Assembly: GCA_002067895.1 (NCBI GenBank)
Contig: MVRE01000020.1
Location: 1-64,000, forward strand
DNA: 64,000 nt
Source of the DNA: Methanoregula sp. PtaU1.Bin051
Lineage (GTDB): Archaea; Halobacteriota; Methanomicrobia; Methanomicrobiales; Methanospirillaceae
Direction: 5' to 3'
In this document: piece after piece, positions 1-64,000 of the stretch
Layout of the letters: each line of letters starts with the position of its first letter
Numbering within the stretch: position 1 is the stretch's first letter
Program-made: the position numbers and the translations under genes
Notes under the pieces: model-generated
Databases searched by the model: none
Told to the model about the DNA's origin: nothing
The model's input: only the letters and a program-made list of their open reading frames with translations

Positions 1-73
1 AGAGTAAGGAGGCACTGTACCTTAGATCTTTTGGTCACGGTTTTACTTCTGAGAACGTAGCTTTTCTACAGAG
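1..73 (+). repeat. Repeat copy A with the tail of a truncated reading frame
   Basis: Positions 7-33 match 37380-37406 at 26 of 27 bases, and 63-73 match 37437-37447 at 11 of 11, with diverged gaps of 29 and 30 nt between the two blocks. In both copies the plus strand reads a frame containing the residues RRHCTLDLL followed shortly by a stop codon (TAG at 58-60 here). This looks like the end of a dispersed element or the C-terminal end of a shared gene. The window starts inside it, so its full extent is unknown. It could be an insertion-sequence terminus, but no transposase is visible. Confidence 0.5.
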
Positions 74-416
74 CCGTTATTCTGATATACTGCTGGCTGT
101 GAAAACATTTCTGCATCGTTTTTTTTTGGCGAGATATGCGTCTGATAATACAAAAGAATGATGATCTATGTATATGAGTGGCCGGATCGTATTTGCAGCG
201 GGATCAATTTAAATCACTTTCCATTGATGCAAATGACCCGGTCATTGTCTTTTAAGGATATTGACTCAAATAGCAGGTTCTCTTTGAATGTCTTCTAACG
301 TACAGTTCGGAAGTATTAAATATATTTGATTTAGTAAAGTTATTATAAAGCTTATTTATTCCGGAATAAAAACAATGAGGTTTTTTCAAAAAATTGACCG
401 AAAGTGAAATTAACCT
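74..416. promoter_or_regulatory. AT-rich intergenic stretch with promoter for the receiver-PAS gene
   Basis: This stretch is clearly more AT-rich than the rest of the window and holds no convincing gene. A TATA-like sequence (TTAAATATAT) lies near 316-325, placing a start site about 70 nt before the ATG at 417. The AT-richness next to repeat copy A suggests inserted or decayed DNA, but no inverted repeats that would delimit an element are visible. Confidence 0.4.
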
Positions 417-2045
417 ATGTACTCTGTTCTTTACGTAGATGACGATCAGGTTTTGTTGGATCTCAATAAGATTCATCTGGAAATGAACGGTGGTTTCTCA
501 GTTGATGTTGTTCAATCTGCAGAAGAGGCCTTGGATAAAATTGCCTGTTTTTCCTACGATGCAATCCTCTCTGATTATCAGATGCCCGGGATGGATGGCA
601 TCGAGTTGTTAAAAAAGGTCCGTAAAAAATTCGGGAAGATCCCGTTCATCCTGTTCACCGGGAAAGGGCGGGAGGAGGTTGTAATCCAGGCAGTAAACTG
701 CGGGGTAGATTATTATATCCAGAAAGGCGTCGACCTACCGGCGATGACTGCCGAACTGACATATAAGCTCAACCGCGCCATCGAACGCCGGCAGATCGAG
801 AACGCCCTGCGGCAGTCCCGCCAGCAGCTGAAAGACATCATCAATTTTCTTCCGGATGCCACATTTGTCATCGATACCAAGGGATCGGTCATTGCCTGGA
901 ATCATGCAATCGAAATGATGACAGGGATTAAAAAAGAGGCCATGATCGGGAAAGGGAATTATGAGTATTCGATCCCGTTTTTCGGTGATCGAAGACCAAC
1001 TCTTATCGATTGCGTTCTTAAGGATTATCCGGAAATTGCTTCCGACTTCCTCTCGTTCGAGAGGTACGGCAACAAACTGTTTGCTGAGATGTATGCCCCC
1101 TGCCTGAAAGGGGGAAAAGGTGCAAATATGTGGCTCACTGCCGGACCGATCTATGATTCGCAGGAAGTAGTAACCGGTGCGATTGTCTCGTTCCGGGATG
1201 TTTCCGAGATCCGGAAGCTCAAGCGCGATCTCAACAGGTCTCATGAGATGAACGTGGGATTCGGAAGCCTGCTTCCAGTCGCGATCTTCGAATGCGACGG
1301 AGAGGGGCGGATAACGTACGCCAATAATATGGCATTCGAATTATTCAGGATTGAAAAAGAAGATCGCGGACAACCAATCCGTATCCTTGATTTTATAGCA
1401 CCTTCGGATCGCGAATTTGCCGACCGGGGGATCAGGCGAATCATGGCCGGTGAGAAACTTCAAAACAGGGAATACCACCTTATGCGGCAGGACGGAACGA
1501 TATTTCCGGCTCTTGTATGTGGAGGGGCGGTTGTTGATCCTGAAACCGGGCATATCACCGGACTGCGTGGCGTTGTTGTCGATCTGACCGCCAGAAAGAA
1601 TGAGGCAAAGGCGCTACAAGAGAGCAAGGAGCGTCTCCAGCTTGCTGTAAGGGCAGCCGATATCGGTCTTTGGGATGTCGATTTGAGTACCATGACCGTA
1701 CAGGATCTGGGCGCTTGGATCAATCGTAAAACAGGTTTTCCATCTGATCCGGATCGCATAACCGTGAACAAATGCATGGGCCTCATACATCCCTTAGATA
1801 TTCCAGGAGTGTTTCTCGCGTTCAGGAACTATACCAAGAAAAAACTGCCTCTTTTCGAAACCGAGTTCAGGATTAAATGCAGTGACGGGAGCTGGAAATG
1901 GGCCCTTGTACAAGGCAAAGTGATCGAAACCGATAAAAAAGGGCTACCCGTCCGTATAACCGGAACGGTCAGCGATATTACCGGAACACGGGAGCACCGC
2001 CTTCCGAAAGACACACCCGTTATCCCATCAACAGGATCGTCCTGA
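417..2045 (+). CDS. Receiver-PAS-PAS-PAS signalling protein without kinase domain
   Basis: An N-terminal response-regulator receiver domain (residues about 1-120) carries the acidic cluster VDDD at 7-10, the phosphoacceptor D53 and an FTGKG segment. It is followed by three PAS sensor modules at roughly 135-265, 280-395 and 405-525. The protein then stops, with no histidine kinase, HTH or GGDEF output. Receiver-multi-PAS proteins of this build are common in Methanomicrobiales, where they probably relay phosphate or redox/ligand signals between partner kinases. It stands alone, with no kinase gene adjacent. ATG 417 is chosen because the receiver domain begins immediately. The domain call is secure; the input and partner are unknown. 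Confidence 0.9.
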   Translation: MYSVLYVDDDQVLLDLNKIHLEMNGGFSVDVVQSAEEALDKIACFSYDAILSDYQMPGMDGIELLKKVRKKFGKIPFILFTGKGREEVVIQAVNCGVDYYIQKGVDLPAMTAELTYKLNRAIERRQIENALRQSRQQLKDIINFLPDATFVIDTKGSVIAWNHAIEMMTGIKKEAMIGKGNYEYSIPFFGDRRPTLIDCVLKDYPEIASDFLSFERYGNKLFAEMYAPCLKGGKGANMWLTAGPIYDSQEVVTGAIVSFRDVSEIRKLKRDLNRSHEMNVGFGSLLPVAIFECDGEGRITYANNMAFELFRIEKEDRGQPIRILDFIAPSDREFADRGIRRIMAGEKLQNREYHLMRQDGTIFPALVCGGAVVDPETGHITGLRGVVVDLTARKNEAKALQESKERLQLAVRAADIGLWDVDLSTMTVQDLGAWINRKTGFPSDPDRITVNKCMGLIHPLDIPGVFLAFRNYTKKKLPLFETEFRIKCSDGSWKWALVQGKVIETDKKGLPVRITGTVSDITGTREHRLPKDTPVIPSTGSS

Positions 2046-2241
2046 TTGGTTGTAATGATTGTTTAACATACAATTAATCGCCAGTCGGGTATGGAGTGTC
2101 TCAGGCAGATAAGGAAAATAGTGCAGATTTACTCTCTGCCCGACAGGACAATCAGCCTCATTTATTCCCCCATATCTGTTTCCAAAGGGGTCACCAACAG
2201 CCGGAAGAATTTGGTCGAACAGGATATTCGAACAGGATATA

Positions 2242-2814
2242 TTATTTCAACAGCTTTTTTCCAGATGAGAATGCCTTTCCGGTCACCGTTCCCATGGTAT
2301 AATATTCAGAATTTACAACATCAAATCCAAGGGGGTTGATCTTTTTAAGGACAGGTTTTCCATCTGCGTCAAGTACCGATTCATCGATCTTTACATCCAT
2401 AATCTGGCCGATGAACAGAACATGAGAGCCAACATCGACTTTCTGGGTTAACCTGCATTCGAGAACAACCGGAAACTCCTTGACAAACGGGGCGTCAACA
2501 AGTGTTGACCGTATAGGGGTGAGGCCGGTTGTTGCGAACTTGTCTGTGTCTGTACCGGATGTTATGCCGAAAAAATCAGCCTCTGTAATGAACCCTTCTG
2601 ACGGAATGCTGACGGTAAACTCCCGTTTTTCCATCAGGTTCCGATATGTATACCGGGAAGAGCGGATCGAAACGGCAATCGCAGGGGGATCTGACGAACA
2701 GAGGCCTCCCCACGAGGCGAGCATGGCATTGGGTTTCCCTTCATGGTCATAGGTACCGACAACTAAGACCGGAAGCGGATATGCGATTGGGCGTGCGCCG
2801 AAGGATTGTCTCAT
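2242..2814 (-). CDS. Flavin reductase-like (flavoredoxin family) FMN-binding protein
   Basis: A 190-residue protein with the flavin reductase-like split beta-barrel pattern. It starts with a PLPVLVVGTYD strand, then the NAMLASWGG segment and SIRSSRYTYRN, which normally contact FMN and place bound flavin in this family, with a conserved HVLFIGQI strand near the end. Family members are cytoplasmic FMN proteins that pass electrons from reduced flavin, NAD(P)H or ferredoxin; in methanogens and sulfate reducers they are often called flavoredoxins. It is a single gene between the receiver-PAS gene and a lone receiver. Substrate and partner cannot be read from the sequence. Confidence 0.88.
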   Translation of the reverse strand: MRQSFGARPIAYPLPVLVVGTYDHEGKPNAMLASWGGLCSSDPPAIAVSIRSSRYTYRNLMEKREFTVSIPSEGFITEADFFGITSGTDTDKFATTGLTPIRSTLVDAPFVKEFPVVLECRLTQKVDVGSHVLFIGQIMDVKIDESVLDADGKPVLKKINPLGFDVVNSEYYTMGTVTGKAFSSGKKLLK

Positions 2815-2911
2815 GACGGGATATTATTTGCCCACAGACATAATATTTTGGTGCGCAGTTATTTCCAATCCCAGCTAAGCCCGGCAGCATCCTTTCTGTC
2901 TGGAAAAGAAT

Positions 2912-3286
2912 CTATGGCGCACTCAGTGCTGTATTGACTGCCGCACAGAGTTCTGTTCTCCGGATCGGCTTCGTAAGATATTCGTAGTAAAGAGGAGAAT
3001 AAAGTTGCCGTTCTTCCTCAAACTGAGGTTTGCCGGTAATCATGATTACCGGAATCTCCTTTGTGTCGGGATTATCTTTTATCGCTTTCAGTGTTGTCCA
3101 GCCATCCATGGGATGCATTATGAGATCGAGAAGAATGAGATCCGGGGATATCCCCTGCAGCATCTTGAGGCACTGGATGCCTCCCGAAGCGGTGAGGGCC
3201 GTATGTCCCTCGTCAGCAAGGAATATCCTGAATACATCAGCAATATCAGGATCATCGTCAACAATCAGGATTGTGGGCATAACCAA
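2912..3286 (-). CDS. Single-domain response regulator (receiver only)
   Basis: A 124-residue CheY-like receiver domain. Visible are the acidic triad (ILIVDDD, residues 7-12), the phosphoacceptor aspartate at 54 (LILLDLIM), the threonine in MITGK and the conserved lysine in LTKPI. There is no output domain, so it acts as a phosphate relay or through protein contacts. No cognate kinase lies next to it; the receiver-PAS protein at 417-2045 is the nearest signalling gene. ATG 3280, two codons in, is an equally plausible start. Confidence 0.9.
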   Translation of the reverse strand: MVMPTILIVDDDPDIADVFRIFLADEGHTALTASGGIQCLKMLQGISPDLILLDLIMHPMDGWTTLKAIKDNPDTKEIPVIMITGKPQFEEERQLYSPLYYEYLTKPIRRTELCAAVNTALSAP

Positions 3287-3391
3287 GCACCGGAAATGTG
3301 TAGTATCAAAGTATTGGTAAGAAGCCTGTCATAATTGTTTCTTATTGCATGCGTTCGGCGGTAGTATAAAAAGAGAGGATATGAGGCGGAT

Positions 3392-4444
3392 CTATTTCCT
3401 CCAGCGGTGGAGGAGTGTTATCCCCATAAGAAATATTACAGCTGACAGGAAAAGCACTGGAAGTGGCAGAGGGGTTCCCGCCCGGGTTGCTGACGGACCT
3501 GCAGGACCCGCGGATTCAAGAACAATCGAAACACTCGTATTCTGGCCGGCAACTACCGTAACGGATTTTTGGACGGTTGCATATCCATCAAGCTGTACGG
3601 TAACGGAATGATTTCCGGCAGATAGGCCGTCAATAGTTGCAGGAGTAATTACAGAGACATTGCCATCGATAAGAACCCGGGCCCCCGCAGGAGAACTCGA
3701 TATTGCCAGCGAACCGACTGACGGGATAAGGATGGCGTTCACAACAGTTGTACTGCCGGATCTGACCGTTGCAGATACCGAAATCGGGTCGTACCGGAAA
3801 TGCGAAATGGTCAGGGCATATGTTCCCGGATCCAGATTATCGATTGAGAGCGGGGTCTGTCCCTTGTACTGATCGCCAATTACGACCGATGCGCCTTCCG
3901 GAACTGAGCGGACCTCAATGGTCCCGGGCAGGGGTGCGGTCGTTGCAAGGGCCAGTGCCGGTCTTCTTAATGTGACCGAGAGCGTGCTGTATTCGCCGCT
4001 TCGCAGCCGTGACCTGTCTGCCTGAACCGTTGAGACCCAGACGGTATAGGTCCCTTCGTCCAGTCCCCCGATGATCGCGTTCGTAGCCCAGTCATAGCTC
4101 CAACGGCCGGTGCTGTCTACGGGAACCCGTACAAGCCCTCCCTGATCAGCCGGAAACGTGATGTCGTTGATGGCAGCACCGTTCACCGGCAGGTTTGGCC
4201 CGGTAAGGAACAGGTACACATCCATGCTCCCATAGGAATAACCGGACAGTTCAACGGTATCGCCCAGAGGGGCTGTAATACTTTCCGCCACAGCTGTTCC
4301 GCTGAGCAGTGGACAGAGTATGATGATTGCTGCTAATATGATCCATCCCGGGGATCTTCGTATCTGCAATCCCGGTGTGCCTGTTTTATCCGGCCTGTCC
4401 GGTTTGGAGCTGGTACTGCGTTCTGTTTCTGTCCGTGAATACAT
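3392..4444 (-). CDS. Secreted or membrane-anchored PEGA-domain surface protein
   Basis: About 350 residues. The order is a signal-anchor helix at about 33-53, a beta-rich extracellular domain resembling the DUF3821 proteins of Methanomicrobiales, two PEGA repeats (about 165-230 starting GTIEVRSVPEGASV, and 232-298 starting GSLAISSSPAGARV), a short Gly/Pro/Thr linker and a C-terminal transmembrane helix ending in RWRK. This architecture is that of envelope-anchored proteins exposed outside the cell. A longer frame reaches 4624 but would overlap the ABC permease by 145 nt; ATG 4444 leaves a 35-nt gap and starts just before the signal anchor. Function is unknown. Confidence 0.82.
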   Translation of the reverse strand: MYSRTETERSTSSKPDRPDKTGTPGLQIRRSPGWIILAAIIILCPLLSGTAVAESITAPLGDTVELSGYSYGSMDVYLFLTGPNLPVNGAAINDITFPADQGGLVRVPVDSTGRWSYDWATNAIIGGLDEGTYTVWVSTVQADRSRLRSGEYSTLSVTLRRPALALATTAPLPGTIEVRSVPEGASVVIGDQYKGQTPLSIDNLDPGTYALTISHFRYDPISVSATVRSGSTTVVNAILIPSVGSLAISSSPAGARVLIDGNVSVITPATIDGLSAGNHSVTVQLDGYATVQKSVTVVAGQNTSVSIVLESAGPAGPSATRAGTPLPLPVLFLSAVIFLMGITLLHRWRK

Positions 4445-4479
4445 AATCGTGTCCTTGTTCCTGTCAGTATTAAAATGCA

Positions 4480-5577
4480 TCATTCCAATGTACGCCGGTA
4501 GGTCGTAATGCCAAGCAGGATTGCAACAGCTGAGAAGATTAAAAGCGCGATTAAGTCGGGCGCAATCACGGAGAGCCCCTGCCCGCGGAGGATGATGCTC
4601 CGGAGAGCATGCACTGAGTACCACTCCGGGTTGATGACCGTTATCCAGCGCAACCAGTCCGGCATGCCGATTGTCGGGTAAAAGGCACCCGACGTCATGA
4701 AAAGGATCAGGTTGAAAAATGCGGTTGTCGAAGCGTATTCCTGCTGGTTATTGAAGCGGGACGCAATCGAGACCATCAGGCTTGTCACACCGACACTCGC
4801 GATGAAGATTACGATCAGGACGAGCAGGAAATCCTCCATGCTCCTTATAATGACACCAGTAATCAGCGCTCCGACGACGAATATGATGAGCCCGGCAAGG
4901 AACGCGCGGACCGTCCCGCTCGAAATCATGCCGAGGATGATGCTGGAGCGCTTGACCGGTGTCACGAGGTAACCTTCATGGATTCCCATCTCGCGGTCCT
5001 TGATAAGCGCTATCCCCCCGCCCATCATTGTCGTCATGAAAATGGCCATTACAATCACTCCGACGCCGAAGAACTGGATGTACTTGATATCCCCGTAGAT
5101 CTTGTTGACCATGATCGTGTTACCGGCCCCGAGCCGGGCAAGCGCGCCCCGTACCCCCGATTCAATCAGGGTCGGTGTCATGTAGTCAGAGCTGTCGACA
5201 TACAGCCGGACCATATTGTCCTTCGAAATTTCTGATGGGAAGACAACGACGCCGGAGATCAGGGCATCTCCAAGCGCGCGTTTTGCTATCTCTTCGTCCG
5301 TGTACACAGTCACATCGAATAGGCGGGGATTATCAGCCTGCGAGAAGTACCGGAGTTCTTCAACACCATTTACATAAAGACCGGTTTCGGTATACGGGGG
5401 CCCTTCCTGCACGACTCCTATAGGGATGTGGGTGATTGTGCCGCCCATTGCATTGCCGAAGATGACAAGATACATAATCGGCATCAGGAGGGTGAACACC
5501 AGCACGAAGGGGTTTCCCAGGAATTTCTTGAAATCCCGCTTGAATATCGCGACAGCCCCCCGTATCATCGCGATCAC
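4480..5577 (-). CDS. ABC-2 type transporter permease
   Basis: 365 residues with an N-terminal transmembrane helix, a large extracytoplasmic loop (about 55-175) and five further helices in the C-terminal half. This is the layout of ABC-2 permeases of the DrrB/YhgE/NatB type, which export drugs, lipids or polysaccharide precursors. Its start overlaps the stop of the ATPase gene by 4 nt, so the two are translationally coupled. With the upstream MarR gene it makes a MarR-ATPase-permease operon, an arrangement usual for regulated efflux. The substrate is not evident. Confidence 0.92.
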   Translation of the reverse strand: MIAMIRGAVAIFKRDFKKFLGNPFVLVFTLLMPIMYLVIFGNAMGGTITHIPIGVVQEGPPYTETGLYVNGVEELRYFSQADNPRLFDVTVYTDEEIAKRALGDALISGVVVFPSEISKDNMVRLYVDSSDYMTPTLIESGVRGALARLGAGNTIMVNKIYGDIKYIQFFGVGVIVMAIFMTTMMGGGIALIKDREMGIHEGYLVTPVKRSSIILGMISSGTVRAFLAGLIIFVVGALITGVIIRSMEDFLLVLIVIFIASVGVTSLMVSIASRFNNQQEYASTTAFFNLILFMTSGAFYPTIGMPDWLRWITVINPEWYSVHALRSIILRGQGLSVIAPDLIALLIFSAVAILLGITTYRRTLE

Positions 5578-6674
5578 CCTTGTGCCTGCGGCTGCGCGGT
5601 TTCATTACCGCCATCATCCAGCTTCCTGCCGGTCAGGTAAATGAAGACGTCCTCCAGGGACGGCGACCGTATCGAGATGGATCTCATCGGGACGGCCAGC
5701 TGTTCGAAAGTCGCAAAGATCCCCGGCATCACAAGACTCCCGTTCTTTGCCCTGATGACGATCTTCTGTTTCTTTGCTTCTGCTGACGTGACCTTCGGGA
5801 TTGCGGAGATTGCATCCACCAGAGCGTCCGTAATCACATCGCAGCCGATCTCAATGATATCCCCGGATGGTATCAGCTGTTTGAGGTTGTCTACCGTATC
5901 AAGAGACACCAGTTTTCCCTTGTCAACGAACGCGATCCTGTTGCAGAGCTTCTCAGCTTCGTCCATGTAGTGCGTTGTTAAGATGATCGTGGTCTTCTCA
6001 TCATTGAGCCGGGTAATCTGCTGCCAGACCTCGCGGCGGGACTCGGGGTCGAGCCCGATGGTGGGTTCGTCGAGAAAGAGGATGAGGGGATGGTGGATAA
6101 ATGCACGGACAATTTCCAGTTTCCGTTTCATTCCTCCCGAAAACGTCCCGACCGGCATCTGCGCACGGTCAGATAGCCCTACCATGGCAAGGAGCTTCTG
6201 GATCCGCGTATCGAGGACGTCTTCGCTGACGTTAACCAGTTTACCGTAAAATTCGAGGTTGTCATACGCAGTCAGCTCGACATCCAGCGTGCTGTTCTGG
6301 GGGCACACCCCGATAATGCTCCGGATCTGCTCGGGGTCTTTTGCTATATCGTATGTGTCAACGCATGCCGTGCCGGATGTCGGGGCAAGCAGGGTGGTCA
6401 GGATCCGGATCAGCGTGCTCTTGCCGGCCCCGTTCGGGCCCAGAAGGCCGAATATCTCGCCGCGTTTTACCGTGAATGTCACGTCATCGACAGCGGTGAC
6501 AATGCGGTTCTTGTCACGGAATATCTTGGTCAGGTGGTCAATTTGGATGATGTTTTCACCGGATGAGACTGCACAGACCTCCTGATCTGCGGATCCATGG
6601 TCCTGCCCGTATGCGCCTGCCCTGCGTTTCTCCGGTTCTTCCTGCCCGGGTATTCCATTCATCTGCGGATCCAC
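5574..6674 (-). CDS. ABC transporter ATPase (DrrA-like exporter subunit)
   Basis: 366 residues with a hydrophilic N-terminal extension of about 40 residues, then a complete ABC ATPase. Walker A is GPNGAGKST (79-87), the Q-loop is in GVCPQNSTL, the signature is FSGGMKRK, Walker B is LILFLDEPT and the switch histidine is in LTTHYMDEAE. The C-terminal domain ending in SLEDVFIYLTGR is typical of the DrrA/CcmA exporter branch. It powers the permease encoded immediately downstream with a 4-nt overlap. The MarR gene ends 3 nt before this gene begins. The exported substrate is unknown. Confidence 0.94.
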   Translation of the reverse strand: MDPQMNGIPGQEEPEKRRAGAYGQDHGSADQEVCAVSSGENIIQIDHLTKIFRDKNRIVTAVDDVTFTVKRGEIFGLLGPNGAGKSTLIRILTTLLAPTSGTACVDTYDIAKDPEQIRSIIGVCPQNSTLDVELTAYDNLEFYGKLVNVSEDVLDTRIQKLLAMVGLSDRAQMPVGTFSGGMKRKLEIVRAFIHHPLILFLDEPTIGLDPESRREVWQQITRLNDEKTTIILTTHYMDEAEKLCNRIAFVDKGKLVSLDTVDNLKQLIPSGDIIEIGCDVITDALVDAISAIPKVTSAEAKKQKIVIRAKNGSLVMPGIFATFEQLAVPMRSISIRSPSLEDVFIYLTGRKLDDGGNETAQPQAQG

Positions 6675-6677
6675 GGT

Positions 6678-7121
6678 TCAGTCCTCCGGAATCTTTTCAA
6701 GTACTGTTCTGAGATCCTGCAGTGCCCGGCAGAGGATTTCAAGATCGCTGGTCTCCAGCGAGGACAAATCGTGTCCGATGTTTTCCTTTATCAGAGCAGC
6801 CATTGTGGAAAGCCGCAATTGCCCCTTTCCTGTTATCGCGATCCGGATTACCCGGCGGTCTTTCGGATCCGGCTGGCGCCTCACAAAACCGTCCCGGATC
6901 AGGGAATCCACAAGAGCGGTCATATACGGCTTGGAGATATAGAGCCGGCGTCCGATCTCGGACATGCGCTGGGTTCCGTTTTGTGAGAGGATATGCAGCA
7001 ACCGGAACTGGGCGCCCTGGATACCGGTAATGCCATGGCTTTGCTTGAGGATCTTATGCCGGTATAAGGGGATTAACGAGAGGAGGTGCCCTGCTGTCCG
7101 GTCGATCAGCTCTTCGTCCAC
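6678..7121 (-). CDS. MarR-family transcriptional regulator
   Basis: 147 residues with the MarR winged-helix fold. The recognition region is RMSEIGRRLYISKPYMTALVD, followed by the wing DPKDRRVIRIAITGKG, which is nearly diagnostic for the family. It is the first gene of the leftward operon with the ABC ATPase and permease, so it probably represses its own promoter and releases on binding a ligand that the pump exports (family knowledge, not shown here). An interrupted inverted repeat near the promoter is a candidate operator. Confidence 0.92.
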   Translation of the reverse strand: MDEELIDRTAGHLLSLIPLYRHKILKQSHGITGIQGAQFRLLHILSQNGTQRMSEIGRRLYISKPYMTALVDSLIRDGFVRRQPDPKDRRVIRIAITGKGQLRLSTMAALIKENIGHDLSSLETSDLEILCRALQDLRTVLEKIPED

Positions 7122-7157
7122 GACAGATCAATTGCATGGTTCGCCGTAAAGGCTATT

Positions 7158-7184
7158 AGTTCTTTTTGTGAACTGTTTTAAAAT
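7158..7184. promoter_or_regulatory. Divergent promoter region with candidate MarR operator
   Basis: AGTTC (7158-7162) and GAACT (7170-7174) form a 5-bp inverted repeat with a 7-nt spacer, directly beside a self-complementary TATA-like TTTTAAAA (7176-7183). The TATA could serve the marR gene leftward or the fusion gene rightward. If it serves the rightward gene, transcription would begin near 7205, after the first ATG at 7200. Confidence 0.4.
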
Positions 7185-7307
7185 CAAACTATTTCAGCGA
7201 TGAAACCAACGCAGACGATAAACGGTTTCATCCTGAATACATTCAGCTTTCTGGTTAATTCCCTAATCGTTTCTCTTATGAGCTTCTCCGTTCCATCAGT
7301 TTGTGTG

Positions 7308-9944
7308 ATGCGCGAGCCGCCGGTCAAGAAAATCCTGTACTGGTGCGAACAGTGCAACATCCCGCTTCTTGGAAAGAACTGTGCATGCGGTGCGGTGGGA
7401 CGGAATATCCCCCTTCTCCAGCCGTACGATGTACGCCCGGCGCTCGCTGCCGATATGGGCATGATCAGAAACCTTGTAACGGAAAGATTCGGGAACATAC
7501 CAGTCCCGAAGATCCTCCTTCTCAATAAGACCGGGGGGCTGGATCGTGCCGATCTGGTCATCGCAAACGGGTACCGGTTTGGCTGGCTTACGTTTGACCC
7601 GGTCGACAGGAAACACCGGTTTGACCTTGCACCGGAATCACTGCCTTTTATCATCGGGCATGCTGAAAGGGGGATTATCGATCTGGAGGCAACGGTCGGC
7701 CCTGATGCGACCAGAGGCAGGATCGGAGGTAAAAAATTCGCGATCGGTTCCCCCCAGCAGGATGGCATTGTCATCGTTCGGCTGCGGAATAAGTACGGGA
7801 CCGGCTCGGTTTCAGCCGGTTTCATCCGGGTAAAGGAGATCGGTATCGTTGAACAAAAAACCGTACCTGACCCCGGATGGGACATCGCAGTCAGGCAGAA
7901 CAGGTTCCATCTGAAAAACCTCGAACGCAATGCAATCCGTTCCATCCGCCACCATATGGAGGATCGTCCCACGGTCAATGTCTCCTTTTCCGGAGGCAAA
8001 GACAGCACGGCCGTCCTGAACCTGGCAAGAAAAGCCGGCGTGAATGATGCATTCTTTATCGACACCGGTCTCGAATTTCCCGAGACCGTTGAATTTGTCA
8101 AAGCACAGGGCATCGAGATTGTCCTCCCAGTAGCAGACTTCTGGCAGGCTGTCGTGAAGGCAGGACCTCCAGGCAAAGATCACCGCTGGTGCTGCAAGCT
8201 CTTAAAGCTCCGGCCGCTCAAGTTGTACCTCGCCCGTATCGGCCCCTGTGTCACGATACAGGGCAACCGCTGGTATGAGTCGTGGAACCGCGCCGGTCTT
8301 GATGAGACCTCTCAAAACCCGGACAACCCTCTCCAGCTCAATGTCTCTCCGATCCGGAACTGGCGCGCTCTCGAAGTCTTTCTGTATCTCTGGTGGCAGA
8401 AAATCCCGATCAACCCCTTATATGATATGGGTATCGAACGGATTGGATGCTATCTCTGCCCAGCTATGCTGGAGAGCGAGTATGAACAGTTAAGAAAACT
8501 TCATCCGGCCTATACAGAACGCTGGGATTCTTTCCTTGAGTCATGGGCTGAATCCCGCGGCATTCCGGATGTCTACTGCCGCTGGGGGCTCTGGCGCTGG
8601 AAGGCCCTCCCGAAAAAGATGCGGGAACTGTGCAGCACGAAAGGAATTGAACTTAATGAGGATTTTTCCGTGAAAGCAACAGTTGGTACACGAAGAGCAG
8701 GAAATTGTGTGAGAAAGGATGATGCAAGTATGAAAACGGCAGCAGACAGACATCAGGAGACATATGCGGTTGAGACGATACGAAAGGACTTCCCTATCGT
8801 ATCGGATCTCGTCTATATGGATAACGCAGCAACCAGCTTTTCCCCGGAGCCGGTCGTACAGGCGGTTGTCGAGTTCGAGCACCATTACCGGGCGAATGTA
8901 GGGCGGGGTGTTCACCGGCTTACCCGGATCGCATCCCAGCGGTACTGGCATGCCCACGAAAAGTTGGCGCAATTTGTCAACGGGTCCGGCGGGATTACGG
9001 TTTTTACGAAGAATACAACCGAGTCTATCAATATGGTTGCCGGGGGTATCGCATGGAAACCCGGGGACAGGATCGTAACAACGATCCTCGAGCACCATTC
9101 CAACCTCCTGCCATGGTTGAGCCTGGTAAAAAAGGGCGTTGAAGTGGATATAATCGGCATCCATGAGGATTATACACCGGATCTTACAGCTCTTGAAAAG
9201 GCGCTTGGGAAGGGTACACGGCTTGTTGCAATAACCCACGCATCAAATGTTGTAGGGGTTGTCACACCGGTTAAAGAGATTGCGAAGATCTGCCATGAGC
9301 ATGGTGCCAAGATCCTGATCGATGCAGCCCAGACTGTCCCCCATTTGCCCGTAGATCTCGGTGCGATCGGGTGTGACTTTGCAGCATTCTCCGGACACAA
9401 GATGTGCGGCCCTACGGGGACCGGCGTCCTCTGGATGAAAGAACCAATACTAGAACCATCCATTGTTGGCGGGGGGATGGTCGAGACAGTCTCAAAAACC
9501 GGTTTTGTTCCGGCAGAAGGTTATCAGAAATATGAGGCCGGGACTCCCAATATTGCCGGCGGGATCGGCCTTGGAGTTGCTGCAGATTACTTAAACACTA
9601 TTGGCATGAAAAAGATCCATGCCCACGAACAACGGCTTACTGCAAAACTGATCGACACGCTGAAATCAATTGATCGAGTGCATGTTTATGCCCCTGAATC
9701 TGCGGATAAACGGATCGGTGTCGTCTCTTTCACCATTGACGGGATTCATCCGCATGAGGTTGCACAATACCTTGATGAAAACGCGGACATCATGGTGCGC
9801 TCAGGCCATCACTGCTGCCAGCCCCTGATGGAATACCTTGGACTCCCCGATGGCACGGTAAGGGCGAGCCTTGCCCTCTATTCAACAGAGGATGAAGTCG
9901 ACCTGATGGTTGCGGCTGTCGAAGATATCGTGAAGGCTAGATAG
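7308..9944 (+). CDS. Fusion: zinc ribbon / PP-loop (PAPS reductase family) / SufS-type cysteine desulfurase
   Basis: A single uninterrupted frame of about 878 residues joins two enzymes. The N-terminal half has a zinc ribbon (CEQC and CAC, residues 13-27), a middle domain aligning with the PUA-bearing paralogue at 28433-29854, and an ATP-pyrophosphatase PP-loop SGGKDST (228-234) with RWCCK (294-298) and CYLC (381-384) cysteines. After a linker at about 445-490 comes a complete class V aminotransferase: the PLP lysine in SGHK (698) and the catalytic cysteine in SGHHCC (836), as in SufS. Frames open from 7200 and 7278, but the paralogue aligns from M7308 and no ribosome-binding site favours the earlier codons. 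Biochemically, desulfurase plus PP-loop suggests sulfur transfer to a nucleotide or RNA; this is inference. Confidence 0.88.
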   Translation: MREPPVKKILYWCEQCNIPLLGKNCACGAVGRNIPLLQPYDVRPALAADMGMIRNLVTERFGNIPVPKILLLNKTGGLDRADLVIANGYRFGWLTFDPVDRKHRFDLAPESLPFIIGHAERGIIDLEATVGPDATRGRIGGKKFAIGSPQQDGIVIVRLRNKYGTGSVSAGFIRVKEIGIVEQKTVPDPGWDIAVRQNRFHLKNLERNAIRSIRHHMEDRPTVNVSFSGGKDSTAVLNLARKAGVNDAFFIDTGLEFPETVEFVKAQGIEIVLPVADFWQAVVKAGPPGKDHRWCCKLLKLRPLKLYLARIGPCVTIQGNRWYESWNRAGLDETSQNPDNPLQLNVSPIRNWRALEVFLYLWWQKIPINPLYDMGIERIGCYLCPAMLESEYEQLRKLHPAYTERWDSFLESWAESRGIPDVYCRWGLWRWKALPKKMRELCSTKGIELNEDFSVKATVGTRRAGNCVRKDDASMKTAADRHQETYAVETIRKDFPIVSDLVYMDNAATSFSPEPVVQAVVEFEHHYRANVGRGVHRLTRIASQRYWHAHEKLAQFVNGSGGITVFTKNTTESINMVAGGIAWKPGDRIVTTILEHHSNLLPWLSLVKKGVEVDIIGIHEDYTPDLTALEKALGKGTRLVAITHASNVVGVVTPVKEIAKICHEHGAKILIDAAQTVPHLPVDLGAIGCDFAAFSGHKMCGPTGTGVLWMKEPILEPSIVGGGMVETVSKTGFVPAEGYQKYEAGTPNIAGGIGLGVAADYLNTIGMKKIHAHEQRLTAKLIDTLKSIDRVHVYAPESADKRIGVVSFTIDGIHPHEVAQYLDENADIMVRSGHHCCQPLMEYLGLPDGTVRASLALYSTEDEVDLMVAAVEDIVKAR

Positions 9945-9962
9945 ATTGAAGGCTAGATAGAT
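9931..9962 (+). repeat. Perfect 16-bp tandem duplication across a stop codon
   Basis: TGAAGGCTAGATAGAT occurs twice back to back (9931-9946 and 9947-9962). The first copy contains the TAG stop of the fusion gene. This appears to be a recent local duplication that lengthened the spacer before the YwbE-like gene. Confidence 0.85.
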
Positions 9963-9972
9963 ACTTTGGATT

Positions 9973-10188
9973 ATGAGAATCCATTCTGCAGATCCGCGAC
10001 AACGCTCCTCTGTAACCATCGGGACCGTCGTTGATATCATAATAAAAGAACACCAGCGCGGCGGCAAAACAAGCCGGGGCACTGTACAGGATATACTTAC
10101 AAATACGTCGTTCCATCCACACGGTGTTAAAGTCCGACTCAGGGATGGAAAAATCGGGCGGGTGAAGTCTATCATCACGGAACCGTGA
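9973..10188 (+). CDS. YwbE-family small protein
   Basis: 71 residues matching the YwbE (DUF2196) family by its pattern: a GTVVDIIIKEHQRGGKTSRG segment, then VQDILTNTSFHPHGVKVRL and a closing GKIGRV strand. Family members are short beta-rich proteins found widely in bacteria and archaea, with no established function; the KOW-like strand pattern suggests nucleic-acid or ribosome contact, but that is a guess. It follows the sulfur-transfer fusion gene by 28 nt on the same strand. Confidence 0.85.
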   Translation: MRIHSADPRQRSSVTIGTVVDIIIKEHQRGGKTSRGTVQDILTNTSFHPHGVKVRLRDGKIGRVKSIITEP

Positions 10189-10306
10189 TGAGATCCCGCT
10201 TATCTGCTATTTGCAGAAAATAAAAAAATATTGTTTTGCAATTTTTCCATCCAGCGGGGGTGTCTTAAAACCCGGATTCTTTTGGAAAATAAATTTTTCC
10301 CGTATA

Positions 10307-12415
10307 TCACACGGTGAACTTGGCCATTTCCTGAGAGACGGTTTCAACGATCTTATTGATATTTTCAACAACTTTGTTGATCTCGTTGATCGAGGCCGTT
10401 GCCTCCTCGGTGGCAGCAGCTGCGTTGCTTGCCTCCCTGGTAGTATTCTCGATCTGGTTCCTGACTTCCTGGATGCTTGCCGTGATCTCTTCTGTCGTGG
10501 CAGCCTGCTCTTCAGCTGCCGCAGCGACCTCGGAGGCCGCGTTTGCAACTTTTTCCGAAGCTTCCGTGATCCTCTGGAAAGCGGTTAGTGTCTCGGCAGA
10601 CATCTGGGATCCCTTGCTTACAAGCTCCTTGGAATTCCCGGTCGCTGATGCTGCGTTCCTTGTTGCCGTGTTCAGCTCGTTGATCATCTCTTCTATCTTC
10701 TCGGCACTTACACGCGATTCCTCGGCAAGCGACTTGACCTCGGAAGCCACGACCGCAAAGCCCCGGCCGGCATCACCTGCACGCGCTGCTTCGATCGCAG
10801 CATTGAGAGCGAGGAGGTTTGTCTGATTAGCCAGATCCCGGATCAATTCGACAATCTTCGTGATATCTCCCATCTGTTTTTCGATCTCTTTGACAATCTC
10901 AAAGACAGTCTCTGCAGAGGCAGCGATATCCCCCATATCCCGTTCGAGATTATGGGCGAGCTCTGCACCGCCTTTTGCCGCATCGTTTGTCACCCTTGCC
11001 TGCTGGGACACGTGCTCCATACTTGTAGTAATTTCTCCCACAGCGGAGTTCATGTCCTCCATTGCCTTGAGTACCTGTTCAATGCTCTGGTTGCTCTTTT
11101 CAGCGTTCTCGTTGACTTTCTGTGCATTAGCTGCTATCTGGTTGGCACCGGTGGATACTTCGTTCAGGCTTGCAGCTGCCTCCTCTGCAGTTGCTGAGAG
11201 ATCCGATGTCTGTTTGCTTACAGAGCCAAGAGATGCGGATACCTGCGTTCCGATGTTGTCAAGGGATTGCCGGAATTTCTTGAAGTCCCCGTGGACTTCG
11301 ATCTTCGGGTCGAACCGGGCCGTGAAGTTGCCACCGGCATACTCTGCCGATACACGCATGCCTTCCTGCAACGGTCTGACAACATGATCCATGGTCTTGT
11401 TCATGCCGGCAATGATCTCCCAGTATCCTCCCTTGAACTGCTCTGCATCGCCACGGACGGACAACTTCCCTTCAACAGCAGCGCGGGAGAGCTTGTTGGA
11501 CTCTGCATTGACGGCACGCAGGGTTTCGATCACCTTTTTTATCGGTGGGATCATCTCGTCCTTGTCATCGCGGGGTTTGAGGTTTCGGGACAGGTCGCCA
11601 TCCGCGACCATGTTCATGGTGCCGAGGATATACTTCTGGAATTCCGATGCAAAGAGATCCAGGGCGTCTGCCATCTCGCCGATCTCATCCTTGCGATCCA
11701 TGTTGAGCCTGCTGGAGACCCGTCCCTGGTGGAAGTCCTTGATCCCCTGTTTGACCTTTCCAATCGGCTCTACAATATTCCGTGTAAGGTACAGGGCCAG
11801 CAGCAGTGCTGCCGCAATACCGATGATTGTGAAAATCACAAGGAAAAGCGCAGCGGTGTTTATTGTATCCACCGAAGTTTTCTGGATTTTTTCCAGATTT
11901 TTGTCATTCAGATCAATGATCTTCTGGAAGGAATCCGTGGTCTGGGTTCGTGCCACGACCAGCGGCGAACCGGCAGCGAGCGCCTGTTGGACTGCGGACT
12001 TCTTATTAGACCGGGAGTCCGCAATGAGCGACTTCAGTTCGGCCACGTAGGTGGGATATACCGCGTTGAAATGTGCAATCTCGGCAAGGATCTCCGGATC
12101 CGTTACACTTTTCTGATATTCGCTCATCGTTGCGCGGATTCGTGCATCAGTCTCTGTTACTGTCTGGTCGGTAACTCCGTTTGAAAGACCCGCCGCGTCA
12201 ATATAGAACTGCATCCGCAGCTTCTGGAAATCCTCTTTCAGCGTCCCGATTTTTTCTAAACCAACGACCTGATTACCGACTACAGAATCTACACTGCCGG
12301 CGGTATTGACCAGATTCACGTAACTGTATAAAGCAACGAGAATCAGTATCGCGACTACTACCAGGAATCCACCCAATAGTTTCTTTCCTATCTTGATGTT
12401 ATCGATGGACTTCAT
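10307..12415 (-). CDS. Methyl-accepting chemotaxis protein
   Basis: 702 residues. A first membrane helix lies at about 13-33, then a roughly 155-residue extracellular four-helix-type sensor domain, a second helix at about 188-210 and a HAMP segment ([18 protein letters not shown] onward). A long coiled-coil follows, with the invariant signalling tip ([20 protein letters not shown]). Glu/Gln pairs flanking the tip are candidate methylation sites. It senses an external ligand and signals to CheA/CheW. No che or archaellum gene lies in this window, so its partner is elsewhere. Start M12415 sits immediately before the first helix. Confidence 0.95.
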
Positions 12416-12555
12416 CTCTCAGACACCCGGGGATTGGAAATACGGTTTGAACCCATACCTGTTCCCCCATTTCATTGAATACCGTCGTGTTTGGAATATG
12501 CCAGTCAAATTTGCACTATTATGTGCTGGCAAACAACAAGATAGCAAAGTGATAG

Positions 12556-12564
12556 TATAAAAAT
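12556..12564 (+). promoter_or_regulatory. TATA box of the HTH-PAS regulator
   Basis: TATAAAAAT is a strong archaeal TATA match, predicting transcription from about 12582 in the rightward direction. A second, weaker AT run (12606-12616) lies nearer the start codon. The divergent chemoreceptor gene begins at 12415. Confidence 0.45.
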
Positions 12565-12627
12565 CTTCCTAATATGAGATGTGTGTTGCACAGCAAATGC
12601 GAATGCTTTATTATTTAGTATTCTAAA

Positions 12628-14043
12628 ATGGTGGTGAGCCCGAATCTGATGGAAAGATACCAAGACGATATTGCGAGGATCAAGGTGGCACTTGCCGATC
12701 ATCCAAAGGGGATGAGCATAACAGATATTGCAAAGAAGGTCGGGATCCACCGCAACTCTGTTGCCAAATACATGGATATCCTCCATATCCAGGGGGCTGT
12801 TGACGAGTACAAGGTCGGTACGTCCAAGCTGTACTTCCTCACGTCGCGGCTGCCGGCCCGGGCAGTCCAGAAAGTTTGTACGCGCCCCCTCCTTATTATT
12901 GATAAAAACGCGGTTATCACAGATACCAACAAATCATTTACCGACCTCGTCGGTATCCCCCGCGACAGGATCCTCGGACTGGCGTTTGACTCAGTCCCGG
13001 TGAAAATTATCGAGGCCGGCAATGGAATTCAGGTTATAAGAGCGGCACTGAGGGGTACCGAACAGCATGTCGTTGGCAGGGTCACACATTCGGCAGGGCA
13101 CCAGCATGCAGCAACCCTGCTTCTGGAACCGGTCGTTTTTGAGAACGGCAAGCCCGGTGCTGCACTAATCATCGAGGAGCACGAGTTCCACGTTCCGGGC
13201 ACTGAAACTGCCACAGCCTTCTCTGATATTCTTAACCTCCTTGATGAAGAGATGGAGTATGTGATCCGGCATACTCCGGACGGAATCATCCGTTTCGTGA
13301 ACGGAACCTATTGCAGGGCTGCAGGAAAGACCAAGGAAGAGCTGATGAACCAGCCGTTCAAACCGCTCGTTTCAGCAGAAGATGCAAACAGGATCCAGAA
13401 ATTCCGTGTATCCCTCACCCCGGAAAATCCTGTCGGCACGATAGAGTTCAGGGCCGTCATGGCCGATGGCGAGATCCGCTGGCAGCGGTGGACGGATCGC
13501 GCACTATTTGACGAAAAAGGGGTGCTGATCGGATACCAGTCCTGCGGAATGGATATCACCGAACTGATGATCCTTAAACACGACCTCCTCAAGTCACAGG
13601 AGCTTCTGGATGATGCCATCCAGAAACGTACGGTTGAACTCAGGGAGATCAACAGGCAGCTCTATGCCGAGATTTCGGATCGTGACAAGACTGCACAGCA
13701 TTACCTCCTGATGCAGTTCATCATGGAGAACGCTTTCGACATGGTTTTCTGGGTAAACAAGAACGGCCGTGTCCAGTATGCCAACAAACGGGCTTGCGAG
13801 CTGCTGAAATATCCGATGCATGAGCTCCAGAATATTCCTTTTTCCGCAATCCTCCCCAACTATGGCAGCGATCTCTGGAAAGAGCAGTTAAACCGGACTA
13901 AGAACAACCAGTCGATCCGCGGCAGCAATGTTGTGATGATCTCAAAAACGCGGGAGGAGATACCAGTCGATATCGTTGTCAGGCAGCTCATATATCACGG
14001 TGACGAGATCGTGTGTTGTTTCACCGGATTATCACCAGAGTAA
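12628..14043 (+). CDS. HTH-PAS-PAS-PAS transcriptional regulator
   Basis: 471 residues: an N-terminal winged-helix domain (about 8-75, MSITDIAKKVGIHRNSVAKY as the helix-turn-helix) followed by three PAS modules at about 85-180, 195-320 and 345-470, with a coiled-coil between the second and third. This joins a DNA-binding head to multiple ligand or redox sensors in one cytoplasmic protein, a one-component regulator. The PAS ligands cannot be read. An ATG at 12649 is an alternative start: GGTGGTGA, which resembles a ribosome-binding site, lies 12 nt before it. It is divergent from the chemoreceptor gene, a possible target. Confidence 0.85.
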   Translation: MVVSPNLMERYQDDIARIKVALADHPKGMSITDIAKKVGIHRNSVAKYMDILHIQGAVDEYKVGTSKLYFLTSRLPARAVQKVCTRPLLIIDKNAVITDTNKSFTDLVGIPRDRILGLAFDSVPVKIIEAGNGIQVIRAALRGTEQHVVGRVTHSAGHQHAATLLLEPVVFENGKPGAALIIEEHEFHVPGTETATAFSDILNLLDEEMEYVIRHTPDGIIRFVNGTYCRAAGKTKEELMNQPFKPLVSAEDANRIQKFRVSLTPENPVGTIEFRAVMADGEIRWQRWTDRALFDEKGVLIGYQSCGMDITELMILKHDLLKSQELLDDAIQKRTVELREINRQLYAEISDRDKTAQHYLLMQFIMENAFDMVFWVNKNGRVQYANKRACELLKYPMHELQNIPFSAILPNYGSDLWKEQLNRTKNNQSIRGSNVVMISKTREEIPVDIVVRQLIYHGDEIVCCFTGLSPE

Positions 14044-14116
14044 GATCCCTTACCCTCGCTGCTGGCAGGATAAAACCCTTCCCTGAACAACAGACAACAA
14101 CCAAGAGAAGAAAAGA

Positions 14117-14201
14117 TGCGAGGGAAGGGATTTGAACCCTCGAACGCCTGCGCGACAAGGCCCTCAACCTTGCGCCTTTGACCTGGCTTGGCAACCCTCG
14201 C
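14117..14201 (-). tRNA. tRNA-Leu (anticodon GAG)
   Basis: An 85-nt cloverleaf on the minus strand. The acceptor stem is GCGAGGG pairing with CCCTCGC plus an A discriminator. The anticodon stem is CAAGG/CCTTG around loop TTGAGGG, giving anticodon GAG, which reads CUC leucine codons. There is an extended variable arm (class II tRNA) and a T-loop TTCAAAT. CCA is not encoded. Confidence 0.93.
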
Positions 14202-14320
14202 ACGTGCCATAACAAAAAGGTTGTTCATCTAAAATAAGTTATCCTTCTTAAAAACAGGTTACTGTGACGAAATCCGGCGTGTGTTTAACATGTTCGGCAT
14301 TGATGCATCGCAAGCAGGAA

Positions 14321-14336
14321 TGTATATCTATATACA
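14321..14336. promoter_or_regulatory. Palindromic TATA/operator before the ACT regulator
   Basis: TGTATAT and ATATACA form a 7-bp inverted repeat with a 2-nt centre, and the element itself serves as the TATA box. The distance to the ATG at 14354 implies a leaderless or nearly leaderless transcript. A dimeric repressor bound here would block TBP, so autoregulation by the encoded protein is plausible. Confidence 0.4.
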
Positions 14337-14353
14337 TACACTACCTGTCAGCT

Positions 14354-14854
14354 ATGTGGTCAGACATCATCCACGAGTTTTCCGACTCCCCGTCGCAGAG
14401 CAGGGTCGTCCGGTTCCTTCTCGAAAACGGGTTTGGTGTCAATGAAGACGGCAGGATCAGCTGCAATGGTATCGAGATCCCTGCAACGGCAATTGCCAAG
14501 GCAATCGGATCTGACCGCCGCGTAGTCGATTCGACTGCCCGCCGGATCCTTGACCTGCCGGAACTCCGGGACATTTTCCTCAATATGCGGGCCACCCCTG
14601 ACCTCAGCCATGTGGCCGAAGCGCTCGGGTATACGGTGATCACAGTCATCCCCAAGAATGCAAATGAACGCGGTATAGTCGGAGCGGCCGTAAAAGTGCT
14701 CTCAGAGCATCTCCTCCCCATCCGCCAGATCTTCGTGACCGACCCCCAGTTCTCGGAAGAACCCAAACTCGTTATCATCATCGAGGAGCCGCTCCCTCAC
14801 GGGATAATCGAGAAAATCCGTGCACTCCCCCAGGTGAAACAGGTCATTATCTGA
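14354..14854 (+). CDS. Predicted regulator of amino-acid metabolism with ACT domain
   Basis: 166 residues. The N-terminal half is an HTH-like domain (MWSDIIHEFSDSPSQSRVVRF through RRVVDSTARRILD) and the C-terminal half an ACT ligand-binding domain (SHVAEALGYTVITVIP through ALPQVKQVII). This matches the archaeal family of ACT-containing predicted regulators (COG2150 type). Such proteins bind an amino acid in the ACT domain and are thought to control amino-acid genes; targets have not been read here. The upstream frame extends to 14264, but the promoter lies inside it, so ATG 14354 is preferred. Confidence 0.85.
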   Translation: MWSDIIHEFSDSPSQSRVVRFLLENGFGVNEDGRISCNGIEIPATAIAKAIGSDRRVVDSTARRILDLPELRDIFLNMRATPDLSHVAEALGYTVITVIPKNANERGIVGAAVKVLSEHLLPIRQIFVTDPQFSEEPKLVIIIEEPLPHGIIEKIRALPQVKQVII

Positions 14855-14874
14855 TCCTGCGGGATACAACAAAC

Positions 14875-15375
14875 CTATCGGTGACAGAGGATCTCGACAT
14901 CAAGGGCAAGCCGGTATATACGATGCCGGATTTTTTTGTTGAGGTAAATTGCAGAAGCCAGCGTGTCGTGGATCGTAACCCGCCGGCTGCCGGCAATAAG
15001 ATTGTCGGCATGGGCAACAAGCTTCTCCTCAGCGGTTGTCGGCAGGCACTCCCGTGGCAGTAGGTTGAGAAGGGAACATTCATCGGCCGTAAGCCCGGCG
15101 CCAATATGGCATTCTACGATCCTCGCTACAGATTCGGTAATGCCCAGCGCCCGGCACAGTTCGGCCCCCGCCTGTGCATGGCCTATTGAATGAGTACTCC
15201 CGCGGCCGATATCGTGGAGCATGGCTCCCGCTTCCGCAAGTGTGCGGTCAATGAACGGGCAGTCTTTGGAAAGTTCCAGCGCACAGGAAGTTACCGCACG
15301 GCAGTGCTCGATCACGCCTTTGTCGCAACCGTGTTCCCGCAGGAGGATCTCGTAGTCTTCAGGAAGATTCGGCAT
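14875..15375 (-). CDS. HD-domain phosphohydrolase (HDIG type)
   Basis: 166 residues with the HD metal-binding signature: an early H (GVIEHCRAVT), the HD pair in MLHDIGRG, further histidines in THSIGHAQAG and VECHIGAG, and a D in AHADN. This is the small archaeal HDIG-type stand-alone phosphohydrolase family (TIGR00295-like). The substrate is unknown, most likely a nucleotide or phosphoester. ATG 15375 overlaps the end of tfe by 17 nt and starts at the conserved MPNLPEDYE; the upstream extension is only an alternate frame over tfe. It is the last gene of the leftward operon. Confidence 0.87.
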   Translation of the reverse strand: MPNLPEDYEILLREHGCDKGVIEHCRAVTSCALELSKDCPFIDRTLAEAGAMLHDIGRGSTHSIGHAQAGAELCRALGITESVARIVECHIGAGLTADECSLLNLLPRECLPTTAEEKLVAHADNLIAGSRRVTIHDTLASAIYLNKKIRHRIYRLALDVEILCHR

Positions 15376-15892
15376 GGCCGATTGAATCCCTGATCGCCTG
15401 GATCCGCTGTTTGAGCGCGGCGAGGAGCGTGTCGTTGTCGAAGTGGGTGATCGGGTCTTTACATTCGGGGCATTTGAACTCGGAGTCCATAGCCTTTGCA
15501 AAGGGTAGGAGAATGCCGCATGCCTTGCAGATATAAAAGTCGTTCTCCTCTTCGTACCGTGCCCGGCGTTCCAGCTTGTCGAGAATATCTTCAAGGTCCT
15601 CGCGGATGGCATCGTAAATCCGGTCGATCCGGATCTGCCAGAGGTAGGTCAGCCAGCCGGTCTCATTGTTCTTGATCCGGTGGTATTCGGCAAGACGCTT
15701 CTCGTACAGGGTATATAGCGAATGCCGGACCGAGTTTAAATTGATCCCGGTCTCTGCCGCAAGATCCTCATCGCTGTGCTCCCCTTCCTTGGGGAACTTC
15801 CTTAAAAGGTCGATTCCCTCTTCGCCGACCAGACGGTGCAGGTAAGCGTGGATCGCCGGATCATCCAGCATATCGTCCACGGAGTCCATCAC
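15359..15892 (-). CDS. tfe: Transcription factor E, alpha subunit
   Basis: 177 residues: an N-terminal winged helix (about 1-95, including EDLAAETGINLNSVRHSLYTLYEKRL) and a C-terminal zinc ribbon with CKAC and CPEC pairs at about 125-150. This is the archaeal homologue of eukaryotic TFIIE-alpha. It binds RNA polymerase and helps open the promoter, particularly at weak TATA elements. It overlaps the ATP-grasp gene by 4 nt and lies with the tRNA methyltransferase aTrm56, so this is an information-processing operon. Confidence 0.96.
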   Translation of the reverse strand: MMDSVDDMLDDPAIHAYLHRLVGEEGIDLLRKFPKEGEHSDEDLAAETGINLNSVRHSLYTLYEKRLAEYHRIKNNETGWLTYLWQIRIDRIYDAIREDLEDILDKLERRARYEEENDFYICKACGILLPFAKAMDSEFKCPECKDPITHFDNDTLLAALKQRIQAIRDSIGHAESS

Positions 15893-16962
15893 CGTAGATA
15901 TTGTTGAACTGATGTAATATTCTTATCCAGTACACCGAGCGCTTCGCTGCGGGTTCTGCCCCACCCGTATACGCTGGTGATCGCCTGATCTTTTTCAAGT
16001 TCGGTACCCGGCCATGGTATGTCCGAGATAACGGGCGAGAGTTCCTTGAGATCTCCCGCGATGGTCATATCCCGGTCGGCAAACAGGATCTTTCTGGCTG
16101 CATACTGCCCAGAAAGTGGGAGTGTGCCGGGCAGGATACCGTTGCAGGCACCGGTATGGAGCGTAAAAAGGTTGCACCCTGTCGCCATCTCGACTGTGTC
16201 AACAGTTGCCTGGAAACGGGGATTGACCTCGATTGCATAGATTTCGTCCCCGAGGATAAAATCGATCCCGATCGTACCGGTGCACCCGCTCGCTGCCGCG
16301 ATCTTCTCAGCCAGCGTGATCATAGCACCGGCCTGCGGGCCAGAGTAGGGTGTTATCGATCCGCAGAACCCGAAACCGCTCCCTCCTTCACCCCGCAGGA
16401 TCTGTTCGTTCGAAGCGATCGCACGGGCCCGCGTGCCATCCGTTACACAGCAGACGCTTGCGGGAACACCACTGACGATCTGCTGCCGGATATAAGGGAC
16501 GGCGTCGTAGAGATTTTCCCATGCAGTCAGCTCATCCCCGTTCCGTATAATCGCATTGCGCCATCCCCCGGCGCCGCGCCGGGGCTTGATGATATACGGG
16601 TATTCGCCCTCCCCGGCAAGACGCGGGACCGAAACCGGAATATCTTCGAAGAACTGCTGGGTTGCCAGCTTGTCGAGGAACCGGAGGACGCGCCCGGGGG
16701 GAGTACCACAGAGGGATATTGCGGATTGGAGGTCTTCGGCACCGCTTGTCACGACAAGCATGTCGAACCGGTGCCTGCTGGACATCTCTTCGACAGCTGG
16801 GGCAAGGTCATCGAGTTCTTCGAATTTAATCCGGTCTTTTGTGTACCAGTTAAGATCCTGGTCGCAGAAATGATCGACAGCACAGACCTCGTATCCGGCA
16901 CGGTATGCGGACTGTGCAACATGCCGCGTGGCAAACCCGGCGATGAGGACACGTCCTTTCAT
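15889..16962 (-). CDS. ATP-grasp family ligase of unknown substrate
   Basis: 357 residues. An N-terminal Rossmann-like preATP-grasp region begins [16 protein letters not shown], the nucleotide-binding region includes [12 protein letters not shown], and the metal-binding end is [14 protein letters not shown]. These are characteristic of ATP-grasp carboxylate ligases. It most resembles archaeal ATP-grasp proteins described only as predicted carboligases. Its place between tfe and aTrm56, with 4-nt overlaps at both sides, suggests a role tied to RNA or transcription (a tRNA or protein modification), but that is inference from context. Confidence 0.82.
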
Positions 16963-17483
16963 GACTCCTCAGTTTTTTTGCCTGATTTGGAGGGGATGAT
17001 CCTGATCTTGGCGTCAGGATAGATGGCCGCCAGTTCCTGCCCGGAAAAGAGGTGGTCTAAGAAGAGTGCAAGGCTTGAGATCTCGGAGTGGGGCTGGCCA
17101 GTGACGGCAACATTGTAATCGGCAAGCCCGAATATATCGCCGGGCACTTTCTCTGCCCCGACAACGACAAGGATCGGGTCCTTTATGCGGATCTCGCTGA
17201 TAACATCGGGGAGGTTCAGGCCGTACATCGTCAGGTGCACGACCGTGCCGCCCTCTTTCTTCCAGTCCGTGATGCAGCGCCGCCACTTGACGTTGTCCGT
17301 GCAGGTAAACGAACCTCCCCAGCGATCCACGACATCTGCGATGCTGGCAACGACGCCAGGGTCGGACGCGGCGAGGTACATCTCCTCAGCACCGAGCGCC
17401 CGCGCCGTGAGGCCGACATGGGTTGTCACCCTCTGGTCGCGTTCCGGGCGGTGGCCGATCCGGAGGACTGCAACGCGGGTCAC
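16959..17483 (-). CDS. tRNA (cytidine-56 2'-O)-methyltransferase aTrm56
   Basis: 174 residues beginning [21 protein letters not shown], the hallmark opening of aTrm56, with [11 protein letters not shown] and [16 protein letters not shown] forming the SPOUT deep-knot S-adenosylmethionine site. The archaeal enzyme methylates the ribose of C56 in the T-loop of tRNAs. It overlaps the small upstream regulator gene and the downstream ATP-grasp gene by 4 nt each, indicating a single transcript. A C-terminal lysine-rich tail (KSGKKTEES) is extra. Confidence 0.95.
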
Positions 17484-17761
17484 GGCCCCTGCCCCTTCTT
17501 CTCTTTAATCACGCCGTTCTCGATGGTAAACGGAAGAAGCGTGTCATGACGGATCTGGCAACGGATCAGCGATTCATTGATGGAGAGCGCCTCGATCCTT
17601 TCCCCTTTCCTCTGGACCAGAAGGTAAGTCTCCAGCCTTTTTACCGAGGCCTCGACTGCCTGCGGGTCAAGGCCGCTCTTTGCAGTCAGCCAGTCCAGTG
17701 ACAGGCCATGGCCCCAGGTGATCAAGTGGTAGACCTGCCAGTCGATCTCCTCGTCTTTCAC
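17480..17761 (-). CDS. Small winged-helix-like protein heading the aTrm56-tfe operon
   Basis: 93 residues with a predicted helix-turn-helix pattern ([40 protein letters not shown]). This resembles a compact winged helix that could bind DNA or RNA, with no other domain. It is the first gene of the leftward operon and overlaps aTrm56 by 4 nt. I do not recognise the family by name; regulation of the operon or a tRNA-binding role are both possible. Confidence 0.7.
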
Positions 17762-17945
17762 CTGTAATGATTCCGCGCTTTTCTAAATATTTTTTTTGTG
17801 CGGCCCGGGTCTGTTGCCCTGAAATGATGCGGCTGGATTAATTTCGGTACTCTCACAAGAGTCGCGACAAGATTTACTCTCTTATTATTATAATCATGAA
17901 AATCATTTCGAAATATTTAAGCAATCTTCGGGGAATTTTTCACCT

Positions 17946-18495
17946 ATGCATCAAAAAACAAAGAGTCGGGGAGGTGCACGGTTGCTGGGCCTGCTTCTTG
18001 CAGTGATCCTACTGGCCGGGTTCTGTCTCGTCGGAACGGCGATGGCAGTACACAGCACCGGTACTGTTGGCACGGGATACAGCGGGTCCTATGTCACAAA
18101 CTGGAAACAGCTTTATTATGGGTTTTTTTAAGTCAAATATCCCGAACGCGCCCACGGTTGTCAGCGGGGTCGCTCTAAAACCCAAGGATGAAACGACCGG
18201 TGAGATGGATATTGATGACTATACCCTTGAAATCACTGCCTTCGAAAGGGCCGATCTTGAGAAACGATAGAACCCCTATACCGATCGAATTCCGGAATCA
18301 AAACGATCTTGGGGAATTAAACTCGGCGCCGACTTTTATGCATTTTGCTACATTTGGATGTATTGTAACGAGAATGGCATACAAGAGAGCGATTTGACAC
18401 CACAGCAAGTCAAGGAATTAACCGATAAGGCTACTGAAGAATTTAATAAGATTGACGGCGAGCTGTTTTTCCACTTTGTCCCCGTGGCGGTGTAA
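17946..18495 (+). pseudogene. Interrupted secreted-protein gene (frameshift plus in-frame TAG)
   Basis: The frame starts with a clear signal peptide (RLLGLLLAVILLAGFCLVG, cleaved near TAMA) and reads to YYGFF, then stops at TAA within the run of seven T at 18123-18129. Removing one T restores GFFKSNIPNAPTVV and about 50 further codons up to TAG at 18268-18270. Beyond the TAG the same frame stays open for 74 codons of plausible protein, ending with VPVAV and TAA at 18493-18495. That end lies 5 nt before the next secreted-protein gene, as expected for an operon partner. Two lesions point to a pseudogene; sequencing error or recoding remain possible. Confidence 0.7.
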
Positions 18496-18500
18496 CAGGT

Positions 18501-19052
18501 ATGAAAACGATTGTATTGGCCTGTCTGTCTGCACTGGTTCTGCTGGTCTTTGCAGGATCCGTGAGCGGAGCAGGAATGGTATCGAAAAGTGATGTGAATG
18601 TGACAAATGTCGTGTTCTGTCAGATGACAAACGTCATGGATTCCTATCCATGTAATCCGGTCCCGACGTTTTATACCGGAACGAATGCTTACGGCAGGCT
18701 GACTTTTCAGGCATTTGATAATAATTTGACCGGTGAGTATGCCTTAGCACAGTTCACTCCGGAAGGACTGAAACCGATTCAGATCGTTAAAATAACACCC
18801 CGGGGAAACTTCTCATACGATTACATAATCCTAAAACTTGAGGTCAACAGAGAGGAACTTATAGTCCCGCTTGAGTTTTTAACAGCATCAGCAATGACCA
18901 GCAGCTCTGGTGGGAATGTCACTGGAGCAGCGGCGCAATCCGCAGATGCCGCAGTAGCCCCGGCTGCGACAAAGTCCCCGGTAAACCTGCTCACGATCCT
19001 TGCCGGGCTCGGGATTGCCGGGATCGCCTGTGCTATGCTGCGGCGCACATAA
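18501..19052 (+). CDS. Secreted protein with C-terminal membrane anchor
   Basis: 183 residues: an N-terminal signal peptide (MKTIVLACLSALVLLVFAG), a beta-rich extracellular body with cysteines at FCQM and YPCN, an Ala/Ser/Thr-rich stalk (about 130-158) and a C-terminal hydrophobic helix followed by the basic tail RRT. The SP-x-helix-RR end resembles archaeosortase-type sorting signals, though not the exact PGF motif. It lies 5 nt after the interrupted gene at 17946-18495, so the two were probably co-transcribed and may have interacted. The function is unknown. Confidence 0.78.
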   Translation: MKTIVLACLSALVLLVFAGSVSGAGMVSKSDVNVTNVVFCQMTNVMDSYPCNPVPTFYTGTNAYGRLTFQAFDNNLTGEYALAQFTPEGLKPIQIVKITPRGNFSYDYIILKLEVNREELIVPLEFLTASAMTSSSGGNVTGAAAQSADAAVAPAATKSPVNLLTILAGLGIAGIACAMLRRT

Positions 19053-19162
19053 TTTTTTTACAATCAGTTCATTTTTGGAACTTTTTCCGTTAATGCCGGC
19101 TTGTATGCTTCACCTGTTCTCCCTCGCAATACATTTCCCTGCCGGCATCGTACGATAGTGCG

Positions 19163-19573
19163 ATGGAGCAGCCCTCCGATCAGATCCCATATCACGAACT
19201 TGTCGCCCTTGCCGACCGGCTCCTCGACGAATGCGACGATGACGCCGGCCGGCTTGCAGAAAAGCTGGAGATGCTGCCCGAGAGCACGCGCAACGAGCTT
19301 ATTGTATCAGACCTGTTAAACGCCCTGCAGGTCTTCTTCTTCTACTTCCGGCAGATGCCGGATGAGATCGAAGCGGAGCGGATGATGCTGCACCCGGCAT
19401 CGGAACTCCCGTACGGGATCCGGATCAATGAGATCGAACTCCTCGAACTCATCTTTGCGGTCACAAAAGACGGGCCGGCCATGATCGTAAGCGACGGCGA
19501 AGCGGCGCTTGCAGTGTACTGGGGAAGAGATGCATACACGAAGGCCCTGGAATATATCGCGTCCACGCTATAA
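19163..19573 (+). CDS. Conserved hypothetical cytoplasmic protein
   Basis: 136 residues, acidic, mainly helical, no signal peptide or membrane segment. It opens with SDQIPYHELVALADRLLDE and ends in a short alpha/beta region (GPAMIVSDGEAALAVYWGRDAYTKALEYI). I do not recognise the family. Codon usage and composition fit the neighbouring genes, which supports a real gene. Its last 6 nt overlap the end of the convergent UPF0280 gene. Confidence 0.7.
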   Translation: MEQPSDQIPYHELVALADRLLDECDDDAGRLAEKLEMLPESTRNELIVSDLLNALQVFFFYFRQMPDEIEAERMMLHPASELPYGIRINEIELLELIFAVTKDGPAMIVSDGEAALAVYWGRDAYTKALEYIASTL

Positions 19574-20284
19574 CCGGTCGCCCGCGCTGATCAGCCCTTC
19601 GTCAACAATGGCAGGGACAATCGGCGGAAGCTCTCCCCACTGTTCCGTATGACCCCCCAGAACAGCAAAAACGCCGGTCACGTTATCCGGATCGATCTCG
19701 TCGAGAACCGAACGATCACCAATCCGGATCCGGTTGCAGATGGCTGTCGCATACGCGTCCGCGATTGAGGGATTGTCCGAGAATACTGTCACAGCATCGG
19801 CAACACCGAGCGAGATCGAAGGGCCGACCGTTGCCGAGGAAGTGCAGATCCCCCGGATCCCGTTCTTTTTAGGGATGACAAATGCCATCCTGTCCGAGAC
19901 GGGGGCCGTACCAGCGTGAACGCCGACCCGGACCGGGCGGTCATAGCTGACCATCGCGATATCTCCCCCGTTATCGATGACGCCGAACGATGCCCCCGCG
20001 AGCACCATCTCATCGATACCGGCCCATGCGATCGAACCGGCAACCGCAGCCATCGGCCCGACACCCGCAATTGCCGCCGCTTCTGCCATCCGGATAATGA
20101 TTAAATCATCCGAGTCCGGCTCGTACGGTTCGAAGGTCGTAAGGAAGAACGGGTCCTTTGCGATATACCGCTCGAGAGCCTGCCGTGCGGCAAGGATTCC
20201 TCTCTTTGCCGCATCGATATGGGCGGGATCATCCGCAAGGATCGACGCAATCGTCTCGCGAAAAAAAAATCTCTCGCGAATCAT
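19568..20284 (-). CDS. UPF0280 (ApbE-related) protein of the homocysteine cluster
   Basis: 238 residues. The centre has AGVGPMAAVAGSIA and VIDNGGDIA, the pattern of UPF0280/COG2122 proteins, which are distantly related to the flavin transferase ApbE. In Methanosarcina acetivorans the homologue (MA1715) was linked genetically to homocysteine biosynthesis together with the DUF39-CBS and NIL-ferredoxin proteins. Here it overlaps the ferredoxin gene by 4 nt, so the three form one operon. ATG 20284 creates the overlap; the longer frame has no support. Its precise biochemical role is not established. Confidence 0.88.
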   Translation of the reverse strand: MIRERFFFRETIASILADDPAHIDAAKRGILAARQALERYIAKDPFFLTTFEPYEPDSDDLIIIRMAEAAAIAGVGPMAAVAGSIAWAGIDEMVLAGASFGVIDNGGDIAMVSYDRPVRVGVHAGTAPVSDRMAFVIPKKNGIRGICTSSATVGPSISLGVADAVTVFSDNPSIADAYATAICNRIRIGDRSVLDEIDPDNVTGVFAVLGGHTEQWGELPPIVPAIVDEGLISAGDRL

Positions 20285-20667
20285 AGGGGCATGGTCAGGG
20301 CATCGTGCGGGCAGGCGTCCACGCACTTGCCGCAGAGGATGCAGCGCTCCTCGGCAAGCCGGAGCCGGAACTCATCGTCGAACGAGAAGACGTCCCGCGG
20401 GCAGATGCTGATGCATGCGCCGCAGTCCACGCACTCGCTCTCGTTGAACGTTATCCCGTGTTCGAGGATCCGTACGTCCGCTCCAAGACTCGTCATCTTG
20501 TCGCGCACGAGCCGGCACTGGTCGTCCGGTACGTCGATGAGCGCCTCCCCCTCCGAGGAATCGATCACCGCCCGTTCGACCGTGATTAAGACACCGGTAT
20601 CCCGCACCGCCTGTGCAATGATGGGTTTCCTCCCCTTTCCGCGCGAGAAGTTCACCAGCAGTTTCAT
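20281..20667 (-). CDS. NIL-domain ferredoxin (2x[4Fe-4S])
   Basis: 128 residues. An N-terminal NIL domain (about 1-75, starting KLLVNFSRGKGRKPIIAQAV) is followed by two ferredoxin motifs, CVDCGACISICP and CILCGKCVDACP. It matches the electron- or sulfur-carrying partner (MA1822 type) of the DUF39-CBS protein in archaeal homocysteine synthesis. ATG 20667 overlaps the stop of that gene by 4 nt and has GGTGG upstream; the in-frame ATG 9 nt earlier is less likely. Confidence 0.93.
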   Translation of the reverse strand: MKLLVNFSRGKGRKPIIAQAVRDTGVLITVERAVIDSSEGEALIDVPDDQCRLVRDKMTSLGADVRILEHGITFNESECVDCGACISICPRDVFSFDDEFRLRLAEERCILCGKCVDACPHDALTMPL

Positions 20668-22169
20668 TTGAGCCACCTCCCGAAGAGTTTCCCGAGATTA
20701 ATCGCCGTCAGGATCGCCACGACATGGTTGTTTCCATCGACAACCGGAAGTGCGCTGATGTTGTGCTGCTCCAGCTTGCGGACAGCGACATCGACCGATT
20801 CGTCGGGAGTCGTTGTAATCACCTTCTTCTTCATGATATCCCGCACGAGGTTTGCCTTGCCCGGGTTTGCCACCGCTTTCGAAATGTCGAATGTCGTGAC
20901 GATCCCGACAAGCCTGCCCTCACTGTTGACAACAGGGAGGTGGTTTGTCTCGCCTTTCAGCAGTTTTAAGGCCGCGGTCCTGATCTCTTCCTCCTCGCCA
21001 ATGCTGACGATGTTTCTGTCCATGATATCGAGCACGCGGGGAGTCTTGACCGTCTCGTGCATCGGGCGTACCACCCGTTTCGGGTCGATCGATCTCGTGG
21101 GAAGAGAGAGCTCCATCTTTCCTGCCTTGATCCAGTCTTTCAGGGTCTCTGCAACCTGCCGGGCCCTGCGGAAGCTGGAGAGCGAGGAGGTCCGGATTTC
21201 CTCTCCGTTGAGATTTATGGAGCCGCTGCGTAGTTCGGCATAGGTGACCTTCCGGAGAGCCGGCCGGTTCCGGCTCGGGATGCCGTAATCGATCAGGTCG
21301 ACGCTGATATCCTCGTCCCGGACCGCAGTCGCACGCACGACCTCTTTGTCGATGACCGGCAGCGGGACACCAAGGCCGACATATAGCGTGACGCCGTACC
21401 CGGTCATTGTCGCCGCACGCAGGAAGTCCTGCGACATCTGTTTAAGATCCCCGGTCACCATCAGGGTGGAAAAGCCGCCTGCAGACGAGTGCTGGGTGCC
21501 TTCCCCGACCACCATGCCGGGAGCCCCGCAGAGGAAGATAGGCACTCCGGAACCGATCAGCCGGAGCTTCGGGTCATTGGAGATCGGGTTTAAGAGCCCT
21601 GCACCGGAGAACGTCACGTTTCCGCTGCTCGGAAGCAGCGTACCCATGTAGGTATGAAGCGTGCGGTCGGTCGTATTAACCGCGGCATTGTACCGCTGGT
21701 AGGCGTTCCGGGGATTGCACATGATCGCCTGGTTTAAGTGCTCCAGCAAGAGTTCCGTTGTGATCGTCCGGCGCGGGTAGCAGTCGGTCCCTTTCGAGAT
21801 AGCCCGTAGCGAGACTGCCTTTCCTGCGACAAGGTCCTCGATCACGTGGGCTCCGCCATACTCCTCCCCCCGGGTCTCCGACTGCTGGGTGGCGCCGATA
21901 TACGCGTCCACTGCCGCAAGCCCGCCATATGCCTCGACATCGTTTAACCAGATCCGCTCCATGCGGATCGGGGGCTCGGCATGGCCGAAGTTGAGAAATG
22001 CCCCTGATGAGCACATGGCGCCAAAGGTCCCGGTGGTGACAACGTCCACCTCTTTAAGAGCCCCGTCCTCGCCGAGTTCTGCGACAATCTTGGGCATCTC
22101 TTCTGCCGTAACGACCCTGGCATTCCCGTCACGTATCCGCTCGTTGATCTGGTCGATAGACTTGCGCAT
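20664..22169 (-). CDS. Homocysteine biosynthesis protein, DUF39 with two CBS domains
   Basis: 501 residues. The N-terminal DUF39 (COG1900) domain contains C53 (FGAMCSSGAF) and C130 (GTDCYPRR), matching the spacing of the two conserved cysteines of the Methanosarcina protein MA1821, which converts aspartate semialdehyde to homocysteine with sulfide-derived sulfur. Two CBS domains (about 380-500) probably bind an adenine nucleotide or S-adenosylmethionine and regulate activity. It is first in the operon with NIL-ferredoxin and UPF0280. M22169 lies about 25 nt from a TATA (22191-22200), implying a leaderless mRNA; the longer frame reaching 22214 is upstream of that. Confidence 0.93.
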   Translation of the reverse strand: MRKSIDQINERIRDGNARVVTAEEMPKIVAELGEDGALKEVDVVTTGTFGAMCSSGAFLNFGHAEPPIRMERIWLNDVEAYGGLAAVDAYIGATQQSETRGEEYGGAHVIEDLVAGKAVSLRAISKGTDCYPRRTITTELLLEHLNQAIMCNPRNAYQRYNAAVNTTDRTLHTYMGTLLPSSGNVTFSGAGLLNPISNDPKLRLIGSGVPIFLCGAPGMVVGEGTQHSSAGGFSTLMVTGDLKQMSQDFLRAATMTGYGVTLYVGLGVPLPVIDKEVVRATAVRDEDISVDLIDYGIPSRNRPALRKVTYAELRSGSINLNGEEIRTSSLSSFRRARQVAETLKDWIKAGKMELSLPTRSIDPKRVVRPMHETVKTPRVLDIMDRNIVSIGEEEEIRTAALKLLKGETNHLPVVNSEGRLVGIVTTFDISKAVANPGKANLVRDIMKKKVITTTPDESVDVAVRKLEQHNISALPVVDGNNHVVAILTAINLGKLFGRWLK

Positions 22170-22190
22170 GCCTTGAAATGTCGTTTTATG

Positions 22191-22250
22191 AATATTTATA
22201 CTATTCTTTATCACTCTTGGTAATATTACCGCCCGGCACAGTCATAAATC
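22191..22250. promoter_or_regulatory. Divergent promoters flanking the palindrome GGTAATATTACC
   Basis: TATAAATATT on the minus strand (22191-22200) serves the homocysteine operon; TCATAAATC (22242-22250) could serve the Nif3-like gene. A perfect 12-bp palindrome, GGTAATATTACC, lies at 22219-22230 between them, a good position for a shared operator. Spacing suggests both mRNAs are leaderless. Confidence 0.5.
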
Positions 22251-22270
22251 CGGCATTCCCATACTTCTGC

Positions 22271-22978
22271 ATGGAGATTGGCGCATTCATTGCTGAGATG
22301 GAGCGGCTCGCACCCTCGGATCTTGCGGAAGAATACGATCTTAAGAAGATCGGGCTTATCGTCGAAGGACGACCGTCAATCGACAAGGTCTGCTGCTCTC
22401 TCGATGCCACGCCGCGTGTTGTCGAGCGTGTCATGGATCTCGGGGCCGATATGCTTGTCGTCCACCACACGCCGATCTGGGATCCTATAACCCGGCTGAC
22501 CGGCCCAAGCGCGAGGATCCTGCGCCTGCTGCTCGCGGCAGATATCAACCTCTATGTCATGCACACGAACTTCGACAAGGCAGAAGGCGGCGTCAACGAC
22601 GCCCTCTGCCGGCACCTTAACATCACCGAAACCGGACCGCTCTCATTCGGGAGGATCGGGAAGTGCTCCTTAACTGTCGAAGAGATCGCTGATCGGCTCT
22701 CCTGCAGCCTCCGCATCTGGGGAGCACCGGACGAGATCGAACGGCTGGCCGTTGTTGCCGGCAGCGGGTTCGATCCCGAACTGATGGATGAAGCGGCTGC
22801 CAAGGGAGCAGATGCTTTCCTCTCGGCCGAGATGAAGCATGCCGTTGCACGGATCGCCCCGCTGCCCTGCATAGAGGCAACGCACTACGCACTTGAAGCT
22901 CCCGCGATGCGCGAGCTGGCAGCAGGCCGGAACTGGGACTATATCGACGACCCGCCGGTCATCCGCCACGTTTCATGA
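22271..22978 (+). CDS. Nif3-like dinuclear metal-centre protein
   Basis: 235 residues of the Nif3/DUF34 family. Metal ligands visible are the paired histidines in LVVHHTPIW, D in MHTNFDKAEGGVND, and the C-terminal segment with IEATHYALE. Some family members show GTP cyclohydrolase-like or nucleotide-processing activity, but no general function is established. It is divergent from the homocysteine operon and overlaps the next gene by 4 nt. ATG 22271 is chosen because the family starts here and the predicted TATA lies 25 nt upstream. Confidence 0.9.
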   Translation: MEIGAFIAEMERLAPSDLAEEYDLKKIGLIVEGRPSIDKVCCSLDATPRVVERVMDLGADMLVVHHTPIWDPITRLTGPSARILRLLLAADINLYVMHTNFDKAEGGVNDALCRHLNITETGPLSFGRIGKCSLTVEEIADRLSCSLRIWGAPDEIERLAVVAGSGFDPELMDEAAAKGADAFLSAEMKHAVARIAPLPCIEATHYALEAPAMRELAAGRNWDYIDDPPVIRHVS

Positions 22979-23295
22979 ACGACCTGGTTGACCGGATTGC
23001 ACAAGGGGCGGTTCTTAGCCCGGAACTCCGGCAAGAGATTGCAAAGGAGTTCGGGAACCGGGGCGTGCGGGCCCTTGCCGCGCTCGATGAACGGCGGGTG
23101 AAGAAGTACCTCGATTTCTATGTTGTCGAGAGTTCTTCGAAGGAGTACGTTGTCGAGGACGAACTCTGCACCTGCGGGGATTTTTTATTCCGCGGGCGGG
23201 AATGCTGGCACATCCTTGCTGTGAGGCTTGCGATCGCTTCCGGAACTGTTGTTATGGAACCGTCCTGGTACCAGGACAGGCTGCGGGAAGACTGA
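22975..23295 (+). CDS. SWIM zinc-finger protein
   Basis: 106 residues, mostly helical at the N-terminus, with a SWIM-type zinc motif, CTCGDFLFRGRECWHI (about 62-77), giving the CxC...CxH ligands. SWIM modules bind DNA or protein. The gene overlaps the Nif3-like gene by 4 nt, so the two are co-expressed. Its role is unknown. A perfect 18-bp palindrome lies 4 nt after its stop. Confidence 0.88.
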   Translation: MNDLVDRIAQGAVLSPELRQEIAKEFGNRGVRALAALDERRVKKYLDFYVVESSSKEYVVEDELCTCGDFLFRGRECWHILAVRLAIASGTVVMEPSWYQDRLRED

Positions 23296-23298
23296 TAG

Positions 23299-23316
23299 GT
23301 GCGAAAATTTTCGCAC
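23299..23316. promoter_or_regulatory. Perfect 18-bp palindrome
   Basis: GTGCGAAAATTTTCGCAC is its own reverse complement. It lies between the SWIM gene stop and alaS, about 90 nt before the alaS ATG. The absence of a loop and of a following T-run argues for an operator rather than a terminator. An imperfect stem (ATATCTT / AAGATAT, 23343-23361) follows. Confidence 0.5.
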
Positions 23317-23407
23317 TCTTGTATTTATCAGATCTCTTACCGATATCTTCGTAAAAGATATACTAATTACGCTCTGACGTTAATAGATACGTATTACGTG
23401 ATTTTTC

Positions 23408-26152
23408 ATGCTCGAAGGTGAATACCAGCTCGATTATTTTAAAAATAACAGGCTCGAAAGAAAAGTCTGTAAAAAATGCGGGGCCGCGTTCTGGACCCGG
23501 GACTTGTCGCGTGAGATCTGCGGCGACGCCCCCTGCGAACAGTATAATTTCATCGGCGATCCGGTATTCAGACCCCAGTCGCTGGACAGTATGCGGGAGG
23601 CGTTCCTTTCTTTTTTCGAGCGGAACGGGCACACCCGCATCGAACGGTATCCTGTCGTTGCACGGTGGCGTGACGATATTTACTTGACAATCGCCTCCAT
23701 TGCCGATTTCCAGCCGTTCGTCACGGCAGGCGTCGTCCCCCCGCCGGCAAACCCGCTGACCATCTCGCAGCCCTGCATCCGGCTCAACGACCTCGATTCT
23801 GTCGGGAGGTCCGGGCGGCACCTCACCTGCTTTGAGATGATGGCGCACCACGCGTTCAACTCGCCGTCCGAGGAGATCTACTGGAAGGACCGTACCGTAG
23901 AGCTTTGCGACCAGCTGCTCGAGTCGCTGGGGGCTGACCTGAACCGGGTCACGTACAAGGAACACCCGTGGATCGGAGGGGGCAACGCCGGCCCGAGTGT
24001 AGAAGTCTTAATCGGCGGGCTTGAGGTGGCAACGCTCGTTTTCATGAGCCTCGGGCGGCAGAAAGGAACGCAGCCGGGAATCGACCTGAACGGGGAGACG
24101 TATTACCCGATGAAGACCCGGATCGTGGACACCGGTTACGGGCTCGAACGGTTCGTCTGGGCGTCCAAGGGATCGCCCACTATCTACGATGCCGTGTTCC
24201 CGGAGATGGTCTCGAAGGTGATGGGTTCGGCCGGACTCTCCCACATGCTGGAGAACAAGGAGTTTACCAAGATCCTTGCTATGAACGCGAAGTTCGCCGG
24301 GCTCATGGATATCTCCGGGTCCAACCTGTACCAGCTCAGAAAGAAGGTGGCCGCGTCTATCGATGTGCCGATCGACAAGCTCGACAGGATGATCACCCCG
24401 ATCGAGAAGGTCTACGCCATTGTCGACCATACCCGCTGCCTCGCCTACATGCTAGGCGACTGCATCGTGCCGTCCAATGTCCGGGAAGGGTATCTCGCCC
24501 GTCTCGTGATCCGGCGTACTCTCCGGATGATGAACGACCTGAATATTGCAGATCCCCTCGCCGATCTCATCGAGGAGCAGATCCGCCTGATCGGGCCACG
24601 GTCGTTCGAGCAGGAGAACAGCGTCATCCGTGAGATTGTCGAACGCGAAGCAGAGAAGTATGTATCAACGCTTGAGCGCGGGACCCGGATCGTCCAGAAG
24701 ATCGCAAAGACGTACAAGGCAAAGAGCCAGCGTGTCCCGATAAGCGAGATCATAACGCTCTACGATTCCCATGGGATCCCCCCGGAGATGATTAAGGATA
24801 TCGCCGGAAAGGAAGGGGCCGTTGTCGAGCTGCCGGACAACTTCTACTCCCAGATAGCGGAGATGCACTCCGAATCGAAGAAAGAGGAGGGCGGGGAGGA
24901 CAAGCAGGCCCGGTACGCGGAGCGCGTGCAGGGGCTTCCGGCAACCAAGAAGATGTATTACGAGCAGCCGGCCGATATCGAGTTCGAATCGGTAGTGCTG
25001 GACTTCTTCGACAGTTACGTTGTCATGGACCAGACGCTTTTCTACCCGGAGGGCGGCGGGCAGCCGTCCGATACCGGGACGATTGTCACCGCAGAGAACA
25101 TAGTCCATGTCGATTCCGTCATCAAGGTTGGCGAGGTTATCCTCCACCACATCAAAGACGGTGTGGTCCGGCGCGGCGACCATGTCAAGGGGATGGTTGA
25201 CGAGGAGCGCCGCTGGTCGCTGATGCGCCACCACACGGCGACCCATGTCCTGCTCCATGCCGCAAAGGAAGTGCTCGGCGCCCACATCCACCAAGCCGGC
25301 GCCCAGAAAGGGCACGAGAGTTCACGTCTCGACATACGGCATTTCAAGCATATCACCCCGGAGGAACTGAGGAAGATCGAGATCGCCGCAAACCGCATGA
25401 TCATGGCAAGCCAGCCGGTCGACATCGGGATCGAGGACCGGGTGAAGGCCGAGCAGAAATACGGGTTTGCGCTCTACCAGGGAGGCGTGCCCCCTGGCAG
25501 GGAGATCCGTGTCGTGAAGGTCGCGGGGGATATAGAGGCCTGTGCCGGCACCCACTGCAGGAATACGGGGGAAGTCGGTGTCATAAAGATCATCCGCGTG
25601 GAGCACATCCAGGACGGGATCGAGAGGATCGAGTTCTCTGCAGGCATCTCGGCACTCTACTACATGCAGCATGTCGAGCAGATCGTCTCGGATTCGGCGG
25701 ATGTCCTGTCCGTCCAACAGGAAAAACTGCCGGCTACTGTCAGCCGTTTCTTCACTGAGTGGAAAGACCAGAGAAAGGAGATCGACCGCTTAAGCCAGAA
25801 ACTCGTGGAGCTGGAGTTGAGGGGCATGGTGACCGAGAAGATAGGGGGGGTGTCTGTCGTGGTCCGCCGCCTCGATCTTCCGCCCCGCGAGCTCTCCCTT
25901 ATCGCAGGAGCGGTGTCGGAGAAGGGCGGCGTCGCGCTGCTGGCAGGAAGGGGGGAGACCGCGCGGGTCGTGCTGGCATCCGGCAATGCAAAGGTAAATG
26001 CCGGTGAGATCATCGGGCAGGTCTGCGAGCTGCTCGGTGGCAAGGGCGGTGGCAAGCCGTCCGTTGCACAGGGCGGGGGACCCAACACCGCAAACCTCGA
26101 CCTCGCACTCAAGGTCGGGAAGGAGAGGATTATAGCGGCGCTCCATGGCTGA
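23408..26152 (+). CDS. alaS: Alanyl-tRNA synthetase, archaeal type
   Basis: 914 residues. An archaeal N-terminal extension with a CKKC...C cluster precedes the class II catalytic core (VTAGVVPPPANPLTISQPC, HLTCFEMMAHH and the motif 3 region), a tRNA-recognition region, the HxxxH editing domain (HHTATHVLLHAA with CAGTHCRNTGE further on), and a C-terminal C-Ala domain ending with the glycine-rich GGKGGGKPSVAQGGG. It charges tRNA-Ala and clears Ser/Gly mischarging. The overlap of 8 nt with the following regulator gene couples the two. The length is normal for archaeal AlaRS. Confidence 0.97.
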   Translation: MLEGEYQLDYFKNNRLERKVCKKCGAAFWTRDLSREICGDAPCEQYNFIGDPVFRPQSLDSMREAFLSFFERNGHTRIERYPVVARWRDDIYLTIASIADFQPFVTAGVVPPPANPLTISQPCIRLNDLDSVGRSGRHLTCFEMMAHHAFNSPSEEIYWKDRTVELCDQLLESLGADLNRVTYKEHPWIGGGNAGPSVEVLIGGLEVATLVFMSLGRQKGTQPGIDLNGETYYPMKTRIVDTGYGLERFVWASKGSPTIYDAVFPEMVSKVMGSAGLSHMLENKEFTKILAMNAKFAGLMDISGSNLYQLRKKVAASIDVPIDKLDRMITPIEKVYAIVDHTRCLAYMLGDCIVPSNVREGYLARLVIRRTLRMMNDLNIADPLADLIEEQIRLIGPRSFEQENSVIREIVEREAEKYVSTLERGTRIVQKIAKTYKAKSQRVPISEIITLYDSHGIPPEMIKDIAGKEGAVVELPDNFYSQIAEMHSESKKEEGGEDKQARYAERVQGLPATKKMYYEQPADIEFESVVLDFFDSYVVMDQTLFYPEGGGQPSDTGTIVTAENIVHVDSVIKVGEVILHHIKDGVVRRGDHVKGMVDEERRWSLMRHHTATHVLLHAAKEVLGAHIHQAGAQKGHESSRLDIRHFKHITPEELRKIEIAANRMIMASQPVDIGIEDRVKAEQKYGFALYQGGVPPGREIRVVKVAGDIEACAGTHCRNTGEVGVIKIIRVEHIQDGIERIEFSAGISALYYMQHVEQIVSDSADVLSVQQEKLPATVSRFFTEWKDQRKEIDRLSQKLVELELRGMVTEKIGGVSVVVRRLDLPPRELSLIAGAVSEKGGVALLAGRGETARVVLASGNAKVNAGEIIGQVCELLGGKGGGKPSVAQGGGPNTANLDLALKVGKERIIAALHG

Positions 26153-26894
26153 CCCGGTCGTTGTTTTGGAGCCCGGCGGGGAACGGGCGCAGAAGATTGC
26201 AAAGGCGATGGCGAGCCAGACCGCAGGGGACATCCTGCGGCTGATCGGCGAGGGGCAGAAGACATCGACCGAGATTGCCGACCAGCTTAAAATCCCGATC
26301 AACACCGCCACGTACCATATCGGGAACCTCCTCGACGCCGGTCTCATCAGCGTGGCCGAGACGAAATACAGCGTAAAAGGGCGGGAGGTCAAGGTCTACT
26401 CGCTGACCAACCAGCTCTTAATCGTAGCGCCGAGGCAGTCGAACGTCCGGTCCCTGCTCCTGAAATATACTTCACTTTTCGGTATCGTCGCATTCGGTTC
26501 GGTTGTCATTGCAGCGCTCACCCCGGTCGTAGCGCCGGGAAGTGTGGTGTCCGAGGCAGACATGAACTGGGGGACAAGGATGGCGGCCGTACGGGAGACC
26601 GGCGGCATTGTTACAAAGGTCGTATCCGACAACTTAACGTACAGCGGAGCCGGCGCGAACGGGGAGCTGTTCGCAGCCGGGACCCAGAAGGCTTCAGAGA
26701 TTGCTGCGGCAAATATCACACCCGCCCCACCGGCTCCCGTGCCGGCACTTATCCCCCAGGCCGCCCAAGACACTGCAGCATCGGTTACCGGAGTCCCCGA
26801 TCCGGCGCTTATGTTCTTTATCGGCGGAACGCTTGTCATCCTCCTTTTGCTCTGCTATGAGATGTATCTCTGGAAACGGCAGAAATACCGGTAA
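26145..26894 (+). CDS. Membrane-tethered ArsR-type transcription regulator
   Basis: 249 residues. An N-terminal winged-helix of the ArsR type (about 15-85, KTSTEIADQLKIPINTATYHIGNLLDAGLI) is followed by a transmembrane helix near 103-125, an extracytoplasmic segment of about 95 residues rich in Ala/Pro, and a second helix (residues ~223-242) ending in basic residues. It could bind DNA at the membrane and respond to an external signal. It overlaps alaS by 8 nt. The topology is inferred from hydrophobicity; the target is unknown. Confidence 0.82.
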   Translation: MADPVVVLEPGGERAQKIAKAMASQTAGDILRLIGEGQKTSTEIADQLKIPINTATYHIGNLLDAGLISVAETKYSVKGREVKVYSLTNQLLIVAPRQSNVRSLLLKYTSLFGIVAFGSVVIAALTPVVAPGSVVSEADMNWGTRMAAVRETGGIVTKVVSDNLTYSGAGANGELFAAGTQKASEIAAANITPAPPAPVPALIPQAAQDTAASVTGVPDPALMFFIGGTLVILLLLCYEMYLWKRQKYR

Positions 26895-26911
26895 TTGCCG
26901 GCAAAAAAGGT

Positions 26912-27739
26912 TTATTTTATTTTTCGGACGAGGACGACAGTCCCGCAAATAACCGCAAGCGAAAGCAGCGGGATTGCAGGTGATACGGGAGATTGTGTCG
27001 GGGTCGGCATGGGCGGCGGGGTTGTCACCGTCGTCTTTACCGTTGTCTTTGCAACCGTTGTCATAACGGTTGTCGGGGCCGTTGTCGGCTGGACAACGTT
27101 GATCGTGACATACCCGATATACCCCTTGGCATCGGTGAAGTGGACATCATAATCCCCGCCGCTGCTGATCGGGATCTTCTTGGTGAACACCCCGTCCCCC
27201 GACTTTAAGTCCTTCTGTGTCTCGATCCATGTCGGGCCGAAGACCGGTCCCGCCGGGCCCCGCACGTCGATCTGGACTCCCATGTCCCCGAGCTTGTAGA
27301 TGGATCCTTCGATCCTGAGCGCCTCTGCCAGAGTCTGGGAGAGGGGCGATGTCATCTCGATCTCGCCGGACCGGTCGAGCAGCTGGACGATCCTGACGGT
27401 TTTGGAATCCGAGCTTAACTGTTCCTCGCGGGCTGAATCGAACTGGATTTCCACCTTGTACTGCCCGCCCTTGAGGCCTTTTGTGGGGAACGATACGGCA
27501 AATGTCCTGTTGTTGTAGCTCTGCAGGGTGACGGTCCTGCGTTCGATCTCGGTTGCAGTGTATCCGGCCTGGTAAAAGACGAGATCGAAGCTTGTCCCTA
27601 CGGGAAACGTGCTGTTTCCCGTCACTCTCAGGGTCTGTCCTACGTTGATCTCGCCGGGAGCGCTGATATAGAGCTGGTATGCCGATACTGGCGGGATAAT
27701 AAAAACGCAGAGCAGGAGCAGCCATGCAATCTTGTTCAT
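26912..27739 (-). CDS. Secreted protein with Thr-rich stalk and C-terminal anchor
   Basis: 275 residues: signal peptide (MNKIAWLLLLCVFIIPPVSA), a beta-sandwich-rich extracellular body, a threonine/proline stalk (about 215-250, probably O-glycosylated) and a C-terminal transmembrane helix followed by RKIK. The design is typical of S-layer-associated or envelope proteins in Methanomicrobiales. It converges with the ArsR-type gene. The family is not recognised further. Confidence 0.8.
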   Translation of the reverse strand: MNKIAWLLLLCVFIIPPVSAYQLYISAPGEINVGQTLRVTGNSTFPVGTSFDLVFYQAGYTATEIERRTVTLQSYNNRTFAVSFPTKGLKGGQYKVEIQFDSAREEQLSSDSKTVRIVQLLDRSGEIEMTSPLSQTLAEALRIEGSIYKLGDMGVQIDVRGPAGPVFGPTWIETQKDLKSGDGVFTKKIPISSGGDYDVHFTDAKGYIGYVTINVVQPTTAPTTVMTTVAKTTVKTTVTTPPPMPTPTQSPVSPAIPLLSLAVICGTVVLVRKIK

Positions 27740-27849
27740 GCAAGTACAATTCTGAAGCGCGGGATTAATATTTTATGAACGGATGGAACCGGCACGACCC
27801 GGGCGGGTACCGGAATATTATGGTGTGCTAATGATAACCCGGCACCCGG

Positions 27850-28455
27850 TCAGACCATCCCGATGAAATTTTTTAGGATCTTCAGTCCCACGGCCCCGCT
27901 CTTTTCCGGGTGGAACTGGACGCCAAACGTCATGCCGCTGACTATCGAGGATGCAAAGGGGCAGATGTACGTGGTGGTTGTAAGCGTATTTTCCGGGCCG
28001 GTGTCTGCGTAATAGGAGTGGACGAAGTATACGTACTCTTCTGTCGCGCAGCCTTCATACAGGGAGCTCTCAGGCCGGGTAAGCACGATCGAGTTCCAGC
28101 CCATGTGGGGGATCTTCATCCCCGGCGCTTTCGGGAACCTGCGGACCCGGCCGGGGATCAGAGAGAGGCCCTTGTGGAGCCCGTGCTCCTCGCTTTCTTC
28201 CATCAGCATCTGCATGCCAAGGCAGATCCCTAAGAGCGGGACACGCCCTGCTGCCGCGAGCACGGACTCCTTGATCGGCCCGAGCTGGTCCATGCCTTCA
28301 CGGAATGCCCCGACTCCCGGTAGCACGATGCCGTCGGCTGCTTCAATCTCTTCCGGCCGTGCAGTGATGACTGCGGTTGCCCCGGCTTTTTCAAGCCCGC
28401 GGTTGACGCTGCGCAGGTTGCCTAACCCGTAATCAACAATCGCTATCTTCTTCAT
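27850..28455 (-). CDS. hisH: Imidazole glycerol phosphate synthase, glutamine amidotransferase subunit
   Basis: 201 residues, a class I glutaminase: nucleophile in LLGICLGMQ, catalytic His/Glu in VQFHPEKSG, start KKIAIVDYGLGNLRSVN. HisH releases ammonia from glutamine for HisF, which makes imidazole glycerol phosphate and AICAR in histidine synthesis. No other his gene is in this window. The 5' end overlaps the PP-loop protein gene by 23 nt, so they are transcribed together, which is an unusual pairing. Confidence 0.96.
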   Translation of the reverse strand: MKKIAIVDYGLGNLRSVNRGLEKAGATAVITARPEEIEAADGIVLPGVGAFREGMDQLGPIKESVLAAAGRVPLLGICLGMQMLMEESEEHGLHKGLSLIPGRVRRFPKAPGMKIPHMGWNSIVLTRPESSLYEGCATEEYVYFVHSYYADTGPENTLTTTTYICPFASSIVSGMTFGVQFHPEKSGAVGLKILKNFIGMV

Positions 28456-29854
28456 TCTGAAATCCTTCCCGCACGCGCCATCTGCCGGTGCATGCCCAGT
28501 CTGCCGGGAGATTCTGTTTCTCCTGCCAGTGGTTCAGGTGATGGGCCCATCTGTCCCAGAGGAGGGGATAGCCGGATTCGATCCGGTGAATCATTGCCAT
28601 ATCGCTCGCCGGGCACATGAAACATCCGATCCGGTCGAGGCCGCGTTCGTACAGCGCGTTGTAGGGCGCATGCTCCCGCATGATGTAGAGCCACACGTGC
28701 AGCGCGGTCCAGTTGTGGATCGGTGCTGCGCAGAGCTGGGCGGGGACGTTTGGGTTTCTCCAGACCCGCCGGCTCTGCGCCCGGCGCTGGGACTCGTACT
28801 TCCGCTGGCCGATGAACGAGAGGCACTCTCCCCACCGGGACCGGATGAGCGCGAGCACCGGTTCCAGCTTGCACGCGCTGCAGCACCAGCGGGCATTCAT
28901 CGCGGGAGGGCCCAGCTCGTTAAAACGCTCCCAGAACTTCTCAGGCCTGTCCGTTGCAGCGACTTCAAGCCCGAACCGCTCCGACACGGCACGGACGTTC
29001 TCGTACGTCTCGGGGAACTCCATGCCGGTGTCCGCAAAGATTAAGGGGAGCTTCCCGATTGCTTTTTTTACGACAAGGAGGGTTGCGAGGCTGTCCTTGC
29101 CCCCGGAATACGAGATGGTTGCCTGCAGTGCATTTTGCTCCGAGACGTTTCGGACAAATTCCATGGACGCTGCCTCTGCCCGGATAAGGACGTCCCTGTT
29201 GGCATTAACCGCAGTCTCCCATGTCGCGGTGCCGGTGACGATCCGGGACGGGATGTTCCTCCGTGTCCGGACAACCTGGCCGCGGTCCATGCTGCGTGCA
29301 GTTTCTGCGGAAACTTTTGCCCGGCCCGCACCGATGCATGTCCCGTCCCTTGAGAGTATGAGGACTTCGTCACCTGCATTGACCGTGTCCTCGATCGCAA
29401 CAAGGCCCGGGGCGAGGACGGACGCTGCATTCTCGCGGATCGTCCGCACAGCGCCGTCATCCACAACGACAAAACGGCGGGACGGTTTTAACAGGGCGCC
29501 GGCCTCGGGACGGGGGATGGGTTCGTACCGTCGCTCTTCCGGGATGTACCGGATCGATCCGGCAATTCCCCCACCGATTATAATCTCTTCCATCCGGTCC
29601 TTGTCCGGCACCTTGTTGAGCAGGCAGATATGTCCCTCCGGTACGAGCGGGGATCCGAAGTGGTCATTGTAGATCGCGTTGATCATGGCGATGTCGGACG
29701 GGAATGCAGGGCGTGCATCCCCGGGAGGTGTCACTGGCACTTCGCGGGTTGCTGCCCCGCAGGAGCACCGTTCCGCAAGGACCGGCACGTGGCAGGCATC
29801 GCACCAGCGCAGGAGAATTCTTCCCAGATACGAGGGACGCATTGCTCTATGCAT
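28433..29854 (-). CDS. PAPS-reductase-family PP-loop protein with zinc ribbon and PUA domain
   Basis: 473 residues. A zinc ribbon (CDAC, CSC, residues 18-32) is followed by a short mixed domain, a PUA-type RNA-binding module (about 148-200, containing AGDEVLILSRDG and GAGRAKVSAE), and a PP-loop ATP pyrophosphatase with SGGKDS (250-255) and cysteines at RWCCSAC (323-328) and CFMC (411-414), which could bind an iron-sulfur cluster. It is the archaeal PUA-fused PAPS-reductase-like type, paralogous to the N-terminal half of the fusion at 7308-9944. True PAPS reduction is not implied; RNA sulfuration is a reasonable guess. M29842 is an alternative start. Confidence 0.88.
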   Translation of the reverse strand: MHRAMRPSYLGRILLRWCDACHVPVLAERCSCGAATREVPVTPPGDARPAFPSDIAMINAIYNDHFGSPLVPEGHICLLNKVPDKDRMEEIIIGGGIAGSIRYIPEERRYEPIPRPEAGALLKPSRRFVVVDDGAVRTIRENAASVLAPGLVAIEDTVNAGDEVLILSRDGTCIGAGRAKVSAETARSMDRGQVVRTRRNIPSRIVTGTATWETAVNANRDVLIRAEAASMEFVRNVSEQNALQATISYSGGKDSLATLLVVKKAIGKLPLIFADTGMEFPETYENVRAVSERFGLEVAATDRPEKFWERFNELGPPAMNARWCCSACKLEPVLALIRSRWGECLSFIGQRKYESQRRAQSRRVWRNPNVPAQLCAAPIHNWTALHVWLYIMREHAPYNALYERGLDRIGCFMCPASDMAMIHRIESGYPLLWDRWAHHLNHWQEKQNLPADWACTGRWRVREGFQNEEDSDC

Positions 29855-29934
29855 AGGAGGTACGCAGATAAAAAAGCGATCCGGACACGAGGTTCACAGG
29901 CCGGCCTGACCGTACCGGCAGAAAAGGGACAGGA

Positions 29935-30270
29935 TTACAGGGCCTCTTCTTCAGGCTCCTGTTCGATGAGCGCAAGGAGACCGGCAGCGGCAAGGAGGAC
30001 GATTGCCGGTGCATACAGGAAAAGGATGGATAAGGTACCGGCAATCGGTGCGGTGATCAGGATCCAGACCGCGGACGAGAGCAGCATCCAGCCGGAGAAC
30101 CGGGGTTCCCGCGAGGAGAGCGCAGCCCCCATCAGGCCCATGCTGGAGAAGAGAGCTGCCTGGATACCGGAGAGCGTGAAATCGTTGGATGACGATGTGA
30201 GAATGAGTGCAAGTGCGGCAAAAAGCCCGAACGTTCCCCCGATTGCGCCGATCAAAAATGGTTTCTTCAT
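29935..30270 (-). CDS. Small four-helix membrane protein
   Basis: 111 residues with four predicted membrane helices (about 5-25, 33-52, 60-80, 84-103) and a short acidic tail (EQEPEEEAL). No catalytic motif is visible and the family is not recognised. It sits alone between the PP-loop gene and a regulatory stretch. Probably a real gene on composition and on hydrophobic periodicity. Confidence 0.65.
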   Translation of the reverse strand: MKKPFLIGAIGGTFGLFAALALILTSSSNDFTLSGIQAALFSSMGLMGAALSSREPRFSGWMLLSSAVWILITAPIAGTLSILFLYAPAIVLLAAAGLLALIEQEPEEEAL

Positions 30271-30490
30271 TGATTCACCGTTGGCGGGTTTTCTTTAAAT
30301 GCCTTGTCCATGGTTGGGCAGAACGATCTCCCTTTGCTGCTGTTTTTACAGGAATTGGCGGGCATGATGGTAACCGGATTACGGGAATCTTGATTTTTTT
30401 GCAACCAAACTTTGGATCGCCAGCATCCATGCACCGGATTCGCTTTTCAGACAAGATTTACCAGAAATAATTTAAATAATGAAAATAATC

Positions 30491-30521
30491 TTTTTAAATA
30501 ACAAGACTGTAACAGGAGGTG
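30491..30521 (+). promoter_or_regulatory. TATA and strong ribosome-binding site for the Lys/Ala peptide
   Basis: TTTTTAAATA at 30491-30500 is TATA-like, with a similar element about 20 nt upstream. AGGAGGT at 30515-30521, followed by GGA, is a near-perfect Shine-Dalgarno, about 7 nt before the ATG at 30529, unlike most start regions in this window. Confidence 0.5.
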
Positions 30522-30528
30522 GACTCTG

Positions 30529-30603
30529 ATGGCAGCAGCAAAGAAGACAGCAAAGAAGACAGCAAAGAAGCCCGCAAAGAAGGCAGCAAAGAAAAAGAAA
30601 TAA
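30529..30603 (+). CDS. 24-residue Lys/Ala repeat peptide (histone H1-tail-like)
   Basis: ATG 30529 to TAA 30601-30603 encodes MAAAKKTAKKTAKKPAKKAA followed by four lysines. It is a repeat of the pattern A-K-K-T/P/A, as in the C-terminal tails of histone H1 and bacterial H1-like proteins. A strong Shine-Dalgarno and a T-rich terminator (30610-30630) frame it as a self-contained gene. A highly basic peptide of this kind would bind DNA or RNA and compact chromatin. I cannot name a family, and the short length means a chance open frame must be considered, although the ribosome-binding site argues against it. Confidence 0.6.
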   Translation: MAAAKKTAKKTAKKPAKKAAKKKK

Positions 30604-30605
30604 AA

Positions 30606-30632
30606 TTTAACGATATTTTCTTTTTTTCTCAA
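30606..30632 (+). terminator. T-rich terminator after the Lys/Ala peptide
   Basis: Two runs of T (TTTTC then TTTTTTTCTC) just after the stop codon match the poly-T terminators used by archaeal RNA polymerase. Confidence 0.4.
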
Positions 30633-30883
30633 CATTAAAAAAACCGAAATCTTCAATCACGGTCATTTTTTTTACTTATGCGCTGATTGGTTTTCTTAGT
30701 ATCCGGTAAACGGCCAAAAATTATTGTTCCGGCTCATTATTTTCCGTCGGTAAATCTTTTTTTATGCAGCAGATCCGGATCCGGAAAAACAATGGCCGGA
30801 AGGATCGTAATCGCGCAGGGCCGTGCGCATATGCTGCGGCGTTATTGAATACCATATCTTCCGGTTTCCGGATTGAAAAAAGA

Positions 30884-31663
30884 TTACGCGGTCCCTGCAC
30901 TATCATAGAGCAGGCAGACGTACCGAATTGCAAAGACGCCGATGAATGGATTGATGATGAATCCGAGTATCCCGCCGATATAAGGGATCAACCCGATAAC
31001 GAAGGAAACGATCAGGATAACGATGAACATGATCAGCAGGGCGATGATATACGTCACCCAGCCGATCTTCCCGATTGTTGCAAGGATCGCGCTGAAATTG
31101 AACGCCTCTCCAAACGTTCCTGTGCGGGCGAACCGTATGACACCGATGAGTGCAAAGAGGCCCATGATGAATGACACGATGATTGTGATCAGGATCCCGG
31201 TCATCATGGTCATGAACAGCGGGCCCATCGTTTCCGGCACCTCGTTACTGAAGACGGACATCCACATCGTCAGCATCATCGGGAGTACGAAGACGCAGAA
31301 GACGATGATTGCCGGTATCATGTAGATGGCCTGGATGACGATGTACCTGATGCCGTCCGAAAACAGCGTGTTAAAACCGGTAACCGGTGGCAGCGGCGTC
31401 TCGCCTCTCAGGATCTTCAGCTGGTAACCCGAGTAGAACGCAGACAGTAAGACTGCAAGTAAGAGAGCAACACCGAAGCTGCCTGCAAGGAACAGGAGTC
31501 CGGGCATCGCCTTTAACGATAATAACATTAAGAAGATCCAGCAGAAGATCGGAACCGCCGGCACCAGCATGAGGATGAGCAGCATGACCCATATGCCAAC
31601 GTTTCCCAAAAGCCCGTCCTTTGCATACGCAAACGCGTCGCCTATCAGTTTACCGTAATCCAT
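30884..31663 (-). CDS. DUF4013 membrane protein, copy 1
   Basis: 259 residues of the DUF4013 type. It begins MDYGKLIGDAFAYAKDGLLGN, has about six hydrophobic membrane segments and ends with an RYVCLLYDSAG tail conserved in the tandem copy. The function is unknown. It is a clear paralogue of the adjacent 31865-32644 gene on the same strand, about 200 nt away, and both start regions share identical residues. The pair is a local duplication. Confidence 0.9.
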   Translation of the reverse strand: MDYGKLIGDAFAYAKDGLLGNVGIWVMLLILMLVPAVPIFCWIFLMLLSLKAMPGLLFLAGSFGVALLLAVLLSAFYSGYQLKILRGETPLPPVTGFNTLFSDGIRYIVIQAIYMIPAIIVFCVFVLPMMLTMWMSVFSNEVPETMGPLFMTMMTGILITIIVSFIMGLFALIGVIRFARTGTFGEAFNFSAILATIGKIGWVTYIIALLIMFIVILIVSFVIGLIPYIGGILGFIINPFIGVFAIRYVCLLYDSAGTA

Positions 31664-31864
31664 TCAATCACCAACAGGTCACCGGCGCCGGTTCCGGTCG
31701 CAGATGACATACTAACAGTTCGGGATGTGCGGATTAGAATGTATCGGATTTTTAGCCGGAATAAACGATCCGGTATTAACTCCGGCACCTGCCGGCAGAA
31801 AAAACACCCGGCAATAAACGGCTATGGAATACCTGAGCTTCCGGGTTTCGGATAAAAAAAAAGA

Positions 31865-32644
31865 TTACGCGGTCCCTGCGCTGTCGTAGAGCATGCAGAT
31901 GTACCGCATGGTAAAGACGCCGATGAAAGGATTGATGATAAACTGGAGTATCCCGCCGATGATTGGGATGATGCCAAGGACAATCGAGATGACAAGGACG
32001 ATGATCATCATTATCAAGAGGGCGATGATGTAGGAGACCCAGCCGATTTTCTTAATCATTGCAAGGATCGCTGAGAGATTGAACGCCTCGCCCATCGTTC
32101 CCATGCGGGCAAACCGCACGACGCCGATGATGGCAAAGAGGCCGAAGATGAATGCCACGATCACGGTGATGAGGATGCCGCCCAGCATGCTCATGATCGC
32201 CGGGGTAAACTCCCCCCGGGTGTGTCCCGCAAGGACAGATGTCCACATCGATAACATGGCCGGAAGCACGGTGACGCAGAAGATGATGATTGCCGGGATC
32301 ATGTAGATGGCCTGGATGACGATGTACTTGATGCCGTCTGTGAACATGGTCCCGAAGCCCACGACCGGTGGCAGGGGCGTTTCGCCCCGGAGGATCTTCA
32401 GCATATAGCCGGTGTAAAAAGCAGACAGGATGATTGCAAGGATGATGGCAATACCAATGCCGCCGGCAAGGAAAAGGAAGCCGGGCGCGGCATTCATCGA
32501 GAGGATCATTACAAAGACCCAGCCGAAGATCGGGATCACCGGCAGGATCGTAAGGATGAGCAGCATGATCCAGATGCCCACGTTCCCGAGCAGCCCGTCC
32601 TTTGCATACGCAAACGAGTCGCCTATCAGTTTACCGTAGTCCAT
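31865..32644 (-). CDS. DUF4013 membrane protein, copy 2
   Basis: 259 residues, closely similar to the downstream copy throughout: MDYGKLIGDSFAYAKDGLLGN at the start and RYICMLYDSAGTA at the end. The membrane segments are in the same order. ATG 32644 equals the start of copy 1; an 11-residue upstream extension has no support. The spacing and orientation indicate a tandem duplication, perhaps giving a heteromeric complex. The function is unknown. Confidence 0.9.
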   Translation of the reverse strand: MDYGKLIGDSFAYAKDGLLGNVGIWIMLLILTILPVIPIFGWVFVMILSMNAAPGFLFLAGGIGIAIILAIILSAFYTGYMLKILRGETPLPPVVGFGTMFTDGIKYIVIQAIYMIPAIIIFCVTVLPAMLSMWTSVLAGHTRGEFTPAIMSMLGGILITVIVAFIFGLFAIIGVVRFARMGTMGEAFNLSAILAMIKKIGWVSYIIALLIMMIIVLVISIVLGIIPIIGGILQFIINPFIGVFTMRYICMLYDSAGTA

Positions 32645-33148
32645 TGTTAACACCACACTATCACCCGCGGGTTCCATCCGCTGATGACATAATTACAATA
32701 CATGAGAGCTACGGATTAGAATGTATCGGGCTTCCGGGCCAAAATCAATGATCCGTCATTAACTCCGGCATGGATCCGGAAGAAAAATCCGGACAAAAAA
32801 AATACGCGCGGGAAATTCCGGAATTTTTTTGGAAAAAATTTCTTTTAATTTTTTCCCGGAAAAATTTTTTAAGCGAATTTTGGATCAAAAAAAATTCAGG
32901 AATTTTTTTTCCGAAAAATTTTTTTTGAAAAAAAATTTGGGATCATAAAACAACTTCAGGAAATTTTTCCGGATAAAAAATTTCTGGAAAAAATCCGGGT
33001 CAAGAAAAATCCTGGTGCTGTTGATCCCGCAGGAAAAATATGGAAAAATCCAACCGGCAAACCCGGCAGCCGGAAATAAATTTCACATTAATAGCCCGGA
33101 AATATCCTGTGATTCCCTGATAGTCACCGGCGTAAAAGCGGAGTGGAT

Positions 33149-33231
33149 TGTCTGACGAGTGTCAGACACCACGGAAAAACTATCGTTTTTCCTGGAAGTT
33201 CGGGTCTGACCGACCCTCACTTTTGTCAGAC
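33149..33231. ncRNA. Cluster of three stem-loops, candidate structured RNA
   Basis: TGTCTGAC/GTCAGACA (33149-33168, 4-nt loop), GGAAAAAC/GTTTTTCC (33173-33192, 4-nt loop) and GTCTGAC/GTCAGAC (33204-33231, 14-nt loop) are all perfectly paired. The first and third stems share the same arm sequence, so the four arms could pair in alternative ways. There is no coding frame. It could be a structured RNA, a protein-binding array or the remains of a mobile-element end. Confidence 0.4.
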
Positions 33232-33336
33232 AAAACGAGTTTACACGTCATCCCGTCCAAGGCATCCACCCAGTGATCTGCAACCCCAAATTCTCCGACG
33301 GTGAATCCCCCTCCGAATCCCCGGCAGGGCCGGTCA

Positions 33337-33360
33337 CCCCCTCCCGGCCCGGAACCCCCC
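33337..33360 (-). other. G-quadruplex-forming motif on the minus strand
   Basis: The plus strand has C-runs of 5, 3, 3 and 6 separated by 1-4 nt, so the minus strand has four G-runs with short loops, a canonical intramolecular G-quadruplex pattern. It lies in the gene desert. Confidence 0.45.
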
Positions 33361-33578
33361 AATATGAAAACGCCTAAAACCGCCCCCAATCGCCAAAATC
33401 AGGCCAATTCTGCCGATTCCCCCCGGCCCCCAAGACTTGCGTCAGTTTCTATCCCAACGTCCTACAGCCCGTTTTTGAGGCGATCCTCCGCTGTACGCAA
33501 TCTGTGGGGCTGTAATGAAGTGTGGGGGTTAAAATGGCTGGATTGGCGGAATGGCGGCGATGTGGGGCCGGATTGGGG

Positions 33579-33586
33579 TATATAAA
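33579..33586 (+). promoter_or_regulatory. Orphan TATA box in the gene desert
   Basis: TATATAAA, preceded by a G-run, matches a strong archaeal TATA. No rightward gene follows; a transcript starting near 33608 would run into A/T tracts (33660-33720) and could be a short non-coding RNA. Confidence 0.25.
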
Positions 33587-33814
33587 GGGGGTGGATGAGA
33601 ATAGGGGGTAAGTGGAAAAAATTCCGGTAAAAAAATTTCTGAAAAAAACCGATGAAGATTTTTTAGATTTTTTTTTTAAGATTTTTTTTTTCAGACATTT
33701 TTTTCGAAAAATTTTTTAAACATATTTCTGGTCGGACGTTCTGCTTTAAGATCAATAATCCACAACCTGCAGGCCGAGGACTGCTGTGGTTAAACCTACA
33801 AAAACAAATTTTTT

Positions 33815-34546
33815 TCAGCTTTTTGGAATTCTGACTTCAATCACATACGATTTCACATGTCGTGCCGTGATCTCAAACTGAAATTCCCGCCCGCCTTTGA
33901 AGAACCGTTTGGACCAGGGGCGGGGATCCCCGGCTCTCGCCCAGAGTGTTTTATCCAGACCACCCGGGGGTTCAACAGTCTCGATCTCCTGGGAAGTTTT
34001 GGCATCGGTGACTTTTATTGAAAATGTCGGAAATACTGCCGACTGAGACCCTGTGGCGGAATGCGAGTCCTGCGCACCGGTAACAATCGGATCAACGGTA
34101 TACCATAATTCCCAATATCCGGAAGGCACGTTCACGCTCACCGTCCGGGTGCCTGACCCTCCCGAAATTGTCTGAACCGTATCCAAATCCGGACTTTGCC
34201 GGATAGGTGGAGCCGTGACAGAAACAGCCGGGATCGGATTTATCACTGACGGAGTTACCGGTCCTTGGGGCAGATTTTCCTCGGTCCAATGAAGATCTTT
34301 CTGGCCGAATACCCGTAAGACCGCATTTGCATAATTCATCAATGCAACAGCAATATTATTGAGCCACTGTCCATACTCGGTCATTGATTCTTTCGATCCA
34401 AGTACTGCCGTGCCGGTTGGCGGGACGGTGACCGAAATATTCTGAATTTCCTTGAATATTTGTTCCTCGTCCGATAACGGGGCGACCGGTACAACCAGAC
34501 ATGATAAACAAAAAAATGCAATGATCCAAAGAATTATTCTTCTCAT
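33815..34546 (-). CDS. Secreted hypothetical protein
   Basis: About 243 residues. A signal peptide (MRRIILWIIAFFCLSCLVVP) is followed by a polar extracellular body with a central Pro/Thr linker and a C-terminal beta-rich domain starting TRTVSVNVPSGYWELWYTVD. There is no C-terminal anchor. M34546 is preferred because the signal peptide starts there; the frame also opens at 34612. The family is not recognised. It lies at the edge of the gene desert. Confidence 0.7.
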   Translation of the reverse strand: MRRIILWIIAFFCLSCLVVPVAPLSDEEQIFKEIQNISVTVPPTGTAVLGSKESMTEYGQWLNNIAVALMNYANAVLRVFGQKDLHWTEENLPQGPVTPSVINPIPAVSVTAPPIRQSPDLDTVQTISGGSGTRTVSVNVPSGYWELWYTVDPIVTGAQDSHSATGSQSAVFPTFSIKVTDAKTSQEIETVEPPGGLDKTLWARAGDPRPWSKRFFKGGREFQFEITARHVKSYVIEVRIPKS

Positions 34547-34729
34547 ATTATCAATTTGCAATAACATTTTTGGAATTGATAAAAACTTCGGTTCTGTGGA
34601 ATTCCGGTTCAATCAAGTCTACGGCAGCTAATAACTTTTTTTCGAAGCATCAAATTTCAAAAAATACCGACAACCAGATAGGATCGTTATTCCCGTTCCT
34701 GCCACTCGCACTAGATAACACTCCGACCC

Positions 34730-35395
34730 TCACAACCCCCTCACCGGCCGGATCAACCCCTCATCGTCCACGCCCGGCTTGTTCACCCGCTCCGAGACCG
34801 GGTACGCTTCCATCCCGTTGGCCGGGTACGGGGCGAGGATCTCACGCAGCGCATCGGCGGACAGGTCGCCGGACAGCCAGCGCTTCTCGTTCTCGCGTTT
34901 GAGGATCACCGGCATCCGGTTGTGGATCGGGGAGATCAGCGCGTTGGCATCGGTCGTGATGATGGTGTACGTCCAGAGCGCTTCGCCGGCCGGGTTGTGC
35001 CAGACATCGTAGAGGCCGGCAAAGGCAAAGACGGGGTCGTCCTTCACGCGGATGTAGAACGGGGTCTTGTGCGACCATACGGTCTTCCATTCAAAAAATC
35101 CGCTCGCGGGGATGAGGCAGCGCTTGTTCTTCAGCAGGTCACGAAACATCGGCTTTTCCGCGATGGTCTCGGAGCGTGCGTTGATTGGCCGGTGTGCGGC
35201 CCGGATGTCCCTGGACCAGTGCGGTACGAGGCCCCACGTCATCATCACGGATGCGGGCCGCTCGTTGCGGACGATAACGGGATTCGTGCTGCCCGGCGCG
35301 ATGTTGAAATGCGGCGGGAACCCGGCGGGAGGCTGCCCGGCCTCAAACCGGTCGCCGATGTCGTTGAAACCGATGAGCGAATACCTGCTGCACAT
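34730..35395 (-). CDS. SRAP-family DNA-protein crosslink sensor (HMCES/YedK type)
   Basis: 221 residues starting MCSRYSL, with the essential Cys2 exposed after methionine removal. The WGLVPHW motif, NARSET, and AGLYDVW and the catalytic HNRMPVIL (His with neighbouring acidic residues) complete the SRAP active site. SRAP proteins bind abasic sites in single-stranded DNA and form a stable thiazolidine crosslink that shields the lesion. It is a single gene, and all catalytic residues appear intact. Confidence 0.95.
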   Translation of the reverse strand: MCSRYSLIGFNDIGDRFEAGQPPAGFPPHFNIAPGSTNPVIVRNERPASVMMTWGLVPHWSRDIRAAHRPINARSETIAEKPMFRDLLKNKRCLIPASGFFEWKTVWSHKTPFYIRVKDDPVFAFAGLYDVWHNPAGEALWTYTIITTDANALISPIHNRMPVILKRENEKRWLSGDLSADALREILAPYPANGMEAYPVSERVNKPGVDDEGLIRPVRGL

Positions 35396-35581
35396 AGTAC
35401 GGTTTCCTTTTATTCAGGCTCTCATCAAGGTTGTGTTCGCAGCGCCTGCGCTTTGACGGGCCCGGTGAAAACGATCTCCCGGCATCCAGGAACCGGGATC
35501 TGTGTACGTCCCGATAACGCAACGGAACGCTTTTTCAAAGCCAATATATACGATTCTGCCAAATGCTGATTGATTGTCCTG

Positions 35582-36682
35582 ATGAGAAAACCGAGGCGGG
35601 ATAAGAAGGCAAAGGAGAAAGGCGCCGGGGGAGAAGCTGCAGTCCAGCACATCCGGCAGATTGATGTCTTGAAAGGCCTCGCGGTGATCGCGGTCATCCT
35701 GATCCACACGTTCTCGGACAACATCCTCGCGGCGATCGGCGGCCCGTTCCACATCATGCAGGCCGTGCCTGTCTTCATCCTGCTCGCAGCGTTCACGAGC
35801 GCTTACGCCCTTGTGACCTACCGGAAAAAGACGCTCGCGGCCGTGTACGATCTTTCGATTATCTTCCGCAGAATGAAGCGGATCCTCGGGCCGTACGTGG
35901 TTGTCTGGATCGCAGAACTCGTCCTCATCCTGTACGTTATTTCAAAAATCCCCAACTTCCCGTTCCAGTATGTCAACAATTTCGCGTACGACGGCTTTGG
36001 CATCGTCCTTAACTTCTTCTCGGGCGGGCAGGGGCCGGGCAGCTACTTCATCCCCGTGATCCTGCAGCAGATCCTCCTTTTGCCGCTCCTGTACTACCTC
36101 GCGCAGCGCACCTCCCCCGAACGCATGCTGGCGGTTGCCTTCATCCTCGACATCGCCCTCGAATACCTTACGATTGCCGCAGGGATCCCGGCATGGCTCT
36201 ACGGGCTCCTCTATACCCGGTATCTGTTTGCCGGCGCACTCGGCATCTGGCTCGTGTTCCGGAAGGATTCGATCCCGAAATGGCTGTACGCCGGCGTCAT
36301 TACCAGCATCGCGTACATCGTCGCCGTCCAGTACTTTAACTTCCAGTTCCCCTTCATCTACCCTGCCTGGTCCTTCTTCCACGCATTCTCCTATTTCTGG
36401 ACCGTCCTCATCGTGATAGCCGGGCTGCAGCTGCTGCCGTCCGGATCGCTTACCGGGATCCTGTCCGCCCTTGAAAAGCTGGGAAAGGCCTCTTGGCACA
36501 TCTTCCTCACCCAGATGGCGTTTCTCTTCTTTGCATGGCCGGTCCTCGTCCAGTTCACCGTATCGGATGCCTCGATCGTCATCCTGCCGGTGCTCAACCT
36601 TGCGGCCTGCCTGTCGCTCGGGTACGGGTTCTACCTCCTGCACATTACTGTATCAAAAACGATCGGCAGGCTAGCGCAGTAA
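35582..36682 (+). CDS. Acyltransferase-3 family membrane protein
   Basis: About 366 residues with roughly ten membrane helices. The N-terminal RQIDVLKGLAVIAVILIHTFSDN is the acyltransferase-3 motif with the active histidine (IHTF). Members transfer acetyl or other acyl groups onto sugars, lipids or surface glycans at the membrane. ATG 35582 is preferred over the TTG at 35570 because a TATA-like AATATATA at 35543-35550 would start the mRNA close to it. The acceptor is unknown. Confidence 0.85.
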   Translation: MRKPRRDKKAKEKGAGGEAAVQHIRQIDVLKGLAVIAVILIHTFSDNILAAIGGPFHIMQAVPVFILLAAFTSAYALVTYRKKTLAAVYDLSIIFRRMKRILGPYVVVWIAELVLILYVISKIPNFPFQYVNNFAYDGFGIVLNFFSGGQGPGSYFIPVILQQILLLPLLYYLAQRTSPERMLAVAFILDIALEYLTIAAGIPAWLYGLLYTRYLFAGALGIWLVFRKDSIPKWLYAGVITSIAYIVAVQYFNFQFPFIYPAWSFFHAFSYFWTVLIVIAGLQLLPSGSLTGILSALEKLGKASWHIFLTQMAFLFFAWPVLVQFTVSDASIVILPVLNLAACLSLGYGFYLLHITVSKTIGRLAQ

Positions 36683-36779
36683 TCCGCAGGAAAATTGCCC
36701 CGCATATCGATCGGGAACAGGAACGGCGGGTGATGTTCTTCCGGCAATGAGGATGCCGGCGCTGTCCCTGAGTGCCCGC

Positions 36780-37340
36780 TCAGGCCGGCAGTGCACTCTT
36801 CAGGTACTCGAAAACCCCTTTCCGGTCAAACCGGTGATGGATGATATATGTATGGATCCGCGACCAGTCATAGAACTTTTCCGTGAGCCGGTTGTACTCG
36901 GATATGTTTTGCACGCTATCTTGGCGGATTGCTTTCATACGGAGTGCCAGATCCGTTGAACGGGCATCTGCGAAGGTTGCGGTATCCGCGATATATTTTG
37001 TCTGGTTGCCGCTGCGGTAGATCTTCGTCCCGTTCCCGATTGGGATGACGATCGGATCGGAGTACGACTTGTTCGAGCCGCGCAGCCGGTTCACCGGAAC
37101 ACCGATGAACGAATAATCGAGGTTCTCGATGAAGGAGTAACTCGTATTTTTATACAGGTTTCCATCCGATCCAATGCCCGCTGCCGCATGGTTATCCCTC
37201 TCAAACTCCAGCATGGCGACCTTGTAACCTTCGCGCGAGAGGAGCCCGGCAAGGAGCAGGCTCTTGTCGTCGCAGTCACCCTCCCCTTTACGATTGAAAT
37301 GGCTGTCTGGATAAACCTGATATTCCGGCTCGCTGATTTC
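36780..37340 (-). pseudogene. Truncated transglutaminase-like protease fragment
   Basis: The frame is open on the minus strand from a TAA at 37341-37343 down to 36780. It contains the transglutaminase-like catalytic core KGEGDCDDKSLLLAGLL with the nucleophilic cysteine, then AMLEFERDNHAAAG with the histidine. The region normally N-terminal to this core is missing, and the first in-frame ATG (37214) lies downstream of the cysteine. Thus the fragment is a 5'-truncated pseudogene. The break lies within about 40 nt of repeat copy B, suggesting that a rearrangement at the repeat removed the front of the gene. Confidence 0.7.
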
Positions 37341-37379
37341 TTAATTGTCTCCTTTCTTTTTGACTTCACAATCAAGAAA

Positions 37380-37447
37380 AGGAGACACTGTACCTTAGAT
37401 CTTTTGATTGTCGGTATAATCCGCTTTTAGATAGGATTTCTACAGAG
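37380..37447 (+). repeat. Repeat copy B
   Basis: Matches the left-edge element at 7-73 in two blocks (26 of 27, then 11 of 11) with a diverged middle. It sits between the truncated transglutaminase fragment and fae-hps. Its plus-strand reading includes the same RRHCTLDLL tail followed by a TAG, here at 37428-37430. Likely a dispersed mobile-element end or conserved gene tail. Confidence 0.5.
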
Positions 37448-37455
37448 CAAATATC

Positions 37456-38643
37456 TTAGAAATCCGTCATGACCCGGAACTGGTCTATCTCTTCCTTCTC
37501 CAGCTCCTCGATGAACTGCTCGGCCGCGTGGCTGATGTCCTTACTCGCGGTTATTGCCCGGCCGACAACGAGGATGTCGGCACCAGCTTTGAGCGCCTCC
37601 TTCACGTTCGGTACCCGGATGCCGCCTGCCGTTGCGATGAGCAGCTTGTTGCCGCAGGCCTTCTTCAGCGCCGGGATGTCGCCCCATGCATGGGCCGCGT
37701 CGTCCGTGTCGATCGCACGGTGGAGCTCCACGATGTCAGGCTTGACCTTGAGCTTCTCCAAAAGCTTGACCGGGTTCTGCACGTTCAGGGTGTCGATGAT
37801 CGAGTAGATCCCGACCTTGCGGGCCTCGTTGATCGCCTTCTCGATGGTGGAGATCGGCGCAAGGCCCGAGACCACGACCGCGTCGGCCGACGCATCGGCA
37901 GCCATGCGGGCCTCGAGGTTGCCGGTGTCCAGGATCTTCAGATCGGCGATGATGAACGCGTTGGGCCGCAGCTTCCGGATCTCGTTGATGACCCCAAGGC
38001 CGAACTTCTTCACAAGCGGCGTCCCCGCCTCGATCAGCACGTGGTCGTTTGCCGGCACCTGCGTCAGCACGGCCGCGACCTTGCCCATGTCCACGAGGTC
38101 GATTGCGACCTGCAGGTAGGGCGGGTCCCAAAGGCGCTGCACCTTGAATCCCATGATCACGTGGGGCGCACGGTCCTTCTCGAAGATCAACGTCTTCGTG
38201 TCCGGGAACTTCTCGAACGCACGGTTGATGGCAAGCTTCGTTGAGCCATAGTTGTAACGGTAGATCCGGTTGTAGTCCTCGGCGTCAGGATGGAGGAACG
38301 CGGACGCGAGGATCACGATGTTTTCCACGTCCACCCCGGCCCGTGTAAACACGCCTTCCTCGACACAGTCTGCGACCGCCTTCGCCACCGCGGCCTGCAC
38401 CGGCCCGAACATCTCATTCACCTGCGTGATGTTCTTCAAGGTCACCTTCGGGATGACCAGTGTTGCCGGCTTTGTCAGAAGGTTCGGGCGCACGACTGCA
38501 AGAAGCGGCGTGTGGCCCATCGAGAGCTGCGAGAGCGCATTCGCAAACGCAGCGCCGACCGGCCCGTCCTTCTCCCCGATGATCAAGTCGATGTGCGCAA
38601 GTTCCGCGCCATCGCCAATAAGGGCTTCACCGATAAGATACAT
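37456..38643 (-). CDS. fae-hps: Bifunctional formaldehyde-activating enzyme / hexulose-6-phosphate synthase
   Basis: 395 residues: Fae domain at about 1-160 (LIGEALIGDGAELAHIDLIIG, conserved histidine) fused to a 3-hexulose-6-phosphate synthase TIM barrel at about 165-395 (LQVAIDLVDM, IADLKILDTG, VVVGRAITAS). In archaea, Fae condenses formaldehyde with tetrahydromethanopterin while Hps, run in reverse, makes ribulose 5-phosphate and formaldehyde from hexulose phosphate, which supplies pentoses. The fused form is the usual one in Methanomicrobiales. It is a single gene beside repeat copy B. Confidence 0.97.
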   Translation of the reverse strand: MYLIGEALIGDGAELAHIDLIIGEKDGPVGAAFANALSQLSMGHTPLLAVVRPNLLTKPATLVIPKVTLKNITQVNEMFGPVQAAVAKAVADCVEEGVFTRAGVDVENIVILASAFLHPDAEDYNRIYRYNYGSTKLAINRAFEKFPDTKTLIFEKDRAPHVIMGFKVQRLWDPPYLQVAIDLVDMGKVAAVLTQVPANDHVLIEAGTPLVKKFGLGVINEIRKLRPNAFIIADLKILDTGNLEARMAADASADAVVVSGLAPISTIEKAINEARKVGIYSIIDTLNVQNPVKLLEKLKVKPDIVELHRAIDTDDAAHAWGDIPALKKACGNKLLIATAGGIRVPNVKEALKAGADILVVGRAITASKDISHAAEQFIEELEKEEIDQFRVMTDF

Positions 38644-38709
38644 GGATCGACTCGTTCTCCCTGTAATTATGTAACCGGAAGATATGATAAAGATATGAGG
38701 AGAACGGGG

Positions 38710-39501
38710 TCATGCCATCAGCCGGCCGGAGAGGATCGCGACGGTATTACCGGTCAGGATGACGCGGTCTCCCTGCAGCTGCATCCGGACAGCGCCGCCC
38801 CGTACCGAACACTGGAAGCCGGAGAGCCGGGTCTTCTTTAGCCGCTCCCCCCAGAACGGGCCGAGGCTGCAGTGGGCCGACCCGGTCACCGGGTCCTCGG
38901 GTATCCCGACAGCCGGTGCGAAGAACCGGGATACGAAATCGTACTCCGGCATGTCGGCTGCGGCAGTCACGATGATGCCCCGGGCCGCAATCGCGGAGAG
39001 GGCCGAGACATCCGGGTCGAGGTCACAGACATCGTCGGCAAATGGCAGCTCAACGAACAGGTCGAACTGCGTCCTCCCGCAGAACACGACCGGGGCGTGA
39101 AGTGCGGACGAGAGCCCTTCCGGCGGGTCGCAGGGCGTGACCGGGACTGCGGGGAAATCAAGAGAGATCCCCTCGTTCTCCTGCCGGGCAAAAAGCGGCC
39201 CCGAACGCGTCTGGAACGTGATCGCTGCACCGGTTGCCTCGCGGCCGGTCGCCCAGAGGACCGAGGCGGCCGCAAGCGTTGCGTGGCCGCAGATGTCGAC
39301 CTCCGCTTCCGGTGTAAACCAGCGGAGGCACCACCCATCCTAGCACCTGCGGACAAACGCCGTCTCCGAATGCCTCATCTCGGCGGCGACCTGCTGCATC
39401 CAGCCGGGATCCGGTTCGCTCTCCACGATACAGACCGCGGCCGGGTTTCCGCAGAATGCCTTATGCGTAAACGCATCAACCACGTGCATCTCTGCATTCA
39501 T
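38710..39501 (-). pseudogene. PhzF-family isomerase interrupted by an in-frame TAG
   Basis: One frame of 263 residue positions from ATG 39501 to TGA 38710 matches the PhzF fold: MNAEMHVVDAFTHKAFCGNP at the start, SETAFV with the catalytic glutamate, LRWFTPEAEVDICGHA, and PEDPVTGSAH towards the end. Codon 54 is TAG (39340-39342), giving RRC-stop-DGWCLRWFTP. All other parts are intact and in frame. The stop is in a short variable loop between conserved motifs. It is probably a nonsense pseudogene, since normal TAG stops end several genes here; sequencing error or pyrrolysine readthrough are alternatives. Confidence 0.8.
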
Positions 39502-39565
39502 CGATCAGGAAAGTGCATCGCAGGGATAATAAAACAGCGGGAACTGCAAGGATAATCGTAAAACG

Positions 39566-39846
39566 TGGGGTCGGTGAGATTTGAACTCACGATCGACGGG
39601 TCTCTCCGACATGCATCAGTGCTCCAACGGGTCATCATCAACTGCGAAACTCTGAAGAGTTTCTGGATTCCCCCGCCTGTTCATCGCAGGTGGGGTCAGC
39701 TCGAAACCCTTACGGGTTTCTCGACTCCTCTGGACGGCTGATGCCGCCAGAGTCGTTTCAGCAGACCCATTGCTCATCATCTGCATGATGAGATCGATGC
39801 AAAGACCGCTGGAGCCCGTCGCCATACCGGACTAGGCCACGACCCC
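39566..39846 (-). tRNA. tRNA-Trp (anticodon CCA) with a 207-nt box C/D guide intron
   Basis: Exon 1 is 39809-39846 (acceptor GGGGTCG, D-arm, anticodon 5' stem ACGGG and loop to CTCCAG); exon 2 is 39566-39601 (A, CCCGT stem, T-loop TTCAAAT, acceptor and A discriminator). The 207-nt intron (39602-39808) lies after anticodon nucleotide 37, in a bulge-helix-bulge where CTCC pairs with GGAG. The intron carries box C (39774-39780), D' (39758-39761), C' (39632-39640) and D (39616-39619). Guide sequences next to D and D' pair with C34 and nucleotide 39 of this tRNA, the two known methylation sites of archaeal tRNA-Trp. Confidence 0.95.
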
Positions 39847-40005
39847 TTCGAGTCATTACAGGAATTACGATCCTGCTGACCCAGTATCATCGCAGTGCAG
39901 AAACATAAGGGTTGTGCTTTTTTTTAAGCGCTGTTTACGAAAAACGACCGACGTTGGAAAAAGCGGGAAAATAAGACTGCACCAAACCCCGGGAGATGGT
40001 GCACC

Positions 40006-41763
40006 ATGATACAGAAAAAAACCGGTATCCATATATCCCCTTTCCGCCCCACGCTTAAGGCAATGATGGAGAGCAGCTACACGTGCGGGACGTCCGACAT
40101 CCCCCTGCAGGGGATCACCATCGGAGACATGGTCAACACAATCGCGGCAAAGTATCCGGACAACGATGCAATCGTTTCGGTGCACCAGAATATCCGCTGG
40201 AGTTACCGTAAGTTCATGGAGATGATCGACAAGGTTGCAAAGGGGCTCATGGCACTCGGCGTCACAAAGGGCGACCGCGTCGGCATCTGGGCAATGAACC
40301 ATGCGGAGTGGATCGTTGTACAGTTCGCGACTGCAAAGATCGGCGCCATCATGGTCAACATCAACCCGGCATACCGCACGTACGAGCTCGAATACGCGCT
40401 TAAGCAGTCAGAGGTCTCGACCCTGATCGTGCAGGGAAGGTTCAAGACCTCCGATTATGTCGGCATGTTCTACCAAGCCTGCCCCGAGGCTTCCGAATCA
40501 AAACCCGGCAGAACTTCAAGCGAAAAGTTCCCGTTCCTAAAAAACGTCATCTTCATGGGCAATACGCCATACGATGGCATGTTCACGTGGGATGACCTCT
40601 TGAAGCGGGCCGACGAGATTTCGGAGCAGGAGCTTATCGAGCGGGGCGAGTCCCTCTCGTTTGACGACCCCATCAACATCCAGTACACGAGCGGCACAAC
40701 CGGCTTTCCCAAGGGCGTTGTCTTAACCCACCACTCTATCCTCAACAACGGGTACATCATCGGTGAGGGCATGGGCTTTACCGAGAAGGACCGGCTCTGC
40801 ATCCCGGTCCCGTTCTACCACTGCTTCGGCATGGTGCTTAGTAACCTTGCCTGCGTCACACACGGATCCACCATGGTCATCCCCGCTCCCGCATTCGATG
40901 CAGAAGAAGTCCTGATGACTGTCGAGAAGGAAAAGTGCACAGCGCTTCACGGCGTCCCCACCATGTTCATCGCGGAACTCGCCCACCCGAACTTCCCGAA
41001 ATACAACCTCACCTCGCTCCGCACCGGTATCATGGCCGGCTCCCCCTGCCCCATCGAAGTGATGAAGGAAGTCAATACCAGGATGCACATGAGTGAGATT
41101 GTCATCGTGTACGGCCAGACCGAGACCGCTCCCGGTGTAACGATGACCACCACGAAAGACCCGCTTGAGCGCCGGGTAACCACTGTCGGCCGCGCCTTCC
41201 CCCACACAGAGCTCAAGATCATCGACCCCGCAACGGGCAGGATCGTGCCGATCGGTGAGGTGGGTGAGATCTGCGCCCGCGGTTACTGCGTCATGAAGTG
41301 CTATTACAACAACCCTTCGGCGACTGCCGCAACGCTTGACAAGAACCACTGGAACCATACCGGCGACCTCGGCACAATGGACAGGGAGGGTTACTTCAGG
41401 ATTGTCGGCCGGTTAAAGGACATGGTCATCCGCGGCGGCGAGAATATCTACCCCCGGGAGATCGAGGAGTTCCTGCACCACCACGAAAAGATCGCCGACG
41501 TCTACGTTGTCGGCGTGCCCGATGTCAAATACGGAGAGGAGCTCTGCGCATGGGTGAAACTCAGGGAAGGGCAGACCATGACCGGGCAGGAGGTCAAGGA
41601 CTTCTGCGACGGCAGGATCGCCCGCTTCAAGATCCCGCGGTACGTGATGTTTGTCACCGAATTCCCTATCACCATCTCCGGCAAGATCCAGAAGTTCAGG
41701 ATGCGCGAGGAATCGATAAAAGTGCTCGGTCTCGAAGCAGCAGAAAATATCGAGACTGCCTGA
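40006..41763 (+). CDS. AMP-forming acyl-CoA synthetase
   Basis: 585 residues of the acyl-adenylate-forming family. Visible are the P-loop [11 protein letters not shown], the adenine-binding YGQTETAPG, the [14 protein letters not shown] core and the C-terminal lysine in ISGKIQKF needed for adenylation. It activates a medium- or short-chain fatty acid to its CoA ester. Methanomicrobiales are not known to oxidise fatty acids, so it may serve lipid or exogenous-acid scavenging, and the closest relatives may be bacterial; neither is tested here. ATG 40006 has GGAG 14 nt upstream. It is a single gene. Confidence 0.92.
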
Positions 41764-41790
41764 AAATATATATATATATTTTTTTTTTAG
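41764..41790 (+). terminator. T-rich terminator after the acyl-CoA synthetase
   Basis: An alternating AT run is followed by a run of nine or more T just after the TGA stop. It overlaps the 3' end of the convergent small membrane protein gene. Confidence 0.45.
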
Positions 41791-41975
41791 AAAATACCGA
41801 ACCACGCGACATACGAGATCGTGATCATGACAATCAGGATTACGATCGCGACCTTGTACAGGCACCCTTCGCAGATAAAGAGCCGGTGCGATTTGCATTC
41901 CGTACAGTACGGCTCGAGGCAGAGCTTGCAATGGGTGTCAGTCTTGTGATCGGGGTGTTTTTTGCAGTGCGTCAT
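41787..41975 (-). CDS. B-box-like zinc-binding mini membrane protein
   Basis: 62 residues. The first 40 contain a cluster of Cys and His pairs (THCKKHPDH, CKLC, CTEC, CEGC), close to a B-box or double zinc finger. A single C-terminal membrane helix follows (KVAIVILIVMITISYVAWFGIF). Such proteins tether a small zinc module to the membrane. The function is unknown. The ordered ligand pattern supports a real gene despite its size. Confidence 0.7.
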   Translation of the reverse strand: MTHCKKHPDHKTDTHCKLCLEPYCTECKSHRLFICEGCLYKVAIVILIVMITISYVAWFGIF

Positions 41976-42060
41976 TGAGAACGTTATAAGGTTTTTGGCT
42001 AAAAAACCGTTTGGGTTTGTTTACCGCTACAGTCCGTAACTTTCCCGGTGCTCCTGTGTA

Positions 42061-43371
42061 TCAGGACGTAACAGCCCGTTTCACGAGCCCGGCAGCCGCT
42101 GCCGCCGCCCCGGCAAGGATCTCCGCCTCGCCCGGTACCTCGCGCTTTAGCATCAGGATCCGGCCGTTGCAGATCGTTGTCTCGACTGCGCTTCCGCTGC
42201 ATGCGTAGATGACATTTGATGTCGGGTTGTGGAGCGGGGTGTTGCAGGCCGTCTTTGCCGTAACAAGGATGATGTCGGCGGGTGCACCGGCCGTAAGCGT
42301 CCCGTCGCCGAACCCGAGCGCCCGGGCGCCCGCAGACGTAATCATCGCGAGCGCTTCACCGGCAGGAAGCAGGGTCGGGTCGTTCCAGTAGAACTTCTGG
42401 AGCAGGGCCGCCGTCTTTGCGGTCTCGAACATATCGAGGTTGTTGTTGGACGAGCACCCGTCCGTTCCCAGCGTGACGTTCACCCCTGCTTTTTTCAGCC
42501 AGTGGTACGGCATTGCACGGTTGGTGGCAAGCTTCATATTGCTCGTCGGGTTATGGGAAGGATGCACGCCGCGTTCACCGAAAAGCCGGCTCTCTGCTTC
42601 GGAAAGCCAGCAGCAGTGCGCCGCGACCGAGCGGGGGGTTAAGATCCCGCACTTGTCAAGGATAGAGACCGGTCGTACGCCCCGCGCCGCGACACTGTCG
42701 CTTACCTCCTTTTCCGTCTCGCAGACATGGATGTGGATCCCGATATTCTTCTCCTTTGCAAACTCTGAGCACCAGGTAAGCCCTTCGTCAGAGACCGTGT
42801 ACGGCGCATGCGGTCCGACGGCAGCACGGATACGGGGGTTGCCCATGGACCGGACGTGTGCTATCAACTTCTCGGTGGCCCGACACTCTGTTTCGCACTT
42901 CTCCGGAAGGCCAAGGTCAATGAACCCGTGGCTGAGCACTGCCCGGATCCCTGCCTCGGCAACAGCACGCGCCGCGTCTTCCATGAAGAAATACATGTCA
43001 TTGAACGCGACAGTCCCGGTTTTTATCATCTCGAGGCAGGCAAGCTTCGTGCCCCAGTACACGTCGTCGCCGGTAAGGTGCGCTTCAAGCGGCCAGATCT
43101 TCTGCGAGAGCCAGTCCTGCAGGAACATGTCGTCGGCATACCCGCGAAGCAGCGTCATTGCCGCATGCGTGTGCGTGTTGACAAGGCCGGGGAGCGCCAG
43201 CGCGCCATCGCCGCATATTACGAATTCCGCTTCGCCGGAATACTTCTTTTTCAGGTCCGGGCCGATTTCCCCTATCTTACCCGCTGCATCGATGAAGATC
43301 TCCTGCCGCTTCCCCGCAATGCCCACATCGGTGATGAGCAGCGGATAGTTCTTTGAAAAAATATCCTTCAT
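42061..43371 (-). CDS. 5'-deoxyadenosine / methylthioadenosine / SAH deaminase
   Basis: 436 residues of the amidohydrolase superfamily. The HxH metal motif is in PGLVNTHTHAAMTLLRG, further metal ligands are in AVGPHAPYTVS and the HIHVCE strand, and LGTDGCSSNNNLD gives the catalytic aspartate. This matches the archaeal MtaD/DadD family, which deaminates 5'-deoxyadenosine, S-adenosylhomocysteine and methylthioadenosine. The gene ends 16 nt before the phosphorylase gene region on the same strand, so together they remove the nucleosides made by radical SAM and methyl-transfer enzymes. Confidence 0.92.
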   Translation of the reverse strand: MKDIFSKNYPLLITDVGIAGKRQEIFIDAAGKIGEIGPDLKKKYSGEAEFVICGDGALALPGLVNTHTHAAMTLLRGYADDMFLQDWLSQKIWPLEAHLTGDDVYWGTKLACLEMIKTGTVAFNDMYFFMEDAARAVAEAGIRAVLSHGFIDLGLPEKCETECRATEKLIAHVRSMGNPRIRAAVGPHAPYTVSDEGLTWCSEFAKEKNIGIHIHVCETEKEVSDSVAARGVRPVSILDKCGILTPRSVAAHCCWLSEAESRLFGERGVHPSHNPTSNMKLATNRAMPYHWLKKAGVNVTLGTDGCSSNNNLDMFETAKTAALLQKFYWNDPTLLPAGEALAMITSAGARALGFGDGTLTAGAPADIILVTAKTACNTPLHNPTSNVIYACSGSAVETTICNGRILMLKREVPGEAEILAGAAAAAAGLVKRAVTS

Positions 43372-43387
43372 TGGTCCTTCACTCCCC

Positions 43388-44062
43388 TCACCCGAGTTTA
43401 CGGATGATACCAGTCACGATCCGCCCGGTCCGCTCCCGGTTCAGGCGTGCGGTCTCCAGGATATGATCATAGGTTACCTCGATTGTCCCGAGGCCGTTTG
43501 CATAATTGTCGACCGTGCAGACCGCGGAAAATTCCATCCCGAGCTCGCAGGCGAGCGTTGCCTCGGATGCAACGGTCATGCCGACGATATCGGCAAACTT
43601 CGCGAGCGCCTGTACCTCAGCTACCGTCTCGATCCGCGGCCCCCGCGTCTGGACGTAGATCCCGCCATACCGGGCCTCCGGTATGATCCGGGCGAGCGCG
43701 TCGGAAATGTCCGAAGAGACTTTAGGTGCGACATGCACGATCGCGTGGTCGTGGATGGACGGGATGTCGGAAACGGACATATAATCGGTCGGGATGACGA
43801 TCGAACCTGGCGGGATCTCCGGTTTCAAGGAACCGCTCGAACCGAATGCGACGATCTGGTCCACACCGGTAACCGCTAGGGCCGAAAGCCCCGCCCGGAA
43901 ATTGATCCGGTGCGGAGGGAGCCCGCCCTGGTGCCGCATCAGCATCACGACATCGCCGCAGAGCAGGTCCACACTGCCGAACGGGGTCGCTACCCTGCGT
44001 GGTGCAAGATACGGAAGCTCCGAAAAGAGCAGGCTCGTCCCCCCGATAATCCCGAGCGTCAT
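43388..44062 (-). CDS. Methylthioadenosine/methylthioinosine phosphorylase family
   Basis: 224 residues, a purine nucleoside phosphorylase-II fold: LGIIGGTSLL start, HQGGLPPHRINFRAG, AFGSSGSLKP, and the substrate-binding VGMTVASEATLACELG with CTVDNYANG. It splits methylthioadenosine or its inosine product to a base and the sugar phosphate. In methanogens, deaminase then phosphorylase (methylthioinosine route) is known. It lies upstream of the deaminase, 16 nt apart. It is shorter than typical MTAPs (about 260 residues), in line with archaeal forms. Confidence 0.88.
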   Translation of the reverse strand: MTLGIIGGTSLLFSELPYLAPRRVATPFGSVDLLCGDVVMLMRHQGGLPPHRINFRAGLSALAVTGVDQIVAFGSSGSLKPEIPPGSIVIPTDYMSVSDIPSIHDHAIVHVAPKVSSDISDALARIIPEARYGGIYVQTRGPRIETVAEVQALAKFADIVGMTVASEATLACELGMEFSAVCTVDNYANGLGTIEVTYDHILETARLNRERTGRIVTGIIRKLG

Positions 44063-44254
44063 TCCCTCACTCCATCATGGTCTTGTTTAACAACTGCCTC
44101 CATCCCTGTCCCCGTCTCTTTCCAGTGTTGGCGTTTTCCTTTCTAATACTTAGCGAATGACGGGCGCACCTCCGACCCCGTAAACGCCGGATCCCCCGGC
44201 ACCGTGCCGGTGAAGTCCGCCTGCTGAAACATTCATTACCCAATTCGGATAACC

Positions 44255-44851
44255 ATGTATACTTATATGGAGCCGGAACAGGAACTAACGCAGCAGGTAT
44301 CGCCTCCCCCGCCGGATACCCCGCAACCGCTCGGCCCCTCGCCTGCCGTACGGGAGGTGCTGTACCGCGCCGTTGCGCTCATCCTCGTGATCGTAATCGG
44401 CGTTGTCATCCTGATCTGGGCAGCTGTAAGCTTCGGGGCTCTTATTGTCCCGGCACTGCTTCCTGCTGCGCCCCTGCCGTCAGGTCCCCCACCGGCACTG
44501 ACAGGCACAGTACCGGCAACGATCGCCCTGCCCCCGACCACCGCACCGGTCGAGTTCCTCCCGCTGGGGAGCGAGGTCTCCGTAACTGTCGGGCCCAAGA
44601 ACTCGGCAGGACAGGTGCCGGTCAGGTTCGACGGGGGACCCGGCCGTGCGCTTGTCAAGACCATCGATGCGCGCCTGACCCGCCCTGACGGCACGGTAGT
44701 ACTTGGATCGATGGACCCCCGGGTAATCTCCCCTGAGATGCTCCTGCAGGGATCGCGGCAAACGGACCATGTAGAGGTCTTCGTTACCATGTATTCCGGG
44801 AAGGTGTACAAGATTTTTGACAAGGATGTCATCTACCCGGTAAGGATCTGA
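44255..44851 (+). CDS. Membrane-anchored hypothetical protein (type IV pilin-like layout not excluded)
   Basis: 198 residues: a cytoplasmic Pro-rich N-terminus (about 1-35), one long membrane helix (about 39-70, ALILVIVIGVVILIWAAVSFG), a Pro/Ala/Thr linker, and a beta-rich external domain (about 105-198). A similar arrangement is seen in archaeal surface and pilin-like proteins, but there is no clear class III signal peptide. ATG 44255 is used; ATG 44267 is 4 codons later. The function is unknown. Confidence 0.7.
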   Translation: MYTYMEPEQELTQQVSPPPPDTPQPLGPSPAVREVLYRAVALILVIVIGVVILIWAAVSFGALIVPALLPAAPLPSGPPPALTGTVPATIALPPTTAPVEFLPLGSEVSVTVGPKNSAGQVPVRFDGGPGRALVKTIDARLTRPDGTVVLGSMDPRVISPEMLLQGSRQTDHVEVFVTMYSGKVYKIFDKDVIYPVRI

Positions 44852-45069
44852 TCTTTTTTATCCCGTCTGGCCTTTCTTTAACTGTGAAAAATATCTCCTT
44901 CCCGGCGTTTTTCTCTCCAACTTTTTTTGTTCAGGGTTACTGACATTCGAACCCGCACGAAGGCACGGATCATCATTCCGCAATAAATCCGGTTGCGGGG
45001 ATGGCTTCCCTGTATCGGAAATAAAAATAACAGGGGAGCCCTATCTTGTGTATTCCGTGAGGGGCCGTA

Positions 45070-45715
45070 ATGAACGCACAGGAAGCAGAAACCGCCTACC
45101 ACTCGATAAAAAAAACAGCTCGAATCCGGTGAGATCACGCTTGAAGATTACAATAAAAAGGTTGCCGGACTTATGTACAAGGATAACAGCGGGGCATGGT
45201 GGGCGGTTAGCCCGCTTGACGGGAGCTGGCTGAAGTGGACTGGCGGGGAGTGGGTGCACGGCTATGCAAAGGTCAGGCAGGAGGCAGGGATACCAACGCC
45301 CGATACCGTACCGGAACGAGACGAAGGGGAAGAGCCGGGAAAACAGTGGCGGCACGATATCCCGCTCAACAGGAGCGGCGATGAACCGACGGACGGCCCT
45401 GTCACTTTGCCGGCACCGCATAAGAAACGGCACCATACTTCACTCATTGCAGATCACCTCCGGGGCGATAACCGGCTCACGTCAGCCCCGGCAACGCTCG
45501 CACAGAAATTTGCTCAGGACTGGCCGGGTGCCCTGTGCCTGTGCCTCGGCCTTATCGCATGGCTGAAGTATCCCTATATCTGCGGGATCTTTGCAGTACT
45601 TCTTGGCGGATATTCCCTTCAGGCAACATGGACAGACGGAGAAAAATCAGCCACGATCCCCATAGCAGGCATCGTTCTCGCTCTCGCAGCGATGCTCGCT
45701 GCCTCGCTCCTGTAA
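45070..45715 (+). CDS. SHOCT-like and two-helix membrane protein with an A8 frameshift
   Basis: ATG 45070 opens MNAQEAETAYHSIKK, then the run of eight A (45108-45115) shifts the frame to a stop after TARIR. With seven A the reading becomes KKQLESGEITLEDYNKKVAGLMYKDNS, the usual LESGEITLEEYxxL pattern, and continues into the long frame from 45173. After a WWAVSPLDGSWLKWTG segment and a polar middle come two membrane helices (about 130-180). Either the start of the gene is lost and M45173 is used, or the frame is corrected by slippage or is a sequencing error. Function unknown. Confidence 0.65.
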
Positions 45716-45767
45716 CTGTACCTGTAAACAATTCTTTTAACCTATGCCGTCCAACCACATAGGAAGC

Positions 45768-45839
45768 GGGCCGGTAGATCAGTGGTAGATCGCTTCCTTG
45801 GCATGGAAGAGGCCGCGGGTTCAATTCCCGCTCGGTCCA
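45768..45839 (+). tRNA. tRNA-Ala (anticodon GGC)
   Basis: A 72-nt cloverleaf: acceptor GGGCCGG pairing with TCGGTCC (two G-U pairs), D-arm, anticodon stem CTTCC/GGAAG around loop TTGGCAT giving GGC, and T-loop TTCAATT, with discriminator A. It reads GCC and GCU. CCA is not encoded. Confidence 0.93.
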
Positions 45840-45929
45840 TTGTTTTTAATTCTCTTTTACAGACGTTTCGCATTGGTACGGGCGCAACCCTATATATGGT
45901 TACGGTACAGCACAGATGTAGGGACGAAT

Positions 45930-46559
45930 ATGCGCATCCATGACCTGATTCTCCCGCAAGACCGGGTCTTCTTCACCCTCTTCTCCCGGATGGCCGATAC
46001 GATTAGCGAGGCAGCAACCGTGCTCAACGAGATCACCCACGAACTGCCGTCAGGCACACAGAAAGCGCACCGGGTCCGGCAGATCGAGCACAACGGGGAC
46101 GAGATCACCCGCCAGGTCTACGAGAAGCTGGACGAATCGTTGATAACCCCCCTCGAACCTGACGAGATAGCCCGGCTCGCCCCGGTACTGGACGATGTCC
46201 TGGACCGGATCGACCGTGTCACGAACCAGATCTGCACGTACGGCCTTGCCGAGTCCAGCGAGACGTTAAAGGAGTTCTCGTACCTCGTAATGCTCTCTGC
46301 AACCGAGATCCGGGACGCGGTATCAAGCATGGCAAAACTCGACCGGCCTGGCGAGGTCCGTTCCCATGCAGGCGAGATCAACCGGCTCTATAACCTTGGA
46401 ATTGAGCTCCAGTCACGGGCCATCCTCGAACTGTTCAGGACAAAGGACCTTCTGCTTATAATCAAGCTCAAGGATATCTACGAGAGCTTCGGCAGGGTGA
46501 TGGAGAAGTGTAACGATGTCGGGCACGCGCTCAATGACATTGCAATGAGCCATTCCTGA
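45930..46559 (+). CDS. DUF47/PhoU-like phosphate-transport accessory protein, copy 1
   Basis: 209 residues, all helical, of the DUF47 family that pairs with PiT permeases. The segment RQIEHNGDEITRQVYEKLDESLITPLEPDEIARLA is characteristic, with acidic metal-binding residues. Such proteins regulate the permease from the cytoplasm in a PhoU-like way. It lies 5 nt before the PiT gene, indicating one operon. ATG 45930 begins at the conserved MRIHDLILPQDRVFF. Confidence 0.93.
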   Translation: MRIHDLILPQDRVFFTLFSRMADTISEAATVLNEITHELPSGTQKAHRVRQIEHNGDEITRQVYEKLDESLITPLEPDEIARLAPVLDDVLDRIDRVTNQICTYGLAESSETLKEFSYLVMLSATEIRDAVSSMAKLDRPGEVRSHAGEINRLYNLGIELQSRAILELFRTKDLLLIIKLKDIYESFGRVMEKCNDVGHALNDIAMSHS

Positions 46560-46564
46560 ATGGT

Positions 46565-47749
46565 ATGGAGCCGCTCATCCTGTTCGGGATCGTACTTGCG
46601 CTCGCCCTGAACTTCATCAACGGCCTTAATGACGCATCCCATTCGATAGCAACCGTTGTTGCAACAAAAGCCCTCTCGCCAATAAAAGCCACAGTGCTTA
46701 CCGGCATCTGCAACATGTTCGGGCCGTTCATCTTCACGACGGCTGTCGCGTATACCATCGGAACGGCAATCATTGCACCAGGATCGCTTACCACCCGTGC
46801 AATCATCGTCGCAATGCTGGTCGCAATCTCACTCGTGTTCGTTGCAACGCGATCGGGGATCCCGGTATCCAGCAGCCACGCGCTGGTCGGGGCAGTTCTC
46901 GGAGCCGGTATCGGGGCCTCCGGCCTCTCTGCGGTTGTGTTACCCGCTCTCCACTCGTTCGATCTCGTCATCATCGGCGGGATCGCCGGCGGATGCACCG
47001 GTGCAGTAATTCTCTTTCTGGTAACCCGGCTGCTGAGAGGTGACACTGTGTTTGGCGCCGCCATCGGCGCCATCTGCGGTGCAGCGATTGCAATCCCCCT
47101 CCTGATGATCCTTGGCATCCTCAAGCTGACCGGGATCCTGGCAATTGTCCTCTTCATCTTCATCTCCCCCATCGTCGGCCTTACGGCAGCGTTCCTTTTC
47201 GACGTTCTGGTATCCCACCTCTTCCGGTACTCGCGGCAGAGACGGATGAGACGGATCTTCACGCCCCTCCATATCATCGCCTGCCTCTTCCAGGCAGCCG
47301 GGCACGGTGCAAACGATGGCCAGCATGCCGTCGGCATTATCACGGCACTCCTTGTCTCGGCAGGGATGCTTGCCACGTTCGACGTGCCGCTCTGGGTCGT
47401 ACTCGCATCAGCAGTCACGATCGGGCTCGGGACCTGTTTTGGCGGGTGGCGGGTCGTGGACAGGATGGCAAAAAAGATCACGAAGATCCGCCCGTATCAG
47501 GGGTTCTGTGCGGCGACAACGGGAAGCGGAGTCCTTGCGCTTGTCACCATCTTCGGTATCCCCATCTCGTCCACCCACGTCATCTCCGGCGCGATCGTGG
47601 GAGTAGGCGCGACCCGGGGGAGGAACGCTGTCCAGTGGGATGTCGTGCGCGAAATGATGACCGCATGGGTCGTGACCATCCCACTCGCGCTGGTCTGCGC
47701 CCTTGCAGGATACCAGCTGGCGGCGCTCATTATCTACGCAGCTCCCTGA
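46565..47749 (+). CDS. PiT-family phosphate permease, copy 1
   Basis: 394 residues, about 10-11 membrane helices. The N-terminal repeat has FINGLNDASHSIATVVATKA and the C-terminal repeat HGANDGQHAVGII and GIPISSTHVISGAI, the duplicated PiT signature. It takes up inorganic phosphate with H+ or Na+. It is co-transcribed with the DUF47 gene just upstream. A second permease/DUF47 pair follows. Confidence 0.95.
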   Translation: MEPLILFGIVLALALNFINGLNDASHSIATVVATKALSPIKATVLTGICNMFGPFIFTTAVAYTIGTAIIAPGSLTTRAIIVAMLVAISLVFVATRSGIPVSSSHALVGAVLGAGIGASGLSAVVLPALHSFDLVIIGGIAGGCTGAVILFLVTRLLRGDTVFGAAIGAICGAAIAIPLLMILGILKLTGILAIVLFIFISPIVGLTAAFLFDVLVSHLFRYSRQRRMRRIFTPLHIIACLFQAAGHGANDGQHAVGIITALLVSAGMLATFDVPLWVVLASAVTIGLGTCFGGWRVVDRMAKKITKIRPYQGFCAATTGSGVLALVTIFGIPISSTHVISGAIVGVGATRGRNAVQWDVVREMMTAWVVTIPLALVCALAGYQLAALIIYAAP

Positions 47750-47800
47750 TTCAAAACGCCATCTATTTACCTTCTGATAAAACAGTACCCTTAGATTGTC

Positions 47801-48430
47801 ATGGGGCTGCGTGAATTACTGATACCGCAGGACAAGGTTTTTTTTGACTTGTTCGAAGAGCAGGCAGGAATTGTGAAGGAGGCGGGCGAAAAACTCGTGA
47901 TCCTGGCCGAGGATTTCACCAATGTCAAGGAGAAACGCCAGTGTATCGAGAAGCTCGAGCATAAGGGGGACCACGTCACCCACAATATCTACGAACAGCT
48001 GAACCGGACCTTCATCACCCCGCTTGAGCCGGAGGAGATTTCACGGCTCGCCTCGACCCTTGACGAGGTGCTCGATTATATCGACGGTTCTACCGAGAAG
48101 ATGTTCTACTACGGTATCGAGAATACCGACGTGCACATGATCGAGCTTGCAAAACTAATCCACATGCAGACCATCGAGATCGAGGAAGCAGTCAAAGGGA
48201 TACGGACCATGAAAAATCCCAAGCAGATCGAGGAGCGATGCATTGAGGTCAACAGGCTGGAGAACCTTGCTGATGACGTGCTCGCCCACGCGGTCACCGA
48301 CCTCTTCCGGACACAGCACGCGGTTACCATCATCAAGCTCAAGGACATCTACGAGCACCTCGAGCAGGCCACGGACCACTGCGAGGACGTCGCAAACGTG
48401 CTCTCCGATATCGCGATCCGGCATTCATGA
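47801..48430 (+). CDS. DUF47/PhoU-like protein, copy 2
   Basis: 209 residues, same length and motif layout as copy 1 (EKLEHKGDHVTHNIYEQLNRTFITPLEPEEISRLAS). It begins 51 nt after the first PiT gene and ends 30 nt before the second. It probably controls the second permease. Sequence divergence from copy 1 shows the duplication is not recent. Confidence 0.93.
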   Translation: MGLRELLIPQDKVFFDLFEEQAGIVKEAGEKLVILAEDFTNVKEKRQCIEKLEHKGDHVTHNIYEQLNRTFITPLEPEEISRLASTLDEVLDYIDGSTEKMFYYGIENTDVHMIELAKLIHMQTIEIEEAVKGIRTMKNPKQIEERCIEVNRLENLADDVLAHAVTDLFRTQHAVTIIKLKDIYEHLEQATDHCEDVANVLSDIAIRHS

Positions 48431-48460
48431 TATAGGGCAGACGGGCAGTGAGCGGATCGC

Positions 48461-49492
48461 ATGATCGAGGCAACATGGGAACTTATCGTTGGCATTATCG
48501 GTATTGCACTCATTTTCGATTTTACCAACGGGTTCCATGACTCGGCAAACTCGATATCGACCGTTGTCTCAACAAAAGTCCTCTCGCCAAGGAAAGCTGT
48601 TGCATTCGCGGCTTTCTTCAACTTCATAGCAGCCTTCGGGTTCGGGGTTGCCGTGGCGAGCACGATCTCAAAGATCATCCAGCTGGACATTGTCCCGGCC
48701 GCAGTGATCCCCTTTATCGTGCTCGGTGCCCTTATCGGGGCAATTACATGGAACCTGATCACGTGGTTTTTCGGCCTTCCGACGTCATCGTCGCATGCCT
48801 TGATCGGGGGCTTAAGCGGTGCGGGAATATCCGCAGCCGGCCTTGTCGCGATAAAGTGGTCGACGGTCGAGCTTGTTGCAACATTCATGATCGTCTCCCC
48901 GCTAATCGGCCTTGCCTGCGGGTTCGCCTTCATGGCCGTAGTGCTCAACCTGACAAAAGACGTCAGTAAACCGATGGCAGAAGGTTACTTCAAAAAACTC
49001 CAGCTCTTCTCGGCAGCCGCCTACAGCTTCAGCCACGGGACCAACGACGCCCAGAAGACAATGGGGATTATCGTCCCGCTGCTCTTCTCGATCGGGTATT
49101 TCGGGGCCGGCGTCGATCCGAACCACCTCCCGGTCCCGTTCTGGGTCGTCCTGATCTCCTACGCCGCGATCTCCATCGGCACACTCTCCGGCGGGTGGCG
49201 CATCGTAAAGACCATGGGATACAAGATCACCAAGCTCCGGCCTGTCCACGGTTTTGCCGCGGAAACCGCCGGTGCAGCGACCATCCTCGGGGCGTCGGCT
49301 GCGGGAATACCGGTGAGCACGACCCATGTTATCTGCGCATCGATTATGGGAGTCGGCACCACGATGGGGACCAGTACGGTCAAATGGGGGGTAGCCCGGA
49401 GCATTATCCTTGCATGGGTCATGACAATCCCCATAAGCGCGCTGATCGGTTACGCGGCGTTCTCAGTTATCAGGATCGTCATCGGGTATTAG
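48461..49492 (+). CDS. PiT-family phosphate permease, copy 2
   Basis: 343 residues, shorter than copy 1, with the PiT motifs FTNGFHDSANSISTVVSTKV and HGTNDAQKTMGII, plus GIPVSTTHVICASI. Two GxN-D and GxxTxH-type segments are the substrate-binding repeats. It forms the second phosphate uptake cassette with DUF47 copy 2. The two PiTs are clearly divergent and may differ in affinity or coupling ion. Confidence 0.95.
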   Translation: MIEATWELIVGIIGIALIFDFTNGFHDSANSISTVVSTKVLSPRKAVAFAAFFNFIAAFGFGVAVASTISKIIQLDIVPAAVIPFIVLGALIGAITWNLITWFFGLPTSSSHALIGGLSGAGISAAGLVAIKWSTVELVATFMIVSPLIGLACGFAFMAVVLNLTKDVSKPMAEGYFKKLQLFSAAAYSFSHGTNDAQKTMGIIVPLLFSIGYFGAGVDPNHLPVPFWVVLISYAAISIGTLSGGWRIVKTMGYKITKLRPVHGFAAETAGAATILGASAAGIPVSTTHVICASIMGVGTTMGTSTVKWGVARSIILAWVMTIPISALIGYAAFSVIRIVIGY

Positions 49493-49588
49493 ATGCGACA
49501 CCTGCCAGTTCCGATCTTACGGTTCAGTAAAAATACAAACCCTGTCCTTTTGATCAAAACGTTTGTTAATCCAACCCCGTGGAATACG

Positions 49589-50212
49589 TCATATGAAAAT
49601 AACCGAAAGCAGCATCACGATACCCGCTGCAACGATCACCCCACCGGAGATCCTGTTGACCAGCGAGAGTCCCGCGGGGGAGATCCGGTGGCTGGCCGAG
49701 CTGAGCGCAGAGCATACGGGCAGCCACCATGCTACCTCCCCGGTAAAGACACCTGCGGCAAAGATCATGCCCGCAGCCGGCGACGCCGTGCTGACGACCA
49801 TGCCGGAACCGGAGAGGAATATCCCGATGGAGATGATCGTAAAAACATTTACAAGCGTAAGGGCTGCCGCCGATGCATAATCGCGGAAATAGCTGACATG
49901 TTCGTGGTATTCCACAGGATCGCTCCGGGCAGGCGTACGGATGATACGGTAGCCGATATAGGCGAGCGCGATACCGGCGACAGCCCGGAGCGGCGCCTGC
50001 CACGAAAGGAGGAGTCCCGCGATCAGGGTAAGCCCGGATGCGACGATGCCGGCATAAAAGGCATCGACCGTGGCAAGACCGAGACCGGATACAAAACCGT
50101 GCATTCTTCCGCCGTTTATCGATCGCCGGATACAAATCAGGGCGAGGGGACCGACCGGGGCGGCAAGAAAGATACCTATAATAACTCCCTGAATAAAGAC
50201 CTCCGGGGTCAT
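49589..50212 (-). CDS. LysE-family amino-acid exporter
   Basis: 207 residues with six membrane helices: opening FIQGVIIGIFLAAPVGPLALICIRRSINGG, the LysE/RhtB signature, and a C-terminal GGVIVAAGIVMLLSVIFI. Members export basic or hydroxylated amino acids, or other small metabolites. Its start overlaps the stop of nth by 4 nt. The substrate is not predictable. Confidence 0.92.
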   Translation of the reverse strand: MTPEVFIQGVIIGIFLAAPVGPLALICIRRSINGGRMHGFVSGLGLATVDAFYAGIVASGLTLIAGLLLSWQAPLRAVAGIALAYIGYRIIRTPARSDPVEYHEHVSYFRDYASAAALTLVNVFTIISIGIFLSGSGMVVSTASPAAGMIFAAGVFTGEVAWWLPVCSALSSASHRISPAGLSLVNRISGGVIVAAGIVMLLSVIFI

Positions 50213-50862
50213 GCAGCAACCCTCCCTTCACGATAATACCTGCAGTACCTTGTAATCGGGCAGAGGTCGCATTGCGGCCTCTTCGCATCGCAGGTTGCCC
50301 TGCCGTGGGCAATCAGGAGGTCGGTCAGGTCGCCCCACTGCTCCCGCGGGAAAGCGGCCATGAGATCCTTCTCAATCACGCTCACGTTATCCGTATCGGA
50401 AAACCCGATCCGCTGCGCGAGGCGCCGGACATGGGTGTCGACGGCAATCCCCTCGTTTCTCCCGTGGGCATGGTACAGCACGATATTCGCCGTTTTCCTG
50501 CCGACCCCGGGAAGAGTCAGGAGCTCGGCCATTGTCTCCGGAACCCTGCCACCGAATTCTTCCGTTACTGTCCGCGAAGCTGCGATGATGTTCCTTGCCT
50601 TGGCATGGTAATAGCCGAGGCTCCGGATGATCTTCTCCACATCTGCCTGTCTGGCGCGGGCGAGTTTTTCAGGAGTCGGGTACCGTGCGAAGAGAGGTTT
50701 TTTAACTTTCAGGACCGCCCGGTCGGTTGTCTGGGCGGAGAGGATGGTAAGGACAAGGACTTCGAAAGGCGGCCCCCTTGCAACGATCTCAGGGGACTGC
50801 GTGGCATCAGGATACCGCTTAAGAAGGGCGGCATAGATCCATGCGGCATCCTGTTTCTTCAT
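50209..50862 (-). CDS. nth: Endonuclease III
   Basis: 217 residues. The helix-hairpin-helix LPGVGRKTANIVL holds the catalytic lysine and VDTHV gives the catalytic aspartate. The C-terminal CDAKRPQCDLCPITRYC fits C-x6-C-x2-C-x5-C for the [4Fe-4S] cluster. It removes oxidised pyrimidines in base-excision repair. It begins 7 nt after the tRNA-Pro gene on the same strand, so it may be read from that transcript, an unusual arrangement. Confidence 0.96.
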   Translation of the reverse strand: MKKQDAAWIYAALLKRYPDATQSPEIVARGPPFEVLVLTILSAQTTDRAVLKVKKPLFARYPTPEKLARARQADVEKIIRSLGYYHAKARNIIAASRTVTEEFGGRVPETMAELLTLPGVGRKTANIVLYHAHGRNEGIAVDTHVRRLAQRIGFSDTDNVSVIEKDLMAAFPREQWGDLTDLLIAHGRATCDAKRPQCDLCPITRYCRYYREGRVAA

Positions 50863-50869
50863 GGTCCGA

Positions 50870-50944
50870 TGGGGTAGGGCGGATTCGAACCGCCGTCAAA
50901 GCGTCCCAAACGCTCTAGGATGGACCAGGCTACCCTACTACCCC
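50870..50944 (-). tRNA. tRNA-Pro (anticodon TGG)
   Basis: A 75-nt cloverleaf on the minus strand: acceptor GGGGTAG pairing with CTACCCC, anticodon stem GAGCG/CGCTT around TTTGGGA giving TGG, T-loop TTCGAAT, discriminator A. It reads CCA and other proline codons. nth begins 7 nt downstream of it. Confidence 0.94.
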
Positions 50945-50996
50945 GTGCTCCTGTACTGTTTACCTGTTTTTTTAAAATAGATGTTGTTTCCGGGTA

Positions 50997-51701
50997 TCAG
51001 AGCGGCAGGGGGTTCTTCTTCATGTCCGAGACCACGGTGCCCCGGTACTTTCCCTTAAGAATCGCACCGGAGAGGTTCTTCGGCTCCCGCCCGTCAAGGA
51101 CAACAAGCGGGATCCCGCTCCGTTCCACGACACGTGCCGCTACGATATCAAGCACATTGTTCGAACCGGCCCCAAGCGCCGTCTGGCCTACGATCTCCAG
51201 CAGCTCCTTTGGCGCCAGCCTGTCGAACCGGGCCGCATGCGGGTTCTTCTTCGGGTCCTCCGTGTAGATGCCGTCGACCGATGTTACGTTGATGAAAACC
51301 GCGGCCCCGACCCGTTCTGCCAGCACCGCCGCGACCGCGTCTGTGGTCTGGCCGGGCGTAATCCCGCCCATCACTACGATCTTGCCGGACTCGCCGAACT
51401 TTTTCGCCTCCGCATGGCTCTCGGCCACCTTCGGGTAGGCGTCCTCGCCCAGCGCCGCGATCAGCAGGGTCGCGTTCAGCCGGGTGATAAGAATGCCGAT
51501 CTCGTCTGAAGTACCCTCGTCGATACCCAGCTGCCGCGCCAGTTTTATATAGCGCCGGGCCTCGCCCCCGCCGCCGACCACCACGAAGAGCCGGTGCTTC
51601 TTTGCGATCTTTTTCAGCTCTGGGACGTATTCCCGGATCGTGTGGTCACTAAGGGACGGGATCAGGATCGAACCGCCCAGCGAGATGACGATCTTTTTCA
51701 T
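50997..51701 (-). CDS. pyrH: UMP kinase, archaeal type
   Basis: 234 residues of the amino-acid kinase fold. The phosphate loop KKIVISLGGSILIP, FVVVGGGGEARRY, and NVTSVDGIYTEDPKKNP match archaeal PyrH; the UMP-binding region is followed by VLDGREPKNL. It phosphorylates UMP to UDP in pyrimidine synthesis. ATG 51701 starts the kinase fold; the in-frame extension to 51941 overlaps the divergent genes. It is a single gene sharing a 45-nt divergent promoter region with the zinc-ribbon gene. Confidence 0.93.
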   Translation of the reverse strand: MKKIVISLGGSILIPSLSDHTIREYVPELKKIAKKHRLFVVVGGGGEARRYIKLARQLGIDEGTSDEIGILITRLNATLLIAALGEDAYPKVAESHAEAKKFGESGKIVVMGGITPGQTTDAVAAVLAERVGAAVFINVTSVDGIYTEDPKKNPHAARFDRLAPKELLEIVGQTALGAGSNNVLDIVAARVVERSGIPLVVLDGREPKNLSGAILKGKYRGTVVSDMKKNPLPL

Positions 51702-51746
51702 TGCATTATTTTTTTGTACCAGATACTCATATAGAGTTGCACGAGT

Positions 51747-51890
51747 ATGTTCTACTGTCCGGTCTGCAAGAGCCCCGAGATCTACCCGGTCGCCGGGGGA
51801 GTTGTCGGGCAGGTCTTTGTCTGCAAGAAGTGCAGGTACCGCGGCTCCTTCGTACTGGAGACCGATGGGAAGGACGATGAACTGAAATGA
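51747..51890 (+). CDS. 47-residue zinc-ribbon protein upstream of amrS
   Basis: A short ORF with CPVC at residues 4-7 and CKKC at 26-29, making a four-cysteine zinc ribbon (MFYCPVCKSPEIYPV... VFVCKKCRYRGSFVLE). Its stop overlaps the start of the radical SAM gene by 4 nt. The TATA-like ACTCATATAGAG (51726-51737) lies just upstream. Small zinc-ribbon proteins of this kind occur in archaea without known function; here it is likely to act with, or be co-regulated with, the radical SAM enzyme. Confidence 0.72.
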   Translation: MFYCPVCKSPEIYPVAGGVVGQVFVCKKCRYRGSFVLETDGKDDELK

Positions 51891-52930
51891 GACAGGGTGA
51901 TAACCAGGCGATACCGGTATACGAGGCGCTCCAGTATACAAAGACTGAGAATCTCGGCGTTAAGTGTTCTCTCTGCAACCACCGGTGCGCGATTGCGGAG
52001 GGTAAGCACGGGATCTGCGGCGTGCGGCACAATATCGGGGGCACGCTGTACGCAATGACGTACGGAAAGGTAAGTTCCGAGGCCGTAGACCCAATCGAGA
52101 AGAAACCACTCTTCCATTACATGCCTGGCACTCTCTCGTACTCACTGGGTGGGGTTGGCTGCAACTTCCGCTGCGCGCACTGCCAGAACTGGCATATATC
52201 GCAGGCCACCCTTGAAAGCGCCTTCCTCCGCAATCTCTCCCCGGAAGAAGGCGTGAACCGGGCGCTATCCAGCGGCAGCGCGAGCATCTCGTGGACTTAC
52301 AACGAGCCGACCATCTGGCACGAATACGCGCTCGAGATGGGAAACCTTGCCCGGAAGAAAGGGCTCGGCACGGTGTACGTAACAAACGGCTATATCACTG
52401 AAGAGGCCCTGCTGGAGATCTCATCCATGCTCCGCGCGTACCGGGTCGACCTGAAGGCGTATACAGATGATTTTTACAGGAAGACCTGCAAGGCCCGCCT
52501 CCAGCCGGTGCTCGACTCGGCGGTGAAGGCAAAAGAGCTGGGAATGCATATCGAAACCGTAACGCTGGTCATCCCCGGGCTCAACGACAACATCGAAGAG
52601 ATGGAGGGGCTGATCCGCTGGGTGATCGATCACCTTGGGCCGGAAACCCCGATGCACTTCTCCCGGTTCCACCCTGATTACAAGATGACCGACCGCGGGG
52701 CGACACCGGTCGCCACGCTTGAAAAGATCTATAGCAGGGCGAAGGAGCTTGGCCTTAAGTTCCCGTATCTCGGCAACGTGTACAACCACCGGTACGAGAA
52801 CACCTTCTGCCCTTCGTGCGGGACAGTGCTCATCGAGCGGCAGGGATTCTCGAGCAGGATGCGTATGCTGGACGGCAGCCAGTGCAGGCAGTGCGGCGAG
52901 AAGATCGAGCTGGTCACCGATGCCGGTTGA
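51887..52930 (+). CDS. amrS: AmmeMemoRadiSam-type radical SAM enzyme
   Basis: 347 residues. The radical SAM cluster is CNFRCAHC (C92, C96, C99). An N-terminal CSLC...C...C cluster (27-44) and a C-terminal double zinc pair (CPSC, CRQC, about 306-333) add extra metal sites. The start VYEALQYTKTENLGVKCSLC and SYSLGGVGCNFRC fit the AmrS branch of COG1180. In other organisms AmrS is encoded with Memo and AMMECR1 homologues; neither lies in this window. Reaction unknown, though it should generate 5'-deoxyadenosine, which the deaminase at 42061-43371 could remove. Confidence 0.88.
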   Translation: MRQGDNQAIPVYEALQYTKTENLGVKCSLCNHRCAIAEGKHGICGVRHNIGGTLYAMTYGKVSSEAVDPIEKKPLFHYMPGTLSYSLGGVGCNFRCAHCQNWHISQATLESAFLRNLSPEEGVNRALSSGSASISWTYNEPTIWHEYALEMGNLARKKGLGTVYVTNGYITEEALLEISSMLRAYRVDLKAYTDDFYRKTCKARLQPVLDSAVKAKELGMHIETVTLVIPGLNDNIEEMEGLIRWVIDHLGPETPMHFSRFHPDYKMTDRGATPVATLEKIYSRAKELGLKFPYLGNVYNHRYENTFCPSCGTVLIERQGFSSRMRMLDGSQCRQCGEKIELVTDAG

Positions 52931-53435
52931 GACAGATCCAAAACGCCGGTTCCTTACCGACCGTATGCTCGGCACGCTCTGCCGGTACCTCCGCTTCATG
53001 GGCTACGACACGACGAGCGCCAACGGCCTGGCCCCGGGAGACAGCCGCGAGGACACGCATCTTCTGGACATGGCGCGGCGCGAGCACCGGATCCTTCTGA
53101 CACGGGATACGGAACTTGCAGGAAGAGGAGGAGAGCTGGCGGTCCACATGAGGTCTGAAGACGTCATGGACCAGGTGCAGCAGCTGGCAAACCTCGGACT
53201 CATAAAAAAACGGCTGATGATGAGCAGGTGCTCCCTGTGCAACACGGAACTCCGTAATGCAACGGAGGAGGAAATCGCCGGCGCCGACTATGCGCCGGAA
53301 GAGAGGGCTGATTTCTCCTTTTACTGGTGCGGGAGATGCAGGAAGCTGTACTGGAACGGGACGCATGGTAAACATCTCGAAGAGAGAATAAAAGCGCTTG
53401 ACCAGTCCGGTTCAAATCTCGCTGACAATGGCTAA
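52920..53435 (+). CDS. Mut7-C RNase-domain protein with zinc finger
   Basis: 171 residues. The N-terminal part matches Mut7-C (FLTDRMLGTLCRYLRFMGYD, LLTRDTELA), a PIN-fold RNase, followed by a C-terminal zinc-binding segment with CSLC...CGRC. It overlaps the stop of amrS by 11 nt, so it is co-transcribed and the reading frame is 52920-53435. The archaeal family is thought to act on RNA; no substrate is known. Confidence 0.88.
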   Translation: MPVETDPKRRFLTDRMLGTLCRYLRFMGYDTTSANGLAPGDSREDTHLLDMARREHRILLTRDTELAGRGGELAVHMRSEDVMDQVQQLANLGLIKKRLMMSRCSLCNTELRNATEEEIAGADYAPEERADFSFYWCGRCRKLYWNGTHGKHLEERIKALDQSGSNLADNG

Positions 53436-53474
53436 GTAGAATGCATCGGCTGCATTCCGCTCGACCCATGGGCG

Positions 53475-53720
53475 GTGCCCACATATTCGCAGGAGGATGA
53501 ACCGGAAGTCCGGAAGCACCACTGCAGCGGGTACTGCTTCACAGGTCGCATCCGGGCAGCTGTGGATAACGGCAACAGAGCAGGGCACGGTCCAGCATTT
53601 GGGTACGGACACAATTGCAAAAAGTTAATTGATCGTTTCACACAAGTCAGCTTTACGGCTCAGGCTTTGCTGTCAGGGCAGCATACGAGACGAGATAAGG
53701 ATGTGGTAACTCATGATTGA
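53475..53720 (+). CDS. Doubtful small Cys-rich frame after Mut7-C
   Basis: The Mut7-C frame continues open after its TAA for 94 codons (53436-53717, TGA at 53718-53720). The section just after the stop reads VECIGCIPLDPWAVPTYSQ and later HHCSGYCFTGRI, with GC-rich third positions like coding DNA. The only clear start is GTG at 53475, and the 3' end overlaps the carbonic anhydrase start by 8 nt. It could be a real small gene, a remnant C-terminal extension of Mut7-C, or chance. It carries a CGGAAGTCCGG hairpin, so a structured RNA is another option. Confidence 0.22.
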   Translation: MPTYSQEDEPEVRKHHCSGYCFTGRIRAAVDNGNRAGHGPAFGYGHNCKKLIDRFTQVSFTAQALLSGQHTRRDKDVVTHD

Positions 53721-54297
53721 CACACTGCTTAAAGGAAACGAGGCGTTTCGTAACACGACGTTTAAGGAGAAACAGAAAGAGTACCTTGAACTTGCAAAGG
53801 GGCAGAAGCCCCCCGTCCTCTGGATCGGGTGCTCCGATTCCCGCCTCCAGACTGGCCACATAACCGGGACGATGGCCGGTACACTTTTTATGCACCGGAA
53901 CATCGGGAATATGGCACCGGCAAACGACTGGAGCCTTGCTACCGTGCTTGAGTACGGGATTAAGCACTTGAAAGTCCAGCACATCGTCATCTGCGGCCAT
54001 TCGGACTGCGGTGCGATCAAGGCACTGGACAAGGATCTTCCCGACGATGCATACATCCCGAACTGGCTGAACAACGCAATCGAGGCAAAGAAGCGTGTCG
54101 ATGCGAAAATCAAAAAGCCGGCAACACCGGAAGAGACTGCTGCCCGTTCCCGCATGATCGAGCAGGAGAATGTCAGGCTGCAGATCGAGCACTTAAAAAC
54201 GTATCCGGTCGTAAAAGAAGCGATCGCAAAGAAGCAGATCCAGGTGCACGGCCTGTACTATGACCTCGGCACCGGTGCTCTGACAAAAATCGAATAG
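53713..54297 (+). CDS. Beta-class carbonic anhydrase
   Basis: 194 residues. Zinc ligands and active residues are C40, D42 and R44 (IGCSDSR), H96 and C99 (CGHSDCG), with LQTGHITGTMAGTLFMHRNIGN between, the beta-class pattern. It interconverts CO2 and bicarbonate, relevant in a CO2-reducing methanogen for CO2 supply or bicarbonate for carbamoyl phosphate (carAB lies 2.5 kb away). It begins 8 nt before the end of the doubtful frame. It is a single gene. Confidence 0.94.
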   Translation: MIDTLLKGNEAFRNTTFKEKQKEYLELAKGQKPPVLWIGCSDSRLQTGHITGTMAGTLFMHRNIGNMAPANDWSLATVLEYGIKHLKVQHIVICGHSDCGAIKALDKDLPDDAYIPNWLNNAIEAKKRVDAKIKKPATPEETAARSRMIEQENVRLQIEHLKTYPVVKEAIAKKQIQVHGLYYDLGTGALTKIE

Positions 54298-54298
54298 G

Positions 54299-54637
54299 TC
54301 AGAGTACCTTTTCAATCTCTTTTGCGATCCGTTCCAGCGCAATCCTGCCGACCGGCGTCACGTTGCCGTTCACGAGCACGGCAGGAAGGGCAGGATGGTG
54401 CTTCGCGATGATATCCTTGATCCTGTCGGGGACTCCCCGGTCGAGGAGCGTGAGGCTTAAGGCGACCCTGTTGCCGTACCGGGCCTTCAGTGCGGTTTCC
54501 AGTGCCCCGAACGCGGTGGTCAGTTTATTGGTCGGGTAGCACTCCGAGAGACCGCACGTGCGTTCCTCGTTGCAGGGAAAAGGCGAGCATTCGGATTTTT
54601 CAAAACCGATTATTTCAATAGTGACCGGACCTGCCAT
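54299..54637 (-). CDS. Four-cysteine thioredoxin-like protein
   Basis: 112 residues of a thioredoxin-fold type: a beta-strand start (TIEIIGFEK), four cysteines in the first third (C17, C22, C28, C33), and a cis-proline segment ALPAVLVNGNVTPVGRI. The cysteines are arranged C-x4-C-x5-C-x4-C rather than CXXC, so they could bind a metal or Fe-S cluster as well as form a disulfide. It lies next to the FTR-rubredoxin and glutaredoxin genes, suggesting a redox partner. Confidence 0.75.
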   Translation of the reverse strand: MAGPVTIEIIGFEKSECSPFPCNEERTCGLSECYPTNKLTTAFGALETALKARYGNRVALSLTLLDRGVPDRIKDIIAKHHPALPAVLVNGNVTPVGRIALERIAKEIEKVL

Positions 54638-54706
54638 GCCTGTACGGTTGGCGGGAACGGTATTTGAGGCTTGGCAAGACTGCAGAAAAACGGATGAGGA
54701 TTGACG

Positions 54707-55222
54707 TCAGGCGAACCGCTCGAACCGGTCCTTCGTAGCCTTGCAGATCGGACAGATTCCCGGTGGCTGGTCGCGGGCGCAGAGATAGCCGCAGACCCTG
54801 CACCGCCAGATTGGGAGGGGGAATACCCCGGCTGCGGGTGCTGCGGCAGACCGGGACGCCCCTTTCACACCGCGAAGGGATCGCGCCGGCCGCCGCTCTG
54901 GCACCGGCGCGACCTTCCCTTTGCCGGCTGCAATCGCGGGACTGACATACAACGCACAGTAACAGGCGCCAAACTCCTCGATATCCGAGTCCCGGTAGTC
55001 GCAGGGGCAGATGATGTCCAGATCGTCTTCACGCGTCCCGCTTGCAAGCCGGCAGGGGCAGGCACGGTAGCCGTACCGTTTCTCGTTCTTTAGCAGACCT
55101 GCAACAAGGTTTTTTACAAATACACTGTCAGGATTGAGGAAATAACCGCCTGCTTTCGTTTCCCGCTCAAGTAACAGAAAAACCTTCTCGATCTGTTCCG
55201 GGCTGACATCGTCTCCCGCCAT
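54707..55222 (-). CDS. Ferredoxin:thioredoxin reductase catalytic subunit fused to rubredoxin
   Basis: 171 residues. An FTR-beta-like domain (about 1-110) holds the cysteine pattern CPC (55,57), CPC (72,74), CYC (87,89), ligating a [4Fe-4S] cluster next to a redox-active disulfide. A linker rich in Ala, Arg and Pro leads to a C-terminal rubredoxin-like domain (WRCRVCGYLC, CPICKATKDRFERF). Methanosarcina has related fused disulfide reductases that take electrons via rubredoxin. The ATG follows the glutaredoxin stop by 1 nt, so the pair is coupled, implying the glutaredoxin is the substrate. Confidence 0.9.
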   Translation of the reverse strand: MAGDDVSPEQIEKVFLLLERETKAGGYFLNPDSVFVKNLVAGLLKNEKRYGYRACPCRLASGTREDDLDIICPCDYRDSDIEEFGACYCALYVSPAIAAGKGKVAPVPERRPARSLRGVKGASRSAAAPAAGVFPLPIWRCRVCGYLCARDQPPGICPICKATKDRFERFA

Positions 55223-55223
55223 A

Positions 55224-55502
55224 TCAGGACAACGCCTCCCGGATCTCGTCCTCGCGGAAACCGATAATACAGCGTTTGCCGTCGATAACAAGCGTCGGGA
55301 ACGACCCTTTCGGGTTGTACTTTTCCATCGCGTCCATTGCATCATCCTGCTCCTTTCCTTCGAGGAGATCGACATACTGGTAATCGAATTCCACGCCAAG
55401 CTCTTCTAACAGTTCCTTGGTCTTTGCGCACCACCCGCAGGTGGAGAGGGCATAAAGCATCACTCTGCCCTTTTTTCTACCGGCCACATGTTCAATGACC
55501 AC
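55224..55502 (-). CDS. Glutaredoxin-like protein
   Basis: 92 residues. The redox motif CGWC (22-25) follows MLYALST, and the cis-proline segment SFPTLVIDG and IIGF complete the thioredoxin fold. It starts at GTG 55502; an ATG at 55460 is an alternative start. It is translationally coupled to the FTR-rubredoxin gene, so electrons likely pass ferredoxin or rubredoxin to FTR to this protein. Its downstream target is unknown. Confidence 0.9.
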   Translation of the reverse strand: MVIEHVAGRKKGRVMLYALSTCGWCAKTKELLEELGVEFDYQYVDLLEGKEQDDAMDAMEKYNPKGSFPTLVIDGKRCIIGFREDEIREALS

Positions 55503-55628
55503 GATCTTCGCGCCCCTTGCCCAGGGGACGGGATACCGTTATACAGTTTCCAGTTTTTTCTGCGATCACTGCAGGAGCGGACCGCCGGCATGAATGTGTC
55601 CGTAAAACGGCATTCCCCTGCCCCGGCC

Positions 55629-56126
55629 CTATTTCTTCTTCATGATAATGTTTACATCCTCGAGCAGCGCCTGGAGGTCTTCCTCGTGCTCGACCTCCTG
55701 GGCAATGATGGTAAGCAGGATGTTGTAGGTGACCGGGTCCTTGTCCTTGGTCTTCTTCATCAAGGCATTGTAGGTCTTGATCGCGCACTGCTCGCCCTTG
55801 ATGTTCTGCTCTAGCACCTTGACAACGAACGGGTCGTCAGGAGCGTCATACCCACAGTTGGTCAGCTTATACCAGTCCTGCGGTTTCGTGACCGGTGTGC
55901 CGCCAAGCTGGATGATCCTCGTTGTAAGGAGCGTCGCATGATTCAGCTCCTCGGTCGCATGGAGCGTGAGTTCGGCAATCACTGCCTCCTTGTTGGGGCC
56001 TTTTACGATCTTGGAACCGATCCAGTACTGGTAATACGCGAGCCATTCGTCGCTGTATGCCTTGTTCAGCAGTTTTATCAGTTCGTTGACATCGGTTCCG
56101 ACAATCTTTCTTCCCAGCGTTCCCAT
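55629..56126 (-). CDS. Ferritin-like/bacterioferritin-type di-iron protein
   Basis: 166 residues, a four-helix bundle with di-iron ligands: SDEWLAYYQYW, LHATEELNHATLL, KGEQCAIKTYN and AQEVEHEEDLQAL, giving the E, ExxH, E, ExxH pattern. Proteins of this kind detoxify peroxide and store iron. M56126 has GAGG upstream; 20 further upstream residues are unlikely. Located beside thiol-redox genes, it supports an oxidative-stress role for the region. Confidence 0.9.
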   Translation of the reverse strand: MGTLGRKIVGTDVNELIKLLNKAYSDEWLAYYQYWIGSKIVKGPNKEAVIAELTLHATEELNHATLLTTRIIQLGGTPVTKPQDWYKLTNCGYDAPDDPFVVKVLEQNIKGEQCAIKTYNALMKKTKDKDPVTYNILLTIIAQEVEHEEDLQALLEDVNIIMKKK

Positions 56127-56350
56127 GTATGTAACCTCACAGTCTGATTCTGGTATGTCAGTATCACCCTTTCTCTTTTTATGCATATGCCTGCCGGCAT
56201 ACGTCCGGCGCAGCGATGGCCCCGATCTGTACCGGAAAGGGAGACTTATTGCATGAACAGGCCGGTCCAGAATCCGGAAGAAATTCAGCAGACGACAGTC
56301 GAGGAGAAAATCTCCCCACTACCGTTAATAACCCTCCCTGCAAATCTATT

Positions 56351-57415
56351 ATGGAAATCATGAAGGCGGTTCTGGGTCTTGAAGACGGGCAGGTTATCTG
56401 CGGGGAAGGGTTCGGTGTTGAAGGTGAATGTTCCGGTGAACTGGTGTTCAACACACTGATGACGGGTTACATGGAAGCCTTAAGTGATCCCAGCTATTTC
56501 GGGCAGATCCTCATGTTCACCTTCCCGATGATAGGTAATTACGGGGTCGATGCTCAGAATATGCAGAGCCAGCAGGTCAAGGCTCTTGGTGCGGTCTGCC
56601 GCGAGATCTGCGACCAGCCCGATGTAAAACCAACAGTCCGGGAATATTTCGAACAGAAAAAACTGCTCGGCATGTGCGGTGTCGACACCCGCAGCCTGAC
56701 CATCAAGACCCGCGTTACCGGCACTCTGAGGGCCGCCCTTGTCGTCGGAAGCGATGACGGGGACTATGCTGTCAGCCTCGCAAAAAAAACTCCTTCGATC
56801 TCCGACTGTGACCTGATTCCGGCGGTATCCTGCAAGGCCCCGTACCGGATCCCCGGCAAGGGAAAGAAAGTCGCCATTATCGACATGGGGCTCAAGACCA
56901 ACATGTTGACAAGTCTCTCCCGGAGACGGGGTGACCTGTACGTGTTCCCTTACAACACGCCTCCAGGGGATATTTTCGATGTGGAACCCGACTGCCTCTT
57001 CATCACGAACGGCCCCGGTGATCCAAAGTCAGCCGTATCCACGATTTCTACCGTGAAAAAATGCATCGGGGAACTCCCCATCTTCGGCATCTGCATGGGC
57101 AACCAGATCACCGCCCTCGCCCTTGGCGGTGATACCTATAAACTGAAGTTCGGGCACCGCGGGGCAAACCAGCCGGTCAAATATATTGACGGCAGGATCT
57201 TCATCACGACCCAGAACCACGGCTTTGCGGTCGATGGCGATTCGCTTCCGGAAGGCTGCGACGTGACTTTTGTCAACGCGAATGACAAAACCGTCGAAGG
57301 GTTCGAGGACGAACACCTGCGGATCAACTGCGTCCAGTTCCACCCGGAGGCCCACGCAGGCCCGCAGGACACGGAATGCCATTACTTTGACGGCTTGTTC
57401 CGGAGGATTGCATAA
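56351..57415 (+). CDS. carA: Carbamoyl phosphate synthase small (glutaminase) subunit
   Basis: 354 residues. The N-terminal CarA domain (KAVLGLEDGQVICGEGFG, GMCGVDTRSLT) precedes a class I amidotransferase with nucleophile in IFGICMGNQ and the CVQFHPEAHAGP triad segment. It supplies ammonia from glutamine to CarB for arginine and pyrimidine synthesis. The A of its TAA stop is the first base of the carB ATG, so they are coupled. M56351 or M56360 starts the conserved region; the open frame extends to 56216. Confidence 0.97.
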   Translation: MEIMKAVLGLEDGQVICGEGFGVEGECSGELVFNTLMTGYMEALSDPSYFGQILMFTFPMIGNYGVDAQNMQSQQVKALGAVCREICDQPDVKPTVREYFEQKKLLGMCGVDTRSLTIKTRVTGTLRAALVVGSDDGDYAVSLAKKTPSISDCDLIPAVSCKAPYRIPGKGKKVAIIDMGLKTNMLTSLSRRRGDLYVFPYNTPPGDIFDVEPDCLFITNGPGDPKSAVSTISTVKKCIGELPIFGICMGNQITALALGGDTYKLKFGHRGANQPVKYIDGRIFITTQNHGFAVDGDSLPEGCDVTFVNANDKTVEGFEDEHLRINCVQFHPEAHAGPQDTECHYFDGLFRRIA

Positions 57416-60400
57416 TGCCGAAAAAGGATCAGATCAAAAAAGTCCTGATCATCGGCTCGGGACCGATCCAGATCGGGCAGGCGGCCGAGTTCGATTTCTC
57501 GGGCTCCCAGGCCTGCCGCGCCATGCGGGAAGAGGGGGTCAAAGTCGTGCTCGTCAACTCGAACCCTGCGACAATACAGACCGATCCGGAAATGGCGGAT
57601 ACCATCTATGTCGAACCGATCAAAGCTGACATAATCGCAAAGATCATCGAAAGGGAGAAACCCGACGGGATTCTTTCCGGCATGGGCGGCCAGACCGGCC
57701 TTAACATGACCGCTGAGCTTGCCGAAATGGGAGCTCTTTCTGGCGTCGAGATTCTCGGGACGCCGCTCGAAGCGATTTACCGTGGAGAGGACCGGGAGAA
57801 ATTCCGGGACTTAATGGTCGGTATCGGCGAGCCGATCCCGAAGAGCACGATCCTGACCAGCATGAGCCAGATCGACGATGCAATTGCGACCGTCGGTCTT
57901 CCGGCGGTCGTGCGTCCCGCATATACGCTCGGGGGCGCCGGCGGCGGCATCGGACGGACACGCGAGGAACTCCTAAGGATCGTGGAGCTCGGGCTCTCCC
58001 GCTCCCGCATCCACCAGGTTCTCATTGAGGAGAGCGTGATGGGGTGGAAGGAGATCGAGTTCGAGGTGATGCGCGATTCTGCCGATACATGCATCATCAT
58101 CTGCGGGATGGAGAACGTGGACGCGATGGGCATCCATACCGGCGAGAGCGTCGTTGTCGCCCCCATCCTGACCCTGCGTGACGACGAGTTCCAGACGCTG
58201 CGCAGCGCTGCCATCAAGATCATCCGCGCGCTCGACGTCCAAGGCGGCTGCAATATCCAGTTCGCGTACCGTGAGGGGGAGTACCGCGTCATTGAGGTAA
58301 ACCCGCGGGTCTCGCGGTCATCCGCGCTCGCGTCCAAGGCAACCGGCTACCCGATCGCCCGGGTGGCTGCAAAGATTGCAATCGGCCTGCGGTTGGACGA
58401 GATCACCAACACGGTGACAGGGTGTACGCCTGCGTCGTTCGAACCTACCATCGATTACGTCGTCGTCAAGGTCCCCCGCTGGCCGTTCGACAAGTTCAAG
58501 GGTGCAGACCGCACCCTCTCCACGGCTATGAAAAGCACGGGGGAGGTCATGGCGATTGGCAGGACGCTTGAGGAGGCCCTCATGAAGGCAAAGCGGTCGA
58601 TCGACACCGATGTCGGCACCCATACGAACCCGTCCGAGATCCGCATGATCCTCTCCCGCCCGACTGACGAACGGTTCCACTGCCTCTTCGACGCATTCCG
58701 GCAGGGCTTTTCCGTCAATGAAGTGGCAAAACTTACGTCGATAACCCCGTTCTTTCTGGAAAAGTTCAGAAATATCGTTATGATGGAACAGCATATCGCC
58801 CTGCACCACGGGAAAGAGGACATTCTTTCAGCAAAACGATATGGGTTCACCGATGCCGAGATCGCACAGTTGAGCGGTCTTGCGCAGGAAACTGTCGGAC
58901 AGATCAGCGGTCCTCCGGCCTACAAGATGGTCGACACCTGTGCAGCAGAGTTCCCTGCAAAGACACCCTACTTCTACTCAACCCGTGAGGACGTATCCGA
59001 GATTATACCGGAGAAGAAACAGAAAATCCTGATCCTCGGGTCGGGGCCGATCCGGATCGGCCAGGGCATCGAGTTCGATTACTGCACGGTCCATGCTGTC
59101 AAAGCCCTCCGGGAGGAGGGCGTCGAGGTCCACATCGTCAACAACAACCCAGAGACAGTGTCAACGGACTTCGACACTTCGGACCGGCTCTTCTTCGAAC
59201 CCATGCAGCTCGAGGACGTCATCAACATCTTAAGAACAGACACGTATTACGGCGTTATGGTACAGTTCGGCGGCCAGAACGCTGTGAACCTCGCCGTCCC
59301 CATCGAACAGGAAATTAAAAGGCTGGGGCTCACGACACGGGTGCTCGGGACCAGTCCCGACGCGATGGATGTTGCAGAGGACCGTGACCGGTTCAGCGTG
59401 CTGCTGAGCCGGCTTGGTCTTACAAGCCCTGCAAACGCTTCCGCGTACTCGGAATCCGAAGCACGGGAGAAGGCGGAGCGGATCGGGTACCCGGTTCTCG
59501 TGCGCCCTTCGTATGTCCTTGGCGGCCGGGCCATGGAGATCGTACACGACTCGACCGAACTTGAACAGTACATGAAGGAGGCAGTGCGGGTGAGCAGGAA
59601 CCACCCGGTTCTGATCGACTCGTATCTCCAGAATGCTGTCGAACTCGACGTGGATGCGGTCTGCGATGGTAAAGAGGTCTTAATCGGGGGGATCATGGAG
59701 CATATCGAGGAAGCAGGGATCCATTCCGGGGACTCCGCATGCGTGATCCCCACGCAATCCCTCTCACCGGCAGTCATCCGCAAGGTGCAGGAGATCACCC
59801 GGAAGATAGCGCTGGGCCTCGGTGTTGTGGGGCTCGTTAACATCCAGCTCGCGGTCAAGGACGAAATCGTCTATGTCCTTGAGGCAAACCCGCGGGCGAG
59901 CCGGACCGTGCCGTTCGTCTCCAAGGCAACCGGCATCCCGATCGCAAAGATTGCAGCGAAGGTCATGATCGGGCGGAGACTTGCTGACCTTGGCTATAAA
60001 GAGCGCGAGATCCGGCATGTAGCAGTCAAGGAAGTACTTCTCCCCTTCAACAAGCTAGCCGGCGTGGACACGATGCTCGGTCCCGAGATGAAAAGCACCG
60101 GAGAGGTCATGGGGATCGATTATGACTTCGGGCTCGCCTATTACAAGGCCTGCATCTCCGCAGACAACGAGCTGCCACAGAAAGGCAATATCTTTATCTC
60201 GGTCAACATGGAGCAGAAGGAGGATGTCATCCCGATTGCACGTAAACTGCGCGATCTTGGGCTAACCCTGTATGGCACAGAGGGTACCGTCGAGTACCTG
60301 AACGATGCGGGCATCGAGGCATCTCTCGTGCGCAAGGTGCAGGAAGGTTCACCCAACGTAATTGACATGATGCGGCACGGTGAGATCCGGCTCATCATCA

Positions 60401-60579
60401 ACACGCCGACCGACAAGCAGTCGCGGCAGGATCACTACCAGATCATGCGTGCGACTGTCGATTACGGCGTCCCGTACATCACAACGATCCAGGCTGCACG
60501 TGCCGCAGCGCTTGCCATCGAGGCCATTAAAAAGAAAGAGGTAACCCTGGAGCCGATCGCGCATTATCTCAGTGCATGA
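57415..60579 (+). CDS. carB: Carbamoyl phosphate synthase large subunit
   Basis: 1054 residues in two similar ATP-grasp halves: [21 protein letters not shown] and GGQTGLNMT in the first, [21 protein letters not shown] and GGQNAVNLA in the second, each followed by ATP-binding and EVNPR/EANPR metal segments. A C-terminal MGS-like regulatory domain (about 925-1054) follows. It makes carbamoyl phosphate from bicarbonate, ammonia and two ATP. It is full length, coupled to carA. Confidence 0.98.
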   Translation: [1054 protein letters not shown]

Positions 60580-60655
60580 AGGTAAGGCTCATACCATCCC
60601 TGCCACTGCTTTTTTCCCTGTTTATGCCCTGCCAGCCCCATTTTAATTGAATATG

Positions 60656-60665
60656 CTTATATACC
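60656..60665 (+). promoter_or_regulatory. TATA box of the lipoprotein gene
   Basis: CTTATATACC lies about 25 nt before the start codon at 60687, so the transcript is likely leaderless or with a leader of a few nucleotides. Confidence 0.45.
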
Positions 60666-60686
60666 GAAATAACAAAAAAGAGATGC

Positions 60687-61172
60687 ATGAAGAAACTGTT
60701 TGTTATCCTGATGATCTTAGCTCTCGGGATTCTTGCTAGCGGCTGCACATCCCAGCCTGCAGCACCGGCAACGCCCGCTCAGACCGCAGCTCCGACAGAG
60801 GCCCCAACTACAGCTCCGACAGAGGCCCCAACTACAGCTCCGACAGAGACCCCTACGGCCGAAGTAACAACCGAAGCACCGACAGAAACGGCGACACCGA
60901 TTCCCGATTTCAAGATCAAGATCGCGAATACACTGACCTTTGAGCCGGCGGTAATCACCATCCCTGCAGGAACGAAAGTAATCTTCTATACGGATGCGGT
61001 CGGTTATAAGTTCAAGGTAGGGATTAAAGGGCTCGGAGTTAATGTGGCTTCCGACATCATCACCCCCACCCAGACTTGGAGTTACACCTTCACGAAAGCC
61101 GGAACCTATACAATGGAAGAAATGATCTACACGCAATTCCGCGATGACCACACCAAGATCACCGTAACATAA
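60687..61172 (+). CDS. Lipoprotein with Thr/Pro repeat stalk and cupredoxin-like domain
   Basis: 161 residues. A lipobox LASGC near 16-20 marks the lipid attachment. The stalk has the repeated TEAPTTAP, encoded by a 24-nt tandem repeat (60789-60836). The C-terminal domain has the cupredoxin frame (LTFEPAVITIPAGTKVIF) but lacks the His and Cys copper ligands in the corresponding positions, so it is probably a non-metal beta-sandwich. The protein is exposed on the outer face. Confidence 0.82.
   Translation: MKKLFVILMILALGILASGCTSQPAAPATPAQTAAPTEAPTTAPTEAPTTAPTETPTAEVTTEAPTETATPIPDFKIKIANTLTFEPAVITIPAGTKVIFYTDAVGYKFKVGIKGLGVNVASDIITPTQTWSYTFTKAGTYTMEEMIYTQFRDDHTKITVT
60789..60836 (+). repeat. 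24-bp tandem repeat encoding TEAPTTAP
   Basis: Two perfect adjacent copies of a 24-nt unit (60789-60812 and 60813-60836), followed by 12 bases of a third. The unit is in frame, so copy-number change would lengthen or shorten the stalk without loss of frame. Confidence 0.85.
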
Positions 61173-61273
61173 TCATGACAGGGCCCGGAACCGGGCATAA
61201 ATTTTTTTATCACAACTATTACAATAGCCAGAGTACAACATTATTCGTTTTTCCAGTCTAACGGAGATAGTGC

Positions 61274-62467
61274 ATGAGCAAAGGAACCATCGTTCTTGCG
61301 TATTCCGGCGGGCTTGACACCTCAATCTGTATCCCCCTGTTAAAGGAGAAGTACGATTACGACCGTGTCATCACCGTCGCAGTGCATGTGGGCCAGCGCG
61401 ATGAGGAGATCGCTACCGCATCAAAAAAAGGAAAGAAGCTTGCCGACAAGCATTACACCATCGATGCCCGCGACAAGTTTGTAGCACATCACATCTTCCC
61501 TGCAATCAAAGCCAATGGCTCCTACGAGGGGTACCCGATGGGCACTTCCCTTGCCCGGCCGCTGATTGCCGAGGAAGTCGTCAAGATTGCAAAAAAAGAG
61601 GGTGCAAAGGCCGTCGCCCACGGCTGCACCGGCAAGGGCAATGACCAGCTCCGGTTCGATTTCATCTTCCGGGGCGCAGGGCTCGACGTGATCGCCCCGA
61701 TCCGGGAACTGAACCTGACGCGGGACTGGGAGATCAGGTACGCAGAGGAGCATGGGATTCCGGTACCGGTTAAAAAATCAAAACCATGGAGCATGGACGA
61801 GAACTGCTGGAGCCGGAGCATAGAAGGAGGAAAACTGGAAGATCCCTCCTTCCATCCCCCGGAGGAGATCTACCTCTGGACAACGTCCCCGCAAAAAGCT
61901 CCTGACAAGCCGCTGAAAATCACCATCGGTTTTGAGAGAGGGATTCCCGTCTCGCTCAACGGGAAGAAGCTGCGCGGTTATGACCTTATCCAGAAGCTCA
62001 ACGTCATCGCAGGAAAGCACGCCGTCGGCCGGAACGATATGATCGAGGACCGGATCCTCGGCCTGAAAGCCCGGGAAAACTACGAGCACCCAGCCGCAAC
62101 CGTGCTGATTGCCGCCCACCGCGATCTCGAGGCGCTCGTGCTCAGCCGGGAAGAACTTGCATTCAAGAGGATGGTGGACGACAAGTGGTCCGAGCTTGCC
62201 TACATGGGGCTTGTCCACGAACCCCTCTATGCTGCCCTGAATGCCTTTATCGATACTACGCAGGAACGGGTGAACGGGTCGGTGGACCTCGAACTCTACA
62301 AGGGCAGCGTGCGTATCATGGGAAGGTCTTCAGAGGACGCGCTCTATTCCGATGACCTTGTCTCCTTTGACAGCGCATCCATCGACCAGTGCCATGCCAT
62401 CGGCGTCTCCCAGTATTACGGGATTCAGGCACGGATTCTTAAGCAGAAGAAGAGCAGGAAAAAATAG
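61274..62467 (+). CDS. argG: Argininosuccinate synthase
   Basis: 397 residues. The nucleotide-binding [31 protein letters not shown], and RDWEIRYA segments are family landmarks. It ligates citrulline and aspartate with ATP cleavage to argininosuccinate. It begins with GGAG 8 nt upstream of ATG 61274. Together with carAB upstream it supplies arginine synthesis, and the TAG stop shows ordinary use of amber termination. Confidence 0.97.
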
Positions 62468-62468
62468 A

Positions 62469-62873
62469 TTATACAATTTTCTTGCCGGCATTTGGTCCCG
62501 GCATGCAGTCGAAGACGTCGGTTATTTTCATAATTAAGAGGGATTTTGCAGGAAGCCCGGGCTTTTTCTCGTGGACCATCTTCCTCATCTTCTCATAGTC
62601 ATCCCCGGATGTTTTTATCTCGATCTTCCCCTTGACCTGGCAGCATTTTTTCAGGTCTGCGTCATAGAGGTAGATTGCCGCCCGGGGGTTCTCTTTTACA
62701 TTCGCAAGTGTTTTGTTCATGAAGTTATCCGCGAGCCAGAGAGTATCGTCGCTGACCATTACGACGAAGGCGATGGGGGCGACATTGGGGACGCCTTTCT
62801 TCGATGCCGTTGCAACCGGAAAGAGCTTTACCTTGGAGAACAACTCTTTCATCTCACCCGTTAATGCGACCAT
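62469..62873 (-). CDS. Pyridoxamine 5'-phosphate oxidase-like FMN-binding protein
   Basis: 134 residues, a split-barrel FMN fold: VKLFPVATASKKGVPNVAPIAF, LWLADNFMNKTLANVKENPRAAIYLYD. These members bind FMN or F420 and take part in redox or detoxification. M62873 is used; the frame begins 4 codons earlier at M62885. It converges with argG, 2 nt from its stop. The substrate is not evident. Confidence 0.87.
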   Translation of the reverse strand: MVALTGEMKELFSKVKLFPVATASKKGVPNVAPIAFVVMVSDDTLWLADNFMNKTLANVKENPRAAIYLYDADLKKCCQVKGKIEIKTSGDDYEKMRKMVHEKKPGLPAKSLLIMKITDVFDCMPGPNAGKKIV

Positions 62874-63110
62874 ACAGTTCACCACTTCTTACGGACGACG
62901 GAAATGCCGTTACCCTCTGATAGTGCGTCACAGGGTTTATCTTTTGCGTTTGGATGGTTTCCGGTGCACCTCCTGATGCTGGCGATCAGATTTATTTCAA
63001 CCTGCAAACGGACCGTCTGTCATTACGATTTCCCTTTTCGTTACGGTACCGAGGACACCGTCGTATCGAATAGAAACTTATAACAGGGTACAGAGTAAGA
63101 AAAAGTTACT

Positions 63111-64000
63111 ATGAGCGCGGGTTTTTTCAGCCGCTTTATAAAACCGAAACCCCACATTGTTGAAAGCCCCCCGCCGCCCTCGATCGTCCATGGCCCCGGG
63201 ATGCAGATCCCCGAGTACAAGAACAAGCCCTATTTTCTCGTCGCCTCCGTTGAGATGGGCAACACAACGACAAAATGCATTCTTACCGGTGTCAACCTCG
63301 AGACCGGCATGTCCTACGTGATAAACAAGACCGTAAGCATGTCCCGGGACATCCGTCCGCCGAGGCCAGGCGAGACGATTTTCGGGGCCACCCTTGATGG
63401 CACCGAGATCACACGGGAGTCGGTGACGGAACTTGTCAAGGCAACGCTTTTAAAATGCCACCGGGATGCACACCTCGACATCAACAAGGAGCTCGATTTT
63501 GTCGTCCGGAGCACCGGGGTCGTTGCCGAGATGGAGTCCCCGGACCAGGTCGGCGACTTTGTTATCGCCCTTGCAAACGGCTGTTTAAATGCCGGCGTTC
63601 CGCCAAGAAAGATGACTCCCCCGATGTCCAAGGAGAACCAGCCGGAGAAGCTCCAGCCGTACTCGTTCGCCGACAAGGTCGTATTCGTCGGCGCGGTGGC
63701 TGGTGTAATCCCACCCGTCGGGTCGACGGGCGTCGAGATGGTCGCAAACGAGATGGAGGGGGAACTTGCGATGGCCGGCATCAAGGAAGGCGCGAAGTGG
63801 ACGCCGGTCGACTTCCGCAACCCCTGCGTCTCCATCGATTTCGGGACGACCCTCGACGGGCGGATCACGAGCGACGTGGAACCCGATGCCCCGAATCCTT
63901 TCGCAAAGACCGTAGGGAATTTCTGCGGCCTTGCCGGTGCGATACCGGACGCGATCGTCCGCGGTACCGGGCTTGTCCATAACCGGACGGGGACGGCGCT
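63111..64000 (+). CDS. Methanogenesis marker protein 14, 5' part
   Basis: Open from ATG 63111 with no stop to the window end, about 296 codons. It starts with a basic-Pro segment (MSAGFFSRFIKPKPHIVESP), then an ASKHA-like ATPase domain (VASVEMGNTTTKCIL, SIDFGTTLDG), matching methanogenesis marker 14, found in methanogens with methyl-coenzyme M reductase. Its function is unresolved; ASKHA ATPases of this type resemble activators of corrinoid proteins. The 3' end lies beyond the window, so this is a partial gene. Confidence 0.9.
   Translation, partial: MSAGFFSRFIKPKPHIVESPPPPSIVHGPGMQIPEYKNKPYFLVASVEMGNTTTKCILTGVNLETGMSYVINKTVSMSRDIRPPRPGETIFGATLDGTEITRESVTELVKATLLKCHRDAHLDINKELDFVVRSTGVVAEMESPDQVGDFVIALANGCLNAGVPPRKMTPPMSKENQPEKLQPYSFADKVVFVGAVAGVIPPVGSTGVEMVANEMEGELAMAGIKEGAKWTPVDFRNPCVSIDFGTTLDGRITSDVEPDAPNPFAKTVGNFCGLAGAIPDAIVRGTGLVHNRTGTA

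Follow-up and report, generated by a model that had tools for sequence, protein, structure and literature searches.

A PP-loop ATPase domain fused to a SufS-type cysteine desulfurase in Methanomicrobiales, a candidate ATP-dependent sulfur-transfer enzyme

Introduction

In the Dnd, Ssp, and BREX-4 systems, a cysteine desulfurase and a PP-loop protein are separate yet interacting partners (PMC7188994). A single protein that joins two such domains has been recorded in methanogens, in 2018 as a "putative APS/PAPS reductase with C-terminal cysteine desulfurylase domain" (PMC6286981) and in a 2024 survey of archaeal fusions and fissions as "CysH-SufS," cluster 536, found only in Methanomicrobiales (PMC11237513). 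In the sections of these two papers that list the protein, its architecture is identical to the one analyzed here and it is filed under sulfate reduction; sulfur transfer, linkage to fdhD, and status as sole desulfurase do not appear in those sections. The architecture, which a sequence-only reading of this DNA had set apart from known systems, was thus already in print, which lessens its novelty and leaves the question of its function undiminished. What we add is a case against a role in sulfate reduction, the linkage to fdhD, and the observation that some genomes yielded no desulfurase other than the fusion.

How methanogens mobilize sulfur is an open question, and some lack any cysteine desulfurase (PMC8351635, PMC12647591).

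Results

One reading frame encodes a PP-loop domain and a complete cysteine desulfurase

The window, which is the whole stretch of DNA analyzed here, comprises 64,000 nucleotides of Methanoregula sp. PtaU1.Bin051 (contig MVRE01000020.1); its source genome is Methanoregula-like and 96% complete. The fused gene is a single open frame of 878 codons at 7308-9944 on the forward strand. The frame is open over 7200..9944 and closes with a TAG stop at 9942-9944; the ATG at 7308 agrees with the starts of orthologues (MREP...) and gives a product of 878 amino acids. The features of this gene, and of a related gene elsewhere in the window, are as follows.

7308..9944, +, fused gene, 878 aa: Cys4 ribbon, domain at the PUA position, PP-loop/[4Fe-4S] domain, linker, SufS-type cysteine desulfurase
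7344..7388, +, Cys4 zinc-ribbon-like motif C13-x2-C16 ... C25-x-C27 (alignment of fused and related forms)
7629..7847, +, beta-rich region, residues 108-180, at the position of the paralogue's PUA domain, with no family match (AF2 model and alignment)
7974..8465, +, PAPS_reduct PP-loop domain, residues 223-386 (Pfam PF01507, E 7e-37; genome-level match at the same place)
7989..8006, +, SGGKDS, the ATP-pyrophosphatase loop in intact form, residues 228-233 (no variation in alignments A1 and A2)
8190..8195, +, C295-C296, first two cysteines of a predicted APS-reductase-type [4Fe-4S] ligand set (82/82 fused; aligned with CC of 2goy)
8448..8459, +, C381-x2-C384, other two cysteines of the predicted ligand set (82/82 fused; aligned with GCEPC of 2goy)
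8631..8633, +, C442, cysteine of the fused clade and candidate persulfide acceptor (residue counts across forms)
8682..8777, +, flexible, variable linker (pLDDT ~30; table of lengths)
8778..9941, +, SufS-type cysteine desulfurase domain with K698 (PLP lysine), C836 (catalytic cysteine), and C837 (second cysteine) (PF00266, TIGR01979, SufS structures in the PDB)
28433..29854, -, N-half paralogue without a desulfurase, 473 aa, outside the fused gene: Cys4 ribbon, PUA, PP-loop/[4Fe-4S] (36% identity)

The sequence-only reading had described a zinc-ribbon PP-loop domain and a complete SufS-type desulfurase linked covalently in one chain, and this description is borne out: the Cys4 motif, SGGKDS, K698, and C836 are all present. 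The C-terminal half matches Pfam Aminotran_5 (PF00266) over residues 502-866 (E 8e-125), and SufS structures in the PDB down to E 9e-103. It also matches the SufS family of NCBIfam (TIGR01979) over its full length at residues 490-876, with 435-438 bits (E ~1e-130), which is below the curated cut-off of 475 bits, as are the scores of standalone archaeal SufS proteins. The N-half was modeled well by AF2 (pLDDT 88.9). In the full-chain model (pTM 0.57) the linker is disordered, and the two halves of the predicted monomer have no fixed mutual arrangement.

The fusion is conserved across Methanomicrobiales

A search for the two-domain architecture in Methanomicrobiales, which the sequence-only reading had proposed, found 80 distinct near-full-length fusions of 55-75% identity, every one from this order; one internal stop is present in 3 of the 80. 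A genome scan gave 75 loci, nearly all in Methanomicrobiales and mostly with both halves in one frame, and the fusion is present in more than half of 60 relatives, several of which are finished single contigs. The same reading had named separate genes in close relatives, with a faulty junction here, as grounds for doubting the fusion. In one relative (G027, locus L143), the halves are indeed neighboring genes in different frames, overlapping at ATGATG, as might be expected if a sequencing or assembly error had joined two genes in the window. However, in the tree described below this pair branches inside the fused group, and the single frame recurs in all 80 distinct sequences, some of them from finished single-contig genomes. 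The orthologues therefore refute an artefact, to which we assign a negligible probability.

Across the fusions there is almost no variation in the Cys4 ribbon, C295/C296/C381/C384, SGGKDS, or the desulfurase residues, whereas the linker varies freely in both length and sequence. K698 is invariant and C836 is present in 79/80; C13, C16, and C25 occur in every fused sequence that spans them and C27 in 77/79, and all four of these cysteines are also found in unfused, ferredoxin-type, and paralogous forms. Codon-aligned comparison with a relative at ~74% identity gave an NG86 dN of ~0.18 and a dS of ~1.9-2.4, the latter being saturated. These comparisons indicate that both halves are under purifying selection and that the linker is free of it.

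Linker length in the 80 fusions has a median of 43 aa and a range of 27-69. Loci L140 and L141 (genomes G022 and G031) have a low-complexity linker of ~138 aa and a changed catalytic motif (IHGC/LHGC in place of HHCC), and a separate SufS gene adjoins fdhD in both genomes. An internal start for separate expression of SufS was considered and rejected: by raw count, 38/80 linkers contain a start with a match resembling a Shine-Dalgarno sequence, and this feature is not conserved.

In a quick tree of the N-halves, with moderate supports and with ferredoxin-fused relatives from elsewhere in the phylum as the outgroup, the fused proteins form one group that also contains four unfused members and the one adjacent-gene pair. 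Next to this group stands a clade comprising twelve unfused proteins from Methanomicrobiales. The desulfurase halves are close to each other and to a set of standalone SufS proteins. The simplest reading of the N-half tree is one fusion followed by several losses.

The N-half combines an ATP-pyrophosphatase loop with a predicted [4Fe-4S] site

The SGGKDS loop aligns with the degenerate SGAEDV of the APS reductase 2goy. By alignment to the same structure, the CC ... CxxC set C295, C296, C381, and C384, present in 82/82 fusions, is predicted to form an APS-reductase-type four-cysteine [4Fe-4S] site, of which the sequence-only reading made no mention. By Foldseek, the solved folds nearest to the N-half are those of APS/PAPS reductases and of TtuA, a [4Fe-4S] tRNA sulfurtransferase. 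In its motifs the N-half is a hybrid: its ATP-pyrophosphatase loop is the one seen in CysD and the thiolases, and its [4Fe-4S] ligands are those of APS reductase.

A PRK13795-type match covers residues 8-459, and the scores fall short of the cut-offs of the PRK13795 families (390/745, 296/588, and 290/456 bits). On these scores the fusion is related to, but outside, the named families. We take arCOG00073 to be its archaeal cluster name; a literature search on that name gave nothing.

At the end of the PP-loop domain, C442 (KMRELC) is present in 79/82 fused proteins, in 4/4 secondarily unfused ones, and in the adjacent-gene pair, and a cysteine occupies this position in 1/14 other unfused and 1/9 ferredoxin-type forms. 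It is missing from three fused proteins of the Methanocorpusculum lineage. This distribution makes C442 a candidate persulfide acceptor, but it could equally be a marker of the clade, as a relay function is inseparable from shared ancestry and would be lacking in those three fusions.

The sequence-only reading had suggested a sulfur-relay or RNA-thiolation role. The sulfur relay is the best-supported reading; RNA thiolation fared less well, as no RNA-binding domain was recognized in the fused protein. The paralogue carries both a PUA domain (Pfam E 7e-18) and a PAPS_reduct domain (E 1.5e-44), and over the whole N-terminal region its homology to the fusion is clear (E 3e-13). A hidden PUA domain in the fusion was nevertheless rejected: Pfam detected none, and profile-profile comparison of the corresponding region gave a probability of 1.4%, neither being significant. 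A ThiI-family gene is present in 31/31 genomes tested. RNA as the acceptor of sulfur would be a guess. The paralogue gene shares a 23-nt overlap with a HisH-like glutamine-amidotransferase gene at 27850-28455.

The desulfurase half is the only one found in its genome and tracks fdhD

The related PLP enzymes in the window's genome are the fusion, one SepCysS, and one transaminase, and the fusion is the only recognizable cysteine desulfurase found there. In the finished genome G004, PF00266 likewise matches only once at E<=1e-20. Neither genome has IscU-type NifU_N, while a SufB-family protein is present. Elsewhere in the window, at 20664-22214 on the reverse strand, lies a gene for an HcyBio homocysteine biosynthesis enzyme (sulfur incorporation) with CBS domains.

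Of 36 fused genes, 20 have an fdhD gene within 1 kb, compared with 0/21 unfused PP-loop (N-half) genes (Fisher p 7e-6, a value that ignores relatedness and is indicative). Standalone SufS proteins fall into two sets. The genes of the first, whose products are ~55-60% identical to the fused domain, are almost always just upstream of fdhD (13/16 within 1 kb, on the same strand and mostly ~80 nt apart); those of the second, ~45% identical, are never near it (0/12). The orientation of fdhD relative to the fusion varies (convergent, upstream, or downstream), which suggests that the linkage was retained repeatedly. The second cysteine, C837, was set aside as a fusion-specific feature because the HCC motif is also found in the nearby standalone SufS proteins.

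Since E. coli FdhD obtains its sulfur from IscS (PMC6239281), this linkage indicates that the desulfurase half probably keeps an older role of serving FdhD. Other conserved neighbors are thiM, found 3' of the fusion and on its strand at 15 loci, most of them from Methanoregula and usually with thiE, and larE, which lies 5' on the same strand in two loci (L092 and L095). The window's own fused gene is not beside fdhD, and thiM and larE are likewise absent from its neighborhood. The fusion had been envisaged as a self-contained sulfur-transfer machine. That view has to be revised: the desulfurase half tracks fdhD, and no other desulfurase was found in the window's genome, so this half probably has several clients and not its own PP-loop partner alone.

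Discussion

We favor, with modest confidence, the reading that the fusion is an ATP-dependent sulfur-transfer enzyme with a built-in, probably shared, sulfur donor whose desulfurase supplies FdhD and other needs. The C-terminal domain would take sulfur from cysteine to form a persulfide on C836, and the N-terminal domain would bind ATP through SGGKDS, carry a [4Fe-4S] cluster on C295/C296/C381/C384, and activate an acceptor by adenylating it. Sulfur would then cross the flexible linker to the N-half, perhaps by way of C442 or a cluster-bound sulfide, and pass to the acceptor. The desulfurase domain would probably also feed FdhD and, since no other desulfurase was found in the genome, further sulfur-requiring processes. 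It is a tentative further proposal that the protein uses ATP and a [4Fe-4S] cluster to thiolate RNA or some cofactor of methanogens, its built-in desulfurase being the only one in the cell and having FdhD among its clients. Against sulfur transfer stand the full-chain pTM of the AF2 model and the location of the window's own gene away from fdhD. The occurrence of an unfused N-half in some genomes shows that this half can work without a covalent desulfurase.

Under the published label, the N-half would be a reductase that makes sulfite from PAPS or APS, and the desulfurase would add cysteine-derived sulfur or maintain the cluster. This would accord with the name of the Pfam family (PF01507), with the match of the [4Fe-4S] ligand set to APS reductase, and with a tree that, in the relevant section of its paper, places archaeal homologues with M. 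jannaschii APS/PAPS reductases (PMC6286981); the same section cites APS and PAPS reductase activities of M. jannaschii proteins in this broad tree (Lee 2011, Cho 2013), yet itself notes that the source of APS/PAPS is unclear. Our genome searches bear on that point. ATP sulfurylase was found in 0/61 genomes and CysN over its cut-off in 0/41, with neither in the window's genome, so no source of APS is seen; APS-kinase matches occur in 58/61 genomes but are mostly to a short P-loop, near full length in three only, so that a clear APS kinase is present in 3/61. The protein does not come near the curated CysH, APS reductase, and PAPS reductase cut-offs (TIGR00434, 37.5/165 bits; TIGR02055, 53/235; TIGR02057, 27/254), and its PP-loop is of the ATP-binding form. 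It has no ECGLH tail motif, and its sole conserved tail cysteine, C442, has no counterpart in most unfused and ferredoxin-type forms. Based on the intact PP-loop, the low scores, and the missing sulfate activation, the "CysH" or "putative APS/PAPS reductase" label is unlikely to describe the job of this protein, and we consider sulfonucleotide reduction improbable.

A different division of labor, in which the main job is desulfuration for FdhD, Fe-S assembly, and others and the N-half, instead of thiolating by itself, mostly accepts sulfur or regulates, would fit the sole-desulfurase status in the window's genome and in finished G004, the confinement of fdhD linkage to the desulfurase half, and the same-strand larE and thiM neighbors. 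We regard it as unlikely, although less so than sulfonucleotide reduction: the loop and cluster cysteines of the N-half are conserved as strictly as the desulfurase and the N-half persists unfused elsewhere, so it probably has an enzymatic job of its own, and the fdhD linkage counts lack phylogenetic independence. DNA phosphorothioation as in Dnd, Ssp, or BREX-4 is suggested by the closest PADLOC defense profiles (BrxP, E 1e-37; SspD, 8e-12; DndC, 2e-7; all partial-length), and the fused query also matched a real Ssp operon from Lachnospiraceae (L108), where both partners are separate genes accompanied by SspB and SspC. Yet SspB/SspC and DndD/DndE profiles had no match among the ten genes neighboring the fusion, the fusion is order-wide and not sporadic, and its conserved neighbors (fdhD, thiM-thiE, larE, and nadA) include none for defense, making such a function highly improbable. 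The Lachnospiraceae operon (L108 1648-10743) is called Ssp-type by PADLOC, with BrxP/SspD-like, SspB, SspC, and SspA genes; a last gene after SspA has weak restriction/helicase-type profile matches.

If the ATP-dependent sulfur-transfer reading is correct, the "PAPS reductase" annotation is misleading across the order, and the fusion offers direct access to the route by which sulfur reaches formate dehydrogenase and to a thiolation not yet assigned. It would also bear on methanogen sulfur mobilization, as the only desulfurase found in some genomes is fused to a PP-loop enzyme.

Among known systems, SspA with SspD, DndA with DndC, and the BREX-4 desulfurase with BrxP resemble the fusion in pairing a desulfurase with an ATP pyrophosphatase of the PAPS-reductase family, and DndC carries a [4Fe-4S] cluster that recalls the site predicted here. 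Their partners are separate, whereas those of the fusion are covalently joined behind a Cys4 ribbon and have no DNA-recognition or motor partner among the ten neighboring genes. We therefore treat these systems as a functional analogy and do not claim membership, because the partner genes are missing from the ten neighbors scanned. The tRNA thiolases TtuA/NcsA and ThiI are likewise PP-loop ATPases, and TtuA uses a [4Fe-4S] cluster, but they lack a fused desulfurase. The ferredoxin-fused proteins of the PRK13795 type share a homologous ribbon and PP-loop core at ~40% identity; they have a C-terminal ferredoxin where the fusion has its desulfurase, and mostly lack a cysteine at the C442 position. 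SufS and CsdA are the counterparts of the whole C-terminal half, from which the fusion differs in the extra cysteine that follows the catalytic one (HCC) and in the PP-loop domain at its N terminus.
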